Shown here one piece after another: positions 1-64,000 of a stretch of 64,000 nucleotides of DNA. How positions within the stretch are numbered: the stretch's first letter is position 1; each line of letters begins with the position of its first letter. A program made the position numbers and the translations under genes. The notes beneath the pieces are model-generated. The model had not been told where the DNA came from. It saw only the letters and a list, made by a program, of their open reading frames with translations, and did no database searches. Source of the DNA: an uncultured Bacteroidia bacterium (GTDB taxonomy: Bacteria > Bacteroidota > Bacteroidia > Bacteroidales > F082); the NCBI GenBank assembly GCA_902770835.1, contig CACXUM010000003.1, positions 50,069 through 114,068 on the forward strand, given 5' to 3'.

Positions 1-1
1 T

Positions 2-1111
2 TTCAACTCATCTCAGCGTGAAGGCATTACCATTCCTAATGGAAAATATTTGGAAAAACAATATGGCAACTACAAATTTGTGCATGTTTATGCTCCCGAT
101 TTCGTAGGCAATGGCATAAAACGAATGTTGTCGCTTCACAAATTCGCCAAGAATGTTTACCAAATTAGTAAGTGTTTCGAAAAACCTGATGTGATTCTGC
201 AAAACATCCATCCCCCTTTCGACTACCCCATTGTCCGTTTGGCAAAAAAATTGAAGGCTAAGTACATTGCCGAAGCATGGGATTTGTGGCCTGCCGATTT
301 TGTGACTTTCGGGCTTGTCAAGGAAAACAATCCCGCTTTGAAATTGGCCTACGCCATTGAAAAACAATATTATTATCATGCCGATGAAATTATTTTTACT
401 TTTGAAGGGGCATTGGATTATTTGAAAAAGAAGGGCTGGACACAGGAAACTGGTGGTAAGATTGATATGAACCATGTCCATTATATCAACAATGGCATTG
501 ATTTGGCGAAATTTGACGAAGACAAGGCAAACCATCCTCGTCCTGATAATGACATAAATGCCCAAGACACCTATAAGATTGTCTATTTGGGTTCCATCAA
601 CAAAGCCAACCATGTGCAAACTTTGATTGACGCTGCCGTTTTGTTGAAAAACAATCCAAAATACAGATTTTTCATTTATGGCAACGGGGCACATCGCGAA
701 TACTTAGAGCAATATGTGAAAGACAAACATATTGACAATGTGACATTCAAGGAGAAACGCATTCCATATGAAGAATGTGCTTGGGTAGTGTCTCAAGCCA
801 CGGTCAATATTATGAACTATGAGAAAAATTTTGGTTGGATGGGGGTCAGTTCTGGTAAGATGTTCCAGTATTTGGCTGCGGGAAAACCTATAGTTTGCAA
901 CATCAATATAGCCTATGATGATGTCATCACCATGAACAACCTTGGTGTGGCTCGTGATATAGAAACTCCACAAGAGTTTGCTGATGCTATCTGTAACATA
1001 GCCGAGTTGCCAAAAGAGGAATATGGAGCCATGTGCAAACGTGTCCGCGAAGTTGCCAAAAAGTTTGACTATAAAGTGCTTGCTGCTCGTGAAATTGAAT
1101 TATTAGGATAA
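2..1111 (+). CDS. Glycosyltransferase family 4 protein (5'-truncated by window edge)
   Basis: The frame is open to the left edge with no stop, so the N-terminus lies outside the window; the TTG at 50 is unlikely to be the real start. What remains is about 369 residues of a GT-B glycosyltransferase. A first half with an AEAWDLWP segment is followed by a GT4-like donor half: KIVYLGSINKANHVQTLIDA, then FIYGNGAHREYLEQYV, then GVSSGKMFQYLAAGKPIV. WbuB-like enzymes of capsule and O-antigen loci have this layout. It probably transfers a nucleotide-activated sugar to a lipid-linked acceptor on the inner face of the cytoplasmic membrane. The sugar transferase starts 3 bp downstream, so the two are likely cotranscribed. 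Donor sugar unknown. Confidence 0.85.
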   Translation, partial: FNSSQREGITIPNGKYLEKQYGNYKFVHVYAPDFVGNGIKRMLSLHKFAKNVYQISKCFEKPDVILQNIHPPFDYPIVRLAKKLKAKYIAEAWDLWPADFVTFGLVKENNPALKLAYAIEKQYYYHADEIIFTFEGALDYLKKKGWTQETGGKIDMNHVHYINNGIDLAKFDEDKANHPRPDNDINAQDTYKIVYLGSINKANHVQTLIDAAVLLKNNPKYRFFIYGNGAHREYLEQYVKDKHIDNVTFKEKRIPYEECAWVVSQATVNIMNYEKNFGWMGVSSGKMFQYLAAGKPIVCNINIAYDDVITMNNLGVARDIETPQEFADAICNIAELPKEEYGAMCKRVREVAKKFDYKVLAAREIELLG

Positions 1112-1114
1112 ACC

Positions 1115-1750
1115 ATGTATACCCATTTTCTAAAACGTGTTATAGGCTTCTTTGGAGCTTTAGTGGCGTTGATTCTATTGTCACCGCTTTTTATATTTGT
1201 TACGCTGTGGCTACACTTTGCCAACAAAGGTGCAGGAGCGTTTTTCTATCAAACACGTATCGGTAAGGGGGAAAATCCTTTCCGTATTATCAAGTTCAAG
1301 TCGATGACCGATGAACGGGATGACAATGGAGAGTTGCTACCCGATGCACAGCGTTTGACCAAGGCTGGAAAGTTCGTGCGTAGTACCTCTATTGATGAGT
1401 TACCTCAGTTGATCAATATTCTTAAAGGAGATATGGCTTTTATTGGCCCAAGGCCGTTGCCACCTTCTTATCTTCCTTATTATTCTAACGAAGAAGCCCA
1501 CCGTCATGATGTGCGTCCGGGCATCTCGGGCTGGGCTCAGGTGAATGGCAGAAAGAATATCACATGGCAGCATAAGTTAGAGTGCGATGTGTATTATGTG
1601 CAGCACCTTACGATGTGGCTCGACATCAAGATATTCTTTATGACAGTGATGAATGTCTTTAAACGCGAGGGTGTGGGTGTGGAAAATAGCGGTGTGGTGA
1701 GCCTCTACGACACCCGTGATGTGCAACGTCCTCAATATCTCCAGAAATGA
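1115..1750 (+). CDS. Phospho-sugar transferase (bacterial sugar transferase, PglC/WcaJ type)
   Basis: A 211-residue monotopic membrane enzyme expected to move a sugar-1-phosphate from a UDP-sugar to undecaprenyl phosphate, the first step of glycan repeat-unit assembly. One hydrophobic N-terminal helix (about residues 9-33) is followed by the family core: KFKSM near residue 65, the STSIDELPQLINILKGDMAFIGPRP segment with the Asp-Glu pair, and RPGISGWAQVNGR. The length fits the short PglC-like group that lacks extra N-terminal helices. It overlaps the next gene by 4 bp and follows the glycosyltransferase by 3 bp, so it sits in a tight operon. The exact sugar cannot be read from sequence. Confidence 0.92.
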   Translation: MYTHFLKRVIGFFGALVALILLSPLFIFVTLWLHFANKGAGAFFYQTRIGKGENPFRIIKFKSMTDERDDNGELLPDAQRLTKAGKFVRSTSIDELPQLINILKGDMAFIGPRPLPPSYLPYYSNEEAHRHDVRPGISGWAQVNGRKNITWQHKLECDVYYVQHLTMWLDIKIFFMTVMNVFKREGVGVENSGVVSLYDTRDVQRPQYLQK

Positions 1751-2778
1751 GAGAAATCGGAAGTGAGTTTTGGCTGGAGAGAGAGTCTAAGACGCTTTCT
1801 TGCAATAGGGACGGCATCTATGTCCTCTCTGGGAGAACGGCAATTGATTTGATAATTCAAGACATCCTCAAAACGAGGAAGATTCGGAATGTCTATATGC
1901 CTGCCTGGTGTTGTGACTCGATGCTTGCACCGTTCGTGGCACACGGCACACAGATAAAGTTTTATGATATTTGTCACACAGAAAGCACGGAAAGCACAGA
2001 AATTATTTGTCACACAGATGGCACAGATTACACAGATGTTTTCTATGTGACCAATTACTTTGGTTACGAGAATGCGCTACCAATAGAAACGGTAAAAAAG
2101 TTTAAGGAACAAGGTGCAACTATCCTTTATGATAGGACGCATTCGTTTTTGATGGAAAATGACCCATATTTGGCTTTGGATGACTATAGTTTTGCTAGTA
2201 TACGCAAGTGGATGGGGGTGATTGGTGGTGCTGTGGTGAAGGGTGTGCATGATTGTAATTTAATGCCATATCCTTTCCTCGCTTGCAAAGAGGAGGCCAT
2301 GCGGGTGAAGAAAGCCTTCATCGAAGGTGACACGAGCATCGACAAGCAAGACTTCTTGAACCTATATTCTGAGTTTGGGCATCATTTGGCTGAGGATTAC
2401 CAAAATTATGAGATGGATGATTTGTCGTATGCCATATTTAAGACAGAAGACCTGTCGGCCATACGCCTCAAACGTAGAGAGAACGCACATTTTCTGCACG
2501 AGAACCTTCAAGGTGTAAAGTTTATTGGTGAATTAACTGAAAACGTTGTACCTCTTTTTGTACCTGTCTTCTTCGAGACCACCGAGCAACGCAATGCCGT
2601 CCGAAAGAAGCTGATAGAAGCACAAATCTATTGCCCCATCCATTGGCCGAAGCCCGAGCTGATTCCAGCTGATTTTGAAGCCAACAAGATATACGACACT
2701 GAACTCTCGCTGATATGTGACCAGAGATATGACCTCACCGATATGGAACGGATGGTCACACTGATAAATAGTATTTAA
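1747..2778 (+). CDS. PLP-dependent aminotransferase-fold protein with an in-frame repeat insertion
   Basis: A 343-residue fold-type-I PLP-enzyme-like protein. YVLSGRTAIDLIIQDI near residue 25 matches the cofactor-phosphate region, ILYDRTHSF carries the expected Asp, and Lys154 in SIRKWMG is the likely Schiff-base lysine. Such proteins occur in polysaccharide loci and may aminate a keto-sugar; the substrate is unknown. Residues 76-98 are odd: they read as repeats of Cys-His-Thr plus Glu/Ser/Thr and Asp/Thr and are encoded by DNA matching the repeat downstream of this gene, so a mobile repeat appears to have inserted in frame. The start overlaps the preceding stop by 4 bp. Activity with the insert is uncertain. 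Confidence 0.72.
   Translation: MREIGSEFWLERESKTLSCNRDGIYVLSGRTAIDLIIQDILKTRKIRNVYMPAWCCDSMLAPFVAHGTQIKFYDICHTESTESTEIICHTDGTDYTDVFYVTNYFGYENALPIETVKKFKEQGATILYDRTHSFLMENDPYLALDDYSFASIRKWMGVIGGAVVKGVHDCNLMPYPFLACKEEAMRVKKAFIEGDTSIDKQDFLNLYSEFGHHLAEDYQNYEMDDLSYAIFKTEDLSAIRLKRRENAHFLHENLQGVKFIGELTENVVPLFVPVFFETTEQRNAVRKKLIEAQIYCPIHWPKPELIPADFEANKIYDTELSLICDQRYDLTDMERMVTLINSI
1972..2040 (+). repeat. CACACAGAAAGCACGGAAA-type repeat inside a coding sequence
   Basis: The first 31 bases match positions 2780-2810 at 29 of 31 places by eye. A second, related arm (CACACAGATGGCACAGATTA) starts at 2011. The 23 codons stay in frame and add the Cys-His-Thr-rich stretch to the aminotransferase. Confidence 0.8.
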
Positions 2779-2779
2779 A

Positions 2780-2890
2780 TGTCACACAGAAAGCTCGGAA
2801 AGCACGGAAAGACTTGCCTTCGGCAAGGGGCTGACGCATAATGGCGCTGTTACTAAATATAATTCAGTGAGTTCAGTGATTTCTGTGTGA
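2780..2890 (+). repeat. Palindromic repeat element upstream of the GxxExxY gene
   Basis: The left arm (2780-2810) starts TGTCACACAGAAAGCTCGG. The right arm (2863-2890) ends TGATTTCTGTGTGA and is an imperfect inverted copy, with a period of about 9-10 bp within each arm. A small hairpin, CTTGCC-TTCG-GGCAAG-like, lies at 2813-2828 between the arms. The element begins one base after the aminotransferase stop and ends 10 bp before the next ATG. Confidence 0.8.
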
Positions 2891-2900
2891 AAACAAAATA

Positions 2901-3272
2901 ATGACAGACAACGAGATTACATACGAGATTCGTGGAGCCATCTATGATGTATATAAAGACCTTGGCCCTGGTTTATTAGAGTCTGTCTATGAGGAAGCTC
3001 TGTGTTTTGAGTTGGAACAACGAGGTTTGGAAGTGGAACGACAGGTTCAGGTACCCATTATATACAAAGGTAATGTATTGAAAACAGAGCTGCGACTTGA
3101 CATCATTGTAGAAGATAAAGTTATAGTTGAACTTAAATCGGTCGAGGAGATGAAGAAAGTATTTGCAAAACAACTTCTCACATATCTTCGGCTAATGGAT
3201 AAGAGGGTGGGAATTCTTGTGAATTTCAACACCGACGACATCCTCAAATCCATGCAACGCATAGTTAATTAA
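2901..3272 (+). CDS. GxxExxY protein (PD-(D/E)XK-like, function unknown)
   Basis: A 123-residue protein with the family signature exactly placed: Gly24-x-x-Glu27-x-x-Tyr30 within GPGLLESVYEEAL. Further on, LRLDIIV followed by VIVELKS resembles the Asp and Glu-x-Lys of PD-(D/E)XK nuclease folds. The family is recognised by its motif; its role is not established to my knowledge, so nuclease activity is only a structural inference. It interrupts an otherwise continuous glycan operon and is bracketed by two copies of a palindromic repeat whose core is TTTCTGTGTGA, which suggests that gene and repeats moved as a unit. The start is the first ATG after the repeat. No partner gene is visible. Confidence 0.88.
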   Translation: MTDNEITYEIRGAIYDVYKDLGPGLLESVYEEALCFELEQRGLEVERQVQVPIIYKGNVLKTELRLDIIVEDKVIVELKSVEEMKKVFAKQLLTYLRLMDKRVGILVNFNTDDILKSMQRIVN

Positions 3273-3273
3273 A

Positions 3274-3366
3274 GACACTTAGAAAAACTGGAAGACACAA
3301 AATAAAGACTGCGATAGCCGCGCCAAAGGCGCAATTTTCTGTGATTTCCGTGATTTCTGTGTGAAA
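3274..3366 (+). repeat. Palindromic repeat element downstream of the GxxExxY gene
   Basis: The right arm (3338-3364) contains TGATTTCCGTGATTTCTGTG and matches the arm at 2863-2890. The left arm (3274-3300) is a degenerate inverted copy. A GCGCC-AAA-GGCGC hairpin sits between them at 3320-3332. The element starts just after the GxxExxY stop codon. Confidence 0.75.
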
Positions 3367-3402
3367 AACTACTCTTTCCGTGAGAAATCAAACGAAACAT
3401 AT

Positions 3403-4488
3403 ATGAAAACTCTTCTAATAACAGGTATCGGTGGGCTGACGCCGCGAAGCATAGCCACCGTCATTCGTGAGAAATACCCCGACTACCACGTCATAGGCAT
3501 CGACACCGACAAAAAAGCCATGGGGTTTTTTATGTACACCAAAGGTCGCAAGCTGGTGGATGAATACTTTGTTTGTCCTCAGTGTGATAATCCAGACTAC
3601 TTCCCGTTCATTGAGAAGTTGGTGGCTGAGAAGCATATCGACTATGCCTTTGTTCAGCCCGAAGCCGAGATTGTGGTGTGGGGCGACTATTACGAGAAGC
3701 ACGGCAAGCATCCAGTCACTACCTTCATGGGCTGCAAATTGCTTAGTGAATCGTTGCGCGATAAGGCCATAATGGCCTCGCTGCTCGAAGGTACCGACTT
3801 CATCCCCAAGACCATCAAGGTGACACAGAAGGAACCAAAGTTTGAGGAAGTGGAAAAAGAAATCGGTTTCCCTTGCTGGATACGTGCTACGGAAGGCACT
3901 GGTGGACTAGGTTCATTGAGACTCGACAATCTGGACAGCTACAAATCCTGGCTTTTTATCAATAGTCGTATCGAGGAGTTCACGGTCAGTGAGTTCCTCA
4001 CGGGTCGACACTTGGCCAACCAAATGCTGTATTACAATAACGAGTATGTGAAAGGTGCCGCTTTGGAGTGTGCCGAATATGTGATGGCCAACACCGCACC
4101 AAGCCACGTGACAGGCAATACACACTTTGCCCGTTTCTTGAACGAGGATAAGATTAACAAGTTCTGTGACGACTGTATCAAATATCTCTGCAACAAGTTG
4201 AACGTACCCGCCCATGGAATCCTTAGTTTCGACTTAAAGGAGGACAAGAATGGTAACTTGAAAGTGACTGAGGTGAATATCCGTCACATGGCCTACACTG
4301 GTGTGATGACCCGCGTGGGCTTCGACTTGATTGGCGACACCATGACCATCTTTGAGGACGGCAATGCCGACCGTATAGTGCGCGACCTGTACCACCACTA
4401 TGACAAGCCCTATATCTTCCTCCGTGATGTGGATGTGGAGCCTATAGTGTTGGAGAGTGAAGAGGTTTTTGAAAACATGAAAGGATAA
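3403..4488 (+). CDS. ATP-grasp domain protein
   Basis: A 361-residue ATP-grasp ligase-like protein. The N-terminus reads MKTLLITGIGGLTPRSIA, a Rossmann-like start. IPKTIKVTQKEP and PCWIRATEGTGGLGS fit the ATP-binding lobe, and GILSFDLKEDKNGNLKVTEVNIR the metal-binding Glu/Asn end of the grasp. Such enzymes join a carboxylate to an amine or thiol using ATP; the substrate is unknown. I chose the ATG at 3403 over the in-frame GTG at 3361 because that GTG lies within the right arm of the repeat and the added residues look unlike family N-termini. A second ATP-grasp gene follows after 6 bp. Confidence 0.83.
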   Translation: MKTLLITGIGGLTPRSIATVIREKYPDYHVIGIDTDKKAMGFFMYTKGRKLVDEYFVCPQCDNPDYFPFIEKLVAEKHIDYAFVQPEAEIVVWGDYYEKHGKHPVTTFMGCKLLSESLRDKAIMASLLEGTDFIPKTIKVTQKEPKFEEVEKEIGFPCWIRATEGTGGLGSLRLDNLDSYKSWLFINSRIEEFTVSEFLTGRHLANQMLYYNNEYVKGAALECAEYVMANTAPSHVTGNTHFARFLNEDKINKFCDDCIKYLCNKLNVPAHGILSFDLKEDKNGNLKVTEVNIRHMAYTGVMTRVGFDLIGDTMTIFEDGNADRIVRDLYHHYDKPYIFLRDVDVEPIVLESEEVFENMKG

Positions 4489-4494
4489 TATATC

Positions 4495-5769
4495 ATGAAA
4501 GAACTAGAAGGTAAAAAACTACTTATAATAGGTGCTTCGAATGCAGAAGTAGACGTTGTAATAATAGCCCAATCGTTAGGTTGTTATGTGATTGTTTCCG
4601 ACATGAGGTCTGGAAGTGCCTTTCCTGCAAAAATGGTTGCAGATGAAGCTTGGGACATCAGTTGGACAGATTACGATGCGTTGGAAAAACAATGTCGCGA
4701 AAGTGGTGTGTCTGGTGTAATGGCAGGTTTTAGCGAAATCCGCGTTGAGGCCATGATAGAGATGTGCGAACGCCTTGGTCTGCCCTGTTACATTAATCGT
4801 GAACAACTTGAGATCACGCGTGACAAAAACAAGTTCAAGCACATGTGCAGACAGTATGGAGTACCGATTGTTAATGAATATGATCCCAACGATACTAATA
4901 TACAATTCCCAGTTATTATAAAGCCCACTGACCGAGGTGGAAGCATTGGTATCAATGTGGCCTACAATGCAGAGGAATACAAAAAGTATTTGGCATACGC
5001 CTATGAGATGTCGCTCACTAAAAGTGTCGTGGTGGAAGATTTCATTGGCGATGGTGTGAAATTTGATTGCACATACTATATCAATGGTAAGGAAGCCATT
5101 TTGATTGAAACTTGTGACACCACAATGCTTGCTCCAGAAAAAGGCTATGAAACCATGCAGAAAGCATGGTCGTTTCCTTCGAGATATGAGAGTGAGTATA
5201 TTAAACAGGTTGACAACAATATGAAAGCCATGCTTGGCGATTTGGGTATGGAATGTGGTGTTGCAAACATATCATTTTTCTACCGTAATGGCAAGTTCTA
5301 TGTGTTTGAAACGGGTTTCCGTCTAGGTGGTGGTCATTCTTTCGACTATCAACGCGCCAGTGGAGGAATTGATTTTTTGACTTTGATGATCAAGTATGCC
5401 TTTGGCGTGCCTTTCAAAGTGGATACTGAATTGCCAGCTGACAGAGGATATGCTTTGACATATAGCCCCTATTTCAAACCAGAAGATGGAAGTGTGGTAG
5501 AGCAGATTATCGGTTACGAGGAGGTGCAGAATATGAAAGAAATAATCACTTTTATGCCGATAGTCTATGAAGGTTTTGCCATAGAAGGTAATAATCCGAG
5601 GAAAATAATGATGATAACATTGTACGCCAAAGACTTAGATACAATAATAAACGATATTAACTGTATCAATAACACATTGAAAGTAAAGACCAATAAGGGC
5701 GTTTATCCTATTTATGCCGAATTAACCACGGCTGATATTCTCACCGCATTAAAACCCAATAGAATATGA
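4495..5769 (+). CDS. ATP-grasp domain protein (carbamoyl-phosphate-synthase-like)
   Basis: A 424-residue ATP-grasp protein of the group seen in capsule and O-antigen loci. Residues 1-110 form a nucleotide-fold domain (KLLIIGASNAEVDVVIIAQ). FPVIIKPTDRGGSIGINVAY is the glycine-rich ATP loop, VVVEDFIGDGVKFDCTYY the adenine-contact strand, and GKFYVFETGFRLGGGHSFDY the metal-binding end. Related proteins ligate amino acids or other carboxylates, so it may attach or extend an amino-acid substituent on the glycan; that is inference. It follows another ATP-grasp gene by 6 bp and overlaps the next gene by 4 bp (ATGA), consistent with translational coupling. Confidence 0.85.
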   Translation: MKELEGKKLLIIGASNAEVDVVIIAQSLGCYVIVSDMRSGSAFPAKMVADEAWDISWTDYDALEKQCRESGVSGVMAGFSEIRVEAMIEMCERLGLPCYINREQLEITRDKNKFKHMCRQYGVPIVNEYDPNDTNIQFPVIIKPTDRGGSIGINVAYNAEEYKKYLAYAYEMSLTKSVVVEDFIGDGVKFDCTYYINGKEAILIETCDTTMLAPEKGYETMQKAWSFPSRYESEYIKQVDNNMKAMLGDLGMECGVANISFFYRNGKFYVFETGFRLGGGHSFDYQRASGGIDFLTLMIKYAFGVPFKVDTELPADRGYALTYSPYFKPEDGSVVEQIIGYEEVQNMKEIITFMPIVYEGFAIEGNNPRKIMMITLYAKDLDTIINDINCINNTLKVKTNKGVYPIYAELTTADILTALKPNRI

Positions 5770-6974
5770 AGATAGCTCTAATCAAAGAAACCAAGACCCC
5801 GGTGGACAATCGCGTGGCCTTGGCCCCAAAGCAGGTGGCCGCATTGAACAAACAATATCCCCAGCATCAGATTGTGGTGCAGGCCAGCGACATCCGTACT
5901 TTTTCAGATGATGAGTATCGGGCGGAAGGTGTTGAGGTGGTGAATGATGTCAGCGATGCCGATATCCTCTTTGGTATAAAGGAAGCCAAAATTGAGAGCC
6001 TAATTCCAAACAAGCACTATTTCTTCTTCGGTCATATTGCCAAAATGCAAGAATACAACCGTCCGCTGTTGCAGACTTTCATGCAGAAGCACATCACCTT
6101 CTGTGATTATGAATACCTTGTTGATGACAACAATATTCGTGTCTGCGCATTTGGATGGTGGGCTGGCGTAGTGGGAGTTTATTACACCCTACGTGGTTTT
6201 GGATTAAAGCATAAGTTGTATGAGTTGCCTAAACCTGACCGTCGCTTTACACTTGACCAGTTGTTTGATGCGCTGAAGAGTAGTGAGCTGCCCAAGGTAA
6301 AATTGATGGTGACGGGAGCAGGACGTGTTTCGCAAGGTGCGCAGCATGTGTTGGATAGTATTGGAGCCAAAAAAATGACAGAAGAGGATTATTTTGTGAC
6401 AGATAAGGTAGAGAACCTGTCATATTGCGTAGCTGATGTGGACCGTTTGGTGAAACGCAAGGATGGAAGTGCTTTCTCTTGGAACGACTTCACGCACAAC
6501 GCAAAGGAATATGAAAGCGACTTCATGCGCTGGTCAAAACAAACTGATGTGTTGATTTGCGCCCATTTCTGGGGACCAGATGCACCTGTCTATCTCAGTG
6601 AAAATGATTTGCGGAAACCAGATATGCGCATCAGAATGATAGGTGATGTCACCTGTGACATTAAGGGAAGCATCAAATCGACGGTGAGACCCGCCACGCA
6701 TGATGCCCCATATTATGATTATAATCCTGTGACAGAGCAAGACGAACCTGCTTTTTCTTCTGAAAAAAACATCACCGTAATGGCTGTGGACACTTGCCCG
6801 AATGCTTTGGCGATGGACACTAGTGCCTATTTCGGTGAAATGTTGACGAAACATGTGTTTGAACCATTATTGAAGGGAGAACATTCCGAGGTGATACAGC
6901 GTTCAATGATTTTGAAAAATGGCGATCTTACTCCGAGATTTGGCTATCTTTCTGATTTCGCAAGGTCGAAATAA
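5766..6974 (+). CDS. Saccharopine/lysine dehydrogenase-like (alanine dehydrogenase N-domain) protein
   Basis: 402 residues. The N-terminus, KIALIKETKTPVDNRVALAPKQ, is the signature of alanine dehydrogenase, PNT and saccharopine dehydrogenase N-terminal domains. KLMVTGAGRVSQGAQHVLDSIG near residue 180 is a Rossmann GxGxxxxG loop for NAD(P). Known members reduce an imine formed between an amine and a 2-oxo acid, or the reverse. With two upstream ATP-grasp ligases, a role in making an N-linked carboxyalkyl amino acid or similar substituent is plausible, but the substrate cannot be told from sequence. The stop is followed by a 37-bp AT-rich gap containing a small GTACA/TGTAC inverted pair. Confidence 0.72.
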   Translation: MKIALIKETKTPVDNRVALAPKQVAALNKQYPQHQIVVQASDIRTFSDDEYRAEGVEVVNDVSDADILFGIKEAKIESLIPNKHYFFFGHIAKMQEYNRPLLQTFMQKHITFCDYEYLVDDNNIRVCAFGWWAGVVGVYYTLRGFGLKHKLYELPKPDRRFTLDQLFDALKSSELPKVKLMVTGAGRVSQGAQHVLDSIGAKKMTEEDYFVTDKVENLSYCVADVDRLVKRKDGSAFSWNDFTHNAKEYESDFMRWSKQTDVLICAHFWGPDAPVYLSENDLRKPDMRIRMIGDVTCDIKGSIKSTVRPATHDAPYYDYNPVTEQDEPAFSSEKNITVMAVDTCPNALAMDTSAYFGEMLTKHVFEPLLKGEHSEVIQRSMILKNGDLTPRFGYLSDFARSK

Positions 6975-7011
6975 AGGTACATTTTGGTGTACAATTTATT
7001 AAAAAATTATT

Positions 7012-7842
7012 ATGATTTTAAAATCTTTTGCGGCTCGTTTTTTCAAATATCTGAAGTTTTGTAGCGGTGGTGGTTATACCAATTTGTTGGTTTCATGGGT
7101 AAACTACGAGGAAATCCTGAAAGGCAAAAAAGCGATTGTGACCGGTGGTAGTGATGGTATTGGACTTGCGATAGCAAAAAAACTATTGTCATTGGGAGCT
7201 GAGGTGGTTATTACCGGAAGAGACGAACAGAAATTGCAAAGGGCAAAACAACAAGTGAATAGTGGTCATTTGAGTACTTATCAGTGGGATGTGTCTGATA
7301 TTGCAAAACTGGAGGAGAATTTTCTTGCTGTGGTTGACAGGCTGGGAGGCGTGGATTTATTTGTGAACAATGCAGCAATGGTTTCGTTTCACACCATTTC
7401 CAATATGGATGAATCATATTATGACAAGATGCATACCACAAATGTAAAGTCGGTTTACTTTCTATGCAGGATGGTCGCCGAATGGTATAAAAAGCATAAT
7501 GGTGAGGCTGGAGGTAAAATCATCAACATATCCTCGATGAATGCTTTTATTAATGATGAGTATTTGTATTCGATGACAAAGAATGATATCAATCGGATAA
7601 CCGCTTCGTTCGGCAAAAGGTATGCTCCATACAATGTACAGATTAATGCAATAGCGCCAGGGGTGGTTTCTGCCAGTGTTAATAAGACTGATTGGGAGAG
7701 CAATGCATACTGCTCTAGTAATCAAATCAAGAGGGTTATTCCACCAGAAGAGATAGCTGAGATTTGTGCTTTTCTTGCCTCAAACTCTGCCAATTGCATT
7801 GTTGGCCAAACAATATCTGCCGATGGTGGCGAAACCTTATGA
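7012..7842 (+). CDS. Short-chain dehydrogenase/reductase (SDR)
   Basis: 276 residues of a classical SDR: TGGSDGIG at residues 44-51 binds NAD(P), DLFVNNAAMVSF is the NNAG-like motif, and NISSMN followed by YLYSMTK provides the catalytic Ser, Tyr and Lys. The C-terminus GQTISADGGETL matches the family end. About 35 residues precede the usual SDR start, so the real start may be further in, but no better ATG is visible. It probably reduces a keto group on a sugar or acyl intermediate. It overlaps the next gene by 4 bp. The stretch from here to about 10970 is visibly AT-richer than the adenylation gene that follows. Confidence 0.88.
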   Translation: MILKSFAARFFKYLKFCSGGGYTNLLVSWVNYEEILKGKKAIVTGGSDGIGLAIAKKLLSLGAEVVITGRDEQKLQRAKQQVNSGHLSTYQWDVSDIAKLEENFLAVVDRLGGVDLFVNNAAMVSFHTISNMDESYYDKMHTTNVKSVYFLCRMVAEWYKKHNGEAGGKIINISSMNAFINDEYLYSMTKNDINRITASFGKRYAPYNVQINAIAPGVVSASVNKTDWESNAYCSSNQIKRVIPPEEIAEICAFLASNSANCIVGQTISADGGETL

Positions 7843-8687
7843 TTATGGAATGTATTGATTGTAATGGCATAGAATTACCTCTTTTGGGCTTGGGGATTTA
7901 TTCCATGCACAATGGGATTTTGAAAGGTGTAGTTGAGCAATGTATCAATAACGGATATCGCTTGTTTGATACGGCTCAATTGTATGAGAACGAAGAAGAG
8001 TTGTGGGATTCCTTGAAACGACAAAAAGCTAAAGGTAAAAAGATATTCTATCAAACCAAAATACCAGGAAAACTCTTACAAGGAAGCAAACGATGGTTGT
8101 ATTTGAACAAAAAGAGTGTGAAGCAACAGTGCGTGAACAAATATTCTTACATGGAAGGTTCGTTGCCTGATATTTATCTGCTTCACTCTACTTTTCTAGG
8201 GTTTGAACGACAGTATGCAAAGATGCTTGATTTCCAACAGAAATATTGTGTACCTCTTATTGGCATTTGTAATGTGAATGTCGATGAAATAAAATCATTG
8301 TACAGTGTTACTGGAAAATATCCACAAGTGGTTCAAGTTGAAATACATCCATATCATTCAAATCAAATACTAGTTGATTTCTGCAAGGAGAAAGGAATAT
8401 TAGTAGAAGCGAGATCACCTTTTGCTCATGGTGATGCTTTGGCTGACTGGCAGTGTGAAGCTATTCTGACTGATTTGGCTCGAACTTATAATAAAACAGT
8501 TCCTCAGATTATTCTTCGTTGGATTACGCAACAAAAGATAATAGCTATTATCCGGTCGACAAATCCACAGCATATCCAAGAGAATATCGGTATTTTCGGT
8601 TTTCATTTGTCCAATCAAGAAATGGAAATGATTTCTACTCTGAACAAAGACGAGTCATACGGCGTAAAATCAAAAAATAACAAATAA
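7839..8687 (+). CDS. Aldo/keto reductase family protein
   Basis: With the ATG at 7839 the protein has 282 residues. The catalytic tetrad of aldo/keto reductases can be placed: Asp44 and Tyr49 in FDTAQLYENE, Lys74 in YQTKI, and His116 in YLLHS. PQVVQVEIHPY and IIAIIRSTNPQHIQENI fit the NADPH-barrel region. It likely performs NADPH-dependent carbonyl reduction. I chose ATG 7839 because it forms an ATGA overlap with the SDR stop; the frame is open upstream, but the added residues are not family-like. ATG 7845 is the alternative. It lies in the AT-rich part of the locus between an SDR and an ATP-grasp gene. Confidence 0.85.
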   Translation: MIMECIDCNGIELPLLGLGIYSMHNGILKGVVEQCINNGYRLFDTAQLYENEEELWDSLKRQKAKGKKIFYQTKIPGKLLQGSKRWLYLNKKSVKQQCVNKYSYMEGSLPDIYLLHSTFLGFERQYAKMLDFQQKYCVPLIGICNVNVDEIKSLYSVTGKYPQVVQVEIHPYHSNQILVDFCKEKGILVEARSPFAHGDALADWQCEAILTDLARTYNKTVPQIILRWITQQKIIAIIRSTNPQHIQENIGIFGFHLSNQEMEMISTLNKDESYGVKSKNNK

Positions 8688-8699
8688 AACACTTTTCTT

Positions 8700-9857
8700 A
8701 TGAATATTCAATCTGTTTATTCGAATATCTATGACAAGCTCTGGATAAAAAAGAAATATGGATTGTACATTAACATGTACACCAAAAATCCCAAAAGACT
8801 GGCACTTCAAAAGCAATTTCCCCTGAGTGATAGTCAGAAGAAAGAAATTGATGAGTATTATATGACTTACTATGGAGAGAAGATTCCTTACGAATGCCAT
8901 CAAAACTTCGCTGTTCATACAGGCGTATTTAGACCAGACTATTTCGCTGATTTCCTTTATGTGCCCTATTTTGAACATTTTATTAATGATAAAAGGAATT
9001 ATGCAAGTGCTTTGTCTGACAAAAGTGTGCTTCCATACGTTGCTTTAGCAGCAAATGTAAAGATGCCAAAGCACTTACTGACAAATGCTTATGGTGTTTT
9101 TCGTGATACAGATAATCGTTATTTAAATAAAGAGGAAGTAAAAAGAACGCTCTACAATTCAGGTCGGATTTTTGTAAAACCTACAATTGAAAGCGGTTCT
9201 GCGAAAGGTGTATTCACGGCGAATATCAAGGACGGAGTTGACAAAAAGACTGGCAAGAAATTGGAGGAATTATTTGATTTTGATAAGAAACAAAACTATG
9301 TTGTACAAGAGTTCTTGAAGTGTAATGATGAAATAGCATCATTATATGACAAAAGTGTGAATACATTCAGAATAATGACATACAGATGGAAAGACCATTT
9401 TTATGCTATGCCGGGTGTGTTCCGAATTGGGAGTGGTGGAGGAGAAGTCGACAATGCCCATGCAGGCGGAATGTTTATTGCGATTGATGATGATGGCATA
9501 TTGAAAGGTAAGGCGATGACCGAGTTTATGACAGTCTATGAAAAGCATCCTGATAGTGGGATACTATTTGATGGATATAGGATAAGCAAATATCCCAAAG
9601 TTGTGGAAGCTGCTCTTAGAATGCATGCTATGATTCCTGCTTTAGGGTCGGTAGCTTGGGACATGACTATTGATGACACAGGCAACCCTATCTTAATTGA
9701 AGCTAATTTTATTTTGAGCGGCTTTTGGATTATTCAGTGTGCGCATCCTTGTGCACCATTTGGTGAAAGACAACCAGAGGTATTGCAGTGGATAAAGAAA
9801 CTAAAAAGTCTGCCATACAGCAAACGTGGCAATTATGCATTTGGTTTTGGCCTATAA
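8700..9857 (+). CDS. Sugar-transfer-associated ATP-grasp protein
   Basis: A 385-residue protein resembling the ATP-grasp group associated with sugar-transfer loci. RIFVKPTIESGSAKGVF is the ATP loop; NTFRIMTYRWKDHFYAMPGVFRIG, VDNAHAGGMFIAID and SVAWDMTIDDTGNPILIEAN form the characteristic late half, with Asp and Glu/Asn metal ligands at the end. It is the third ATP-grasp enzyme in this locus. ATP-dependent coupling of a carboxylate to the glycan or its precursor is the family-level expectation. It follows the aldo/keto reductase by 12 bp and precedes a gene of unknown function by 18 bp. Confidence 0.85.
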   Translation: MNIQSVYSNIYDKLWIKKKYGLYINMYTKNPKRLALQKQFPLSDSQKKEIDEYYMTYYGEKIPYECHQNFAVHTGVFRPDYFADFLYVPYFEHFINDKRNYASALSDKSVLPYVALAANVKMPKHLLTNAYGVFRDTDNRYLNKEEVKRTLYNSGRIFVKPTIESGSAKGVFTANIKDGVDKKTGKKLEELFDFDKKQNYVVQEFLKCNDEIASLYDKSVNTFRIMTYRWKDHFYAMPGVFRIGSGGGEVDNAHAGGMFIAIDDDGILKGKAMTEFMTVYEKHPDSGILFDGYRISKYPKVVEAALRMHAMIPALGSVAWDMTIDDTGNPILIEANFILSGFWIIQCAHPCAPFGERQPEVLQWIKKLKSLPYSKRGNYAFGFGL

Positions 9858-9875
9858 ATATAAATATGATAATAA

Positions 9876-10970
9876 ATGCCAGATTTAAAGATTAAGAAAA
9901 TCTCGTATGCAGAGCTACGAGAAAAACCAATAGAAGTCAAGGACGACAGGTACGATATTGCTGCATATTTTACTGAATCTGTTCGTCAAACATTTTTGGC
10001 CTGCCCATGTATTCAAGATGATTCAGAATGTGCTGTGATATTACTAATGGATGGTGATATTGTCATTGGGCGTGACATTTGTTTCATGACACGTTTAAAA
10101 ATTGGTGATGAAATAGTGCCTGTACATACAGGTTGCTCTCAAATGGTATGTGAGGAATATAGGAAAATTGGTGCAGGAGTTTTATTATTTACAGCCAATA
10201 GTAATATAGAAGATAAAGTCAATTTTGGAGCTTCATACACTCCCATAAGGGTAAAAATGTTAAAGAAACAGAAAAGGGTCATTTTTGATATACCACAATA
10301 TACTAAAATTGTAAATACCCGTCCTGTTTTCGAGTCTTTATTTGGTTTGAAAGGCGTTATGTTGAAGGTGGCAACACGAGGAGGTAACTTTCTGTTGGCA
10401 TTGATAGATATTCCCAATAAAATTAAAACCAACAAATTGTTGAAGAAATATTCCATCAAAAAAGAAACTATTGTTCCCGAATGGGCGGGAAAAATGGCCA
10501 CCAATGATGGGCATAAGTATATGGAATACCATGACACCCAATGGTTGCAATGGAATCTTGATTATAACATAAATGGACATCCTGAGGATATACAATCGTT
10601 CTATTCTGTTTGGGATAAAAAAGGCAACCCTAATGGTTTCTTTATGACAAAGGAGAGGTTTGAAGAGGAAGCAGGTAAATACAGAAAAATTGTCAGGGGT
10701 TCCATAGTCGAATGGGCAACTGCCGATAATGAAAAGCTGTCAGAGGCGGATTTAAACCTTCTTGCCATATCAACGTTCTCACCAAAAGTATCAAATATTA
10801 CTTCAGTAGCAGTTGACAAGCAAACCCAGAAAGCATTTAAAAAGATGTATTTTCGTTACAACTATGATTTCAAGATGAGTTTCAAAGACAAAACAGGTGA
10901 ATATTCAGATGGTGCAGACATCTCCAATTGGCGCATACGTTTTGGCTGTAGTAATTCTATTATATATTGA
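9876..10970 (+). CDS. Hypothetical protein, possible GNAT-like acyltransferase
   Basis: A 364-residue soluble protein that I do not recognise with confidence. VPVHTGCSQMVCEEYRKIGAGVLLFTAN resembles the acyl-CoA-binding turn of GNAT acetyltransferases (R/Q-x-x-G-x-G/A). A second half (about residues 200-340) could be another GNAT-like lobe. No signal peptide or membrane helix is seen. It sits between an ATP-grasp ligase and an AMP-forming ligase, with another GNAT-like gene after the latter, so moving an acyl group onto an amine is a reasonable guess. The DNA is visibly AT-rich. The start is the ATG at 9876; the next gene begins 8 bp after its stop. Confidence 0.5.
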   Translation: MPDLKIKKISYAELREKPIEVKDDRYDIAAYFTESVRQTFLACPCIQDDSECAVILLMDGDIVIGRDICFMTRLKIGDEIVPVHTGCSQMVCEEYRKIGAGVLLFTANSNIEDKVNFGASYTPIRVKMLKKQKRVIFDIPQYTKIVNTRPVFESLFGLKGVMLKVATRGGNFLLALIDIPNKIKTNKLLKKYSIKKETIVPEWAGKMATNDGHKYMEYHDTQWLQWNLDYNINGHPEDIQSFYSVWDKKGNPNGFFMTKERFEEEAGKYRKIVRGSIVEWATADNEKLSEADLNLLAISTFSPKVSNITSVAVDKQTQKAFKKMYFRYNYDFKMSFKDKTGEYSDGADISNWRIRFGCSNSIIY

Positions 10971-10978
10971 AAGCAAAA

Positions 10979-12505
10979 ATGATTACAAATATTCTTGAAT
11001 ACTTAGAACAAACCGCCAAACGACTTCCAGAAAAGACAGCGTTGACTGACGACAAACTGAGTCTCACTTTCGGCCAATGGCTGCAACAAGCCGAAAGCAT
11101 TGGTACAGCCATAGCCCAAGCCTCTAACAGCACCATCCATCGTGCAGTGTTAGTCTTCGTTGACCGTCGTATTGAAGGGCTCGTAGGGGCAATGGGTGTC
11201 GTGGAAAGCGGCAACTTCTATGTGCCTATCGACTGCAAGATGCCTTTCGAGCGTGTACGGCTGATTGCCGACGTGTGCAAACCCATAGCGGCAGTGGCCA
11301 CTACGGAGGCCGACTTAAAAACCCTGGATCAAATTGAGTTTGATGGACCACGTTTTCTCTACAATGAAGTAAAGGAACATCCTGCCGACAAACATGTGCT
11401 GGCTAAGATTCGTGAGCAGATTATAGATCTCGACCCCGTTTACAGCATCTTCACCAGTGGCTCTACAGGCGTACCTAAAGGAGTGGTCATCAGTCACCGA
11501 GGCATGATTGATTTGGCCGACTGGTTGGTGGAAACGTTTGATTTTACCGACCAAGACGCATTGGGCAACCAAACGCCTTTTTATTTTGACGGGTCAGTCA
11601 AGGATATTTGTATCTGTTTGAAGATCGGTGCCACACTCAATGTGATAGGAAAGAAGTATTTCACCTTCACCAAACATTTGATGCCTCTACTCAATGAACG
11701 TCATATCACAGCCATTCTTTGGGCCACGTCTGCTATTGTGATGGTGGGCAACAGCGACATCCTGAATATTGCCTTACCTGAGCATCTGCGCCTTGTTACC
11801 TTTGCGGGCGAGGCTATGCCTGCAAAACAGCTTCGTACCTGGCAGGAGAAACTACCCAACGTTCGCTTTGTTAATCTTTATGGCCCTACGGAAATCACGG
11901 TGGACTGCACTTACTTTGATGTCACTCGACAATATGCTGACGACGAATATATCCCGATTGGCAAGGCTTGTCGCAATATGCAAGTGTTGGTATTGAAAGA
12001 TGATGACACAAAAGCGGCAGTTGGCGAGGTGGGTGAACTTTGTGTTCGGGGCAGTGGTGTGGCCTTAGGTTACTATGGAAATCGTGCAAAGACAGATGAG
12101 GTGTTTGTGCAGAACCCACTCAATCCGCTCTATAACGACATCATTTATCGCACTGGTGACCTGGTGAAACCAGATGCCGATGGCAACTTGGTGTTCGTCT
12201 CGCGCAAGGACTTCCAAGTAAAGCATAAGGGAAATCGCATTGAGTTGGGTGAGATTGAGGTGGCGGTGAATGCCATTGAAGGTGTGACCAATGCCGCCTG
12301 TATCTTCGACCAAGAACAGGACAAATTGGTGCTCTATTACACCACTGCCGACGGACAGCCTATGGACATCATTAACCTTGTCAAGGAACGTATCCCTGTT
12401 TATATGTTCCCTGAGGTGGTGAACCACTTGGCTCAGATGCCTTACAACCTCAATGGCAAGATTGATAGAATTGAATTGAAAAAAGCATACGAAAATGGAA
12501 AATAA
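10979..12505 (+). CDS. AMP-forming acyl/aminoacyl ligase (adenylation domain)
   Basis: 508 residues of the ANL superfamily, close in style to amino-acid adenylation domains and D-alanine ligases. SIFTSGSTGVPKGVVISHRG (about 156-175) is the phosphate loop, NLYGPTEITVDCTY near 300 the A5 motif, YRTGDLV the A7 motif, and RIELGEIE the hinge region. Lys near 494 in NGKIDRIE is the expected catalytic lysine. It should activate a carboxylate as its acyl-AMP and load it onto a carrier protein; an ACP gene lies two genes downstream. I start at ATG 10979 rather than the TTG at 10967. It overlaps the next gene by 11 bp. Substrate not predictable by eye. Confidence 0.88.
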   Translation: MITNILEYLEQTAKRLPEKTALTDDKLSLTFGQWLQQAESIGTAIAQASNSTIHRAVLVFVDRRIEGLVGAMGVVESGNFYVPIDCKMPFERVRLIADVCKPIAAVATTEADLKTLDQIEFDGPRFLYNEVKEHPADKHVLAKIREQIIDLDPVYSIFTSGSTGVPKGVVISHRGMIDLADWLVETFDFTDQDALGNQTPFYFDGSVKDICICLKIGATLNVIGKKYFTFTKHLMPLLNERHITAILWATSAIVMVGNSDILNIALPEHLRLVTFAGEAMPAKQLRTWQEKLPNVRFVNLYGPTEITVDCTYFDVTRQYADDEYIPIGKACRNMQVLVLKDDDTKAAVGEVGELCVRGSGVALGYYGNRAKTDEVFVQNPLNPLYNDIIYRTGDLVKPDADGNLVFVSRKDFQVKHKGNRIELGEIEVAVNAIEGVTNAACIFDQEQDKLVLYYTTADGQPMDIINLVKERIPVYMFPEVVNHLAQMPYNLNGKIDRIELKKAYENGK

Positions 12506-13274
12506 ATTTATAAAAGAAAGCAAAGAAGCGATAGAGAAATTGATTGATGACTGGAAGGCGGAACACAAACCGATTCTTTCTAATTATTTTGGACTTGCCA
12601 CGGGATTTGATTACGACTATCAAATAGTGGATGGTACCATTGTTGTCAGAAAAAAAGAAGGGGATTTCTATCGTTTGTTTGTTCTTTCTACAGATGCTGC
12701 TGTGTTGACAACAATTCTCAGTTCTCTTCAAGAAGAGCATGTTATCAACATACCTTCCAGAAAACCCATTGATGATTGGCAGGCTGTCATGAAAGATAGT
12801 GGCTTTGAGTATTATTCAACATATAGTAGATATTGCAATACCAAAATTGCAACAATGAAGAAACACAAAACCACTCTGAATATTCATGCCACTGTTGAAA
12901 ATACTGATGAGATATACCAATTACTAACGGAAACTTTTTCACCTTATACAGGACATCTGCCTTCGAAAAAGGAGTTGGAAGAAATGATCTTGAACCAACA
13001 GGTATTGGTTGACAAATACTCTAATGGTCGTGTATGTGGTGTGAACATCCATACCATTACAGGAGTTACTGGATATGGCAATGCTTGGGTTGATAAAGGA
13101 GAACGTGCTGTGGAATTGCTTTTGGACATGTACAATGAGATGATTGAAAAGGGTGTTAAACGTCATGTCTTTTGGGTTAATGATTCCAATATTGGAGTTG
13201 CCAAGATGCATATTAAAATGGGTGCTAAACCCGATGGTTTGAAAGATTACACATATATTAAAAACAAAAAATAG
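12495..13274 (+). CDS. GNAT-like acyltransferase
   Basis: 259 residues. The second half resembles a GNAT fold: NIHATVENTDEIYQLLTETF, then LVDKYSNGRVCGVNIHTITG, a long helix ERAVELLLDMYNEMIEKGV, and VFWVNDSNIGVAKMHIKMG, a variant of the N-x-x-x-x-x-Y/H-x-K-x-G-F ending. The first half has no recognised domain. It could transfer an ACP-bound acyl group to an amino sugar or amino acid, given the adenylation enzyme it overlaps by 11 bp and the ACP gene that starts 7 bp after its stop. The function is inference from context. Confidence 0.6.
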   Translation: MENKFIKESKEAIEKLIDDWKAEHKPILSNYFGLATGFDYDYQIVDGTIVVRKKEGDFYRLFVLSTDAAVLTTILSSLQEEHVINIPSRKPIDDWQAVMKDSGFEYYSTYSRYCNTKIATMKKHKTTLNIHATVENTDEIYQLLTETFSPYTGHLPSKKELEEMILNQQVLVDKYSNGRVCGVNIHTITGVTGYGNAWVDKGERAVELLLDMYNEMIEKGVKRHVFWVNDSNIGVAKMHIKMGAKPDGLKDYTYIKNKK

Positions 13275-13281
13275 CAGTGTT

Positions 13282-13509
13282 ATGACAATCAACAAATTTA
13301 TCGAAAAATTTGCGGAAGCAGTTGAAGTGGAAGATGCTTCTACATTGAGCGCAAACACCGAGTTTAGAAATCTCGAAGAATGGAGTTCTTTGGCTTATCT
13401 TTCTGTCATTGCTCTTATGGATGAAGAGTTTGATGTGCAGATTGAGATGGAGGATTTCAAAAAGCTCAAAACTATTCAAGAGGTTTTTGACGCTTGCACA
13501 AAGGAATAA
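13282..13509 (+). CDS. Acyl carrier protein
   Basis: A 75-residue acidic four-helix carrier protein. Helix II begins at EEWSSLAYLSVIALMDEEF, where Ser36 is the predicted 4'-phosphopantetheine site. The usual Asp before this serine is replaced by Ser (SSL rather than DSL), as in some dedicated carriers. IQEVFDACTKE closes the fold. It carries acyl thioesters between the flanking enzymes: a GNAT-like transferase and adenylation enzyme upstream, and a FabH-like synthase that starts 3 bp downstream. It is one of three carriers in the locus, the other two having DSF and DSM sites. Confidence 0.88.
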   Translation: MTINKFIEKFAEAVEVEDASTLSANTEFRNLEEWSSLAYLSVIALMDEEFDVQIEMEDFKKLKTIQEVFDACTKE

Positions 13510-13512
13510 GTT

Positions 13513-14589
13513 ATGGCGTATATACAATATGATGGTGTCGGCATCACCGCCATGGCGGCAGCTGTGCCTAAACGCGTTATCGTGAATAGGGAATACACGG
13601 AAGTGTTTTCCAAGGCAGAGGCCGATGAGATTGTAGATAAGACAGGCATCGAACAACGCCGCTTTGCCGACGAGAACACCTGTTCGTCCGACCTTTGTTT
13701 GGCAGCGGCAGAGAAGCTGATTGCCGACAACAGCATCGACAAGGAAGACATTGAGCTATTGGTGTTCATCTCACAGACACCTGACTATAGAATGCCTGCC
13801 ACATCTGTAACTTTGCAGCACCGTTTGGGCCTGCCCAACAAGACTATCGCTTTCGACATCAATCTTGGATGCTCGGCATTCATTTACGGATTGTCGGTGG
13901 TGTATGGCATGATGGAGCGCAGCAACCTAAAAAAAGCCCTGCTGCTTGACGGAGAGACCCGTTCCAAAGTCTATTCGCCTCGCGACCGGCGTTCGGCTTT
14001 CTTGTTTGGTGACGGCGGTGTGGCTGCTTTGATAGAGCGCGACCCGAAGTTTGGCAAGAGCACTTTCTCACTCAACTCTGACGGCTCGCGTGCCGATCTC
14101 ATCATGATTCCCGCAGGCGGCTACCGCAAGATGAGCTCTGCCGAGACCGTGGTGGAGAAGGTGGTCGACGAGTTTGGCAACATGCGCAGCGATGAGCAGG
14201 GCTATATGCGTGGTGGTGACGTGTTCAACTTCGTCATCCGAGAAATACCTCGTGACATTAAGAGCACTTTGGCACTCACCGAGAAAACCGTTGACGATTT
14301 CGACTATGTAGTTTTCCACCAAGCCAACAACTTCATCAATTCTTACATCATGAAGAAAATGAAGTTGGATGCTGCCAAGATTCCGTCAACCATTGCCAAG
14401 TTTGGCAACACATCATCAGTGTCAGTGCCTTTAACCATAGTCAGCGAACTCAAAGGAAAGCTTGATGGCAAGAAAGATTTGTTGTTGAGTGCTTTTGGCG
14501 TAGGCATGACGTGGGCAACGGGTATTGTGCCTTTTGTGGATTGTAAAATCAGTGAAATAGTGGAGGTTGAAAATGGAAAAGCAGTTTAA
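13513..14589 (+). CDS. 3-oxoacyl-ACP synthase III (FabH-like), first copy
   Basis: 358 residues of a ketosynthase III. The catalytic triad is complete: Cys120 in DINLGCSAF, His269 in FHQANN, and Asn near 299 in FGNTSS. FLFGDGGVAALIE is a conserved nucleotide-pocket loop. It condenses an acyl starter with malonyl-ACP, and FabD in the same operon could provide malonyl-ACP. No FabF-type elongation ketosynthase or dehydratase is present, so a single condensation rather than a long chain is implied. It is clearly GC-richer than the second copy at 15372, which suggests separate origins rather than recent duplication. It overlaps the next gene by 17 bp. Confidence 0.92.
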   Translation: MAYIQYDGVGITAMAAAVPKRVIVNREYTEVFSKAEADEIVDKTGIEQRRFADENTCSSDLCLAAAEKLIADNSIDKEDIELLVFISQTPDYRMPATSVTLQHRLGLPNKTIAFDINLGCSAFIYGLSVVYGMMERSNLKKALLLDGETRSKVYSPRDRRSAFLFGDGGVAALIERDPKFGKSTFSLNSDGSRADLIMIPAGGYRKMSSAETVVEKVVDEFGNMRSDEQGYMRGGDVFNFVIREIPRDIKSTLALTEKTVDDFDYVVFHQANNFINSYIMKKMKLDAAKIPSTIAKFGNTSSVSVPLTIVSELKGKLDGKKDLLLSAFGVGMTWATGIVPFVDCKISEIVEVENGKAV

Positions 14590-15346
14590 TCCTTTCTCAC
14601 TGGACGGCAAGGTAATCGTCATTTCAGGTGCGGCATCAGGCATAGGCCGACAATGTGCCATCAATTGCTCGAAGATGGGAGCACGGCTTATCTTGCTGGA
14701 CCTGAATGAAGCGGGATTGGCTGAAACCATGACAATGGTCGAACACCCCGAAGAGCATTTTACTGCCGCAGTCAATCTGACAGATTACGAGCGTGTCCCA
14801 GAGGTCATCAAGGAGGCCGTGGCAAAAGTTGGAAGAATCACTGGACTGTTGAACTGTGCAGGCATTTCCACGACCCTGCCGTTGAATGTGGCCAAGCTAG
14901 AGGTGCTGGACAAGTTCTTCCATGTCAACGTCTACACCGCCTATTTTTTAACGCAGGCAGTCACCAAGATAGGTAACTTCTCGAAGGAGGGCGGAAGCAT
15001 TGTCTTTTTCTCGTCTGCCGCTGGACAGTATGGAGAAACATGCAAATCAATCTATGGCATGACCAAGGGTGCATTATATGCAGGCGCGAAATCTTTGGCC
15101 TGTGAGTTGGCGAGGAAGAACATCCGTGTCAATTCCATCTCTCCTGGTGTCATCGTAACGCCTATCAATCAAAACCTACCCCACATCGCCGACCCAGAGC
15201 AGCGCAAGCAGACGGAAGCCTTGCATCTATTGGGTCTAGGCAACCCGAATGACATAGCCAATGCTTGCATCTATCTTTTGAGCGATGCTTCGAGATGGGT
15301 TACTGGGAGCAATTTGGTGGTGGATGGGGGGTATACGACGAGATAG
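14573..15346 (+). CDS. SDR family oxidoreductase (3-oxoacyl-ACP-reductase-like)
   Basis: 257 residues. SGAASGIGRQC at the N-terminus is the NADP(H) loop, LLNCAGIS the NAG motif, and VFFSSAAGQ followed by SIYGMTKGALYAGAKSLA gives Ser, Tyr and Lys of the active site. NSISPGVIVTP and GSNLVVDGGYTTR are the usual SDR late motifs. Coupled by overlap to a FabH-like synthase, it most likely reduces the beta-keto thioester on the ACP to a hydroxyacyl product. The ATG at 14573 (MEKQFNPF) is preferred to the in-frame TTG at 14567. Confidence 0.9.
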   Translation: MEKQFNPFSLDGKVIVISGAASGIGRQCAINCSKMGARLILLDLNEAGLAETMTMVEHPEEHFTAAVNLTDYERVPEVIKEAVAKVGRITGLLNCAGISTTLPLNVAKLEVLDKFFHVNVYTAYFLTQAVTKIGNFSKEGGSIVFFSSAAGQYGETCKSIYGMTKGALYAGAKSLACELARKNIRVNSISPGVIVTPINQNLPHIADPEQRKQTEALHLLGLGNPNDIANACIYLLSDASRWVTGSNLVVDGGYTTR

Positions 15347-15371
15347 TTTTTGAATCTAATAATTAAGAGAA

Positions 15372-16469
15372 ATGGCTATATTTGTATTTGACAAAATTAA
15401 GATAGCTGGTATGGCTTGTGCCATACCCAAGAATGTCATCAGACCAGATGACTTCAAAGAAAAGTTCGGTGAAGAAGAAGTTGAGAAGTTCAAGCAGATG
15501 ACGGGTATAACGGAATCTCGCAGGACAGATTTGCATCAAACTGCTGGAGACCTTTGTTTCTCGGCAGCAGAGTATTTGTTGAAGGAAAAAGGTATTGACA
15601 AATCTACCATTGGAGCATTAGTAATGGGTACCCAAAGCCCTGATTATAGAAAGCCTTCCACTTCGTTCATTATTCATAAACGTATGGGTTTGTCGGAAGA
15701 AACTGCAGTTTTCGATATCAACTTAGGATGCTCTTCGGTTCTGTATGGCATACAAGTGGTTGCCTCTATGATGATGTCATCGAATATTTCAAAAGCATTG
15801 CTTGTTTCGGGAGATACGGGATCCAAATTGACCAATCAAAGTGATAAATCAAAGGTGATGCTTGGAGGTGAAGCGGGTGTTGCTCTTCTGCTTGAAAAAA
15901 CTGAAGAGGAATCTAAGATCACTTCTCTTGTTCGTTCCAATGGTGAGGGCTATCGCTATTTGATAACCCCTGCTGGTGGATACCGCAATATGAATCCTCC
16001 TCGAGAGGAGGTGATGTGCAAAGATGGTATCAAACGTACATTATATGACCCTTTCATGATGGGCACTTCTGTCTTTACTTTCACTGTGTTTGATGTTCCC
16101 AAGGCTATGAAAGATTTCTTCAAAGAGACAGGTACAGGTGTCGATGATTACGACTGCTTTGCCTTCCATCAAGCCAACCTCTATATTCTGAAACAGATTG
16201 GCAAAAAGATGAAGATACCGGCAGAAAAGATGCCGTTAACGCTACCTACATACGGCAATACCTCAGGAGCTTCACCTATTGTTACGCTTTGCGACACATA
16301 CGGCAAATGCAAAGAGAATAAAGATTTGAATGTTTTGATGAGTGCATTTGGTATCGGATTGTCATGGGGTGTGACATCTTTCCATATCAACACGGCAGAC
16401 ATCCTGCCAGTCATCGAAGATGATTCCTGGTTTGAAGAAGGTTTAATCAACTCACCAGCAGAATTATAA
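15372..16469 (+). CDS. 3-oxoacyl-ACP synthase III (FabH-like), second copy
   Basis: 365 residues with the same architecture as the gene at 13513. Cys120 lies in DINLGCSSVLYG, a His in FHQANLYILKQ, and an Asn in TYGNTSGAS. The N-terminus (KIKIAGMACAIPKNV) and PDYRKPSTSF also line up with the first copy, but the sequences have diverged strongly and this one is AT-richer. Two different starter-condensing enzymes in one operon suggest either two acyl products or two successive condensations. An ACP gene follows after 19 bp. Confidence 0.92.
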   Translation: MAIFVFDKIKIAGMACAIPKNVIRPDDFKEKFGEEEVEKFKQMTGITESRRTDLHQTAGDLCFSAAEYLLKEKGIDKSTIGALVMGTQSPDYRKPSTSFIIHKRMGLSEETAVFDINLGCSSVLYGIQVVASMMMSSNISKALLVSGDTGSKLTNQSDKSKVMLGGEAGVALLLEKTEEESKITSLVRSNGEGYRYLITPAGGYRNMNPPREEVMCKDGIKRTLYDPFMMGTSVFTFTVFDVPKAMKDFFKETGTGVDDYDCFAFHQANLYILKQIGKKMKIPAEKMPLTLPTYGNTSGASPIVTLCDTYGKCKENKDLNVLMSAFGIGLSWGVTSFHINTADILPVIEDDSWFEEGLINSPAEL

Positions 16470-16488
16470 ACATCAAATAATAAGAACA

Positions 16489-16719
16489 ATGGAAAAATTA
16501 TTGGAAATCCTGAAAGGAATTCGTCCCGATGTGGATTTTGAAAACGAAAAATCGTTGATAAATGATGGCATTCTCGATTCATTTGATGTGGTTAGCATCA
16601 TTTCCGAGCTTGACAATGAGTTTGATGTGCAAGTCCGCATCACAGAACTTGACCCAGAAAATTTCAATTCGATTGAAGCTATCTGGAATTTGGTTCAGGA
16701 ACTGAAAGCGAAGAAATAA
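16489..16719 (+). CDS. Acyl carrier protein
   Basis: A 76-residue carrier protein. Ser31 in DGILDSFDVVSIISELDNEF is the 4'-phosphopantetheine site with the canonical preceding Asp. The protein is acidic and of normal ACP length. It lies between a FabH-like synthase and two SDR genes and is probably their carrier. The shape (NDGILDSFD, FDVQVRI) resembles D-alanyl-carrier or aminoacyl-carrier proteins as much as FAS ACPs, which would fit the adenylation enzyme upstream. Confidence 0.9.
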   Translation: MEKLLEILKGIRPDVDFENEKSLINDGILDSFDVVSIISELDNEFDVQVRITELDPENFNSIEAIWNLVQELKAKK

Positions 16720-16727
16720 TATTGTCG

Positions 16728-17417
16728 ATGAACAAATATGATTTAAGCGGAAAGCGAATATTGTTTGTTGGCGGTGAGACGGGACTTGACAAAGCGATCC
16801 TTCAGCAACTTCGATCAGATGAGATTGGGGAAGTGATTGTGTATGGCCAACTGAATGTGGAGGAAATTGAAAACGAAATCAAAGAATTGGTCAAAAGCAA
16901 TGGTGCATTTGACGGGGTGGTTTTTAATATTGTTCATAGTGATTTTCGCCCTCTTCAGTTTGTTAAGCCAGATTTGGTGAATCAAATAATGAACGATAAC
17001 TATTGCGTTTTCGTCGAGGTGATTCGCTCTTTGAAAAAAAGCCGCGGACTTAATAATGGCGCAAGTATAGTGGCAATGAGTAGTATCAGCAGCATCAGGG
17101 CGATGAAAGCCAAAATGGCTTTCTGCGCTTCAAAAGCTGCACTTGATGCTGCCGTGCGTTGTCTTGCTGTGGAACTTGCCCCACAAGGCATTCGTGTTAA
17201 CACGGTTCAAAAAGGGGCTGTTGATGTGGATGCAGAAAAAACCCATATTCAGAATGTAATGGCAGTGCGAAGTGAAGAAGTTTCGGCTGGAAATCAAGCT
17301 CCTTTAGGTAAGGTTAAAGCAACTGAAATAGCTGAAACTGTTGCTTTCCTGCTAAGTGATGCGGTGAAGACATTAACTGGAACTACAATAGTAATTGATG
17401 GAGGATATACGGCATGA
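16728..17417 (+). CDS. SDR family oxidoreductase with divergent cofactor loop
   Basis: 229 residues from the ATG at 16728. The active-site part is classical: VAMSSISS, then a Lys-containing helix (AFCASKAALDAAVRCLAVELA) and GTTIVIDGGYTA at the end. The catalytic Tyr position is occupied by a Cys (FCASK), and the N-terminal loop reads FVGGETGLDKAI instead of TGxxxGIG. Catalysis may therefore be altered, or the protein may act with the neighbouring SDR, which also has YCASK. It overlaps that next SDR gene by 4 bp (ATGA), so the two may form a heteromer. Function inferred: reduction of an ACP-bound acyl group. Confidence 0.8.
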   Translation: MNKYDLSGKRILFVGGETGLDKAILQQLRSDEIGEVIVYGQLNVEEIENEIKELVKSNGAFDGVVFNIVHSDFRPLQFVKPDLVNQIMNDNYCVFVEVIRSLKKSRGLNNGASIVAMSSISSIRAMKAKMAFCASKAALDAAVRCLAVELAPQGIRVNTVQKGAVDVDAEKTHIQNVMAVRSEEVSAGNQAPLGKVKATEIAETVAFLLSDAVKTLTGTTIVIDGGYTA

Positions 17418-18172
17418 AAAATGTTATGGATTTTACAGGGAAGACCATTGTACTGGCTGGTGCTGGTGGCATCGGTGCAGCAACGGCAGAGTTGTTGGCT
17501 TCGCTTGGAGCAAGAATGATATTGCTTGATGTGGTTGAAGAAAAAATGAAAGAAGTGCTGTCAACTTTAGAGGGCGAAGGGCATACTTGCTATGTGTGTG
17601 ACTTTAGCGTTGTTGAAAGCATAGAACCTCTGCTAGCTCAGATAATAAAGGAGCAAGGTCCGGTTGACGGCTATGTTCATACCACAGGCATTGGAGCTGT
17701 AAGGCCATTGAAAATGTCTAAATACGATTTCATGTTGCGAGTAATGAATATCAACTTCTTCTCGTTTGTGGAAGTTGTAAGATGCCTAACAAAAAAGGGT
17801 TCATTCAATGCAGGAATGAATATTGTAGGAATATCTGCTGTCGGGGCTTTCATTGGTAACTCAACAAAAACAGCATATTGTGCTTCCAAATCGGCAATGA
17901 ACAGCGCAGTGCGATGTTTAGCCAAAGAACTTGCTCCGAAAGGGATTCGCCTGAACACCGTGGCGCCAGGTGCTACGGATACTCCTATGGCAAAAGAAGC
18001 AACTGATTATCGTGACGGTACCGATGAACAGAAGATCAATGCCATGAGACAATATTTGGGTACATGTCAGCCAGAAGACATAGCTGATGCGGTAGCATTC
18101 CTATTAAGTGATTTAAGCCGTATGGTAACTGGTACTTGTATGCCTGTGGATGGAGGAAAACTAACATCATAA
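17414..18172 (+). CDS. SDR family oxidoreductase (3-oxoacyl-ACP-reductase-like)
   Basis: 252 residues. LAGAGGIGAATAELL is a complete glycine-rich NAD(P) loop, VGISAVGAF carries the serine, and AYCASKSAMNSAVRCLAKELA the Tyr and Lys (Y-C-A-S-K). NTVAPGATDTPM and VTGTCMPVDGGKLTS complete the fold. It is translationally coupled to the SDR upstream, which is shorter and has a degenerate loop. Together they probably reduce a beta-keto thioester bound to one of the ACPs. The next gene is an ACP, 32 bp downstream. Confidence 0.9.
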   Translation: MKNVMDFTGKTIVLAGAGGIGAATAELLASLGARMILLDVVEEKMKEVLSTLEGEGHTCYVCDFSVVESIEPLLAQIIKEQGPVDGYVHTTGIGAVRPLKMSKYDFMLRVMNINFFSFVEVVRCLTKKGSFNAGMNIVGISAVGAFIGNSTKTAYCASKSAMNSAVRCLAKELAPKGIRLNTVAPGATDTPMAKEATDYRDGTDEQKINAMRQYLGTCQPEDIADAVAFLLSDLSRMVTGTCMPVDGGKLTS

Positions 18173-18204
18173 ATAATATTGTTCACAAATTAAAAAACTA
18201 GAAA

Positions 18205-18423
18205 ATGACAAACGAAGAAAAAATTGCAATGCTTGAGGATGTCCTTGAGCTTGATGGTGGCACTTTGAAGCCAGAAACCGAACTGAGCAGCATAGAAGAG
18301 TATGATTCAATGGCGAAATTGTCCTTGATAGTCATGATGGATGATGAATTTGGGAAAAAACTCACAGGTGAGCAGATTTTCAAATTCAAGACCGTAAAGG
18401 ACATTCTTGACTTCATGGAATAA
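18205..18423 (+). CDS. Acyl carrier protein
   Basis: A 72-residue carrier protein. Ser35 in SIEEYDSMAKLSLIVMMDDEF is the predicted phosphopantetheine site (DSM). FKTVKDILDFME is the final helix. It is the third ACP of the locus and is close in style to the one at 13282. The stop codon overlaps the start of the metallo-hydrolase gene by one base, implying coupled translation of carrier and hydrolase. Confidence 0.9.
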   Translation: MTNEEKIAMLEDVLELDGGTLKPETELSSIEEYDSMAKLSLIVMMDDEFGKKLTGEQIFKFKTVKDILDFME

Positions 18424-19004
18424 TGCTTGAGGTAAAAGTAGCCGTCGGACAGGTATTGGACTCATTAGTCTATATCTTGTCCGACGGTATTAGCAATGAT
18501 TATTATCTGATTGACATCGGTGACTTTGATGCCGCACAAAGCATCCTTCCTAAAGATGCCAATGTGCGAGGTGTCTTCATCACCCATGGTCATCACGACC
18601 ATATCTTTGGCCTCAATGAGCTGAAAATAACATATCCAGCTTGTGTCGTTTACGCGTCAGAAGAATGTGCCAAAATGTTGGCATCAGCCAAGGCCAATCT
18701 TTCGTATTATGTGGAGATGCCGGTAGAATACACTGGCGAGGTTTCTGTATTGCATGATGGTGACTGTATAGAACTATTTGATGATGTAATTCTTAAAGTA
18801 ATTGCAACTCCCGGTCATAATCCGTCATGTCTTTCTTTTTTGGTCAATGATTATTTGTTTACAGGAGATTCGTATATACCTGGAGTGAAAGTGGTGACGA
18901 ACTTGCCTAAAGGTAACCGTATTTTGGCACAACAATCGGTTGAAATAATTCTTTCATTGGCAGAAGGAAAAACAATATGTCCTGGACACGGAGAAAAACA
19001 TTAA
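18423..19004 (+). CDS. Metallo-beta-lactamase-fold hydrolase
   Basis: 193 residues of the MBL fold. His55-Gly-His-His-Asp-His60 is the metal motif; TPGHNPSCLSFLV and FTGDSYIP provide further ligands, and ICPGHGEKH the last histidine. Family members of this size include glyoxalase II-like thioester hydrolases. Sitting directly after an ACP (1-bp overlap) and before FabD, it most likely releases the acyl product from the carrier or edits mischarged ACPs. That role is inferred. No signal peptide, so cytoplasmic. Confidence 0.87.
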   Translation: MLEVKVAVGQVLDSLVYILSDGISNDYYLIDIGDFDAAQSILPKDANVRGVFITHGHHDHIFGLNELKITYPACVVYASEECAKMLASAKANLSYYVEMPVEYTGEVSVLHDGDCIELFDDVILKVIATPGHNPSCLSFLVNDYLFTGDSYIPGVKVVTNLPKGNRILAQQSVEIILSLAEGKTICPGHGEKH

Positions 19005-19013
19005 TTTAACAAA

Positions 19014-19883
19014 ATGTCAAAAGCATACGTATTCCCCGGTCAGGGAGCCCAGTTTGTAGGTATGGGCAAAGACCTTTATGAAAACAACGCAAAAGCGAAA
19101 GAACTATTCGACAAGGCCAATGAGATCCTTGGCTACCGCATCACCGACATCATGTTTGAAGGAACGAACGAAGACTTGAAGCAGACCAAGGTGACGCAGC
19201 CTGCCGTGTTCCTGCATTCAGTTATCACCGCCCTCTGCTTGGACGACTTCAACCCCGACATGGTGGCTGGTCATTCCCTTGGTGAGTTCTCGGCACTTAC
19301 CGCTGCAGGTGCGTTAACCTTCGAGGACGGCCTCCGCTTGGTCTACGCCCGTGCCATAGCCATGCAGAAGGCCTGCGAGGCGGCACCGTCCACCATGGCC
19401 GCCATCATAGGCTTGCCCGATGAGACCATCGAGAAGATCTGTTCTGAGGTCAGCAAAGAAGGCAACGTGGTCGTCCTGGCTAACTACAACAGCCCCGGTC
19501 AGGTGGTCATCTCGGGCAACGTGGAGGCCGTGAAGGAAGCCTGCACCAAGCTGAAAGAGGCGGGAGCCAAACGCGCCTTGCCGTTGGCAGTAGGCGGTGC
19601 TTTCCACAGCCCGCTGATGGAACCCGCCCGCGTTGAGTTGGCCAAAGCCATCGAGGCTGCTCCGGTGAGCAATCCTATTTGTCCTGTCTATCAAAACGTG
19701 GACGCCTTGCCCCATACCGATCCCAAGGAAATCAAAGACAACCTCCTGAAGCAACTCACCGCCCCCGTCTGTTGGACGCAGAGCGTGCAGCACATGTTTG
19801 CAGACGGCATGACGGAATTTGTGGAGTGCGGCCCAGGCACGGTATTGACGGGGTTGATTGGGAGGATACAGAAAAGCATGTGA
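19014..19883 (+). CDS. fabD: Malonyl-CoA:ACP transacylase FabD
   Basis: 289 residues, normal for FabD. YVFPGQGAQFVGMG at the N-terminus, the nucleophile Ser88 in AGHSLGEFSAL, an Arg near 115 in VYARAIAMQ, and GGAFHSPLM with the catalytic His are all present. It transfers malonyl from CoA to ACP, feeding the two FabH-like synthases. Base composition is noticeably GC-richer than the ACP and hydrolase genes before it and looks like a housekeeping gene. It may be the cell's only fabD, captured at the end of the operon, or a dedicated copy. A terminator-like hairpin follows at 19992. Confidence 0.95.
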   Translation: MSKAYVFPGQGAQFVGMGKDLYENNAKAKELFDKANEILGYRITDIMFEGTNEDLKQTKVTQPAVFLHSVITALCLDDFNPDMVAGHSLGEFSALTAAGALTFEDGLRLVYARAIAMQKACEAAPSTMAAIIGLPDETIEKICSEVSKEGNVVVLANYNSPGQVVISGNVEAVKEACTKLKEAGAKRALPLAVGGAFHSPLMEPARVELAKAIEAAPVSNPICPVYQNVDALPHTDPKEIKDNLLKQLTAPVCWTQSVQHMFADGMTEFVECGPGTVLTGLIGRIQKSM

Positions 19884-19991
19884 TGAGAATTGTTTTATGT
19901 CTTTAAGAAACAAATCTGACATAAATCTATCTAAATCTTTGCTTCGCCTCATCTTCGATTGAGGCGGAGCGTTATATGGAACTAATCTTGA

Positions 19992-20017
19992 GCGGCCTGT
20001 CCTTATCGGACGGCCGC
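19992..20017 (+). terminator. Hairpin downstream of fabD
   Basis: GCGGCCTGTCC and GGACGGCCGC-like arms form a stem with one mismatch around a short loop. No strong T-run follows, so termination strength is uncertain. The remaining 19884-20143 gap shows nothing else that I recognise. Confidence 0.45.
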
Positions 20018-20143
20018 TGTTGATGCATATTAGAAGAGCACTGAGTATGGATTTCGAAAATGTAAAGCTATTTTCTTGTGTATAAGTGTATTAAATACAT
20101 AGTACTATAGTTTATTATTGAGGTTATTAAATCAGATGTTTGA

Positions 20144-20682
20144 GTGCACGAATTGTGGCAGTATATCATCTCACAAGTAAATGTTGTCCCCCAAACGGTT
20201 TACTTAGGCATTTTGGTCTTATTATGTATTGGGACCATTGTGCTTTTGGCAGTTAACCGTAAGAAAGCGGTCCGTAGTATTGTCTGGCTGATTTTTTTGA
20301 ATTTGTGTTCTTTGTGCTGGGCATGACCGTTTTTTTCAGACCAACAGGCACCAAAGCAATGGTTTACCCTCCATTTTGGAGTTATGCGAGTGTTTGGCGA
20401 GATGGAGACATGACGGTGCTGCATGAAATCATACTTAACGTGGTTCTGTTTGTTCCTCTCGGTTTTTTATGGGGCATTTCATCCTCGAAGTGGCCGCGAA
20501 AATGGCGATGGTTCAGTGCCATGATATTGGGTGCCTGTCTTTCTGGAGTTATTGAGTTGTTGCAGTATAATTTCAAAAAAGGTTGCGTTGAGGTGGATGA
20601 TGTCATTCACAATACCTTGGGGTATGTGATAGGTTTTGCTTTATGCCGAGGTTGTGCGAAATGGTTTCAAAAACAAGTATAG
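20144..20682 (+). pseudogene. VanZ-like membrane protein, frameshifted at a T7 tract
   Basis: Two overlapping frames together give one VanZ-like protein. The first (from GTG 20144) encodes a hydrophobic segment ending in VRSIVWLIF, then runs into a stop at 20323. The other frame continues with FEFVFFVLGMTVFFRP, typical of VanZ, then HEIILNVVLFVPLGFLWG and GVIELLQYNFKKGCVEVDDVIHNTLGYVIG, the conserved core. The switch coincides with the seven T residues at 20292-20298; one extra T would restore a single frame of about 180 residues. This could be a real mutation, phase variation, or a sequencing error in the homopolymer. VanZ proteins are small membrane proteins common in glycan loci. Confidence 0.8.
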
Positions 20683-20805
20683 CATTAATTTAATACAAAT
20701 GTTGAGAACCAATCTTTTATGCCGCTAAAATAAACTCCTCAAACAGGGGAAACCTTCTTTGCTTTTTCGTGTTTATAGATTTATAAAAAATAAATACAAG
20801 TATTT

Positions 20806-22122
20806 ATGCCAAAAAACAGAATCTACCTCTGCCTAGCTCACATGAGCGAGGCTGGACTTGAACAGAAGTATATCCAAGAGGCTTTCGACACCAACTGGGT
20901 GGTGCCGCTCGGTCCGAATGTGAATGGGTTTGAAAAAGACCTCGAAGAATTTGTCGGAGAGAACAAGCGTGTAGTCGCCCTTTCAAGCGGCACTGCCGCC
21001 GTACATTTGTCCCTGATTGCCTGCGGTGTGCAGCCTGGCGATGAGGTCATCGTGCAATCGTTTACTTTCTGCGCTTCTTCGCACCCGATTACTTATCTCG
21101 GTGCGACGCCCATCTTCGTCGATTCCGAGAAAGACTCTTGGAACATCGACCCAGAACTAATGGAAGAGGCCATCAAAGACCGCATTGCCAAAACGGGCAA
21201 GAAACCGATGGCCATCGTGCCTGTGGCACTTTACGGTATGCCTTACGACATCGACCGCATCATGGAAATTGCCAACCGCTACGACATCCCCGTCATCGAG
21301 GATGCGGCCGAGGGCTTCGGTAGCCGCTGGAAAGGGCAGGTGCTGGGCACTTTCGGCCAGTACGGTGTGCTGTCATTCAACGGCAACAAGATGATCACCA
21401 CCTCGGGCGGCGGCGCGTTGATTACACCCAACGAGGACGCTTGGCGCGAGATTATGATGTACGCCACGCAATACCGCGAGAGTTATCCCTATTACCAGCA
21501 CGAGAAAATCGGCTTCAACTACCGAATGTCGAACATTTGTGCTGGAATCGGGCGCGGCCAAATGACGGTCGCCAACGACCACATCGCGCACCACAAGCAC
21601 GTCTTTGAACTCTATAAGGAATTGCTGAAAGACGAGAAAGGCATTGAGGTGCATGGCAACCCCGATGAGCGTTACGACAGCAATTTCTGGCTGAACACCA
21701 TTACCATCGCCCCTGAAATCCGCATCAAGGGACAGGAGAATGCTTACAAAACCGTGGTTAAAGGTGCTGTTGGAGGTGCGGCTGGTGTCATCCACGTGGC
21801 GGAATCGGCCACCACGGATTGCCAACCCAACGACAATGTGGAAGCCATGCGCGTCTATCTTGACGAGCGCGGCATCGAGGCGCGCCCGCTGTGGAAGCCC
21901 ATGCACAAGCAGCCTGTTTATCAAAGAGTTGAAAGTTCAGAGTTGAGAGTTGAGAGTTTGTCTGACGGCATTGTTTGTCAGACTTCAGACATGAGCGTTG
22001 CTTATATCAACGGTGTTTCGGAGGAACTTTTCAAAATCGGAATGTGTTTGCCGAGCGGTCCTTACGTTTCGGACGAGGATGTGAAATACATTGTGGACTG
22101 CATTAAAGAGGCAATCGAGTAG
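20806..22122 (+). CDS. DegT/DnrJ/EryC1/StrS-family aminotransferase with in-frame insert
   Basis: 438 residues of a PLP-dependent sugar aminotransferase. SSGTAAVHLSL holds the phosphate-binding part, IPVIEDAAEGFGS carries the cofactor Asp, and Lys195 in SFNGNKMITTSGGGAL forms the internal aldimine. RPLWKPMHKQPVYQ and LFKIGMCLPSGP are conserved late motifs. It probably aminates a 4-keto sugar nucleotide for the polysaccharide. Between those late motifs, about residues 375-395 (RVESSELRVE and following) look foreign and are encoded by low-complexity repeat DNA, making the protein longer than family norm. It precedes the Wza-like gene, from which it is separated by a terminator and a promoter. 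Confidence 0.9.
   Translation: MPKNRIYLCLAHMSEAGLEQKYIQEAFDTNWVVPLGPNVNGFEKDLEEFVGENKRVVALSSGTAAVHLSLIACGVQPGDEVIVQSFTFCASSHPITYLGATPIFVDSEKDSWNIDPELMEEAIKDRIAKTGKKPMAIVPVALYGMPYDIDRIMEIANRYDIPVIEDAAEGFGSRWKGQVLGTFGQYGVLSFNGNKMITTSGGGALITPNEDAWREIMMYATQYRESYPYYQHEKIGFNYRMSNICAGIGRGQMTVANDHIAHHKHVFELYKELLKDEKGIEVHGNPDERYDSNFWLNTITIAPEIRIKGQENAYKTVVKGAVGGAAGVIHVAESATTDCQPNDNVEAMRVYLDERGIEARPLWKPMHKQPVYQRVESSELRVESLSDGIVCQTSDMSVAYINGVSEELFKIGMCLPSGPYVSDEDVKYIVDCIKEAIE
21926..21990 (+). repeat. GAGTTGAGAGTT-type repeat plus hairpin inside the aminotransferase gene
   Basis: Tandem units of the form AGAGTTGAAAGTTCAGAGTT run from 21926 to about 21958. They are followed by a perfect 7-bp inverted pair, GTCTGAC (21960-21966) and GTCAGAC (21977-21983). 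The whole stretch is in frame and interrupts the otherwise conserved C-terminal region. Confidence 0.75.
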
Positions 22123-22153
22123 AAACAACTTGTTTTTCAGGTATTTAATAATC

Positions 22154-22189
22154 AAAAAACGGATTCGATTTAAATCGGGTTCGTTTTTT
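22154..22189 (+). terminator. Rho-independent terminator after the aminotransferase
   Basis: The arms AAAAAACGGATTCGATTT and AAATCGGGTTCGTTTTTT form a long stem with few mismatches, ending in a run of T. It lies 32 bp after the stop codon. Confidence 0.75.
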
Positions 22190-22261
22190 GCTTTTTGTCC
22201 CACCATCATTGTTTGCATCCGTTAATACACCACAAAATCAACAACATTTTGAAAAAAACGC

Positions 22262-22291
22262 TTGCGAATTGGGATTTTTGTCGTATCTTTG
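22262..22291 (+). promoter_or_regulatory. Bacteroidetes-type promoter for the wza-like gene
   Basis: TTG at 22262-22264 and TATCTTTG at 22284-22291 (TAnnTTTG consensus) are 19 bp apart, upstream of the ATG at 22349. This would start a new transcript for the export genes. Confidence 0.65.
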
Positions 22292-22348
22292 AACCGCAAA
22301 TGTAGTGATTCAATCAAAATAACTTATTGATTTAAAGCAATTTATATT

Positions 22349-23263
22349 ATGTATATCAACCAAAAAAACAAACAAGACACAAATGGCTTTGCCTCGGCTG
22401 CAAAAGCCATTCCTACCACCAAAAATCTCATCCTGAAATGGAACGGACTATTCGTTTTCGCACTATTGCTTCTGTTGTCGTCATGCGATGTATCCAAACG
22501 AATTACCTATTTCCAAGACATTCAAGGAAAGCAAATCACAACAAGTTCCGATGAGCACCCCACCCCTGAAATCCGCTTGCGCCCTGAGGATAAGATATCC
22601 ATTATCGTCAACAGCAAGGTTCCTGAACTGACAGCACTTTTCAATTTACCATATACTTCTCGTATTTTAGGTTCGACTTCTGAAAATGTAAGTGGCTCTA
22701 ATTATGGAACTTCTGGCTACACCATCAAAACAGACGGCACCATCGACTTTCCTGTGTTGGGTTTGGTGCAAGCCGCTGGAAAGACCCGCGACGAATTAGC
22801 CGCATACATCAAGTCGGAACTGATGGATCGCAATCTGGTCAACGACCCTGTAGTAACTGTGGAATTTATCAACTTGCAGTTTTCTGTAATGGGCGAGGTA
22901 AGAGCCCCTGGTTCATACAAGATTACCCGCGACCATATCACGCTTTTGGATGCCCTATCGATGGCGGGCGATTTGAATATCGATGGTAAGCGCGACAATG
23001 TGCTAGTGCTTCGTCCTGATGCTTCTGGTAACATGATTGCTTACAACGTTGACATGCGCTCGTTTGAAACCGTGCATAATTCCCCGGCATATTACATCCA
23101 CCAAAACGATTACATCTATGTTGAGCCTAACAAGAAACGCGCCAACCAGTCAACCGTCAATGCCAACACGGTAGAATCTGTTAGTTTCTGGATTTCTGTC
23201 GCTTCTTTCCTCGCATCCATGGCTACGACAGTTTCTATTCTTATGATAAGATGGGGAAATTAA
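22349..23263 (+). CDS. Polysaccharide export outer-membrane lipoprotein (Wza/SLBB family)
   Basis: 304 residues. A hydrophobic segment ends in the lipobox LLSSC (Cys near residue 47), preceded by an unusually long 30-residue leader, so an internal start is possible though no better ATG is seen. IRLRPEDKISIIVNSK and GYTIKTDGTIDFPVLGLVQAAGKT are the polysaccharide-export domain; SVMGEVRAPGSYKI begins an SLBB-like domain. A C-terminal hydrophobic helix (VSFWISVASFLASMATTVSI) would cross the outer membrane, as in Wza. It forms the export channel for the glycan together with the Wzc-like kinase encoded 45 bp downstream. Confidence 0.92.
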   Translation: MYINQKNKQDTNGFASAAKAIPTTKNLILKWNGLFVFALLLLLSSCDVSKRITYFQDIQGKQITTSSDEHPTPEIRLRPEDKISIIVNSKVPELTALFNLPYTSRILGSTSENVSGSNYGTSGYTIKTDGTIDFPVLGLVQAAGKTRDELAAYIKSELMDRNLVNDPVVTVEFINLQFSVMGEVRAPGSYKITRDHITLLDALSMAGDLNIDGKRDNVLVLRPDASGNMIAYNVDMRSFETVHNSPAYYIHQNDYIYVEPNKKRANQSTVNANTVESVSFWISVASFLASMATTVSILMIRWGN

Positions 23264-23308
23264 CAAATATTCGCTTAATGTATCAATCACGTCAATAATT
23301 CAAAAATC

Positions 23309-25837
23309 ATGGAAGAAAACAATGCAATTTCGGTGAAACAAGCCGAAACACAGAATGAACAAACCATCGATTTGAAAGCCATATTTTACCTTTGCCTATC
23401 AAGGTGGTATTGGTTCGTCATCTCCGTCGTGCTAGCACTTGCCATTGCAACCTATTATCTTCATAAGACCACACCGGTCTACACCCGCTCCGCCAAAGTG
23501 CTGGTGAAATCAGACGAGAGGGGCATGTCGTCCTATTACGAGGTTAGCGATTTTTCCGACATGGGACTGTTCTCCCAACGAGTAAAAATATACAACGAAA
23601 TGCTCGGTATCAGGACACTCGACAACCTCAAGGAAACTGTGCAACGACTGAACCTGAACATGAACTATACCATCGATGGCCGTTTACATCCCATCCTACT
23701 ATATGGCAGAACCCTTCCCTTGACTGTCGACATGGTAGGTATTCCCGAAAACGCCTATGCTGCTCTCGATATTCGCATTGAAGAGAAAAAAATTACCCTC
23801 TCTGACTTTGTCATCGGCGGCGAGAAAGCCTCAGGAAAAGTGACAGCCAAATTGGGCGACACTATTAGCACGCCCATTGGCTTCGTTTGTGTGAAAGCGA
23901 CCGATTATTACCAGAAAGGCGCAGACTATGACATCATCCATGTACAACATTTCGGTCTCGAAAGCACTGCACGCGGTTTCGGTGCCAGACTGAGTGTTGG
24001 CTTGGCCGACAAAAACGCCGACATCATGTCCCTCGTTGTTCAGGACATCTCCCAAAAGAGAGCCGACGACTTCATCAATATGCTGATTACCGTTTACAAC
24101 GACAACTGGCTGAAGGACAAGAACCAAATCATGGTGAGTACTTCCATGTTTATCGATGAGCGCTTGAACCTGATAGAACAGGAATTGGGCGATGTGGATA
24201 GCGACATCTCCACCTATAAGAGCGAGAACCTACTTCCTGATGTTAATGCGGTGTCGAATATTTACCTATCGCAAAACAAAACCACCACCGAACGCATCCT
24301 CGAAATCAACAACCAGATTTCCATCACCAATTACATTAAGAATATGCTGATTGGCGAGTTGGCGAAAAATCAATTGTTGCCTGCCAATACAGGTATCAGC
24401 AATAGCATCGAAAACCAAATAAGTTTCTACAACTCGATGATGCTTCGCCGCAACAACCTCGTAGCCAACAGTAGCGAAGAGAATCCTTTGGTGGCCGACT
24501 TGGACAAAAACCTCGCCGACTTGCGCCAAGCCCTCATCGCAAGCGTTGAGAACCAATTGGTGTCACTCAACGAACAATTGACAAGCCTGCGAGGCACCAA
24601 GTATAAAATCAACAAGAACATTGCGGCCAGCCCGGGTCAAGCCAAGTATTTGCTTACGGTGGAACGCCAACAGAAGGTGAAGGAGTCATTGTACCTCTTC
24701 CTCCTCCAAAAACGTGAGGAAAACCAATTGTCGCAGGCCTTCACAGCATACAACACTAGGGTCATTGAGCAACCCAACGGTTCCAATATGCCCACCAAGC
24801 CGAGAAAGTCTATGGTCAGGCTGATTGCCCTTATCCTCGGTTTAGCCATCCCGGGGGTCATCCTATTCCTGCAAGAACAATTGAACACAACCATCCGAGG
24901 TCGCAAGGATTTGGAAAAACTGACCGTACCCTTAGTGGGCGAGATACCGCTTGCCTATAGTCAGGCCGACCAAAAGAAAAAGAAGAAGGAAACCAAGAAG
25001 AAAATCAAGGAGCAGAAAGACCAAGAGAAGAAGGAAGGTTTTGCAGGCGGTGTTGTGGTGAAGGAAGGCAGCCGCAATGTCATCAACGAGGCATTCCGCG
25101 TGTTCCGCACTAATTTGGAGTTTATGAGCAAGGACAAAGAGTCCAACATCTTCATGTTCACCTCGTTCAACCCTGGCTCGGGCAAATCCTTCATTGCCAT
25201 CAACTCGGCCATCGCTTTGGCCATCAAGGAAAAGAAGGTGATGGTCGTCGACGGCGACATACGCCATGCCTCCTTGTCGGCTTATATCTTCTCACCGAAG
25301 AAAGGTATTGCCGACTACCTTGCCCGTCAGGAAGAGGACATTGAGAGCCTTATCATCCATAGTCACGAGTATCCCACATTGAGTTATCTGCCCGTGGGTA
25401 CAATCCCGCCCAACCCGACAGAGTTGCTCGAAGACAACCGCTTTGGCGAACTGATTGAGCGTTTCGGCAAGGAATACGACTACGTGCTCATCGACTGCCC
25501 ACCCATTGACATTGTGGCCGACCCGCAGATTATCAACAAGTTTGTTGACCGTACCATCTTTGTGGTTCGCGCTGGCTTGATGGAGCGCAGTTTGGTTCCT
25601 GAACTTGAGAACATCTATACACAGCATAGATTCAAGAATATGTGTATGGTGCTCAATGGCAGCACAGGCAACGACGGACGCTACGGCTATCGCTATGGTT
25701 ATCGCTATGGTTATCGCTATGGTTATCGCTATGGTTACAGATACGGCTACCGCTACGGCGGCAAGTATGGTTACCATAACGGCTATTATGGCAACAACAA
25801 AGGTGCCGGATACTATCACGAAGATGATGAAGAATAA
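23309..25837 (+). CDS. Wzc-like polysaccharide copolymerase with tyrosine autokinase domain
   Basis: 842 residues. Residues 1-560 form a Wzz-like chain-length domain with membrane helices near 32-52 and 508-525. The cytoplasmic BY-kinase domain has Walker A NPGSGKSF near 620, the second Asp motif VMVVDGDIRHAS near 645, and VLIDCPPID near 727. The tail (about 790-842) is a tyrosine cluster of seven Arg-Tyr-Gly-Tyr-like units followed by more Tyr, about 19 tyrosines in all. Such tails are autophosphorylated and dephosphorylated to control polymer length and export. A very basic Lys/Glu linker (residues 553-575) precedes the kinase. The cognate CpsB-like phosphatase is encoded 7 bp downstream. 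Confidence 0.95.
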   Translation: MEENNAISVKQAETQNEQTIDLKAIFYLCLSRWYWFVISVVLALAIATYYLHKTTPVYTRSAKVLVKSDERGMSSYYEVSDFSDMGLFSQRVKIYNEMLGIRTLDNLKETVQRLNLNMNYTIDGRLHPILLYGRTLPLTVDMVGIPENAYAALDIRIEEKKITLSDFVIGGEKASGKVTAKLGDTISTPIGFVCVKATDYYQKGADYDIIHVQHFGLESTARGFGARLSVGLADKNADIMSLVVQDISQKRADDFINMLITVYNDNWLKDKNQIMVSTSMFIDERLNLIEQELGDVDSDISTYKSENLLPDVNAVSNIYLSQNKTTTERILEINNQISITNYIKNMLIGELAKNQLLPANTGISNSIENQISFYNSMMLRRNNLVANSSEENPLVADLDKNLADLRQALIASVENQLVSLNEQLTSLRGTKYKINKNIAASPGQAKYLLTVERQQKVKESLYLFLLQKREENQLSQAFTAYNTRVIEQPNGSNMPTKPRKSMVRLIALILGLAIPGVILFLQEQLNTTIRGRKDLEKLTVPLVGEIPLAYSQADQKKKKKETKKKIKEQKDQEKKEGFAGGVVVKEGSRNVINEAFRVFRTNLEFMSKDKESNIFMFTSFNPGSGKSFIAINSAIALAIKEKKVMVVDGDIRHASLSAYIFSPKKGIADYLARQEEDIESLIIHSHEYPTLSYLPVGTIPPNPTELLEDNRFGELIERFGKEYDYVLIDCPPIDIVADPQIINKFVDRTIFVVRAGLMERSLVPELENIYTQHRFKNMCMVLNGSTGNDGRYGYRYGYRYGYRYGYRYGYRYGYRYGGKYGYHNGYYGNNKGAGYYHEDDEE
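25679..25762 (+). repeat. 12-bp tandem repeats encoding the tyrosine cluster
   Basis: Seven consecutive 12-bp units of the type CGCTATGGTTAT encode Arg-Tyr-Gly-Tyr (the last is Arg-Tyr-Gly-Gly). Units 2-4 are identical at the DNA level and the outer units differ only at third positions and one AGA codon, so copy number could change without altering the frame. Confidence 0.9.
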
Positions 25838-25844
25838 TTAGTAA

Positions 25845-26540
25845 ATGGCACTTATGTTATTTCCTAAGATTTCTTCCCTGCTGACCAACTTCACCGACCA
25901 TCATTCACACATTTTGCCTGGTGTGGATGATGGTGTGAAGAAGATGGAAACATCCTTGAAGGTCTTGGAGCGTTACGAGCAATTAGGAGTTGCCGAAGTG
26001 TGGTGTACGCCTCATGTAATGGAGGATATTCCCAATACGACGGCAGGACTGCAAGCGCGTTTTTCCGAACTTTGCGAAGCCTACAAAGGCCCTATCAAGT
26101 TGCATCTTGCGGCAGAATATATGATGGACGCGCTCTTTGAGGAGCGACTCGAACAAGGTGATTTGTTGAAATTGGGCGATGAAGGTAACCAAGTCTTGGT
26201 GGAAACTTCTTATTTCACTCCGCCGATGGATATGGATGCCATTTTGCGCCGTATCAAGCAGAAAGGAATTTATCCTATGCTGGCTCACCCCGAGCGTTAT
26301 GTTTACATGAATAAGGAACGCTACAAGGAATTGAAAAACAATGGAATACGATTCCAATTGAACCTCTCTTCTGTAGCTGGGGCATACGGCTCTGAAGCCA
26401 AAGACAAAGCCCGTTGGATTTTGAAACAAAATTTCTATAATATTGCCGGTTCCGATCTACATTCCTCGCGTAATATTGACTATTGGTCGACACGCGCCCC
26501 CCGAGCCTTGAAGCAATTGTTTCAGTCTTGGGAAAAATAA
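25845..26540 (+). CDS. CpsB/CapC-type tyrosine-protein phosphatase (PHP fold)
   Basis: 231 residues. The N-terminal DHHSHILPGVDDGV is the metal-binding PHP signature; WCTPHVMEDI, AAEYMMD, LAHPERYVYM and AGSDLHSSRN supply further His, Glu and Asp ligands. These enzymes are manganese-dependent phosphatases that remove phosphate from the tyrosine tail of Wzc-like kinases. The gene directly follows that kinase (7 bp), the usual pairing. It is the last gene of the polysaccharide region. Confidence 0.93.
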   Translation: MALMLFPKISSLLTNFTDHHSHILPGVDDGVKKMETSLKVLERYEQLGVAEVWCTPHVMEDIPNTTAGLQARFSELCEAYKGPIKLHLAAEYMMDALFEERLEQGDLLKLGDEGNQVLVETSYFTPPMDMDAILRRIKQKGIYPMLAHPERYVYMNKERYKELKNNGIRFQLNLSSVAGAYGSEAKDKARWILKQNFYNIAGSDLHSSRNIDYWSTRAPRALKQLFQSWEK

Positions 26541-26579
26541 TTTTTGTCAATAACAAGAATATCAATTAAATACAACAAC

Positions 26580-28430
26580 ATGGAAGAAAAAAAGAGACTT
26601 TTTGAGGAATTTCCTCCAGTGAGCACCCAGGAATGGGAAGCCGTCATTGAGAAGGACCTCAAAGGGGCAGACTACAACAAAAAACTGGTTTGGCGCACAG
26701 CTGAAGGCTTCAATGTGAGGCCCTACTACCGTGCCGAGAACCTCGCCGACATACCATGGACGGGTCAGCAACCCAACGAGTTCCCATACGTCCGTGGCAA
26801 CAAGCCCGAAGGCAACGAATGGCTCGTCCGTCAGGACATCATCGTGAAGGACGTGCATGAAGCCAACAAAACTGCCCTCAATGCCATCAGTCGTGGCGCG
26901 AACAGCATTGGCTTCAAGTTGGAGTATGACAAGGTTTACGACACCATTGCCATCTCAACTTTGCTCAACGGCATTGACCAGAAGGCGGTGGAAATCAACT
27001 TCTTCAACAACAAGTACCATTTGCCGATACTTGAAATGCTATCGAAGATTCCGGACATCAAGGGTTCGTTGAACTACGACCCGCTGACGCGCTACATCCG
27101 TCGCGGCGTGTGGTACATCAATGAGGGTGCCGATATGGAACTGGCATACATTGTGGTGAAAGCCGATATGCCTGATTTCCAGACCATCGGTATCAACAGC
27201 CACGTTTTCACCAATGCCGGAGCCACCATCGTTCAGGAGATGGCTTTCAGCCTCGCCGTGGGTGCCGAATATTTAGACAAACTCACAGAGAAAGGTCTCA
27301 CCATTGACGAGATTGCTCCAAAGATGCGCTTTAATGTGGCCGTCGGACAGAACTACTTCATGGAAATGGCCAAGATGCGCGCTTACCGTCTGCTTTGGGC
27401 CAACATCGTGAAGGCCTACGGCGGCAAGGAAGAGAATGCCAAGATGCACATCCACGCCACCAATGCTGAATTAGGTATGAGCCTTTATGATGCATACGTC
27501 AATATGTTGCGCACAACGACTGGAACGATGTCTGCCGTCCTCGGTGGCGTCGATTCGTTCACCGTGATGCCGTTCGACACGCCGTTTGAAATCCCCACCG
27601 ACTTCGCCGACCGTATCGCCCGCAACCAGCAACTCATCCTCAAGGAAGAGTCGCATTTCGACAAAGTCGCCGACCCCGCCGCAGGTTCCTATTACATTGA
27701 GAACCTCACCGAGAGCCTCGCCACTGCCGCTTGGGACTTGTTCAACAAGATCCAGGACGAAGGCGGTTATCTCGAAGCCGTCCGCAAGGGCATGATCCAA
27801 GGCCTCATCAAGGAGAGCGCTGCCAAGAAGTTCAGCAACGTGGCCACCCGCCGCGAAACCATCCTCGGCACCAACCAGTTCCCGAACTTCACCGAAACGA
27901 TGAAGTTCACGCCAGAGGCTTGGGTGTTCGAAGCTGACGACCGCCGCGACGAGAAGGCCGAGGTCGAGACCATCGTCACCTTCCGCGCTGCACAACAGTT
28001 TGAAAAATTGCGCTACGCCACCGATGTTTATGCCCAAGACCACAAACGTCCCGTGGCATGGATGTTCACCTATGGCAACCTCGCCATGCGCAAGGCTCGC
28101 GCTAATTTCGCCTCCAACTTCTTTGCCTGCGCTGGCTTCCAAGTCGTGGACAACCCAGGCTTCAAGACCTTGGATGAAGGCATCGCCGCCGCCCGAAAGG
28201 AGAAACCCGAAATCGTGGTCATCTGCTCCTCCGATGAGGAATATGGCGAAGGCAACGCCCTCAAGGTTTTCGAGGAGTTGAAGAACGAAACCATCGTAGT
28301 GCTGGCCGGCAACCCCGAAGGCACCGCCGACATCCTCAAAGAGGCTGGCTTGAAGTATTTCATCCATGTCAAGAGCAACGTGCTTGAGACCTTAAAAGAG
28401 TTCCAAATGCAATTAGGTATAACGAAATAA
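26580..28430 (+). CDS. mutA: Methylmalonyl-CoA mutase small subunit
   Basis: 616 residues. The N-terminus (LFEEFPPVSTQEWEAVIEKDLKGADY) and VWRTAEGFNVRPYYRAEN are typical of the small subunit. The TIM-barrel part contains YIRRGVWY and DPAAGSYYIENLT. The C-terminal domain has a cobalamin-domain-like fold but lacks the DxHxxG cobalt-ligand motif, as expected for this non-catalytic subunit. With MutB it interconverts methylmalonyl-CoA and succinyl-CoA, serving propionate formation in Bacteroidales. I use ATG 26580 rather than the in-frame TTG at 26544. MutB follows after 15 bp. Confidence 0.95.
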   Translation: MEEKKRLFEEFPPVSTQEWEAVIEKDLKGADYNKKLVWRTAEGFNVRPYYRAENLADIPWTGQQPNEFPYVRGNKPEGNEWLVRQDIIVKDVHEANKTALNAISRGANSIGFKLEYDKVYDTIAISTLLNGIDQKAVEINFFNNKYHLPILEMLSKIPDIKGSLNYDPLTRYIRRGVWYINEGADMELAYIVVKADMPDFQTIGINSHVFTNAGATIVQEMAFSLAVGAEYLDKLTEKGLTIDEIAPKMRFNVAVGQNYFMEMAKMRAYRLLWANIVKAYGGKEENAKMHIHATNAELGMSLYDAYVNMLRTTTGTMSAVLGGVDSFTVMPFDTPFEIPTDFADRIARNQQLILKEESHFDKVADPAAGSYYIENLTESLATAAWDLFNKIQDEGGYLEAVRKGMIQGLIKESAAKKFSNVATRRETILGTNQFPNFTETMKFTPEAWVFEADDRRDEKAEVETIVTFRAAQQFEKLRYATDVYAQDHKRPVAWMFTYGNLAMRKARANFASNFFACAGFQVVDNPGFKTLDEGIAAARKEKPEIVVICSSDEEYGEGNALKVFEELKNETIVVLAGNPEGTADILKEAGLKYFIHVKSNVLETLKEFQMQLGITK

Positions 28431-28445
28431 GAAAGGAGTAATACG

Positions 28446-30584
28446 ATGAAACCGAATTATAAAGACATCAATATCAACGCTATACCTAAGCATAGTGGTC
28501 TCATTTTGCCGAATGGCGAAAACTGGGAGACCCACGAGCATATCATGGTGAAACCTGCCTACACCGAGAAAGACCTCGAAGGCATGGAGCATCTCAACTA
28601 CGCCGCTGGCATCGCACCCTTCCTCCGTGGACCTTACTCGACGATGTATGTGATGCGTCCTTGGACTATTCGTCAGTACGCTGGTTTCTCCACCGCCGAG
28701 GAATCCAATGCCTTCTACCGCCGTAACATCGCCGCTGGTCAGAAGGGTCTGTCCGTGGCCTTCGATTTGGCCACCCACCGTGGCTACGACGCTGACCACG
28801 AGCGCGTCATGGGCGACGTGGGTAAGGCAGGCGTGAGCATCTGTTCTGTCGAGGACATGAAAGTTTTGTTCGACCAAATCCCGCTGAACAAAATGTCCGT
28901 TTCCATGACCATGAACGGCGCCGTGTTGCCGATTCTGGCCTTCTATATCGTCGCTGCCTTGGAGCAGGGTGCCAAGTACGAAGAGTTGCAAGGCACCATC
29001 CAGAATGACATCCTGAAGGAGTTTATGGTGCGTAACACCTATATCTATCCGCCTGAGTTCTCGATGCGCATTATTGCCGACATCTTCGAGTTCACCTCAC
29101 AGAACATGCCGAAGTTCAACAGCATCTCCATTTCGGGCTACCACATGCAGGAAGCCGGTGCCACATCCGACATCGAGATGGCTTACACCTTGGCCGACGG
29201 CTGGGATTACCTCCGCACGGGTGTCAAGGCCGGCTTGGATGTTGATGCCTTTGCGCCGCGCTTGTCGTTCTTCTGGTGCTCGGGCATGAACCACTTCATG
29301 GAGATTGCCAAGATGCGTGCCGCCCGTATGCTGTGGGCCAAGATCGTCAGCACCTTCAACCCGAAGAGTACCAAGTCGTTGGCCTTGCGTACCCACACGC
29401 AGACCTCTGGCTGGTCGCTCACCGAGCAAGACCCGTTCAACAACGTGGCCCGTACCTGTATCGAGGCTATGGGTGCCGCTTTGGGTCACACCCAGTCGTT
29501 GCACACCAACGCTTTGGACGAAGCCATCGCCTTGCCGACCGACTTCAGTGCCCGTATCGCCCGTAACACGCAGATTTACATCCAGGAAGAAACCAACGTT
29601 TGCCGCGTGGTTGACCCGTGGGCTGGCTCTTATTATGTGGAGTCGCTCACTCATGAGATTGCCCACCGTGCTTGGAACCACATCCAAGAGGTGGAAGCCA
29701 TGGGCGGCATGGCCAAAGCCATCGAAACGGGTCTGCCGAAGATGCGTATTGAAGAGGCTTCGGCCCGCAAGCAAGCCCAAATCGACTCGGGTCGCGAGAC
29801 CATTGTTGGTATCAACAAGTACCGCCTCGACCACGAAGACCCGATCGAGACCTTGGAAATCGACAACACCGCTGTGCGTGAGTCGCAGATTAAGCGCTTG
29901 AAGGAACTCCGCGCCAACCGCAATGAGGCCGATGTGCAGCGTTGCCTCGATGCCATCACCAAGTGCGCTGAAACCCATGAAGGCAACCTTTTGGCATTGG
30001 CTATCGAAGCCGCCAAGTGCCGCGCTTCCTTGGGTGAGATTTCGATGGCTTGTGAGAAAGTCGCAGGCCGTTATAAGGCAGTTATCCGTTCAATTTCAGG
30101 AGTATATTCTATGGAAACGAAAAACGACGCAAGATTTGAGGAGGCCTGCAAGATGGCCGACGAGTTCGCCAAGATGGAAGGCCGCCGTCCGCGTATCATG
30201 GTCGCCAAGATGGGTCAGGACGGTCACGACCGTGGTGCCAAAGTGGTGGCTACTGGTTATGCCGACATCGGCTTCGACGTGGATATGGGCCCGTTGTTCC
30301 AAACGCCAGCCGAGGCTGCCAAGCAAGCCGTCGAGAACGATGTCCACATCATGGGCGTGAGTTCATTAGCCGCTGGTCACAAGACCCTCGTGCCTCAGGT
30401 GATTGAAGAGTTGGAAAAACTCGGTCGTCCCGACATCATGGTCACCGTGGGTGGTGTGATTCCCGCCCAGGACTACCAGTTCCTCTACGATGCCGGTGCT
30501 GTGGCCATTTTCGGTCCTGGCACACCCGTCAGCGAGTCAGCTATCAAGATGCTTGAGTTGCTGATTGCCGCGAGGAAACAATAA
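28446..30584 (+). CDS. mutB: Methylmalonyl-CoA mutase large (catalytic) subunit
   Basis: 712 residues. The barrel holds [23 protein letters not shown] and [13 protein letters not shown], and [19 protein letters not shown] is a conserved substrate region. The C-terminal B12 domain has [11 protein letters not shown], with His near 594 as the lower cobalt ligand. [14 protein letters not shown] and [12 protein letters not shown] complete it. It catalyses the adenosylcobalamin-dependent rearrangement of methylmalonyl-CoA and succinyl-CoA. A clear AAGGAGT ribosome-binding site at about 28434-28440 is unusual among these genes and suggests strong translation. Codon use is GC-rich, typical of a highly expressed gene. 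Confidence 0.97.
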
Positions 30585-30596
30585 ACGGTTTGTAGG

Positions 30597-30618
30597 AAAC
30601 GCGCCAAGGCGCGTTTCT
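30597..30618 (+). terminator. Perfect 10-bp hairpin after mutB
   Basis: GAAACGCGCC and GGCGCGTTTC pair perfectly around AA, just past the mutB stop. It may stabilise the mRNA end or assist the stronger terminator that follows. Confidence 0.5.
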
Positions 30619-30632
30619 ACAGCAAAAACGAA

Positions 30633-30660
30633 AAATCCCGTCAATTCGTTGACGGGATTT
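30633..30660. terminator. Bidirectional terminator between mutB and the O-antigen-ligase-like gene
   Basis: AAATCCCGTCAA and TTGACGGGATTT form a perfect 12-bp stem with a TTCG loop, flanked by A-runs and T-runs. It lies between convergent genes and can serve both strands. Confidence 0.9.
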
Positions 30661-30661
30661 T

Positions 30662-32566
30662 TTATTTCTTCATCTTTTCAAAAATCGCCATATACAGCAT
30701 CCGCGTAGCCTCATAATCCGCATCGATTTTCTGGCGAGCGGCTTCGGTGTTGAATGGCTCGAAGTAGATGGCATCGGCTTTCATCACATCGCGCTTGTGT
30801 TCGTCAAAATAAATGCCATCAGCCACTGCTTTGGCCTTTTGCGGCTCGTTTTCGCTCAGGTAAATGTAGGCCAAATTGAGATAAGGATAGAGATAGTTGG
30901 GACTGATGCGGATGGCTTCTTTCAGGCAAAACTCCGCTTTCTCAAGGTCATGCGCGGTGTAGTATTCAGCCAGTCCGAGGTCATTGAGGTTTTCTTTACA
31001 ATAGGGCGCAAAACGACGGGCTTTTCGGAAACTGTTGATGGCCTGCGGATTGCCCATTTGTTTTTCGGCCTTGCCCAAATACCATTGCACGGGCAGCCCG
31101 ACAGGGTCAATCGTGTAGAACACCGACAAGGCTTGGTGGCCATAGCGTTCCACGGCTTTCCAGTCGCTGTTTTTTAAGGCCTGCTGCATCCTAAAGGTGT
31201 TTCTGTCGCCTTTCAAGCGGAAACCACCAACGGCGAGCAACATGAGGGCAACGGACAAAAAGACCACATTCCAGCCTTTTCCGAGGGCTTTTTGTTGGTC
31301 TTGTCTGATGATATGAAGCAGATTGGCCATGATGATTCCCATCCAAATGACATGCTCGATGCGGCTGTTGGGGAAATCGAACAGGGCATTGACGCATCCA
31401 CCTACAAAGAGGCTCAAGATGATGGCACCAAAGAGAAATTCTTTCCGGTTTCGGGTTTTGACGAGCGCGAAGGAAACGCCTACTGTCATGGAAACGAGGA
31501 AAATAATGTATAAAAGAAGCCCAAGATAGCCCGTTTCCGAAAGCATACCGAGGTATTCGTTGTGCGGCTTGGTGAAATTCACGTTCCAAACGTCTGAACG
31601 GTAAAGCCCTTCGAGGCCAGCATCAGGGAAATGGATTTGCCAGTTGCCGATGCCGCAACCCGTCAAAGGGTGTTTGTCGGCAATGAGGTAAGTCTTGTCC
31701 CAAAGCAGGCAACGTTCTGCCAAAGAAGACGTACTCAGCATATTGTGCTCGATTTCGCTTTTTTCGGAGGTGTGTGGAACGGAACGGTCGGCAAACCAAC
31801 GTAAACCTACCGTGATGAAGGCATAAACGAGGACGATGGATATGATTATTGTCAAATGGTATCCGCGATGGAAATGTTTTTTGCAATGGCACATTAGTAT
31901 CATTATCCCAAAACAAATGCCAGCCACAATCAAGCCAAACAGCACCGCCCTCGATTTCAGCAGAATAATGACGATGATAGCGACTGCAAACATAAAGACA
32001 GAAAGTCCTTTCAGCAACTTGTTCTCAAAGATGGAAAAGGCCGTGAGCAGGAAGGCGGAAAGCACAAACAGCATGGCTGCCAACAGGTTCTTGTGCCCGT
32101 TGATGCCACTGACACGATACAGTTGCTCAAAGCTGAAACTTTCCACGTGAAACAATTGAATGACAGCAAAAAACAGGTACACCGCCAAAATGATGGCAGC
32201 ACTGACCCAAAGGGCTTTTTGTGTGACATGGCGGTCTGTCGATAACAGGCTGAAAAAGACAATGATAATGAGCGGTGTGAGCAGTTTGGTAGAAAAAGCG
32301 AATATCGCTTCAGCGGTGTTGGTTGCCCAAAGGATGGAACAGCCACAAAACAAGGTAAACAACAAATAGATGTAGAAAACCGGCGTGTCGGGAATCCTCC
32401 AGCGTTTCTTGCCGATAAGGGCGAAAAGAAACAAGATTGCCAGACCTGCTGCAACGGCAACAAATCTGGCAATCAAGAATTTGTCATACAAAACAGGTAG
32501 CCAGATGACGCAACTCGCGATGATGCCTATGGCGATGCAAGCAGTGCGTATCGTGTGGCTGTTCAT
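30662..32566 (-). CDS. O-antigen ligase/polymerase (Wzy_C) family protein with C-terminal TPRs
   Basis: 634 residues. About a dozen hydrophobic helices fill residues 5-430. A large periplasmic loop contains HPLTGCGIGNWQIHFPDAG and TKPHNEYLGMLSETGYLG; this G-x-G-x-x and H-N-x-x-L pattern is the hallmark of Wzy_C ligases. From about residue 460 there are TPR-like helices (AINSFRKARRFAPYCKENLN, NYLYPYLNLAYIYLSEN). It may attach or polymerise a glycan at the periplasmic side, or glycosylate proteins. It sits last in a minus-strand run behind two lipoproteins, away from the main glycan locus. Confidence 0.85.
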   Translation of the reverse strand: MNSHTIRTACIAIGIIASCVIWLPVLYDKFLIARFVAVAAGLAILFLFALIGKKRWRIPDTPVFYIYLLFTLFCGCSILWATNTAEAIFAFSTKLLTPLIIIVFFSLLSTDRHVTQKALWVSAAIILAVYLFFAVIQLFHVESFSFEQLYRVSGINGHKNLLAAMLFVLSAFLLTAFSIFENKLLKGLSVFMFAVAIIVIILLKSRAVLFGLIVAGICFGIMILMCHCKKHFHRGYHLTIIISIVLVYAFITVGLRWFADRSVPHTSEKSEIEHNMLSTSSLAERCLLWDKTYLIADKHPLTGCGIGNWQIHFPDAGLEGLYRSDVWNVNFTKPHNEYLGMLSETGYLGLLLYIIFLVSMTVGVSFALVKTRNRKEFLFGAIILSLFVGGCVNALFDFPNSRIEHVIWMGIIMANLLHIIRQDQQKALGKGWNVVFLSVALMLLAVGGFRLKGDRNTFRMQQALKNSDWKAVERYGHQALSVFYTIDPVGLPVQWYLGKAEKQMGNPQAINSFRKARRFAPYCKENLNDLGLAEYYTAHDLEKAEFCLKEAIRISPNYLYPYLNLAYIYLSENEPQKAKAVADGIYFDEHKRDVMKADAIYFEPFNTEAARQKIDADYEATRMLYMAIFEKMKK

Positions 32567-32575
32567 CCTGAAAAA

Positions 32576-33631
32576 TCAATATGTTTCGTACTCTACAACG
32601 TTTCCGTAGCGTATGCTATCAGTTTTATATCGGGCGTATGTACGGATGTAATACTTGGTGTTGGCCGACACGTTATAAATGTTGCCGTAGAAATCGTACC
32701 ATTCACTGCCTGTTGGAGTGGCAGCCGTGATGCAAAAGTCGGATTCAAACTGCGGATATTCGTTGGTGGTACTATAGCAGAAGCCAACTTGATCGACCAC
32801 TTCGGGCCTGTTGCAGTGCATACTACCATAGGCTTCGATATAGTGGCCACTCCAGCTGTAGTAGTTGACATAAGTGCTAAGTTCCAACATAAGTGGTACT
32901 TCCGGCGTGGTGAAGCTAAAGGTTTCGCCATAGAAATAGTTGTCTGTAGAGAAGTTAAAATAATCGCTTCCTTCGTCCCAGACCACAAAAGCACGGTAAT
33001 AATACGTCGTGTTGGGGCTTAAGCCTTGACAATAGACTTGGTAAACGCCATTTTCTTCCTCGAATCCATATTCATATCCGACGCAGTCCTCAATGGTGAA
33101 ATCGGGTTGAATGCTAAAGCAAACGCCGACCATAAAATTGGATGCGCCAAAGGGTTCCACCTTGGCACCTGCTCGGAAATACTGTGAAGTGATTTCGGTA
33201 GCTTCAATGGTAGTGACGGGCGAGGCCGAGGGCGCATCGGCACCGAGGGTGGTGAAGGTCTTTTCGTCGCCGTAGCAGTATTCTGTGCCATATTTCGCGT
33301 AGCCGCGCACATGGTAAACTGTGTTGGGTTCCAAGTTGGACAATAGGCAGGTGTAAGGTTGAGAGCATTTGTGGCTTTTCATGACGTTGTTCTCGACGGT
33401 GGGCTTTTCCGTAAGGCTCCAGCAAACGCCAATCTCTATCAGCAGACCAGCGTCGTCGGCAGTGACTTCCGCTCCGCAAGAGGCGGTGCTTCCCGTGATG
33501 AAAGTCGGGTCGGCAGTGGTGACGGTAACTCCATCGGTCAAGTGAGCCAATGGGTCATCAACGGGCTTGCAGGCGGCCATAGCCAACATCACAACCGCTG
33601 CTATCAAAGTGAGGAAATTTGTCTTTTTCAT
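32576..33631 (-). CDS. Lipoprotein with fibronectin type III-like repeats
   Basis: 351 residues. A lipoprotein signal (KKTNFLTLIAAVVMLAMAAC) with Cys near residue 20 is followed by about three repeats of a fibronectin III-like module. Each repeat contains a GVCWS or GVCFS strand and an LEPNTVYHVRGYAKYG or LSPNTTYYYRAFVVW segment. Such proteins are common on Bacteroidales surfaces; function unknown. It lies between another lipoprotein gene (12 bp) and the ligase-like gene (9 bp), in one apparent operon. Confidence 0.8.
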   Translation of the reverse strand: MKKTNFLTLIAAVVMLAMAACKPVDDPLAHLTDGVTVTTADPTFITGSTASCGAEVTADDAGLLIEIGVCWSLTEKPTVENNVMKSHKCSQPYTCLLSNLEPNTVYHVRGYAKYGTEYCYGDEKTFTTLGADAPSASPVTTIEATEITSQYFRAGAKVEPFGASNFMVGVCFSIQPDFTIEDCVGYEYGFEEENGVYQVYCQGLSPNTTYYYRAFVVWDEGSDYFNFSTDNYFYGETFSFTTPEVPLMLELSTYVNYYSWSGHYIEAYGSMHCNRPEVVDQVGFCYSTTNEYPQFESDFCITAATPTGSEWYDFYGNIYNVSANTKYYIRTYARYKTDSIRYGNVVEYETY

Positions 33632-33643
33632 ATCAGTAAGGTT

Positions 33644-34537
33644 TTAATATTCAAAATAAAGGACTTGTTTGTCGTCAATGTCGTCGCTTTCGTACATGGT
33701 CTGCAAAACGGGGTATTTGTCGCTGCCGTATTGGTAGGCATAGCAAATGGTGTCGGTGTAGTCGTCTTCCGTCATGATGATGCGGGTCACGTTGTTTTTG
33801 GTGAAGCCTGTGTGCCCTGAAGTGAAGTTGATTAAATAGTCTTCAAGGCCGCCCATGAAACCGTACCATGGACAGTTCTTGTCGTCGTATTGCAGTTGGA
33901 AGTCCATGTATTCGCCGTCGCCGGTAAAGACGATTTTGCTGATGTTGTTGTCCGTCCAAGTCAGCAGAAGGGCGATGGTGAAGGTTTCTTGTTCTCCTCG
34001 TTGGTTGGCCAACCTTTGTTCGCATTGGGCCACGTTTTCGCAAATATTGGGAGGCAGCAGGTGTGAAAGGGGATTCAGATGCAGCGTGGCACCGTCTTTT
34101 TTAAAGTCGTCGTAGAAGGTTCCCATCATCTTGCTGATTTTGTCGCCGTCGTAACTAATCGCCCAAGTGCAGGCAATGGCGTTGCGATAGAAAACGGTGG
34201 CCGTTTTCAGGTGGTTGCCGTCGTATTCGTAGGTGATGTACTCGGAATTCGTGTAGTTGTCCACGCGGGTGACGCGGTTGTTGTTGTCGTAGGTGAAGTT
34301 TTCCACCCAAGTGTCTGCCTTGAAGTCGAAGTCCGAGTAATGCGTGATGGAACTGAGCTTGTCGCCGTTCCATTCCCAATGTTGGAAGGGCTTTTTTTCC
34401 ATGTCGCTCCACGAATAATAAATCTGCTGGATTTTCTTCTTGGGCGCATAAACGCCGGTTTTGTCTTTGTGGCACGAAGTGAAGGCGACTGCCAGCATCA
34501 GCCCCAACACAATGCCCATTGTTTTGAATGTTCTCAT
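33644..34537 (-). CDS. Hypothetical lipoprotein
   Basis: 297 residues. MRTFKTMGIVLGLMLAVAFTSC is a lipoprotein signal with Cys at about 22. The body has YD-like short repeats (FTYDNNNRVTRVDNY, YEYDGNHLKTATVFY, ISYDGDKISKMM), which suggest a beta-rich surface protein. Function unknown. It is the promoter-proximal gene of a three-gene minus-strand run. Confidence 0.75.
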   Translation of the reverse strand: MRTFKTMGIVLGLMLAVAFTSCHKDKTGVYAPKKKIQQIYYSWSDMEKKPFQHWEWNGDKLSSITHYSDFDFKADTWVENFTYDNNNRVTRVDNYTNSEYITYEYDGNHLKTATVFYRNAIACTWAISYDGDKISKMMGTFYDDFKKDGATLHLNPLSHLLPPNICENVAQCEQRLANQRGEQETFTIALLLTWTDNNISKIVFTGDGEYMDFQLQYDDKNCPWYGFMGGLEDYLINFTSGHTGFTKNNVTRIIMTEDDYTDTICYAYQYGSDKYPVLQTMYESDDIDDKQVLYFEY

Positions 34538-34571
34538 AACTTATTTTCTTGTTGCTTTAAGGTTTGTGGTG

Positions 34572-34579
34572 CAAAAATA
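34572..34579 (-). promoter_or_regulatory. -7 box upstream of the lipoprotein operon
   Basis: On the minus strand the sequence is TATTTTTG (TAnnTTTG), 35 bp before the start codon at 34537. No convincing -33 box. Nothing else is seen in the 34538-34724 gap. Confidence 0.5.
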
Positions 34580-34724
34580 ACGGATTTCCCAAGACAAAAG
34601 TATGCCAAAAAGCCCATTACAAACTTTTTGGCAAAAATTCTAACCTAAAATATTGATAATAAGGAAAGTAATAAAATCCTATTACAAACTTTTTTTCCTC
34701 GTTTTTGCTCCTGCGAAGCCACGA

Positions 34725-35222
34725 TTACGGCTCGTTTTCGACGATTTCCACCTTCTTGTTCCGCCTGAACCACTCCGTGATGTCCTTCACACGCCCATCG
34801 GCCAAACGTTTCATCATGCGCTGGTTGGTGGTTGCGCTATCCAAGGCCCCCAACTCGGCTACATAACGGCCTAACTTGATGTAATCGAAATGGTCGGTTT
34901 GTATGTTTTGCGGCAAATCGTTTTTGCCGGAATACCATGCGGCTTTCAGACCTTTATGGCTGTTTTTCAGCCGTTTGGCTAAGTCAGCCACAGCACTCGG
35001 CTCGTTGTCGCCACCCATGAAACATACGCAGGTGATGCCCGACTCATACTGCTTGATAAGTCGGTTCAATTCGCTCTCGTCCAGCACCTTCCCTACGTTC
35101 TCCCACAAATACTTGCTGTGGCAACCCGGGCATTGATTGGGACAGTTTGAAATGTTGATGGCAAGCGTCACCTCTTCAGGAACTTCCTGAAAAACAATAT
35201 CATAGTTGGCATATTTCAGCAT
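34725..35222 (-). CDS. nrdG: Anaerobic ribonucleotide reductase activating protein
   Basis: 165 residues of a radical SAM activase. Cys27, Cys31 and Cys34 in SNCPNQCPGCHS form the iron-sulfur-binding C-x3-C-x2-C motif; CVCFMGGDNEP is the SAM-binding GGE-like region with Asp in place of Glu. It generates the glycyl radical on NrdD by SAM cleavage, allowing deoxyribonucleotide synthesis without oxygen. The start overlaps the end of nrdD by 7 bp, so the two are made together. The presence of this pair supports an anaerobic organism. Confidence 0.93.
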   Translation of the reverse strand: MLKYANYDIVFQEVPEEVTLAINISNCPNQCPGCHSKYLWENVGKVLDESELNRLIKQYESGITCVCFMGGDNEPSAVADLAKRLKNSHKGLKAAWYSGKNDLPQNIQTDHFDYIKLGRYVAELGALDSATTNQRMMKRLADGRVKDITEWFRRNKKVEIVENEP

Positions 35223-37327
35223 CTTTCCATCTCCATTTTTCCATAGTGACGGCGGGCGGCTTCTTGCTGTCGCGGCTCACTGAAATTGCTGACGCGCTTC
35301 AAATAGCCGATGATACGGGTCAGATAGTCAATATTGTGGCTGTGGCACTCGGGACATTCCTTCAGGTAACGCTTGTCGATGTGGCCGCAGTCGTTGCAAA
35401 TCGTGTTCGGTATGTTGAAAGTGAAATAGTTGCAGCCTTCGCGGGCAGCCACACGCAACAGTTGACGATACTGCTCCTTGGTCAAATGTTCCTCAAGGTT
35501 GCAATGCAAGGCCGAGCCTCCAGTAAGGTGCTTAATATATTTCTCTCCGTGGAGGCGGAACTTGTCCAAAACATTGGTGTTCGGGTCTTCCACGATATAG
35601 AAATAGCTGTTGTAGCAGTCGCGATGAACCTCGTAGCCGTCCTCCTTGTCCCACTTGGCGTGCTTCACGCCAACGTTTTCGGCGGGAATCATCTCGCAAT
35701 TGAACATCAGGCCATCCTTCTTTGAGTAATACTTCTTGTTGTACTTCTCAATGAGGCCGAGAACTTCCTGCACAAAATGTTCATATTCAGGATTGTCCGA
35801 AATCTTGATTTTCAGGAACTCGGCAGCCTCCACAAGGCCGTTCACTCCGATGGTGAGATATTGGCGACCCAAATTGATGTAACCCGCATCGAACAAAGGC
35901 AACATACCTTTGCGTTGCAATTCCTTCAGGTTCTCGTTGTAGCACATCTGCACCTTGTGGCAAAGGTCGACGATTTCCTCAAGGAAGGTGAGGTAGTGCA
36001 TGTTGTTGCGCGCGGCATACTGGATGCAACGGTTTAGGTTAATGGTCAGCACACTCTTGGAACCCGTGGAAACGCCTCCAGCACCGAGGGTGTAACTGAA
36101 GCCGTTGTCTTGAATCTCATTGCGCAAACGGCAGCACGAGGAAAGCGAGTCGGCATTGTCGCTCAAATAAGTAAAGAACGAATGGCCTTCGGCATACATT
36201 TCGGCAGTGAAGTCAGCCCACTCTTGGTCGATGACGTCACCGTCTTTTGAGAGCAAAGCCATCGTTTCCACGGGGAAGGTCAGCACGCTCTTGAGACGCT
36301 CGGCATTGAACCACTTCATGAAGCGCTTCTGGAGCCAACTCAGTGATTCCCAGTCGGGTTTAGAACCATCGGGGAAGTAGAAGTTGCCGAACAGCGACTC
36401 GAAATAATAGCGGTCATAATATGCGATGTTCCAAAACACTGACTGATAGTTTCTTGCGCCCGCAGGTTGGTTCAAGGAATACACAATCTGCTGGAAACAG
36501 TCGGTGATAACTTTGTCGATGGTGCGCGGTTTCAGCGAGTGGTCGACCACCTCATCGGCGCGTTTGTAATAGTCTGTGCCATAGTCCTTTCCGATGAAAT
36601 AATTCATATACATCAAGAACTCGGGTGTGGCACAGGCACCGGAAAGTTGCGACGACACCATGAACACCATATTAATAAAGCCGCCACAGAACGAGCGCAG
36701 TTTGGTGGGTGCGGTGCTGTTGCCGCCGATGCTGCTTGTGCCTTCGTTCAGCCACGGATACATGGTGATGGAGGCGCAATAGTTGGCTAATGAGGTCTCG
36801 TCGTTCTTGTAAATGAAGTGGTTGTTGAGCAGGTAGAGGTAACGATCAGCGAGCTCCTTTCCGAACATCGACTTGATGCGGTCAGTCAAAAGGCGGCGGT
36901 TGATGCGGATGAAACTCGACTTGGGCAGTTCGCCAATCAATGTGGCGATGTTCTTCTTTTCCACATTGGCGTTGGCATCATACTTTGAGCCAGTGGCGGC
37001 ATTCGAAGCATTGACATAATTGCTCAAAAAGTCGATTTTCTCTCGGATTTCGCGGTCTTCGGTGTGCTTTTGGCGATACAAGATATAGTTTTTCGCCACC
37101 GTGTAATACTGTTCAGCCATCAGTGCGGTTTCCACTTGGTTTTGGATTTCCTCCACGGTGATGCCGTTGGTCACGCGGACGCGGCTCAGTATGTTGTTCA
37201 AGTCCTCGTCAGTGGCATAGAAACCCGAGGCGAGAAAGGCCTTGCTGATGGCGATTTTTATCTTGTCTAAGGAGAAGGCTTCCTGCTTGCCATCTCGTTT
37301 GGTAATATACAAACCTCCGTTGCTCAT
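35216..37327 (-). CDS. nrdD: Anaerobic ribonucleoside-triphosphate reductase
   Basis: 703 residues. An N-terminal ATP-cone (LYITKRDGKQEAFSLDKIKIAISKAF) provides allosteric control. The catalytic barrel includes SSCCRLRNEIQDNG and the substrate region GGVSTGSKSVLTINLNR. Near the end, CNDCGHIDKRYLKECPECHS holds four zinc-binding cysteines and Gly674 in RIIGYLKR is the predicted radical site. It reduces ribonucleoside triphosphates anaerobically. A good promoter lies upstream, and nrdG overlaps its 3' end. Confidence 0.96.
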   Translation of the reverse strand: MSNGGLYITKRDGKQEAFSLDKIKIAISKAFLASGFYATDEDLNNILSRVRVTNGITVEEIQNQVETALMAEQYYTVAKNYILYRQKHTEDREIREKIDFLSNYVNASNAATGSKYDANANVEKKNIATLIGELPKSSFIRINRRLLTDRIKSMFGKELADRYLYLLNNHFIYKNDETSLANYCASITMYPWLNEGTSSIGGNSTAPTKLRSFCGGFINMVFMVSSQLSGACATPEFLMYMNYFIGKDYGTDYYKRADEVVDHSLKPRTIDKVITDCFQQIVYSLNQPAGARNYQSVFWNIAYYDRYYFESLFGNFYFPDGSKPDWESLSWLQKRFMKWFNAERLKSVLTFPVETMALLSKDGDVIDQEWADFTAEMYAEGHSFFTYLSDNADSLSSCCRLRNEIQDNGFSYTLGAGGVSTGSKSVLTINLNRCIQYAARNNMHYLTFLEEIVDLCHKVQMCYNENLKELQRKGMLPLFDAGYINLGRQYLTIGVNGLVEAAEFLKIKISDNPEYEHFVQEVLGLIEKYNKKYYSKKDGLMFNCEMIPAENVGVKHAKWDKEDGYEVHRDCYNSYFYIVEDPNTNVLDKFRLHGEKYIKHLTGGSALHCNLEEHLTKEQYRQLLRVAAREGCNYFTFNIPNTICNDCGHIDKRYLKECPECHSHNIDYLTRIIGYLKRVSNFSEPRQQEAARRHYGKMEMERC

Positions 37328-37401
37328 ACAATATGCTCGTTTTCAAAAATTCCTGATTATCACAAAGTTTTGAAAAACCCATTGGGAAAAACCTTGTTCG
37401 G

Positions 37402-37434
37402 CAAAGGTATATCATTTTGCCCTCATCGGGCAAA
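37402..37434 (-). promoter_or_regulatory. Promoter for nrdDG
   Basis: On the minus strand TTTG (37434-37431) is followed after 21 bp by TACCTTTG (37409-37402), a full Bacteroidetes -33/-7 arrangement 75 bp before the nrdD start. Confidence 0.65.
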
Positions 37435-37520
37435 TTAATTGTCGATTTTTTTGTCAACAGAATTATCAACACGCTAAGTATGTGATTTGGTTGGGATTCG
37501 GTATCTACCGACTCAATTTA

Positions 37521-37572
37521 ATAATAAAATCGACCCAAATCCGTGCGAATTTGAGCCGATTTTTGTTGGAAA
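37521..37572. repeat. Terminator-like direct repeat, left copy
   Basis: AAAATCGACCCAAAT (37526-37540) can pair with AATTTGAGCCGATTTT (37548 onward), and the copy is followed by TTGTTGGAAAA. A near-identical copy lies at 38547-38597 in the same orientation. It sits 16 bp past the Rpn stop codon and would terminate that transcript. Confidence 0.8.
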
Positions 37573-37587
37573 ATGAGCCGATTGGTA

Positions 37588-38492
37588 TTAGAGCCTTTCA
37601 ATTTCTTCCTCGCCCAAGCCCGTGGTTGTTTGTATCACCGCTATATTCACTCCTGCTGCTTTCAGGTTGCGAGCGATTTCCATGGTTTTCTCTTTTGCAC
37701 CTACTTCCTTGCCTTCTTTCAACCCTTCTTCCTTGCCTTCTTTCAAGCCCTCTTCCCTACCCTCTCGGAAATGTTTTACATTGCTATTATTAATATCATT
37801 ATAGTCGAACAAGGATTTTTCGTATTGCCTCCGCTCGTTAGGCTGCATCTTGTCGATCTCAGCATGGCGGAACAGCGAGGCAAACACCCTTTCCTGCAAA
37901 GCGGCCGGGCGTTCCATCAACCGTGAAAGGTTGCGCAACACAAACAACCACTTGTCGTAAAGCGTCACCAACTCGTCTTCTTTCTTGTTGAACTTAGGCA
38001 ATTCAATCGTGATGAACGACAACTTGTCGTAAAACACTTCCTTGGTTGCCACATTCATCAGTTTGGCTTCATGATGGACATCTTCGCTGTTTTTGTCGAA
38101 GATGAAGTTCAGGATGCCAATTGTGTAGACGGGATTCAGCTTATAATCCCAGTCACCGCGCTTGGCTTGCTCACGAATGGGAAAAGTGGAATAATACACC
38201 ATTCGGTCAGCGAAATAATCTTGATCCACATTTTGCATCTCCACGATGATGTGGTCGCCCTTATCTGTTGTGCAATACACATCGTGCAATACACATCGAA
38301 TATGGCACGGCGGGAATACACCACCTCGTCAAGATGTTCTGAATTTTGATAAGTGATGTCCGTAATGTTGTGCCTGCCTTCGAAAAGGGCGTTCAGGAAC
38401 GAAATCAAGTATTCCTTGTTCAGTTCGCTGCCGAAGATGTACTTGAAACCGAAGTCTGTGTAAGGGCTGATGTAGCGAGGTTGCGTTTCCAT
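37588..38492 (-). pseudogene. Rpn/PD-(D/E)XK nuclease family protein, broken by a 14-bp duplication
   Basis: The gene starts at ATG 38492 (METQPRYISPYTDFGFKYIFG, the usual start of this family). The frame is lost at the tandem 14-bp duplication 38270-38297; removing one copy joins RRAIFDVYC directly to TTDKGDHIIVEMQNVDQDYF. The rest (AKRGDWDYKLNPVYTIGILNF and the Lys/Glu/Gly repeats GREEGLKEGKEEGLKEGKE) is intact to 37588. These proteins are recombination-promoting-nuclease or transposase-like and often occur in many copies per genome. As it stands the gene gives only an N-terminal fragment with a foreign tail. Confidence 0.88.
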
Positions 38493-38512
38493 GGTGTCTG
38501 TGTTTTCACCTG

Positions 38513-38545
38513 CAAAAGTAAATAATTTTCGGTAAGGCTGCCAAA
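38513..38545 (-). promoter_or_regulatory. Promoter for the Rpn-like gene
   Basis: On the minus strand TTTG (38545-38542) and TACTTTTG (38520-38513) are 21 bp apart, 21 bp before the ATG at 38492. The intact promoter suggests the frameshift is recent. Confidence 0.65.
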
Positions 38546-38550
38546 TTAAT

Positions 38551-38590
38551 AAAAATCGGCCCAAATCCATGCGAATTTGAGCCGATTTTT
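38551..38590. terminator. Terminator after proS (right copy of the direct repeat)
   Basis: AAAAATCGGCCCAAATC and AATTTGAGCCGATTTTT form a 17-bp stem with one mismatch, 20 bp past the proS stop. It is the right-hand copy of the repeat at 37521 and has A- and T-runs on both sides. Confidence 0.85.
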
Positions 38591-38609
38591 GTTGAAAACT
38601 GTGCCTGCA

Positions 38610-40337
38610 TCAATCTTCAGGCGTCAATGCCGCAATCATCTCGGCAATCTTGGCCTTCACGTCATCAACGACATTGTCAGGGTTCAGGTCGGCTTTGAAG
38701 GACTTGTCGCGGGCGGCAAACTCGATGGCGTTGCGTTCCAAGGTCTTCGGGCTAACCACGATGCGCAGCGGCACACCGAGAAGGTCGGCATCGGAGAACA
38801 TCACTCCCGCGCTGATGTTGCGGTCGTCGTAGATGACCTCCACGCCAGCCTTTTTAAGGTCTTCATACACCTTGTCGGCCACGCGGCGCACGTTTTCGTC
38901 GGCCACGCGCAAGGCGCACACCTGCACCTGCCAAGGAGCGATGGTGATGGGCCAGATGGGGCCATAGTCGTCGCGGCTCACCTCGCAAACCGAAGCGATA
39001 AGACGACCCACGCCTATGCCGTAGCAACCCATGATGGGGTATTTCAAAGTGTTGTCGCTGTCAAGATACTGCATATTCATCGAAACCGTGTATTTCGTGC
39101 CGAGCTGGAAAATGTTGCCCACCTCGATGCCACGGCTGATGGTGATGCTGTGCTTGCCGCACACGGGGCAAATGCCTCCGGCTGTGGCCTTGGCCACGCT
39201 GTCGTACTTCACTTCGCCCAAGTCGCGGGCCATATTCATGCCCTTGTAGTGATAATTCTCCTTGTTGGCACCCGCCACAAACGAGTTCAAGGTCTTCAGC
39301 GACTCGTCGTAGACCACGGTGATGCCTTCCGGCAGCCCCTTCGGCCCGATGAAGCCGGCGCAAACGCCCATCTCAGGTGTGACGGTGGCTGCATGAACCT
39401 CGGCGCAAAGCAGGTTGCGGAGCTTGGTTTCGTTTACTTCAAGGTCGCCGCGCAGGAAGACGATAACTAGGCTGTCATCCATATTGCGTTGATACAGAAC
39501 GGCTTTGCAAGATTGCAAGGGCGAAGCATGGAGATAGTTGCAAACGTCCTCAATGGTCTTTTGGTCGGGGGTGAAAACCTCCTCCAAAGGCTCAATGGGG
39601 TATTCCTCGTTGTGGACGATGCAGTCGGCGGCTTCGCTGTTGGAGCGGTAACCGCACTCGGGACAAATGACGATGGTGTCCTCACCGATGTCGGTGAGCA
39701 GCATGAACTCATGCGACACGCGGCCACCCATCATGCCCGAATCGGACTTGACGGCCACCACTTGCGGCACGCCGCAGCGGGCAAAGATGCGGTCGTATGC
39801 GTGGTAAGCCTTGGCGTAGTATTGTTCCAAATCCTCCTGAGAGGTGTGGAAGCTGTAGGCATCCTTCATGGTGAACTCGCGGGTGCGGATGAGGCCGCCA
39901 CGCGAGCGGGGTTCGTCGCGGAACTTGGTCTGGATTTGATAGATCATGAAAGGATACTGCGTGTAGCTCTTCGCGGCATCGCGGGCTAATTGCACGGCAG
40001 CTTCCTCATGAGTCATGCCCAACACCATGTCGATACCATTGCGGTCCTTGAAACGAAGCAATTCCGAGCCAATACTCGTGTAACGCCCCGACTCCTGCCA
40101 CAGCGTGCCCGGCATGACGACGGGGAACATCACCTCTTGTCCGTTGATGCGGTCCATCTCCTCGCGGATGATGTTTTCAATCTTCTTCGCGATACGTTTG
40201 GCCGGCATAAAGAATGAAAACAAACCTGTTCCCACCGACTTGATATATCCACCACGCACCATAAGTGCCTGACTGTCAAACACGCAGTCGGCTGGTGCCT
40301 TCTTGAAACGCTCGCCTAATAATGTTGCTACTTTCAT
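38610..40337 (-). CDS. proS: Prolyl-tRNA synthetase
   Basis: 575 residues, the normal length of the bacterial type. Motif 1 and 2 regions include VMFPVVMPGTLWQESGRY and FRDEPRSRGGLIRTREFTMKDAYSFH; GMTHEEAAVQLARD is the conserved class II region. CPECGYRSNSEAADC starts the editing insert, and CYGIGVGRLIASVCE is motif 3. The C-terminal anticodon-binding domain reads APWQVQVCALRV and IYDDRNISAGVMFSDADLLGVP. It charges tRNA-Pro. Single-gene unit with a -7 box upstream and a strong terminator downstream. Confidence 0.97.
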   Translation of the reverse strand: MKVATLLGERFKKAPADCVFDSQALMVRGGYIKSVGTGLFSFFMPAKRIAKKIENIIREEMDRINGQEVMFPVVMPGTLWQESGRYTSIGSELLRFKDRNGIDMVLGMTHEEAAVQLARDAAKSYTQYPFMIYQIQTKFRDEPRSRGGLIRTREFTMKDAYSFHTSQEDLEQYYAKAYHAYDRIFARCGVPQVVAVKSDSGMMGGRVSHEFMLLTDIGEDTIVICPECGYRSNSEAADCIVHNEEYPIEPLEEVFTPDQKTIEDVCNYLHASPLQSCKAVLYQRNMDDSLVIVFLRGDLEVNETKLRNLLCAEVHAATVTPEMGVCAGFIGPKGLPEGITVVYDESLKTLNSFVAGANKENYHYKGMNMARDLGEVKYDSVAKATAGGICPVCGKHSITISRGIEVGNIFQLGTKYTVSMNMQYLDSDNTLKYPIMGCYGIGVGRLIASVCEVSRDDYGPIWPITIAPWQVQVCALRVADENVRRVADKVYEDLKKAGVEVIYDDRNISAGVMFSDADLLGVPLRIVVSPKTLERNAIEFAARDKSFKADLNPDNVVDDVKAKIAEMIAALTPED

Positions 40338-40374
40338 ATTTGAATATTTTTACTTGTTCTGGTTTTTCGGGCGG

Positions 40375-40382
40375 CAAAGGTA
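40375..40382 (-). promoter_or_regulatory. -7 box upstream of proS
   Basis: On the minus strand it reads TACCTTTG, matching TAnnTTTG, 38 bp before the proS start codon. It lies between the proS start and the end of the ATPase gene. Confidence 0.55.
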
Positions 40383-40418
40383 CGGAAAATAAGGTTTGCT
40401 GTTGGAAAAAGTTTTTCC

Positions 40419-41966
40419 TCAAACCACCACCTCAAAAATCCGCTTCCCGTTCCATTCAATCCATTGCGGCTCGGCGTCTTGCTTGTTTTTCGAGAAGTCG
40501 AAAGTGACCAAATAGCCTTCGTCCATACCACGAATGGCGAGGTACTCGGAAAGCTGGTCACAGCCAAGTTCCTCGTATTTGTCGCCGTGCCAAATCTTCA
40601 ACTCAACGATAAATTCTTGCTTGTCGTAGGTCACCACCAAGTCCATACGGCGGTTGTCGCGGGTTTGCGGCTCGACGTAATAGAAGCCGATGCCATTGAT
40701 GATGGGTTTGAGGAACGACAAAAAAACCAATCTGCCCTGCCGCTCCAAGAATTCCTCGTCGTTTTTCCGATACTCTTGGTGCATCAAGTCGGCGAACCGC
40801 GTGACCACATGCTCCATATTGAGTTTGCCGTTGCGCACATAGTTCAATTGGAAGGGCGAGAGTTTCGCATTGTTCTTAATCGTGTAATCCAACGTGAAAT
40901 AGAGGAACAAGGCTTCCTCAAAAATCAGGTTGTGGATTACGACGCGCCCGTTCTTGTCCCGAATATAGGAAAACATGTTGCCCATGTTCACCATCGGGTT
41001 CAACAGGGAGAACGAATAGGACACGCTATTGACCGAAACGGAATACATGAACTCCCGAAACTCAGGATTGTTCTCAAGGTTTTTTGAAAGGTCGTCCATC
41101 AAGGTGCTGTTGCCCTGCACCAGCACCTTGACAGCCTTCACTATGCTTTCCGAGGTCCATTCTTGGTCGAATTCCTCGTCAATCTTCTTGCAGATATAAC
41201 TCACCAAGAAAGGGTAGCCCGTCGTGTATTTGTAAATCTCCTCGCTGATGGCCTTGATGTCCATGCCCGTATGCACATCGTTCTCGTAGTCGTTGAGCAT
41301 CTGCGCGATTTCCTCGGGATGGAAGGTCATATCAACGTTGAAGTCGGCGGCAATGTTCCACGGCGAGTTGTATTTCTTTTCCGCATCGGGACGAAGTTTC
41401 AGTTTGAGGTTCTTGATGTCGTAAACGCCGGCAAGGACAACGCTATGGAAAGTGTTGCCCAAGCCTTCGTTACGTTCAAGGTATTTGTTTCTGAGCATCC
41501 CTATAAAATTCAGGAACATCTGGTTATCGCTACTTTTGTCCACCTCGTCAATCAACAACACTACCGGTTTGGGGCTTGTTTCACAAAAGCAAGTGATCAC
41601 TTTCGACAATTCCTCAAATGAAGTCAGGTCTTTGTGGTCAAAAAACTTCCAAACATTTTGCTCCTCACCAATGTTTTGCAGAAAATTGGTCATAAGGCTG
41701 CAAAAAGTATTGACAAATACAGGAATACTTTTGAACGACTCGTCTCCCAGCCCCTCAAAACTCGTCTTGATAATCAAATACTTGTCAGAGAGCCTGCGAC
41801 GAATCATTTGCAGCATCGTTGTCTTCCCGAACTGCCGGGCACGGTTGATGGTGAAGTATGCTCCACCATCTATCAACCCTTCTACGGCTTTGAAACGCTT
41901 TTCCGTATCGACCATATAGTGCCTCTCGGGGTTGCAACTGCCCGTGATGTTGAATCTTTTCCTCAT
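40419..41966 (-). CDS. AAA-like ATPase with C-terminal PD-(D/E)XK nuclease domain
   Basis: 515 residues of a family abundant in Bacteroidales. The N-terminal ATPase has a degenerate Walker A loop, RARQFGKTTML near residue 43, and Walker B VVLLIDEVDKS. TTGYPFLVSYICKKI is a conserved helix. The C-terminal domain has NRRMDLVVTYDKQEFIVELKIWHG, the Asp and Glu-x-Lys of a PD-(D/E)XK nuclease. The role is not established; multicopy members behave like genomic accessory elements. It follows neither neighbour in an obvious operon. A near-consensus box (TATCTTCG on the minus strand) at 41989-41996 may be its promoter. Confidence 0.87.
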   Translation of the reverse strand: MRKRFNITGSCNPERHYMVDTEKRFKAVEGLIDGGAYFTINRARQFGKTTMLQMIRRRLSDKYLIIKTSFEGLGDESFKSIPVFVNTFCSLMTNFLQNIGEEQNVWKFFDHKDLTSFEELSKVITCFCETSPKPVVLLIDEVDKSSDNQMFLNFIGMLRNKYLERNEGLGNTFHSVVLAGVYDIKNLKLKLRPDAEKKYNSPWNIAADFNVDMTFHPEEIAQMLNDYENDVHTGMDIKAISEEIYKYTTGYPFLVSYICKKIDEEFDQEWTSESIVKAVKVLVQGNSTLMDDLSKNLENNPEFREFMYSVSVNSVSYSFSLLNPMVNMGNMFSYIRDKNGRVVIHNLIFEEALFLYFTLDYTIKNNAKLSPFQLNYVRNGKLNMEHVVTRFADLMHQEYRKNDEEFLERQGRLVFLSFLKPIINGIGFYYVEPQTRDNRRMDLVVTYDKQEFIVELKIWHGDKYEELGCDQLSEYLAIRGMDEGYLVTFDFSKNKQDAEPQWIEWNGKRIFEVVV

Positions 41967-42002
41967 TTTGCTTCGATTTCCATCAGCGAAGATACAAATT
42001 AA

Positions 42003-44657
42003 TTAATTCTGAATCATCACCTTCCGCGTCACCACCTTGCCACCGATGATGTGGACAAAGTAGAGGCCTGAAGGCAGGTCGCTCACATCAATAGTGCGCT
42101 GACCGTCAACGCTGAAGCCTTTCACCTTGACACCTTGCGAGTTGATCATGACGACACTAACTCTACCCTTTTCGTAATCGGTCTTGATGGTCATTTGGCC
42201 TCTTGCGGGGTTGGGTGTGATGCTCACTTGGAAGGGTTCCTCATCCACATTGGGCTGTTCAGGAACTTCCGTCAGGATGTCGGTGTTGTGGCTGTAGGTC
42301 ACCACCTTACCCGAAACCCTCAAAATCGGGTTGCTTGAATTGTCGCAGTTCGGGCAACTGTTCTGACCGCTCACGCAGTCGGGATAGTTGGGGTGGCATT
42401 GGTCGACGTAGGTCGGGTCGAACTCATAAAGCAGGTCGGCGTGACCATTAGCGAGATAGTCGTCGAGGCTGTAGTCCCACACCATAGCCATGCTGCCCGG
42501 GCACCAACCAGCGCGGGCGTAGGTCCAAGTGCCGTTTTGGGGCTGGCAACCAGCAGGATTGGGCGTGCAATTGCGCCACAGGTGCTGCGTGTAAGTCGTG
42601 ACACCGTTAATCTTGACGTTGTGTGTGGCTTCGTAGAATTCGGCGGCATTGCCCGTGTTGTAGGCACCGTTTTGGGTGTCGCTCCAGTTGTGGCCAGAAG
42701 TCGTGATTTGCAGTTTGGCCTTCTCAACACAAGGGTCAAACTCAACATTGCGCGTCGGTACAGGGCAAAGGTTTTCGTAATCTCCGAAGGAATAGTTGCC
42801 ATACCACAGTTCCCGCAAGTCGACGTAAGGATACTCTGGTGTGCCTTTGGTGTACTCGAAAATGGCGGTGGGATTGTAGCCCTGACCCGTTGCATATTGC
42901 TCGCTATAGTATTCAAATTCAACAAGTCCCTGCAACACTGAGGTGAAGTCGGTCACATCGAGGTCGTCGATACATTCCACACCAAACGGGGTGATATAGC
43001 GGCAAAGTTCCACCCATTCGCCACGGTAGTTCTTCACACGGACGTAACTAATGTGGTCGTAGGTGTTGCAATCGCCATTCACGCAATTGTGCAGATAATG
43101 CAAGTTGATACCATTGAAGGCGTTGACATGGGTCGGGAAGGGGAATTCGCCGTAGGCCGTGAAGTCCTGAGTGGTGGCTACCACTTCGCCATTGAGGGCT
43201 GAAACTACCATGTCGTCATAGTCGGTGGTCACTTCAAAAGTGTTGGAGGCCGTTGTGACCTTGCCGCCGGTTTGGGTGATCGAAACCGTCATGTTGTAGG
43301 TGCCAACGCCAGAAGGAGTCCAAGTGGTGTACCAATAGCCGTTGTCGGGGTTGTCGGGATAGTCGGTCTTCAAGTACAGTTCTTGTCCGTCGACGGAGCA
43401 TTTCACTTGTTCAAACTTGATGGCATTGGCATGGTCGATATAGGCACTCAGCACCACCATCACGGGGTTCTCGAAGTTAGGCATAAAGACCTTAGTGCCT
43501 TCGTATGGACGGCGGATAGTGATTTCGGGAGCATAATTCTCAGGGTCAACCACATAGAAGGTGCGCGTCACCGTGGGAGCGGGCTGCCATTGCGTGCCGT
43601 CACCTTCCTGAATGGCTTTCACTTTCACAGTGCCTTCCTCACCAGTGAGAGTCAGGATGTTGCCCTCAATGGTGGCAGGGCCTTGGGCAACCTCAAAGGC
43701 CACAGGAAGACCAGAAGAGGCACTGGCTTGCAAGATGATAGGCTCATTATAGACCAACTGGTCAGGGATTTCGGCAAAGTCAATGAACTGGGCCGTCAAG
43801 CCACCGGGGAAATGGCGCACGGTGAAGTTGTCGAAACCACACCAGCCGCTGTTGAGCATGAAGATATGATGCCATGTGGCTGGGTCGAACTTGTCGCCGC
43901 TACCCGGGGTCAAACCAATAGTGACGCCTTGACATTCTGGCACAGCTTCCCACTCGCCGTTTGGCACGTTTTCATACATACCATAAAGGGTGACAGCACC
44001 GGCTCCGTTGTTGGCATCAAGGTCGATGGAAATCTTCCAACGAACCCATTCCTTTTCTGGTACTGGAACAGGAAAATTGCAGGCCGGATTGTTGTCGGGC
44101 AACACCACGCCTTTGATGAAGAGAGGATCGGTGTCGCTTCCTGTGAGGAGCATGTAAATACCGCCATCAGGGGAGGTGCTGTTGGGATCGGGAACGATGG
44201 GTTCGTAAAGGGCGTGATTGGGAGCCGCCTTGATTGGTGGCAGAACAGAGCCATCGCCATTGCCGTCATAACCGATGCCGAACAAGGTGCCCCACCATTC
44301 GCGCAACTGGTCACATTCGATTTCGATGACTCCACCATTGGAGAAATCGAAGCCGTATTGGGTGATGTCGTGGGTGGCAATGTCGCCAAAACTGGTGCCG
44401 GAAGAGTGTGAAAACACACCCAAAGTTTCATCAGCCGTGGGCGTTTCAGGAGTGGTGCCCCAGAAATGGCCGAGGTAATCCGTATACATGGGACCCATGC
44501 TGCCATTGCCCGCGCTGTGTACACGGACATACCAACCGTCCTGACCGTTAAGGATTTGGCCTTCGCCATAATTGTTGAAGTCGAAGGTCTTTTCAACTTG
44601 GGCCATCAGCCCGATGCTCATTAGCATCATCATAAAGAAAAATAATGTCTTTTTCAT
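42003..44657 (-). CDS. Secreted PNGase F-like amidase with T9SS sorting domain
   Basis: 884 residues. Residues 1-19 are a signal peptide. Residues 20-290 resemble a concanavalin-like lectin domain, 290-370 an Ig-like segment. About 480-790 match PNGase F: CNTYDHISYVRVKNYRGEW aligns with its CDEWDRYANVYVKN, and AAEFYEATHNVKI with its CAEWCFRTHTIAI. The known catalytic Asp60 and Glu206 (mature enzyme numbering) therefore align with Asp near 532 and Glu near 671; ARAGWCPG is also shared. Residues 805-884 (ITPNPARGQMTIK to KVMIQN) are a T9SS type A sorting domain. It should cleave N-glycans from glycoprotein asparagine. It lies 57 bp after the SusD gene, in one operon. Confidence 0.85.
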   Translation of the reverse strand: MKKTLFFFMMMLMSIGLMAQVEKTFDFNNYGEGQILNGQDGWYVRVHSAGNGSMGPMYTDYLGHFWGTTPETPTADETLGVFSHSSGTSFGDIATHDITQYGFDFSNGGVIEIECDQLREWWGTLFGIGYDGNGDGSVLPPIKAAPNHALYEPIVPDPNSTSPDGGIYMLLTGSDTDPLFIKGVVLPDNNPACNFPVPVPEKEWVRWKISIDLDANNGAGAVTLYGMYENVPNGEWEAVPECQGVTIGLTPGSGDKFDPATWHHIFMLNSGWCGFDNFTVRHFPGGLTAQFIDFAEIPDQLVYNEPIILQASASSGLPVAFEVAQGPATIEGNILTLTGEEGTVKVKAIQEGDGTQWQPAPTVTRTFYVVDPENYAPEITIRRPYEGTKVFMPNFENPVMVVLSAYIDHANAIKFEQVKCSVDGQELYLKTDYPDNPDNGYWYTTWTPSGVGTYNMTVSITQTGGKVTTASNTFEVTTDYDDMVVSALNGEVVATTQDFTAYGEFPFPTHVNAFNGINLHYLHNCVNGDCNTYDHISYVRVKNYRGEWVELCRYITPFGVECIDDLDVTDFTSVLQGLVEFEYYSEQYATGQGYNPTAIFEYTKGTPEYPYVDLRELWYGNYSFGDYENLCPVPTRNVEFDPCVEKAKLQITTSGHNWSDTQNGAYNTGNAAEFYEATHNVKINGVTTYTQHLWRNCTPNPAGCQPQNGTWTYARAGWCPGSMAMVWDYSLDDYLANGHADLLYEFDPTYVDQCHPNYPDCVSGQNSCPNCDNSSNPILRVSGKVVTYSHNTDILTEVPEQPNVDEEPFQVSITPNPARGQMTIKTDYEKGRVSVVMINSQGVKVKGFSVDGQRTIDVSDLPSGLYFVHIIGGKVVTRKVMIQN

Positions 44658-44682
44658 AATATTAAGATTTAATAACCATTTA

Positions 44683-44713
44683 TCTCTAAACTCTAATCTC
44701 TAAACTCTAAACT
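44683..44713. repeat. AGAGTTTAGAGATTAGAGTT-type intergenic repeat
   Basis: On the minus strand this reads as about four units of AGTTTAGAG or AGATTAGAG directly after the SusD stop codon. It is similar in style to the repeats at 21926 and 56653. Confidence 0.65.
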
Positions 44714-44714
44714 T

Positions 44715-46403
44715 TTAAAAATCCATCCACCACACCTTAGTCTGCCTCGTGTCGCCGTGCGACATACGGGCAACTTGTTTGGTGTAGTTCTCATAATTGT
44801 ATTCGATTTCCTTCTGCGGATATTCCATGCGCATTGAAGTCAGTTTGGCGTGGTCGGTGGTGGTAGGTGTCGCATGGGTGCGGCGTGCTAATGCCCAAGC
44901 CTCCCACGGCTGGCGGAACAGGTTGAGCCAACGCTGCTCATAAATCATCTTCAGGTAGAACTCGGTGCTGCCATCGTATTCGGGATTCATCCACACGGCG
45001 TAGTTCATCACATTGGCTGCCATGTTGTTGCTCCATGCCCAAATATCCAAATTACCGATATAATTAGTGTATTGCGGATAGAAGAAGGTCCAGCGGTTGG
45101 TTTGGCCCGGAATGTGGGTCCAGAAGAGGAACGACTGATAGACGCCCGAGCGGATGGACTCGTCAGCATTGAGCAAAGGCGTGATGCCGCCGATGTTCCT
45201 CACCTCGATTTCAGCCTTCATAAACAGCACGTCAGCGTAGGTGACGAGGATTTGAGGCACATAACGCTCGTCGCGGGTCAGGTAGTAATTGAAGGGCGAG
45301 AAGAGGCACGATGGGCCTTTGAAGGTGTAGCTACCGTCGCGGCTTTGGGCGTAAGGCGAACCGCCCTCGGTGGGTGTTTCGAGGGTGCGAATCTGCGGAT
45401 AGGGCCGCCATGCGCCGTCTGGGAAACTGTCGTTCTTGTGGCTCGTGTCGAAGAAGAGGTAGGTGCGGTAATCGAAAATGCCGCTGCCGTCCATATCGTC
45501 GGTCGAGGAGAGGCAGCTCCAAATGGTTTCGCCCATGCGAAGGTGCTTGTGCTCGCGGAACGACCAGTTGACATCCCAATTGGTACCCAACACACTGGGC
45601 CACAAGCAAATGCCGCCACCCAAAGACACACCACCCGAAGCACTCATTTTTGTATAGATGAAGTTGTAAGCCTCAACCAACAAAGGTGTGGCATAATTGG
45701 GATCCTTGTCATACATGCGCAAGGCATGGCGCAAGATGAGCGAATTGGCAAACTCGGCCCAAAGGACATAGTCGTTATTCAAAAGCACATCGTAAGGCAA
45801 CTTGTAGTAATCGTTGCCACTGGCGGTGGTGATGGAGTCGGAATGAAGCAGGTCGCGTGCCTGCACCAACTCTTCCAAAAGCGACTTGTAGATGCTCTCC
45901 TGCGTGTCCCATTCGGGTTTCATGGTGGCCTGCGAAGAGGGATTCTCCCAGATTCGGCCCGCCTGAGAATAAGGCATGTCGCCGAAAATGTCGGTGACTT
46001 TGAAGGTCTGATAGGCCTTCATCACATTGAGTTGGGCGCGCACCTTGTCGCAAACGGCGGTATCACCTTTTTCCTCACCATAGGCATCGAGCCGTCTTTC
46101 CAACTCACGGATGTTGGACAGCATGAGGTAATAGTCCGACCAAACGTTGGAGGTTCCGATTTGGGAATTGCCCCACGACTCGGAGGTCAAGGCACCGAGT
46201 TCCGTTTCGGGATACCAGATTTCGTTTTGCAGGTAGAACTGCTCGTTCATGCTTTGCTGCAACGAACTCACCACGCCGTTAAACAAGGCCTCGATGGTCG
46301 TGCCCGTCGGCGAGAACGGGTCTTTGTTCATTTCTTCGAATTTCTTGGTGCAGGAAGCCAAGGCCAAGGCAACTGCACAAACTATCATGATATTTCTTTT
46401 CAT
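44715..46403 (-). CDS. SusD/RagB-family nutrient-binding outer-membrane lipoprotein
   Basis: 562 residues from ATG 46403 (MKRNIMIVCAVALALASC), a lipoprotein signal with Cys near 18; the upstream in-frame start at 46424 lies before the signal and is less likely. KKFEEMNKDPFSPTG and helical TPR-like regions (YQTFKVTDIFGDMPYSQAG, QVLVTYADVLFMKAEIEV) match the SusD-like group. The C-terminal ERWLNLFRQPWEAWALARRT is characteristic. It binds glycans or glycopeptides at the cell surface and passes them to the SusC-like transporter encoded 39 bp upstream. A secreted PNGase F-like protein follows, suggesting glycoprotein N-glycans as target. Confidence 0.92.
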   Translation of the reverse strand: MKRNIMIVCAVALALASCTKKFEEMNKDPFSPTGTTIEALFNGVVSSLQQSMNEQFYLQNEIWYPETELGALTSESWGNSQIGTSNVWSDYYLMLSNIRELERRLDAYGEEKGDTAVCDKVRAQLNVMKAYQTFKVTDIFGDMPYSQAGRIWENPSSQATMKPEWDTQESIYKSLLEELVQARDLLHSDSITTASGNDYYKLPYDVLLNNDYVLWAEFANSLILRHALRMYDKDPNYATPLLVEAYNFIYTKMSASGGVSLGGGICLWPSVLGTNWDVNWSFREHKHLRMGETIWSCLSSTDDMDGSGIFDYRTYLFFDTSHKNDSFPDGAWRPYPQIRTLETPTEGGSPYAQSRDGSYTFKGPSCLFSPFNYYLTRDERYVPQILVTYADVLFMKAEIEVRNIGGITPLLNADESIRSGVYQSFLFWTHIPGQTNRWTFFYPQYTNYIGNLDIWAWSNNMAANVMNYAVWMNPEYDGSTEFYLKMIYEQRWLNLFRQPWEAWALARRTHATPTTTDHAKLTSMRMEYPQKEIEYNYENYTKQVARMSHGDTRQTKVWWMDF

Positions 46404-46442
46404 AGTGGTATTCTTTTTTATCACAAAACCTTCAAAACTACT

Positions 46443-49400
46443 TTACAAACTGATTTTAAATGATAGCATAAACGACCGCGTTCCCGGATAGGAGGCATAC
46501 TCCAAGCCTTGGGCGTTGCCTGAGCCTTGAGTGCCTTCAGGGTTGATGTTGTCGGGCAGGGTCTTGTAGAAATAGAACAAGTCGCGGCCCACAAGCGAGA
46601 TGGAAGCCTGCTTGAAGAAGTTCTGCTTGTCCAAAAGTTTGCTCGGGAAGTCGTAGGTCAACGAAAGTTCGCGCATCTTGACCCAAGTGTTGTTCACAAT
46701 GCCCGGGGTGCTGAGGATGTTGCCCCAACCACCGAAGTTGGGCATATATTTATAAAGGTAATGCACCACATTCTCGTTTTGGTGCGCCTTGCCGGTTTCC
46801 GTATTGATGCAATAGCCGGGCAGGATAACGCCGTAGTTGCCCAACAGTTGGCCATTTTCGTAATAGGGCAGGCCATTGCCTTCGCGCTCATACAGCGTCT
46901 CAAGGCTTTGGCCAGTCTGCATGGCCACCACATAGGAGGCGCAATAAATCTGGCCGCCCAACTTCGCGTCAATCAAGGCGTAAAGCGACCAATTCTTATA
47001 GGAAGCCCGCAGGTTGATACCGCCCGTCACCAAAGGTGCGCAGTTGCCCACCGGCACACGGTTGTCGGTCTTCAGATAGGTGGTTCCCGTTTCGTTGAGC
47101 AATGGCATCGGTTTGCCGTTGGCATCGTAGAACGGACCAACGACGGAGCCATCGGGCATGGTGTATTCATAGACATAATCCCAGCCGTAGATTGTGCCAT
47201 ACTCCTCCCCTTCTTCAACCGCCACGGCAGGACCATTCGAGCCCCAAATTTCGGAAAGCGTGTACATATTGGCTCCCGAAAGGTCGACAATCTTGTTCTT
47301 GTTGCGGGCCAAGTTCAGGCCGACTTGCACGCCATAGTCCTTGCCCTGTGCGATGTCGTAGGTCATAATGGCCTCAATACCCTTGTTGGTCACCACGCCC
47401 GTGTTGATGGTCACGTTGTTGGCACCCGACGAGGGAGCGAGCGGCGAGGAAAGGATTTGGTCCCAACTGTAGATGTCGTAATAGGTGAAGTCCAAGTTGA
47501 ACCTTGCGCCCAAGCCCAAGTCGAAGCCCAACTCGTAGGAGCGTTGGCGTTGTGGTTTCAGTTCCAACGGCGGCACGGTGGAAGGCAAAGTGGCCGAAAG
47601 TTGGTGACCGAAGGAACTTGTATTATAGGTGTAAGTCAACTGGTAGGGTTCGGTATCGCTGGCGGTTTGTGCCCACGAACCTCTCAGTTTCAGGTAGTTG
47701 ACCGGTCCCCAATTCCAATTCTTGAAGGCCGAAGTCGGGACGAAACTCAAAGTGGCCGAAGGATAGAAATAGGAGTTGTTGTTGATGGGCAAGGTCGACG
47801 ACCAATCGTTGCGGCCCGTCACATCAAGGAACAACCAATCGCTATAACTGAGGTTGAAGAAGGCATACAACGAATTGACCTGCTTTTCCCACCTCGATTC
47901 GCCAAAGGTGCGCTCGGAGGCGTTGGAGTAGTTGTAAATCGTATAGAGATTGGCGTATGCCCAAGTGCCGGAGGTGCCGTTGATGCCATCGCGATAGCCG
48001 TAATATTGCTCGCCACCTGCCGAGAAACGCACATTGAACTTTGAGCCGAAAATCTTGTCCTTGTAAGCCGTAAGCAAGAAATCCATGTCGCGGGTCATCG
48101 AGCTTGACTTGCTCTTCGAGTAATAGCCACCCACCATGCCATCAATGGTGGTAGGCTTGTGCGTAGTGGTATAGTTGTCGGCGGTCCAGTCCAAAGCCAC
48201 TTTCGCACTCGCGGTTAGCCAGGGTGTGATGTCATACAGCAGGCGGATGGAGCCGTACATCTTGTCGCGGTTGAGGGTCGTGTTGTTGTTGTAGAAGGTC
48301 CAGAACGTGCTGCTGTAAATGTAGGGATAAGGATAGCCGTCAAACACGTTCATCGTGCCGTCCTCGTTCTCGAAGGTTGTGGTTTCAATACCTTGCCAAC
48401 TGCGCGGCCAACTGTAGAGCAAGCCTTTGTTGAAATTGCTGTTCGACTCACCAATTTCGGGCGAGTTGAGGCGGAAATAGTCCAAATAGGTGAAGGCCAC
48501 GTCGGCCTTGATTTTCTCCGACACATTAATTAATGTACCCACATTGACCGTGGTCTGCCGCAGGTTGCAGTTGTCGATGATGGCATCGGTGCGCGAGTCG
48601 GTGAACGACACGCGGACGCTACCGAAGTCGCCGGCGTTTTGGAAAGCGATGTTATGGTTCATCGTGTGGCCGTTCTTGAAGAGCATCTTCAGGTTGTCGG
48701 GCTGAGGAGAATATTTGCGAATCTTGCCATCCCACCAGAGGACGCTTTCACCGTTCATTGCGGGACCCCAACTTTGGGCACCGCCATAGTAGCCGAAAGT
48801 GGTGTTGGTGGGTTCGCCCGCCGGACCGTTGTCGACGCTATAAATATACGGAAATTCATACACTTGGTTGCCGTTTTCGTCGGTCATGCCTTCGATGGGT
48901 GTCAAAGTTGGCGTGCTGAAGGTGATGGGGCCGCATCCGCCGTATTTGTTCTGCACGGTGCGATACAAATAGGGCGTAGTCATCTTGAAACCAGCCGAAT
49001 AACTGATGCCGAGGCCGCGTTGTTTCGAGCCTTTCTTGGTGGTGATGAGCACCACGCCATTGCCGCCACGCGAGCCGTAAAGTGCCGCTGCCGTGGGGCC
49101 TTTCAGGATGTCGAGGCTCTCGATGTCCTCTTGGTTGATGTTGTTGAGGGCCGTACCCCAGTCGCGACCGCCGCTCCATTCGGTGAGGCCGCCTTCGTTG
49201 GTCATCGGAACGCCGTCCACCACGATAAGCGGCTGGTTGTCGCCGAAAATGCTGTTGTTACCACGGATGGTGATACGCGACGAGCCGCCGTCAACACCAT
49301 TCGGGTTGATGATTTGCACACCCGCCGAGCGACCGCTCAGGGCACTGATGACGCTTCCCGAGCCTGATTTGGCAATCAGTTCGCCCCCGATTTCCTCGGT

Positions 49401-49775
49401 GGCGTAGCCCAATTCGCGCTTCTGTCGCTTGATGCCCAAGGCCGTGACCACCACGTCGTCGAGCATCTGCGCATCCGCATCGAGAGTCACATTAATCTTG
49501 TTCTTGCCTTTGATGGCGATTTCCTTGGTTTTGTAGCCTACAAAACTGAAAATCAGCACATCTTGACTGTCGGCGTTGAGGGAATAGTTGCCGTCCATGT
49601 CGGTCACCGTTCCCGTCGAGGTGCCTTTCACCTGAATGGTGACGCCCGGCAATCCATAGCCGTCGTCGCTCGAAATCACCTTGCCGCTCACCGTAATCGT
49701 CTGCGCGAGAGCAGCCCACGGACACAGCAAGGCCAACAAAAAGAGAAAGAGTAAGGATTTTTTGTTCATACGCAT
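46443..49775 (-). CDS. SusC/RagA-family TonB-linked outer-membrane receptor
   Basis: 1110 residues from ATG 49775; the longer frame to 49892 would start upstream of the promoter. A signal peptide ends near [45 protein letters not shown] is the carboxypeptidase-regulatory-like domain. The plug includes [19 protein letters not shown], the family's usual TonB-box-like region, and [30 protein letters not shown]. The rest is a 22-strand barrel ending in a terminal beta-strand ([18 protein letters not shown]). It imports oligosaccharides with energy from TonB. SusD and a PNGase F-like gene follow. Confidence 0.95.
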   Translation of the reverse strand: [1110 protein letters not shown]

Positions 49776-49795
49776 AAAGTTTTGAATTAATGAGG

Positions 49796-49824
49796 CAAAA
49801 ATAGAAATTTTTCCCTTTGACAAA
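49796..49824 (-). promoter_or_regulatory. Promoter for the susC-susD-PNGase operon
   Basis: On the minus strand TTTG (49824-49821) and TATTTTTG (49803-49796) are 17 bp apart, ending 21 bp before the start codon at 49775. This position also rules out the longer susC reading frame. Confidence 0.6.
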
Positions 49825-49972
49825 AAAAAATCGAAGTGATTTGACAGATGTTGACAAAAAAGTTGCGAAACCGCCATTTCGGAAATGACCATTTCGCAAC
49901 TATGGAAACAGGGATGCCATGGTGCTTCGTCAAGCTCAACAACCTAACGACTGCCCTACAAGACAGAATCCA

Positions 49973-51109
49973 TCACTTCCCGCTCTTGCGCCTGTTGCAG
50001 TCGCGGCAGAGCATTTGGCAATTCTCGGCCACGGTTTTGCCTCCCAAATGCCACGGCGTGATGTGGTCGGCCTCCATTTGTGAGAGTTCAAAATGCTGCC
50101 CACAGTCGGCACAGAAACCCATTTGACGCTCGTATGCCGCCAATTTTTGCGCAGGAGTGAAAGCGCGAATGGACAAATATTTCTCCTTTCGTGTGAGAAT
50201 GTAAGGATAGATGCCCATCTTTTTGGTCACGTCGTCGTCGAGGATGAGGCGTTTCACCTCGTCGTCAACGGCTTTGAAATCAAACACTTGGTCTTTGTAT
50301 TGCTTGTAAAGCATACCCCAATCCACGCCCTTCATTATCTTTTTGCGCTCCTTGGTCGGGCGGAACGAAGTCTCAATCCAAGTGATGACCGACTGGAAGA
50401 ACTGCCACAGCGGGGCGGCGCTCGGGTCGTGCTGATGGTTGGACATATAGACCTCCACGTTACCGTCCGAAATCCAAGAGATGGCCGTTTCGAGATAGTC
50501 CTGACGAATGGCCGAACCCGTGAGGTAGTCACCCCCGATTTTGGCCGCTGGCGCACCGTTTTTGCTGAAATAACGTTTGGCATCGCTCACCCATGAGCCG
50601 GCATACACGGCATTGCGCAACTCTTGTTCGGTGAGTTCCTTGCCCGCTATGTTGATGGTGCGGAACCATTTCAGTTTCTCGCTGTCGGTGCCGCTGCAAA
50701 TGTAAACCTGCAACTCGTAGTTGAGGATTTGTTCCTGCTCGTCGGGCTGGAGGTTGTGGAAATAGCGGAAATTGAAGGCGAAGTCGCCGTTGACATATTG
50801 ACAGATGCTGATGGTGCGTTGCTGGCCGTCGATGATTTCGAAGGAGGCAACGCTTCCAAGCGTTACGCCATTGTCATCGCGACGCTCGGAAGCGTCGTCT
50901 ACTACGGCCCAATACATCACATTGAGCGGGAAGCCGTTGGTGAGCGTGTCGATGACCGCATCGCGTTCCTTCTCGCCATAGACGAATTCTCGTTGGTAGG
51001 GCGGGCGCACGTCGAGGCGACCACCGTAGGCGCGCACGCCGTTTTCGTTGTTGTCCGCGTAGCCTTTCGTCAGTTCGCGGACGGTGATTTTGTGGAGTTC
51101 TATGTTCAT
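49973..51109 (-). CDS. DUF262 and HNH endonuclease domain protein
   Basis: 378 residues from ATG 51109. The N-terminal DUF262 (GmrSD-like) domain has RPPYQREFVYGEKERDAVID and the Asp-Gly-Gln-Gln-Arg motif at 94-98. The C-terminal zinc-supported HNH domain (333-378) contains CADCGQHFEL, MEADHITPWHLGG and CRDCNRRK, with the catalytic His within DHITPWH. DUF262 proteins occur in modification-dependent (type IV) and other defence systems. An EcoRI-type adenine methyltransferase gene lies upstream on the same strand, so a restriction-modification or BREX-like role is plausible. A dispersed repeat separates the two genes. Confidence 0.85.
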   Translation of the reverse strand: MNIELHKITVRELTKGYADNNENGVRAYGGRLDVRPPYQREFVYGEKERDAVIDTLTNGFPLNVMYWAVVDDASERRDDNGVTLGSVASFEIIDGQQRTISICQYVNGDFAFNFRYFHNLQPDEQEQILNYELQVYICSGTDSEKLKWFRTINIAGKELTEQELRNAVYAGSWVSDAKRYFSKNGAPAAKIGGDYLTGSAIRQDYLETAISWISDGNVEVYMSNHQHDPSAAPLWQFFQSVITWIETSFRPTKERKKIMKGVDWGMLYKQYKDQVFDFKAVDDEVKRLILDDDVTKKMGIYPYILTRKEKYLSIRAFTPAQKLAAYERQMGFCADCGQHFELSQMEADHITPWHLGGKTVAENCQMLCRDCNRRKSGK

Positions 51110-51216
51110 ATATTTAGTGTTTGTTTGTGTTCCCCGACACTGCGCTGCGCTTGTATCGGGTTGATGTCGTTTCGCCCTTTCAGGGCTGAGCCTGGCGGAT
51201 GTTATTGTCGGCAGTC

Positions 51217-51265
51217 GGCAGGAGTTCACACCGCCTGCCTAATATCCTGCCGCCCCTACGGGGCT
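51217..51265 (+). repeat. GGCAGG...ACACCGCCTGCC...CCCCTACGGGGC dispersed repeat
   Basis: The 49-bp unit matches 58117-58165 with few differences. It contains GGCAGG/CCTGCC and CCCC-TA-CGGGG-like palindromes. Its 3' part supplies the last codon and stop (TAG on the minus strand, 51258-51256) of the methyltransferase gene. Confidence 0.85.
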
Positions 51266-52329
51266 ATGGCTTCCGCCGCCATCGATACGGGCAACTCGCC
51301 TATCTCGTAGGAAATCGGCTTTGGATTGGTTTGACGACGACGGATGAGGATTCTGCTGTAAACCCGTTTATTATTCAACACTGCACATCCGCCTCTATCT
51401 TCAATATGCGGAGTATAAGGAACAATCCCGTAAAATTTGTTCAATCTACTATTGCCAGCACATATTCCCAATATCTCAAACTGTTCAGGATTGTATTTAT
51501 CCATAAATGTAATCGGAACTCCCATAAATCCATCATAATCCATTGGAATGTCCGTTGTTTTATCTATATTGATGGCATCATAATTATCATATTTTGGATA
51601 ATCAATGGCATTGTATGTTTTGAAAAGAATCAAATCCTCGTGCCGTTTTTGGATTTCAAGGTTGGTGAACCAATTCACGCCAGAAACTCTAATCATACCT
51701 TCCCTATGGTCACTTGCGGTAGCCACATCTTCATACTTGCTGAAAAAGTGACCTGCACCTCCTTTGAAACCATACCCAAGCCATATCTTATTGTCTCTAA
51801 TCAGAGGAAAGAAATCCTTGTTCGTAATTGCGTTCTGATTACCAATGATAACAAACTTCTTCTCGTATTCCATCAACTGCGCCACATATTCCCGAAACAG
51901 CGAAAAAGGCGGATTAGTCACCACAATATCAGCCTCTTTCAGCAGTTCGATACACTCTTGGGAGCGGAAATCGCCGTCGCCTTTGAAGTAATGGATGCCG
52001 ATTTCCTCGGGGTCGGGCACACGGTTGCCGTTGCGGTCGCCAAAATACTCCAACCATATCGCCCTTTCCGAGTCGTTTTGGCTGAAAAGGTCGCGGTTTT
52101 GGTTCTTGTAGCAAGTGGTAATCAGTTTCTTAAGCCCCAACTGCTCGAAGTTGTAACTGAAATAATGGAAGAAGTTGCTCACGCGAGGGTCGTCGCAGTT
52201 GCAAAGCACCGTCTTGCCTTTGAAATGCGCCTTATAGTGCCTCAGTTCATTCTCAATATCAACAAGTTGAGTGTAAAATTCGTCTTTCTTTGCTTTGTTT
52301 GCCGCGTGTAGATTGATATTTCCTGCCAT
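51256..52329 (-). CDS. Adenine-specific DNA methyltransferase, EcoRI family
   Basis: 357 residues from ATG 52329 (MAGNINLHAANKAKKDEFYTQ), the usual start of EcoRI-type methyltransferases. TVLCNCDDPRVSNFFHYFSYNF is the SAM-binding region and Asn139-Pro-Pro-Phe142 in DIVVTNPPFSLF the catalytic motif of N6-adenine methylases. It should methylate adenine in a short DNA sequence. The last residues (SMAAEAIAP) are probably not ancestral: the stop codon lies inside a dispersed repeat. The gene has a long leader with two inverted repeats, suggesting regulation. The DUF262-HNH nuclease downstream may be its restriction partner. Confidence 0.88.
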   Translation of the reverse strand: MAGNINLHAANKAKKDEFYTQLVDIENELRHYKAHFKGKTVLCNCDDPRVSNFFHYFSYNFEQLGLKKLITTCYKNQNRDLFSQNDSERAIWLEYFGDRNGNRVPDPEEIGIHYFKGDGDFRSQECIELLKEADIVVTNPPFSLFREYVAQLMEYEKKFVIIGNQNAITNKDFFPLIRDNKIWLGYGFKGGAGHFFSKYEDVATASDHREGMIRVSGVNWFTNLEIQKRHEDLILFKTYNAIDYPKYDNYDAINIDKTTDIPMDYDGFMGVPITFMDKYNPEQFEILGICAGNSRLNKFYGIVPYTPHIEDRGGCAVLNNKRVYSRILIRRRQTNPKPISYEIGELPVSMAAEAIAP

Positions 52330-52332
52330 TTT

Positions 52333-52361
52333 GATTGATAGTTTTGCATCTACTATCAATC
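52333..52361 (-). promoter_or_regulatory. Perfect 10-bp inverted repeat at the methyltransferase start
   Basis: GATTGATAGT and ACTATCAATC flank a 9-bp loop. It ends 3 bp before the start codon. As RNA it would form a hairpin covering the ribosome-binding region; as DNA it could be an operator. Confidence 0.6.
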
Positions 52362-52380
52362 ACGGTAAATGCGTAAAAAA

Positions 52381-52450
52381 CGTGAGTTTCTTGCACATTC
52401 ACCAAGGCGACCTAGGAAATGGAACCTTTGCTTCTCCAAGAAAACTCACG
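52381..52450 (-). promoter_or_regulatory. Second inverted repeat in the methyltransferase leader
   Basis: CGTGAGTTTCTTG (52381-52393) and CAAGAAAACTCACG (52437-52450) are inverted copies with one extra base, 43 bp apart. They lie within the predicted untranslated leader between the -7 box at 52482 and the start codon at 52329. Confidence 0.55.
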
Positions 52451-52565
52451 CAAAGCGCGAGCATTTCTATCAATAGAGAAGCAAAGATAATTTCCCATTA
52501 CCTCCTTAAAATCGTTAGATTCGTTCTATTCCAAATAAAGTTTCCTAGGCTCTTCGGTGAACGTG
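52394..52565. repeat. Inverted pair around CCTAGGAAA in the gene-free stretch
   Basis: The stretch 52330-52754 has no supported gene. CACATTCACC...CCTAGGAAA (52394-52419) recurs inverted as TTTCCTAGG...GGTGAACGTG (52541-52565), about 20 of 26 positions matching by eye, with 121 bp between. This could be the ends of a small relic element. Confidence 0.5.
52482..52489 (-). promoter_or_regulatory. -7 box upstream of the methyltransferase leader
   Basis: On the minus strand it reads TATCTTTG (TAnnTTTG). It would give a leader of about 150 bases before ATG 52329. No clear -33 box. Confidence 0.45.
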
Positions 52566-52722
52566 AAACGATAGTCAATGCTTTGGTTTATGAATATGTC
52601 GTTGTTCGTCGTTGCGCTCAATGCGCTTCGGTCATTTCCTGTTTTGTTTGGTTAGACTTTCGTTTGTTGGGGGCAAAGTTAGTGAAAAAATGAAAAGACA
52701 AGGCTGGTTTGGCGGATTTTTG

Positions 52723-52730
52723 TAATTTTG
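52723..52730 (+). promoter_or_regulatory. -7 box for the PIN toxin-antitoxin operon
   Basis: TAATTTTG fits TAnnTTTG and ends 24 bp before ATG 52755. It overlaps the longer open frame beginning at 52728, which argues for the ATG at 52755. Confidence 0.5.
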
Positions 52731-52754
52731 CGGTTGAAAACAAAACAAATAGCT

Positions 52755-52964
52755 ATGCTGAATGCTGCAAACACACAAGGAATCTATCTGAATGTCCCCT
52801 CAACAGACTGGGTGCTTCTAAAGGAACTAATCCGAAAATTCGGCTGGCAGGCTGAGACTCGGGAACATCTGCTTGAAAGGTTTGTCAAAAGCCGTTCCCA
52901 AAAGGATTTGCTCTCCGATGAGGAGATTATGGAAGAAGTCAACGCTGTCAGATACGGGAAATGA
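52755..52964 (+). CDS. Putative antitoxin of a PIN-domain toxin-antitoxin pair
   Basis: 69 residues from ATG 52755. IYLNVPSTDWVLLKELIRKFGWQAE suggests a small DNA-binding or toxin-binding helical protein; DEEIMEEVNAVRYGK at the end is typical of antitoxins of PIN toxins in Bacteroidetes. Its stop overlaps the toxin start by 4 bp (ATGA), the classical coupled layout. It likely neutralises the PIN ribonuclease and represses the operon. Confidence 0.78.
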   Translation: MLNAANTQGIYLNVPSTDWVLLKELIRKFGWQAETREHLLERFVKSRSQKDLLSDEEIMEEVNAVRYGK

Positions 52965-53368
52965 AAATCATTCTTGATTGCAATATTTGGATTTCGTTCT
53001 TGATTGGCCACCAAGCCCAATGGATACAGCGCATTTTGACAGACTTGCGTTTCGATGTTTATGTTTGTGACGAGTTGCTTGAGGAAATCCACAGTGTCAG
53101 TTCACGTGACAAGATTCGCGCTCGGGTCAGTGATGAGGAATTGGACGATTTCTTCCGCATCATTTACGCTTTTTGCCGCATAGTGAAAATCGAGCAAAAA
53201 GCACAATCCGAAATCCGCGACCCTAAAGACTTGTATCTGCTTTCATTGGCAGAAAGCATTGGGGCGGATTTCGTCGTTTCAGGCGATGCCGACTTGCTCG
53301 ACCTAAAGCAGCACAAACAAACCAAGATGCTGAAACTCGCTGATTTTAAGAAACTTATGGATAATTAG
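52961..53368 (+). CDS. PIN-domain toxin (putative toxin-antitoxin component)
   Basis: 135 residues. KIILDCNIWISFLIG starts the PIN fold with Asp6; CDELLEEI carries an acidic residue, and RDPKDLYLLSLAESIGADFVVSGDADLL the remaining conserved Asp cluster and GD motif. PIN toxins are magnesium-dependent ribonucleases. It is encoded with its antitoxin by an ATGA overlap and converges on gpsA. Confidence 0.88.
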   Translation: MKIILDCNIWISFLIGHQAQWIQRILTDLRFDVYVCDELLEEIHSVSSRDKIRARVSDEELDDFFRIIYAFCRIVKIEQKAQSEIRDPKDLYLLSLAESIGADFVVSGDADLLDLKQHKQTKMLKLADFKKLMDN

Positions 53369-53383
53369 CATAAAACTTCTTAA

Positions 53384-54394
53384 CTACACCAAAATCCCCT
53401 CAATCCGCTTCATGGCTTTGCGGGCCAACTGGCCTTTGTGTAGCACTTGGTATGCCATTTCGGCGATGGGCATCTTGGCGCGCTGTTCTGAGGCGAGGTA
53501 TTGGAAATAGTCGGAAGCGAAATAGCCCTCGGCCACCATCGTCATCTCGTTCAACGACGACTTCACCGTGTTGCCGCGACCAATCAGCACACCCAACCGG
53601 CGGTTGCGCCCGTGTATGGAATAGCACGACACTAACAAGTCGCCCATGAAACTGGACGGAATCTTTTCCACCTTTTTCGTACCGAAGGTAAGGTCCAAAA
53701 AGCGGTGCATCTCCTCAGCGCAATTGGCCACCAACACGGCAATGAAATTGTCGCCATAGCCCAAGCCAATGGCCATGCCCACCACAACGGCATAGATGTT
53801 TTTCAAGACGGAAATGTATTCCAAATACACCATTTCTTGCGAATAACTCAACTTCAGGAAATCGGTCTTGATTTTCTCGCCCACAACCCGCGCGTTGTCG
53901 AGGTCGGCACACGAAATGGTGAGGTGGGTCAGGCGGTTGTGCGAAACCTCCTCGGCATGGGTTGGCCCCGACATAAAAGCCAATTGCCCTTCGCAAAGCC
54001 CATAAAGCTGCTTGAGGTAGTTTGTGACCAACAAATTCTCGCCAGGGACGATGCCCTTGATGGCGGAAACAAAGAACTTGTCATGCAACGAAACCTCCAA
54101 GCCAGTAAGGTAGTCTTTCAGGTAGTTGGCCGGGGTGATGAGGAAAATGATGTCGGAACGGCGCACCACTTCGTTCAAGTCGTCGGAAAAATGGATGCGA
54201 CTTGTATCGAAATCAACATCAGCAAGATAGCGACAATTATGCCCTTCTGTGCGAAGCGATTCCATCACCTCCGGATTGTGGATGTACCAATCCACCGATG
54301 CCTCATTCATCGTCAAAACCTTCATCATGGCCGTGGCCATGCTGCCGTGGCCGACAACGGCACAATGCGAATTCTTGTCAATACGATAGCCCAT
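53384..54394 (-). CDS. gpsA: NAD(P)-dependent glycerol-3-phosphate dehydrogenase
   Basis: 336 residues, standard for GpsA. CAVVGHGSMATAMMKVL is the NAD(P) loop, SDIIFLITPANYLKDYL the second strand region, and FVSAIKGI a conserved Lys motif. YISVLKNIYAVVVGMAIGLGYGDNFIAVLVANCAEEM has the catalytic Lys, and FMGDLLVSCYSIHGRNRRLG the substrate-phosphate region. It reduces dihydroxyacetone phosphate to sn-glycerol-3-phosphate for phospholipid synthesis. The acyltransferase gene upstream on the same strand would use its product. A separate -7 box lies in the short intergenic gap. Confidence 0.95.
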   Translation of the reverse strand: MGYRIDKNSHCAVVGHGSMATAMMKVLTMNEASVDWYIHNPEVMESLRTEGHNCRYLADVDFDTSRIHFSDDLNEVVRRSDIIFLITPANYLKDYLTGLEVSLHDKFFVSAIKGIVPGENLLVTNYLKQLYGLCEGQLAFMSGPTHAEEVSHNRLTHLTISCADLDNARVVGEKIKTDFLKLSYSQEMVYLEYISVLKNIYAVVVGMAIGLGYGDNFIAVLVANCAEEMHRFLDLTFGTKKVEKIPSSFMGDLLVSCYSIHGRNRRLGVLIGRGNTVKSSLNEMTMVAEGYFASDYFQYLASEQRAKMPIAEMAYQVLHKGQLARKAMKRIEGILV

Positions 54395-54413
54395 TCCTTT
54401 ATTGAAAAACGCG

Positions 54414-54421
54414 CAAAGATA
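54414..54421 (-). promoter_or_regulatory. -7 box upstream of gpsA
   Basis: On the minus strand it reads TATCTTTG (TAnnTTTG), 20 bp before the gpsA start and just past the acyltransferase stop. Confidence 0.55.
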
Positions 54422-54427
54422 CGGGTT

Positions 54428-55570
54428 TTATCCTTGCGATGGCTTCAAAAGTTTCAAAAGGCTGTCAATCGGATTGGCATAAATCCCCAAGAAAATGTCT
54501 TCCAATACTTTACGATCCAATTCGGGACAATTGTCCATCCAATGCAGATGATTCTCGAAATCGGCCTTTTGCTCGGCGGTGTAATGTTCAGCAAAATTCG
54601 TGGAGCCGCTACGCAAGTCGTGGGCGATGTAATTGTTGGCGAACAAGGCGTAATTCCCGATGATTTGTGCATCCATCCATTCGGCCACTTTCTTATAGAA
54701 CACGCCTGAAGGACAGTCTTTTAACTCCTCAAAAACCGCTTCCGAAAGCACCTTTCCGAAGTGGATTGTCACTTTGCCTTTGGGCTGCATCACGCCGGTG
54801 AGAATACTGTTGAGGTCTTCGCCGGGCTTTTTTTCGTATTTTTGGTTTCGAGAGATATATAACTCTTTGGTTTTCAATATGTCGCACGATTCCCATTCGT
54901 AGGAAACCGATACGGGAACGATGTGCAACTCGGCTAACGATGCAACCCTATCGTCGCGGCGGCTCATGCCCAACATTTTGATGACGGCGGGGTCGGTGGC
55001 ATCGCGTCCGTCCTTGGTGCGTCCGTTGCGTTGCGCAATCCATACCGACTCGTTTTTCTCGACCAACAAATGCCGGATATAATCGGAGGTGTGCGCCAAA
55101 TTGCGGTAAAACTCCATCTTGTCGCCACCGCGCTTCATCTCAAACATTTTGTTCGATTTTGCAAAAACGCTTGCAAAATCATTGAAAACCAAATTGTTGC
55201 CAAAAGCGATATTGAAAAGCGGAAAACCATGCATGAGCAAGGCGTAATCCATCAGCATGGCATCCAAAACGATGTCGCGGTGGTTGGAAACAAACATATA
55301 ATGCGTTTCGGGATTCAGGTTTTCAATGCCCAAAACGCTGAGTCCGTCGGTGGTCCGCTGCAAAATCCTTTCCACCACGCTTTTCACGATGACGGTTTGG
55401 AACTCTTTGACTGTCTTGATGTTGCATAACACTTTCTGAAACTGCTTAACATCCATCCCGAAATCGAGATAGTCCAAAATCGCAGGCAAGGCGGCATCAT
55501 TGGCTATGCGCTGCATGGCAGCAGGAATTTCTTCATCGCGAAAAGACCGAATATCATCAAAATAATTCAT
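54428..55570 (-). CDS. Glycerol-phosphate-type acyltransferase
   Basis: 380 residues from ATG 55570. MFVSNHRDIVLDAMLMDYALL carries the N-H-R-D variant of the H-x4-D acyltransferase motif I; WIAQRNGRTKDGRD corresponds to motif II/III. VSVSYEWESCD and GKVTIHFGKVLSE fit the later strands. PlsB- and PlsC-like enzymes acylate glycerol-3-phosphate or lysophosphatidate. With GpsA directly downstream it likely acts in phospholipid synthesis. The longer frame to 55645 is rejected because a -7 box (55590-55597) lies between. Confidence 0.85.
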   Translation of the reverse strand: MNYFDDIRSFRDEEIPAAMQRIANDAALPAILDYLDFGMDVKQFQKVLCNIKTVKEFQTVIVKSVVERILQRTTDGLSVLGIENLNPETHYMFVSNHRDIVLDAMLMDYALLMHGFPLFNIAFGNNLVFNDFASVFAKSNKMFEMKRGGDKMEFYRNLAHTSDYIRHLLVEKNESVWIAQRNGRTKDGRDATDPAVIKMLGMSRRDDRVASLAELHIVPVSVSYEWESCDILKTKELYISRNQKYEKKPGEDLNSILTGVMQPKGKVTIHFGKVLSEAVFEELKDCPSGVFYKKVAEWMDAQIIGNYALFANNYIAHDLRSGSTNFAEHYTAEQKADFENHLHWMDNCPELDRKVLEDIFLGIYANPIDSLLKLLKPSQG

Positions 55571-55589
55571 AATTTTTTCTTTGAAAATG

Positions 55590-55597
55590 CAAAAGTA
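55590..55597 (-). promoter_or_regulatory. -7 box for the acyltransferase gene
   Basis: On the minus strand it reads TACTTTTG, 20 bp before the ATG at 55570. It is divergent from the box at 55631, so a 30-bp region drives both directions. Confidence 0.55.
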
Positions 55598-55630
55598 CGG
55601 TTTTTTGAATCTATCAATCATTTTATTCCC

Positions 55631-55638
55631 TATCTTTG
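55631..55638 (+). promoter_or_regulatory. -7 box for the diacylglycerol-kinase-like gene
   Basis: TATCTTTG fits TAnnTTTG, 19 bp before ATG 55658. A TTG at 55605-55607 is a possible -33 element. Confidence 0.55.
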
Positions 55639-55657
55639 ACCCCAAATTTCATGTTGA

Positions 55658-56626
55658 ATGACCGAAGAAAACAACAAATGGTTGGTCGTTGTCAATCCCA
55701 AGGCCTCCATCGGGAAGGCGGAAAAAGACTGGCCAATAATAAAACAAATACTTATTAATGAGGGTGTTGCGTTTGATTTTGTGGTTACGCAACATCAAGG
55801 TCACGCCATCGAATTGGTGCGCGACAGCATTACCGAAAAAGGCTACACGAAACTCGTTTCCGTTGGTGGCGACGGTACCAACAATGAGGTGATTAACGGC
55901 ATTTTCACCCAAAAACGCTTCCCGACCGAGCAAATCACGATGGGCATCATTCCCATGGGAACAGGTAACGATTGGCGGCGCACCTTTGGTTTCGACATTG
56001 ATTATCAGAAGAATGTGAGAATCATCAAGGCGGGAAACTTGTTTAGGCACGACATCGGCAAGGTGACATATTACAACCACGGCAACCCGCAAGTGCGTTA
56101 TTTCCTGAATGCCGCCGGCACAGGCCTCGACGATTTTGTGTGCAAAACCACAAACATAATGAAATCGCAAGGCAAGGGAGGCGCTCCGCGATACATGCTC
56201 AATGTGGCAAAATGCCTGTTCCAATACGACTGCGTCCATGTCCAACTGACTGTGGATGACCAATTGGTTCTCGACGAAGAAATCCTCAGCCTCTCGGTGG
56301 GCAACTGCCGTTACAACGGCGGCGGCATGATGATGATGCCCAAGGCCATTCCCAACGACGGGTTGTTTGACATCACCGCTATCCGCAAGGTGGGCATACC
56401 GAAATTTGCCGCCAACGTCACCAAGGTTTATGATGGTTCTTTCATCAATAAAATGAAGGAAGTCAGCACGTTCCGTGGCAAGAAAATCAGGATTGTGTCC
56501 ATTCCTGCTCACAGCCTCACACTCGAAACCGAAGGCGAAAACCTGACCAACTCGCCCTTCGATTTTGAAATGATTCCACAATCCATCAATATGGTAGTCC
56601 CTGAAAACCATAATTTTATATCTTGA
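55658..56626 (+). CDS. Diacylglycerol-kinase catalytic domain (lipid kinase) protein
   Basis: 322 residues. WLVVVNPKASIGKAEKDW starts the domain. LVSVGGDGTNNEVINGI is the glycine-rich G-G-D-G-T nucleotide motif, and GIIPMGTGNDWRRTFGF the second conserved loop. Later, YFLNAAGTGLDDFVC and GGGMMMMPKAIPNDGLFDI are typical. It resembles YegS-like or DgkB-like lipid kinases that phosphorylate diacylglycerol or related lipids on the inner membrane face. It diverges from the acyltransferase-gpsA genes, linking it to lipid metabolism. Confidence 0.92.
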   Translation: MTEENNKWLVVVNPKASIGKAEKDWPIIKQILINEGVAFDFVVTQHQGHAIELVRDSITEKGYTKLVSVGGDGTNNEVINGIFTQKRFPTEQITMGIIPMGTGNDWRRTFGFDIDYQKNVRIIKAGNLFRHDIGKVTYYNHGNPQVRYFLNAAGTGLDDFVCKTTNIMKSQGKGGAPRYMLNVAKCLFQYDCVHVQLTVDDQLVLDEEILSLSVGNCRYNGGGMMMMPKAIPNDGLFDITAIRKVGIPKFAANVTKVYDGSFINKMKEVSTFRGKKIRIVSIPAHSLTLETEGENLTNSPFDFEMIPQSINMVVPENHNFIS

Positions 56627-56652
56627 AATGCGAAACATTCAATGAAGTCAAT

Positions 56653-56686
56653 CCTAAATCTTGAATTTTAAATCTTAAATCTAAAT
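56653..56686. repeat. AAATCTTAAATCT-type repeat before pgk
   Basis: Roughly four degenerate units of CTAAATCTT or TTAAATCTA fill the leader directly before the pgk ATG. It is comparable in period to the repeats at 44683 and 21926. No TAnnTTTG box is seen here. Confidence 0.55.
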
Positions 56687-56689
56687 ATC

Positions 56690-57940
56690 ATGGTAAACAT
56701 CGATCAAATCAATTTTGAGAACAAGCGCGTGGTTATCCGCGTCGATTTCAACGTCCCGTTGGACGACAATTTCAACATCACCGACGACACCCGTATGCGT
56801 GCCGCCCTGCCGACTATTAATAAGGTACTGAACGACAAAGGTATGGTTGTGCTGATGTCGCACCTCGGTCGCCCGAAGAAGAACCCCGACCCGAAGTATT
56901 CCATTAAGCCGATTATCAAACACTTGGAAGAACTTCTGAACCGTCCTGTCCAGTTTGCCGACGACTGCATGAAGGCTGCTGATAAAGTGGCTGCCATGAA
57001 ACCCGGTGAGGTTATCGTTCTTGAAAACCTCCGCTTCTATGCCGAAGAGGAAGGCAAACCGCGCGGCATCGAGAAAGGCGAGGAAGGCTACGACGAAGCC
57101 AAGAAGGCCGTGAAAGCCTCGCAGAAGGAATTCACCAAGACCCTTGCCGGCTATGGCGAATACTACATCAACGACGCTTTCGGCACGGCTCACCGCGCCC
57201 ACGCCTCCACCGCCCTCATCGCCGACTATTTCGATGCCGACCACAAGATGTACGGCTACCTGATGGGCAAGGAAGTGGCCGCTGTGAACAAGGTGATGAA
57301 CGAAATCCAGCATCCTTTCACCGCCATTATGGGTGGCTCGAAGGTCTCCACGAAGATTGAAATCATTGAGAACCTGCTCACCAAGGTCGACAACCTCATC
57401 CTTTGCGGCGGCATGACCTACACCTTCAAGAAAGCCCTCGGCGGCAAAATCGGCAACTCGATTTGCGAAGAGGACAAACTCGACCTCGCTCTCGACATCC
57501 TTGCCAAGGCCAAGGAAAAAGGCGTCAATCTGGTGCTTGCCGAAGATTGTGTGGTGGGCAACAAGTTCGCCAACGATGCCGACACGCAAGTGGTTGACCC
57601 GATGAACATTCCCGAAGGCTGGGAAGGCATGGACATCGGCCCGAAGACCCGCGAATTGTTTGCCAACGTCATCAAAGGCTCGAAGACCATCCTTTGGAAC
57701 GGTCCCTGCGGCGTGTTTGAGTTCGACACCTTCGCTGTGGGTTCAAAGGCCATAGCCGAGGCCATTGCGGCAGCCACCAAGGACGGAGCTTTCTCGCTCA
57801 TCGGCGGCGGCGACTCGGTGGCCTGCATCAACAAGTTCGGCCTCGCCGACCAAGTTTCCTACGTCAGCACTGGCGGCGGTGCCCTGCTCGAAGCCATCGA
57901 AGGCAAGGAACTGCCTGGCATTGCGGCGATTAGGAAGTGA
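56690..57940 (+). CDS. pgk: Phosphoglycerate kinase
   Basis: 416 residues, normal length. [21 protein letters not shown] and [10 protein letters not shown] are substrate motifs; [24 protein letters not shown] and [11 protein letters not shown] are conserved; [13 protein letters not shown] near the C-terminus closes the nucleotide site. It makes ATP from 1,3-bisphosphoglycerate in glycolysis. Codon use is strongly GC-biased, as for a highly expressed gene. It is followed at once by a cluster of dispersed repeats. Confidence 0.97.
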
Positions 57941-57945
57941 TGCAT

Positions 57946-58165
57946 AGCCCCGTAGAGGCGACAGCACAATAGGCGGGCGGTGTAAACCCCCGCCGACAAG
58001 CAATGCAATTGTTTTAAGCCCCGTAGGGGCGGCAGGATTGGACACACATCTTTTTTCCTGTCACCCCTACGGGGTTCTGTTTATTGTCGTTTCAAAATGA
58101 TTCATTCGTTTTTTTTGGCAGGGGTTTACACCGCCTGCCTATGAAGCTGTCACCCCTACGGGGTT
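57946..58165. repeat. Cluster of CCCCTACGGGG / ACACCGCC dispersed repeats
   Basis: The gap 57941-58247 has no gene. It holds one full unit in reverse (57946-57998), an isolated AGCCCCGTAGGGGCGGCAGG half (from 58018), a CCTGTCACCCCTACGGGGTT half (58057 onward), and a full forward unit (58117-58165) matching 51217-51265. The inverted full units could form a large hairpin after pgk. Confidence 0.85.
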
Positions 58166-58213
58166 CCCACTACATTTTCAAAAAAATTGTCAATCATTTT
58201 CTTTGTTTTTTCA

Positions 58214-58221
58214 TAATTTTG
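58214..58221 (+). promoter_or_regulatory. -7 box for the T9SS beta-helix gene
   Basis: TAATTTTG fits TAnnTTTG, 26 bp before ATG 58248. It lies within the longer open frame from 58203 and so supports the ATG at 58248. Confidence 0.55.
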
Positions 58222-58247
58222 CGTCCAATAATTCAAACCACAATAAA

Positions 58248-59729
58248 ATGAAAAAAGCAACCTTGTTTTTAGCCTTGTTTCTCGGATTCATTCCTATGCT
58301 GAACGCCCAATGGACAAGCCCCGGCAACGGCACCACCTACAACATTGACGACCTTATAGAAGTGAGCGAAGGCTGCGTCGTGTGGAATGAAAGCAACCAA
58401 CAGTATAGAATCGAAAACGACGTCACCATTTCGGCCAACGACAAACTTGATGTCAACCATTCCTTGTACTTTGGCAACAATGTCACCCTGACCATCAAAG
58501 GCTCGATAGACGCCATCAATACGGATGATTATTACTGGTTGGCTTTCTCTGGCAATTCAGGTGTGAATGGTCGTATCCGTTTAGAGGATGCCACCGGCCC
58601 GTGCGTGTTTAGAAGATGCAACATTACACAATTGGACGGCATACAAATTATTGAAAGCGAGGCTGTTTTTACGGACTGCCATTTCCATACTTTCCGTTGT
58701 GAACAACAAAGTGCTGTTGTCAATTGCATGAACTGTGACCCAGTTTTCAACAATTGTGAGTTTTATTCCAACGAAGGCGCGGCCATCAGTTCGCCAGCCA
58801 ATGGACAGAGCTCTCCGCAAATCCTGAACTGCCAGTTCACCAACAATGTGACCTCCAACGCCAACCTGCCCCAAATCAACCTTGGAATCGGTGCACAAGA
58901 CAGCATCCGCATCGTGAATTGCACCATTGAGGGTGGCGGACACGACATGTCGGGCGGCATTACCATTGCAGATTTGATGAACACGGGCGACACCAAAATC
59001 CTGCTGAAAGACAACATCGTCAAAAACAACCGCTACGGCTACAATCAGCAAGGCTACAATTTGAGTTCAGTAATCGTTGGCAACCAATTCATTGACAATA
59101 ACTTGGAAACCAACCCCATGAACGGCGGCAGCGGCATTAGCGTTTTCGGCATGAATGAGAACAACAAAGCAGTCATCCGCAACAATATGATTACAGGAAA
59201 CTTGTGGGGCATCACCGTCATCAATGCCGCCGACGTTGACCTTGGCATCGAAGACGACTGGGGCAACAACATAATTCACGACAACGGCCATATCACCAAT
59301 TATGGGATGGACTTCACCTACTTTGACCTCTACAACAACTCCGCCAACAACATCATGGCCGTAGGCAACTATTGGGGAACGACTGATATACAGGAAATTG
59401 AAAACCACATCACCCACCAAAACGACGACCCAAATTTGGGCTTGGTCAACTACATTCCTTTCCTTGAAAACGATAATGTAAGTGAGTCTAACACTACTTC
59501 TTTTGAAGTGTGGCCGAATCCCGTTTCCGATGGTAGTTTCACTCTTACGCTTGAAAACGCCATGCCTTCCGAATTGGTGATTTACAATGTCAATGGGCAG
59601 ATGGTGAAAACGCAACGAATTGATAATCAAACCAATATTATTAATGTTGAGTCTTTGGGGAGCGGGGTTTATTTTGTAGAAATAAGGGATATTTCAGGAA
59701 AGACGGTTAAAAAATTACTAATCAAATAG
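58248..59729 (+). CDS. Secreted right-handed beta-helix protein with T9SS sorting domain
   Basis: 493 residues from ATG 58248. Signal peptide MKKATLFLALFLGFIPMLNA. The middle (about 60-400) has repeating short strands with aligned Asn, such as NCEFYSNEGAAISS, NCQFTNNVTSNANLP, NCTIEGGGHDMSGG and NNMITGNLWG, the pattern of a parallel beta-helix (pectate-lyase-like). VWPNPVSDGSFTLTLENAMP to VKKLLIK is the T9SS type A domain. It is exported through the type IX system and anchored or released outside. Substrate and enzymatic activity are unknown. It is transcribed from its own promoter after the repeat cluster. Confidence 0.85.
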   Translation: MKKATLFLALFLGFIPMLNAQWTSPGNGTTYNIDDLIEVSEGCVVWNESNQQYRIENDVTISANDKLDVNHSLYFGNNVTLTIKGSIDAINTDDYYWLAFSGNSGVNGRIRLEDATGPCVFRRCNITQLDGIQIIESEAVFTDCHFHTFRCEQQSAVVNCMNCDPVFNNCEFYSNEGAAISSPANGQSSPQILNCQFTNNVTSNANLPQINLGIGAQDSIRIVNCTIEGGGHDMSGGITIADLMNTGDTKILLKDNIVKNNRYGYNQQGYNLSSVIVGNQFIDNNLETNPMNGGSGISVFGMNENNKAVIRNNMITGNLWGITVINAADVDLGIEDDWGNNIIHDNGHITNYGMDFTYFDLYNNSANNIMAVGNYWGTTDIQEIENHITHQNDDPNLGLVNYIPFLENDNVSESNTTSFEVWPNPVSDGSFTLTLENAMPSELVIYNVNGQMVKTQRIDNQTNIINVESLGSGVYFVEIRDISGKTVKKLLIK

Positions 59730-59749
59730 GTATTACATTACTTTTTGTT

Positions 59750-59757
59750 ACTTTTGC
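59750..59757 (+). promoter_or_regulatory. -7 box for the DUF4160-DUF2442-CARF operon
   Basis: TACTTTTG fits TAnnTTTG, 19 bp before ATG 59777. Confidence 0.5.
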
Positions 59758-59776
59758 ACAAATAAACAACTAAACT

Positions 59777-60028
59777 ATGCCCGAAATAAGTCGTTTTTAC
59801 GGAATCATCATCAAAATGTTCTTCAAGCCGAAAGAGCATGAACCTGCTCATATCCATGCCATATACAACGAATATGTAGGTATTTTCGACATCAAGACTT
59901 TTGAAATGACGGAGGGCGACTTGCCGATAAAAGCCCAACAATTGGTGAGGGAATGGCTTGGGTTACACTATGAAGAACTGGTGGAAATGTGGAATTCACA
60001 AAAAATGGGAAGAATTACGCCGTTATGA
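59777..60028 (+). CDS. DUF4160 protein
   Basis: 83 residues matching the style of DUF4160: SRFYGIIIKMFFKPKEHEPAHIHAIYNEYVGIFDI, then a helix with QQLVREWLGLHYEELVEMWN. The conserved HxPxHxH-like stretch (HEPAHIHA) is present. The function of the family is not known to me; it is usually paired with DUF2442, as here, through an ATGA overlap, and the pair behaves like a toxin-antitoxin module in layout. It heads a three-gene operon ending in a CARF-nuclease-like gene. Confidence 0.82.
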   Translation: MPEISRFYGIIIKMFFKPKEHEPAHIHAIYNEYVGIFDIKTFEMTEGDLPIKAQQLVREWLGLHYEELVEMWNSQKMGRITPL

Positions 60029-60306
60029 TACCGAAAATCAAGCAATTTGAACTTAATGATGATTGGAAGTTGATGGTGACTTTCGATGACGGCTTTCGTG
60101 TTTGTTACGATGTTAAGGACGACATTGACACCATTGACGATTTCAAAAGTTTGACTACTGAGATTGGTTTATGGACTATGGCTCAATTAGATAGTAGTCG
60201 AACTTGTATTTCTTGGAATGAAAGAATTGATTTACCCAGCGACACTATATATGAATATGGTGTGCCAATTAATAATAATGCCATAACATGTCAAAAACCA
60301 TCGTAA
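60025..60306 (+). CDS. DUF2442 protein
   Basis: 93 residues from ATG 60025, which overlaps the previous stop as ATGA. KIKQFELNDDWKLMVTFDDGFRVCYDVKDD is the DUF2442 hallmark (position-dependent strands ending in an acidic turn), and ISWNERIDLPSDTIYEYG closes the domain. It is a usual partner of DUF4160; biochemical role unknown. Its end overlaps the start of the CARF-nuclease-like gene by 19 bp. Confidence 0.8.
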   Translation: MIPKIKQFELNDDWKLMVTFDDGFRVCYDVKDDIDTIDDFKSLTTEIGLWTMAQLDSSRTCISWNERIDLPSDTIYEYGVPINNNAITCQKPS

Positions 60307-61448
60307 ATATCATCGACAAGAGCAATCCGTTGCCAGCTTATCTGTTCACCAAGGAGTATTTCGAGGACGGCGACGAACTGCTGTTCATCTCCGCCGCAGA
60401 GGAAGCCAATTGCATACCAGTGTTAATCAAAGCGTTGGATATTGACGAAACGCTTGTGAAAACCATCATAGTCAATCGGTATCAGGACAAGTTCCTGTAT
60501 GAGCGCATCTGCCGCACCATCAAGGGAAATCTGGTTCCCAACAAGCAATATTACCTTAACCTTGCGGGCGGCAACCGTTACATGACCCTTTCGGTGCAAC
60601 ATGTCTTCGAGGAGTTCGACACCTTGTTTTTCTACACGCAAACCCGTGAAAACCAAGTCGTAAAGACCATCTTCGACCATAGCATTTATGATGATGACGA
60701 CGAGGTGTTCCCCGTCAAGCACCGCATGACGCTGAAGGAATATTTCGGCCTCTACGGACTTGAAAGCGATGTGGACCAACCGCGCAAACAAGTGAAGGAA
60801 ACGGCATTTTCGCAACATTTGTTCACTATGTTTTCGCAAAACATGTTCAGTCGCGGCGACTATCAAGTGATGGAAACCTTGCGTGAGAAGTACCGCAACT
60901 GGAAGTTCCTCATCATTTCGCAAGTCGAAAATCCCGACAAGGACTACATGACCGCCATCCCTAACCTCAGCAAGTTCTTGGAATTCATCGGTTTCGTTCC
61001 CGAAAGACCAGGCTCGCTGCAAAACTATGAAATCGAATACCTTACGGGAGGTTGGTTTGAGGAATATGTCTATGCCTTGATTAAAGAGGTGCTGCAACCC
61101 GACGATATTGCTATGGGCGTACACATCTCCAACGGCAAAATCCGCCACAACAACGAATTGGACGTGTGCTTCATCAAGGCGAACAAACTGTTTGTCATCG
61201 AATGCAAGACCGGCGTGACGAGCGAGAGCCTTTTCAACGAGATTGTCTACAAGGTTTGCGCTTTGAAGGAAGTGCTGCTCGGCAGTGGCAACTCCTACAT
61301 CTTCTCGCTGAAGAAAGACCACAAGGGCAACTGGAAGAAGACCGCGAAATACATGGGCATCACCTTCTGCGACTGGCTCAACCTGACCAAGCCGGAGAAC
61401 CTGAAAAAGATCTTTAACGAAATGAACCAGATTGCGAAGGAAAGGTGA
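60288..61448 (+). CDS. Card1/Can2-like CARF-domain nuclease (DUF1887 type)
   Basis: 386 residues. The N-terminal half fits a CARF domain: LLFISAAEEANCIPVLIKAL, then NLAGGNRYMTLSV at 91-103, the ligand-binding N-x-G-G-x-x-x-M-type motif. The C-terminal half has GGWFEEYVYALIKEVL, Glu290-Leu-Asp292 in NNELDVCFIKANKLF and Glu305-Cys-Lys307 in VIECKTGVTS, the acidic and Lys residues of a PD-(D/E)XK nuclease. In Card1 and Can2, cyclic oligoadenylates from type III CRISPR switch on nucleic-acid cleavage. No CRISPR or cas gene is visible in this window, so the signal source is unknown. It overlaps DUF2442 by 19 bp. Confidence 0.83.
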   Translation: MSKTIVNIIDKSNPLPAYLFTKEYFEDGDELLFISAAEEANCIPVLIKALDIDETLVKTIIVNRYQDKFLYERICRTIKGNLVPNKQYYLNLAGGNRYMTLSVQHVFEEFDTLFFYTQTRENQVVKTIFDHSIYDDDDEVFPVKHRMTLKEYFGLYGLESDVDQPRKQVKETAFSQHLFTMFSQNMFSRGDYQVMETLREKYRNWKFLIISQVENPDKDYMTAIPNLSKFLEFIGFVPERPGSLQNYEIEYLTGGWFEEYVYALIKEVLQPDDIAMGVHISNGKIRHNNELDVCFIKANKLFVIECKTGVTSESLFNEIVYKVCALKEVLLGSGNSYIFSLKKDHKGNWKKTAKYMGITFCDWLNLTKPENLKKIFNEMNQIAKER

Positions 61449-61452
61449 TGAA

Positions 61453-61543
61453 GGAAAGCGTTTATACGCTTTTCCAACAAACCCGAAGCAAAAAGCTTAC
61501 GCTTTTCCAATGTTTTTGAGGTGAAAAAACTACGCTTTTCCAA
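61453..61543. repeat. Three TACGCTTTTCCAA repeats spaced exactly 33 bp
   Basis: TACGCTTTTCCAA occurs at 61465, 61498 and 61531, exactly 33 bp apart, with unrelated 20-bp spacers. The first copy also pairs with GGAAAGCGTTTA just before it, giving a hairpin (about 61453-61475) that could end the CARF-nuclease transcript. Confidence 0.75.
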
Positions 61544-61550
61544 GAAACTC

Positions 61551-62252
61551 TTATGTCAAAATAGGAAACGCCTTGAAAAAAGTCAACAGGGAAATGGTTT
61601 CTTTGCGCAGTTTGGTTTTGGCGAATTTCTTGGTTTCCCCATCGGTCAGTTCGCCTAAGCCGTTCATAATGGTTTTGTCGCTGACTTGTTCCAATGTGTC
61701 AATACAATGTCGAATGTACTCTTGCAAGGGCATTCCCATCCTGTTTTCCACAATGTTTGCATTGATGGGCGTTTGGGCATTCAGGAAAAACCAGCAATCA
61801 AACACGTCGCGCCCCGTGATTTCGTTTCGGTCGAGCAGGGCGCAGAGTTTGTGGGCAAACATATCAGGCTTGGCAAGCACTTTCATATCAATGCCCAACA
61901 GATTCTTGATTTCATAATGGTTGTCATATTGGCGGTTCGAAATCTCCACTTTCAGTTTCCTTTCGTTTTGTCCATAGTCCAAAACAAAAACGGAACCATA
62001 GAACTTCAAAGCCTCATCGTGAATTGTGCCATACTTCAGCAGTATTTTTTTGACTTTCTCGTACACCTCTTTTTCCTTGTCCGTATCGAGCAGGTTGAAA
62101 TCCAAATCGACTGAAAAACGGGGCAAACCGTAGAAAAACATCAATGCGGTTCCACCTTTGAAAGCAAGGCAATCTGCGAGTTCAGCATCCGAAAACAGGT
62201 CTTTCAGGATTTGCAACATAAAGAATTTGTGCTTGTTAATGTCCATAGTCAT
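61551..62252 (-). CDS. AbiEii-type nucleotidyltransferase toxin
   Basis: 233 residues. FKGGTALMFFYGLPRFSVDLDFNLL is the nucleotidyltransferase signature (G-G-T-x-L... with D-x-D) of the AbiEii family. GIDMKVLAKPDMFAHKLCALLDRNEITGRDVFDCWFFL is the second conserved part. These enzymes act as toxins in type IV-like AbiE systems, protecting against phage in some hosts. It overlaps the antitoxin gene by 4 bp (ATGA), so both are cotranscribed with the antitoxin first. Confidence 0.88.
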   Translation of the reverse strand: MTMDINKHKFFMLQILKDLFSDAELADCLAFKGGTALMFFYGLPRFSVDLDFNLLDTDKEKEVYEKVKKILLKYGTIHDEALKFYGSVFVLDYGQNERKLKVEISNRQYDNHYEIKNLLGIDMKVLAKPDMFAHKLCALLDRNEITGRDVFDCWFFLNAQTPINANIVENRMGMPLQEYIRHCIDTLEQVSDKTIMNGLGELTDGETKKFAKTKLRKETISLLTFFKAFPILT

Positions 62253-62824
62253 AATGATTTGAATAATTCCTTGACTCTTTCAGTCAACCGCTGGGATTGG
62301 TAAACAGGAAGCAGTTGCATGACGCGCCTTTTGCTGACGGCGCGGAGGTTGTCGAAATAGCATTCTGAATTTAGGTACATCATATCGAGCAAGGCCCTTT
62401 CGGGCGTGGCGATGCTGATGTTGTCACGCAGTTCAATGCCTGCCAAATTGTATAGGATTTCGTTTTTGATTTGCCTATAACGGAAAACTCGTCCGTCCAT
62501 TTCAATCTCGCGGCTCAGATAACTTACCGAGGTGATGGCCGAGTCGTACTGGAAAATGACCCCTTCTCGTTGAAGCACATACTCCAAAGAAATGTAGGAC
62601 GGCACAAATACCAAGCCTGCCAATTCTTCCGGGTTGTAGTGCTTTTTGGCATAAATCCCTTTTCGCGGATTGAGCAACAGCCCTTTTTGGACATAATAAT
62701 TCAACTTTTTTGAGAGGGAATCGTCTCTTTTCTCGTTGAGCAACAGCGCAATGCTATTGGTGTTGAACGCAGTTCTTGGCACATCACCAAGACCTAAAAT
62801 GATATTTTTTTGCGAACCAATCAT
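62249..62824 (-). CDS. AbiEi-type antitoxin
   Basis: 191 residues from ATG 62824, which follows the -7 box at 62850. The N-terminal part (LNEKRDDSLSKKLNYYVQKGLLLNPRKGIYAKK) is a winged-helix-like DNA-binding domain. LAGLVFVPSYISLEYVLQREGVI and ATPERALLDMMYLN are typical of AbiEi antitoxins. It likely neutralises the AbiEii toxin and represses the operon. The longer reading frame to 62869 is rejected because it begins upstream of the promoter. Confidence 0.85.
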   Translation of the reverse strand: MIGSQKNIILGLGDVPRTAFNTNSIALLLNEKRDDSLSKKLNYYVQKGLLLNPRKGIYAKKHYNPEELAGLVFVPSYISLEYVLQREGVIFQYDSAITSVSYLSREIEMDGRVFRYRQIKNEILYNLAGIELRDNISIATPERALLDMMYLNSECYFDNLRAVSKRRVMQLLPVYQSQRLTERVKELFKSL

Positions 62825-62849
62825 CCGAAATTTTCGTATTTTCAGTTCG

Positions 62850-62857
62850 CAAAAATA
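62850..62857 (-). promoter_or_regulatory. -7 box for the AbiE-type operon
   Basis: On the minus strand it reads TATTTTTG, 26 bp before ATG 62824. It sets the antitoxin start. Confidence 0.5.
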
Positions 62858-62921
62858 CACAATTTCCAAAATGTGAGATACAAATTTGTATGTTTTTCAT
62901 TTTGGAGAGAAGTGTTTTGTG

Positions 62922-63020
62922 TTATTTGTCGCCATAGTGACCGTAGGCAGACACCACCTCCACAATGACCACATCATGGTAAATCTTGTAAACAAGTCTG
63001 TACTTAACCTTGTAGTTCAT
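62922..63020 (-). pseudogene. Truncated YoeB/Txe-type toxin (C-terminal remnant)
   Basis: A 32-residue frame from ATG 63020 to the stop at 62922 reads YRLVYKIYHDVVIVEVVSAY followed by GHYGDK, which matches the last third of YoeB/Txe-like mRNA interferases, including the end His-Tyr. The N-terminal two thirds, with the other catalytic residues, are missing. The start overlaps the antitoxin stop, so an internal deletion probably joined a short leader to the toxin tail. It cannot be a functional toxin. Confidence 0.75.
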
Positions 63021-63351
63021 ACTCGATTCTGGTTAGGAAATCGTCCAACGATTCATTTGGGAGCATCTCGTGGGAAGTAGCCTCGCCGCTTTCTGCTTCT
63101 TTCAGTCTTTTCTCAAGCATATCAATATTCCTTTGGTCGGCGAAGAACGGGTCGCCGCTCGGACTGATTTCGTAGGGGTTGCGACGGAATTCTGGTGGGA
63201 TGTTGAGTATGGCATCTTCTCTCTTTACCGGCTTGATGCTGACTTTGAACGAGCCGTGGTCGCGGGTCTTGACGATGAAATCATCGCCGTTTGACTCCGT
63301 GAAATAACTCATCATATTCGTCCTGAAATCTCTGCTACTGACTACTATCAT
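63004..63351 (-). CDS. Phd/YefM-type antitoxin (likely orphan)
   Basis: 115 residues from ATG 63351. MIVVSSRDFRTNMMSYFTES and GDDFIVKTRDHGSFKVSIKPV match Bacteroidetes Phd/YefM-family antitoxins. The acidic C-terminal part (RLKEAESGEATSHE) would bind the toxin. Its toxin partner immediately downstream is reduced to a 32-residue remnant, so it may act alone as a DNA-binding protein or as an anti-addiction factor. The ORF to 63390 is rejected because the -7 box at 63378-63385 lies inside it. Confidence 0.82.
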   Translation of the reverse strand: MIVVSSRDFRTNMMSYFTESNGDDFIVKTRDHGSFKVSIKPVKREDAILNIPPEFRRNPYEISPSGDPFFADQRNIDMLEKRLKEAESGEATSHEMLPNESLDDFLTRIEYELQG

Positions 63352-63377
63352 GTTGTTCTCCTTTCCTTTTTGTTCCG

Positions 63378-63385
63378 CAAAGATA
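63378..63385 (-). promoter_or_regulatory. -7 box for the antitoxin gene
   Basis: On the minus strand it reads TATCTTTG (TAnnTTTG), 27 bp before ATG 63351. Confidence 0.55.
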
Positions 63386-63504
63386 CACACTTTTTCGATT
63401 TCTTACCATTTTGGTACCAAAATGATACCATTTTTTTACTTTCAGCTATGTGTAACCCATCCGTTTGCATTTCCGGCAATCCAATCGTACATTTTCCACA
63501 AAAA

Positions 63505-63533
63505 AGCCTCAACCCTTTTGCTGGATTGAGGCT
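63505..63533 (-). terminator. Terminator after the partial T9SS gene
   Basis: AGCCTCAA and TTGAGGCT form a stem; on the minus strand it is followed by a run of T. It lies 16 bp past the stop codon at 63550. Confidence 0.75.
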
Positions 63534-63549
63534 ATATTTTTCTCATCGC

Positions 63550-63999
63550 TTATTTCGTAACCGTTATCCTATTCGTATGGGAAACGCCTTGCTTGTCGTG
63601 GATGCGCAGTAAGTAAATGCCTTCCGCTAAATCCGCTACATCAATCTCATTCGTCCCCTGCACCCTCTTCACCACCCGCCCCAAAGCATTATAAACCAAA
63701 ACCTCATCAACCTCAACGCCCTCAATCCGCACAACACCGCTGGCAGGATTGGGATAAACAACAGCCTCAAAACGATTCTCTTCAACCCCCGTGGTATTCT
63801 TCTCCAAACATTCAGACCACGAAATCGCTGATTCCACGCCGTTGATCACATGGCTGACACCCCATTTGTAAAGGCCGTCATCCAAGTCAGCCCATTGTCC
63901 ATCAAGGTAGGAATTGACTTCCAGCTTTCTTGCAATCAACTCCATGTCCTGGCCGTCGCAAAGGGCGCGATACACCTTGAAGTGTGGAAAACCGCTGTC
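63550..63999 (-). CDS. C-terminal part of a T9SS-secreted protein (5' end outside window)
   Basis: The frame is open to the right edge; only the last 149 residues are present. FKVYRALCDGQDMELIARKL and LYKWGVSHVINGVESAISWSE resemble the fibronectin-like module that precedes sorting domains in Bacteroidales surface proteins. VVYPNPASGVVRIEGVEVDE, VYNALGRVVKRV, and the ending IDVADLAEGIYLLRIHDKQG to RITVTK form the T9SS type A sorting domain. The protein is exported by the type IX system; its main activity cannot be told. Confidence 0.85.
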   Translation of the reverse strand, partial: DSGFPHFKVYRALCDGQDMELIARKLEVNSYLDGQWADLDDGLYKWGVSHVINGVESAISWSECLEKNTTGVEENRFEAVVYPNPASGVVRIEGVEVDEVLVYNALGRVVKRVQGTNEIDVADLAEGIYLLRIHDKQGVSHTNRITVTK

Positions 64000-64000
64000 A

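Follow-up and report, generated by a model that had tools for sequence, protein, structure and literature searches.

Why should a small nuclease-like gene lie between two palindromic repeats of similar build, and do the gene and the repeats belong together? The question is raised by a locus in a 64-kb stretch of DNA (hereafter the window; C3:50069-114068 of the 3.26-Mb assembly G000, 86% complete). The original prediction described it as a small mobile or selfish unit that interrupts what was termed a glycan operon and whose protein recognises the repeat. The gene, located at 2901..3272 on the + strand, encodes a protein of 123 aa that matches TIGR04256 GxxExxY with 148.2 bits (cut-off 35) and PF13366 PDDEXK_3 with 144.4 bits (cut-off 22), no other profile match being found. 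This PD-(D/E)XK nuclease gene has the gene of an ATP-grasp protein as its next neighbour.

The gene is indeed enclosed by palindromic elements, at 2782..2890 and 3277-3364. The upstream element is complete: a left arm of three units at exact 9-bp spacing, TCACACAGAAA GCTCGGAAA GCACGGAAA (2782..2810, + strand), a subterminal hairpin CTTGCC-TTC-GGCAAG (2813..2827), and a right arm of inverted 9-bp units ending in TTTCTGTGTGA (2863..2890, - strand). Downstream, the subterminal hairpin GCGCCAAAGGCGC, i.e., GCGCC-AAA-GGCGC (3320..3332), and a clean right arm TTTTCTGTGATTTCCGTGATTTCTGTGTGA (3335..3364, - strand) are preceded by a left arm that is weak and could be read only by eye (about 3277..3299, + strand). 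This arm is badly degenerate, and hence the claim of the same design on both sides holds in full upstream and only partly downstream. The arm period, originally given as about 9–10 bp, is 9 bp. Both hairpins are paired in the RNA fold.

Compared with the inverted downstream region, the upstream region yields a score of 25, against a maximum of 15 among 598 random windows. Four of the five period-9 arrays in the window are located within 1976-3361 (mean 0.0 in 10 mono-shuffles). With at most one mismatch, TCACACAGAAA has seven matches in the window versus 1.67 expected, a number reached in 0/100 shuffles. Five of the seven exact copies in the 3.26-Mb genome fall within one 4.1-kb stretch containing the gene (0 for the reversed control), and three of these five are the bracketing arms themselves. 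A gene-less array of the same family, CHTESTESTEIICHTDGTDYTD at 1974..2050, was overlooked in the original prediction; it lies in frame within the ORF 1747-2778. In the G025 homologue the array is a single 9-bp unit shorter, and the G078 homologue has no such array. Just outside the window, at C3:49320 (L012), another window-family arm array lies within a sugar aminotransferase gene, where, by comparison with the aminotransferase 5u1z, it adds 15 residues in frame (GHTENTESTENVRLM).

Ten residues are invariant in 48 aligned GxxExxY proteins (E27, Y30, D67, E77, K79, Q91, Y95, L106, N108, and F109). Among them, D67, E77, and K79 make up an intact PD-(D/E)XK site, with E77-x-K79 followed by Q91xxxY95, a QxxxY motif that we take to be RecB-like. 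The AF2 model (pLDDT 96.2, pTM 0.88) has as its nearest folds 4ic1 SSO0001 (E 3.8e-4), presumably a Cas4, and lambda exonuclease (E 1.4e-3), with tRNA-splicing endonucleases among the weak matches; a sequence search of the PDB gave no significant match (best E 0.46). Cas4 proteins feature the four cysteines of an Fe-S cluster, and no invariant or nearly invariant cysteine is present in the 48 aligned proteins. An excerpt of one study mentions a gene annotated cas4 by one program and GxxExxY by another (PMC8934634). The genes are under purifying selection, with a median dN/dS of 0.032 (88 pairs; quartiles 0.021-0.058, maximum 0.65), which is indicative of a working, kept enzyme; one shared site, site 4, is an exception (0.385, three pairs). 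GxxExxY proteins are widespread, and the literature searched yielded no function for them.

A GxxExxY match is present in 73 of the 99 genomes of the genus, G000 included, and exceeds the cut-off in 72. The three genes above the cut-off in G000 (in the window, on C60, and on C11) each lie between arms of like build and different sequence, with the units TCACACAGAAA, CACGCAGAATCCGCAGAAATCGCAGAA, and AACTACGGATT, respectively. The right end of the C11 element is doubled, AATCCGTAGTT being followed by AATCCGTGGTT. The GxxExxY gene on C60 is directly followed, in the region C60:1528-1878 (L001), by a unit with a CACGCAGAATCCGCAGAAATCGCAGAA arm that occurs as three tandem copies.

From 122 ORF matches, we retained 101 GxxExxY loci with 450-bp flanks, dropping duplicates and loci with shorter flanks. 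As controls, 342 genes from the same regions were used, 329 of them clean; the comparison with four-helix-bundle genes (see below) used all 342. The arm test is blind to the sequence of the arms: it scores any pentamer that recurs at a constant distance upstream and whose inverse recurs downstream. Matched arms at exactly 9 bp were found for 41 of the 101 GxxExxY loci and for 1 of the 329 clean controls (Fisher 3e-28), which is the enrichment of repeats near these genes that the original prediction had called for. The same arms were seen in 3/342 of all controls, 0/101 shuffles, and 39/400 cross-locus pairs. Spacings of 5-7, 11-13, and 14-16 bp yielded 0, 2, and 2 of the 101 GxxExxY loci and 4, 0, and 4 of the 329 controls. 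The median inverted-arm score is 22 for GxxExxY loci versus 11 for controls, and 88/101 loci score at least 16.

Relatives with the gene and without the repeats, named at the outset as evidence against the proposal, are not the general case and are confined to 13 of the 101 loci, which have weak or no arms (L028, L031, L038, L106, L119 with two genes, L132, L137, L138, L146, L148, L155, L162; score <16). At L028, from a subfamily without clear 9-bp arms, the GxxExxY gene is followed by a long run of tandem units of about 26 bp each (AACTCGTGCAACCCGTGTCAAAAAA). Element ends vary by family: CTGTGTGA in the window, CGCCG etc. in others, and a GTAG foot only in the AACTAC..GTAGTT families. In several elements of the idi type, described below, the right-end hairpin encodes the last residues and the stop codon of the GxxExxY protein. 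A 16-of-18 lag test was dropped as too strict (20/101 GxxExxY loci and 10/342 controls at lag 9); at lag 7 it selected 31/342 controls versus 5/101 GxxExxY loci, and these controls may be four-helix-bundle elements.

The 101 loci comprise 15 shared syntenic sites, with up to 21 loci per site, and 18 singletons. Arms could be compared for 88 loci, and core types were labeled for 87. Arm similarity correlates with protein identity when the site is allowed for (partial r 0.549; 0/2000 permutations), versus -0.019 for the site when the protein is allowed for. Pairs from different sites with proteins at least 70% identical have a mean arm score of 16.2 (83 pairs), compared with 7.9 for pairs from the same site with proteins less than 55% identical (26 pairs) and a background of 7.1 (3036 pairs). 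Mapped on the protein tree, the core type switches 20 times; 200 label shuffles give 56.7 switches on average and never fewer than 50. More than one core type occurs at the shared sites 0, 3, 4, 5, and 12. Hence, the arm type tracks the protein rather than the site, and the protein and its ends travel as one unit, with shared ancestry only partly removed by these tests. The link between protein and repeat, originally offered as a conjecture, is thus well supported by the co-divergence of arms and proteins over the 101 loci.

Many copies of the ends occur without the gene. A 24-base pattern of three units (CNRATTNNNCNRATTNNNCNRATT), scanned over the 99 genomes, gave 537 matches, versus 43 for the reversed pattern; it detects only some families, and the copy counts are therefore lower bounds. 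Among the 29 matches in G000 are 17 separate elements without a gene whose ends, AACTAC[AG]GATT..AATC[CT]GTAGTT or close variants (AACTACGAATT in L205; one base shorter in L216), correspond to those of the C11 GxxExxY element. Nine of them are 144-175 bp long, seven 62-87 bp, and one 111 bp; by eye, the 144-175 bp form has retained both subterminal hairpins and lacks the ORF, and the 62-87 bp form consists of arms only. None of the 17 is located inside a predicted ORF, and in 13 a flanking boundary is a stop codon, 10 bp away or less in 10 cases. Within size classes the copies are 62-81% identical and hence old. A further gene-less family of G000, AACGGCGAATT, is found at C2:2648-7628 and elsewhere (L193-L196, L201, L208). 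Its cognate GxxExxY gene was not found in this assembly, which, being only 86% complete, makes missing cognate genes prove little; GxxExxY genes with AACGGCGAATT-type ends are present in G065 and G014.

Genomes with GxxExxY have on average 7.1 pattern matches, versus 0.73 in genomes without it (p 2e-7), but the excess is gone (p 0.77) once four matches per GxxExxY gene are subtracted, which is the cruder correction. Matches away from the gene were counted in the first 42 genomes by excluding, by eye and among the matches listed, those less than 1 kb from a gene, with G041 partly covered and some G018 and G020 genes left out. The result is 161 matches in 24 genomes with GxxExxY versus 14 in 18 without (means 6.7 and 0.78; p 4e-4; kinship of genomes ignored). 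The approximately 100% complete genome G029 has 11 pattern matches and only a sub-cut-off GxxExxY match; when it is recounted as gene-less, the numbers become 150 in 23 versus 25 in 19 genomes (means 6.5 and 1.3; p 0.0017). G029 and the AACGGCGAATT family of G000 are exceptions to the association of repeats with the gene, and so are two more genomes. In G025, whose assembly is 86-87% complete, like G000, eight pattern matches and no GxxExxY gene were found, and the repeats of G041, among the matches listed, are mostly of a type other than that of its single GxxExxY gene.

Syntenic loci without the unit, for which the original prediction had suggested a search, do exist. At the window site, the flanking genes of G078 overlap with nothing in between, and G025, with a neighbour protein 96% identical, has a single gene-less element with the core CACAGAT. 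At the idi site (the YchF-idi junction), 57 loci from 88 genomes with a match were examined. An insert of 552-687 bp is present at 26 of them, in each case containing a GxxExxY ORF; another 26 are empty, with a gap of -1 to 13 bp (a stop-start overlap in 19). Inserts of 31-73 bp without a gene occur at four loci, and one locus was unparsed. Two 73-bp inserts that were read are a bare CGGCGAATT palindrome.

Junctions of four gene-less loci of G000 (L199, L200, L210, and L213) were compared with those of 12 relatives. G069 has an empty L200 site (GTGATTATGCG), and in G000 the element at this site has ATTAT on both flanks, a possible 5-bp target duplication, judged from sequence and seen at one of the four loci. 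At L199, a long CGAAT element in G059 and G020 corresponds to a short CGGAT element in G000 and four other genomes, and for both L210 and L213 there are relatives with an empty site. By eye, the target junctions at the four loci have no obvious common sequence. No recent transposition was seen among the G000 copies, given their low identity. Mobility can therefore be upheld on the evolutionary scale, where it is supported by copies without the gene, by empty sites, and by turnover at the sites, but not as an active process, with copies this diverged and a target duplication at one locus at best. The description as selfish is doubtful, as a dN/dS of about 0.03 and sites shared by up to 21 loci look like a kept, working gene.

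Inspection by eye reveals the same build in named records from Pedobacter, Chryseobacterium, Ignavibacteriales, and Desulfobacterales. From 80 matches, 32 distant loci were picked (named records, lower identity), of which 31 were used after L304, too near the contig end, had been dropped; for some of them, the position outside the genus is not certain. Spacings of 8-10 bp were found in 10/31 of these loci versus 0/49 control windows, and the median inverted-arm score is 23 versus 12; the scores of four loci (L296, L306, L309, and L313) do not exceed those of controls. With 4-mers, a spacing of exactly 9 bp is seen in 1/31 and of 8-10 bp in 6/31, i.e., the exact 9-bp spacing is looser outside the genus. 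Spread of GxxExxY by phages was considered and set aside: one scan of a viral collection, with a single degenerate peptide pattern and accordingly of low reach, yielded four relatives.

A second protein family of the genus has arms of its own. Four-helix-bundle genes (TIGR02436; L366 also matches PF05635 23S_rRNA_IVP) are present in 96/99 genomes, and 24/30 loci from the genus (L352-L381) and 27/30 from the phylum (L382-L411) were used, the rest being too short. Inverted arms at a spacing of 7 bp were found for 23/24 four-helix-bundle genes of the genus, 0/101 GxxExxY loci, and 3/342 controls; at 9 bp, the same test gave 0/24, 45/101, and 2/342. In the phylum-wide set the signal is weaker, with 7/27 loci at 7 bp, 1/27 at 8, and 1/27 at 9. 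Relative to 1o61, a DegT-type aminotransferase of the window (20806-22122) contains about 24 extra residues inserted in frame (374-397, QRVESSELRVESLSDGIV..). The insertion (~21924-21998) holds an array of 7-bp units and looks like a gene-less element of the four-helix-bundle type within an ORF. More arrays with a 7-bp period adjoin gene boundaries at window positions 44682 and 56657 and possibly belong to the same class.

We propose, with a probability of about 0.6, a partnership like that of REPINs and RAYTs, in which the enzyme is a nuclease similar to Cas4 and lambda exonuclease instead of an HUH transposase. The element would have two parts: this small PD-(D/E)XK nuclease and its cognate ends, in which a subterminal hairpin accompanies terminal inverted arms built of about three units of 9 bp. 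We consider it most likely that these units are bound by their own protein, probably as a folded single strand or a cruciform, and that the protein cuts or trims there. Copies of the element would occasionally be made or moved to fresh sites and would persist mainly at gene junctions, and gene-less derivatives with like ends would be served in trans by the same protein. Action of the protein on the repeats, from binding to cutting and copying, is what we infer; the bracketing, the 9-bp spacing, the co-divergence of arms and protein, the gene-less derivatives, the empty sites, the invariant catalytic residues, and the purifying selection are what we observe.

The main rival, which we regard as unlikely, is a role at the RNA level: the arms would be a processing, stabilising, or terminating hairpin in a polycistronic mRNA, regulated or clipped by the protein as a repeat-specific RNase, and their dispersal would be ancient and passive. 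The location of the G000 elements at gene junctions fits such a role, as do the tRNA-splicing endonucleases among the weak fold matches and the strong strand folds of the upstream window element (single-strand RNA fold, z -3.05) and of the solo element at the idi site of G014 (z -4.66). However, the best fold neighbours are DNA exonucleases, and the fold of the downstream window element is less marked (z -2.08). A fold of L214:1480-1580, which covers its element only in part, is uninformative (z -0.57). By itself, a role in RNA also leaves unexplained why gene-less copies share the ends of one GxxExxY element at unrelated sites and why element types at one site differ across genomes. A still less likely possibility is that the co-divergence is a by-product. 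Inverted and tandem repeats homogenise in concert, units within single elements are alike by eye, and the palindromes and tandem units could have been homogenised by template switching or slippage, with the protein and arms merely co-inherited within the element. Yet neutral homogenisation would neither maintain a unit length specific to each protein family (9 or 7 bp) nor yield the observed difference between GxxExxY loci and controls (41/101 versus 1/329), and joint descent of protein and arms as a unit would still make an element.

Transposition by another enzyme, e.g., a RAYT-like Y1/HUH transposase that moves MITEs or REPs between which GxxExxY genes are caught as passengers, seems improbable to us. 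Y1_Tnp genes are present in 70/99 genomes, their number correlates with that of the repeats (0.51), and one group of families has REP-like GTAG ends (AACTAC..GTAGTT). When GxxExxY number and genome size are controlled for, the correlation for Y1 drops to 0.17, whereas that for GxxExxY is still 0.46 after control for Y1 transposases and genome size, which makes a plain passenger unlikely; besides, a passenger would hardly co-diverge with the arms or own a family-specific unit length. We give least credit to homing or a restriction-like mechanism, where the nuclease would cut unoccupied junctions, repair from an occupied copy would spread the element, and the arms would shield the occupied site. 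Reuse of junctions, with several core types at five shared sites, and the coexistence of gene-containing, empty, and gene-less states at the idi site are in line with it. On the other hand, the ends match the protein while the target junctions lack an obvious shared sequence, and gene-less copies at many unrelated junctions are a poor fit to allele-specific homing.

The proposed partnership between nuclease and repeats resembles RAYT/REPIN in several respects. Excerpts of PMC8049555 describe a vertically kept enzyme gene, palindromic repeats, and more repeats in gene-bearing genomes, and those of PMC3733652 describe RAYT genes flanked by repeats or long TIRs, with REPs of 20-40 bp that have a GTAG foot. 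GxxExxY genes, too, are vertically kept, as seen from the shared sites and the dN/dS, although some sites are multi-type; they lie between repeats, and dispersed palindromes are more numerous where they are present (by the away-from-gene count, not by the cruder subtraction). In contrast, RAYTs are HUH/Y1 tyrosine transposases and GxxExxY proteins are PD-(D/E)XK nucleases, and the arms here are long, made up of 9-bp units, and varied in their termini, unlike the short REPs of these excerpts. By both the HUH enzyme and the GTAG foot, the GxxExxY system is therefore outside RAYT/REPIN, though it would work like one.

Terminal inverted repeats, gene-less derivatives of 62-175 bp of a gene-bearing element, ends common to the 17 gene-less copies and the gene-bearing C11 copy of G000, and the location of all 17 outside predicted ORFs are reminiscent of MITEs; the differences are the arms of short periodic units and the absence, in the elements studied, of a recognised transposase and an established target duplication. 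Rickettsia palindromic elements, which the same excerpts of PMC3733652 assign to CGTC-type repeats without a dedicated transposase, share the occurrence of palindromic arrays in frame in ORFs (as at 1974-2050 and C3:49320), but here a nuclease gene bears the same ends. As in excerpts of PMC4990558 on 23S rRNA intervening sequences and S23 proteins, a small ORF lies in a small element, and it is the four-helix-bundle genes of the genus that have arms of 7-bp units. GxxExxY has an unrelated nuclease fold and a 9-bp unit, and its window and idi elements, at both sites, are located between protein genes and not in rRNA. Finally, the nearest folds and the QxxxY motif relate GxxExxY to RecB-type nucleases such as Cas4 and lambda exonuclease, from which it differs by its shorter length (about 120 aa) and the lack of an invariant cysteine; no cas family was found among the three neighbouring window genes scanned.

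The literature searched, with most subscription journals and bioRxiv outside its coverage, yielded no report of repeat-flanked GxxExxY genes. More tentatively, and with somewhat less than even confidence, we suggest that the GxxExxY elements represent a wide class in which unrelated small proteins each have their own palindromic arrays of a set unit length (9 bp for GxxExxY, 7 bp for the four-helix-bundle/23S-IVS/S23 proteins), read by the protein and slowly copied around the genome without any HUH or DDE transposase. If the proposed partnership is true, a nuclease-based class would join the few known partnerships of enzymes and repeats and would account for many intergenic palindromes with a 9-bp period. 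It would also bear on a long-standing puzzle, that of the proteins of 23S rRNA intervening sequences, whose relatives here are bracketed by 7-bp units. From its matched arms, a specific substrate can be predicted for every GxxExxY protein, and the function of this family thus becomes directly testable.
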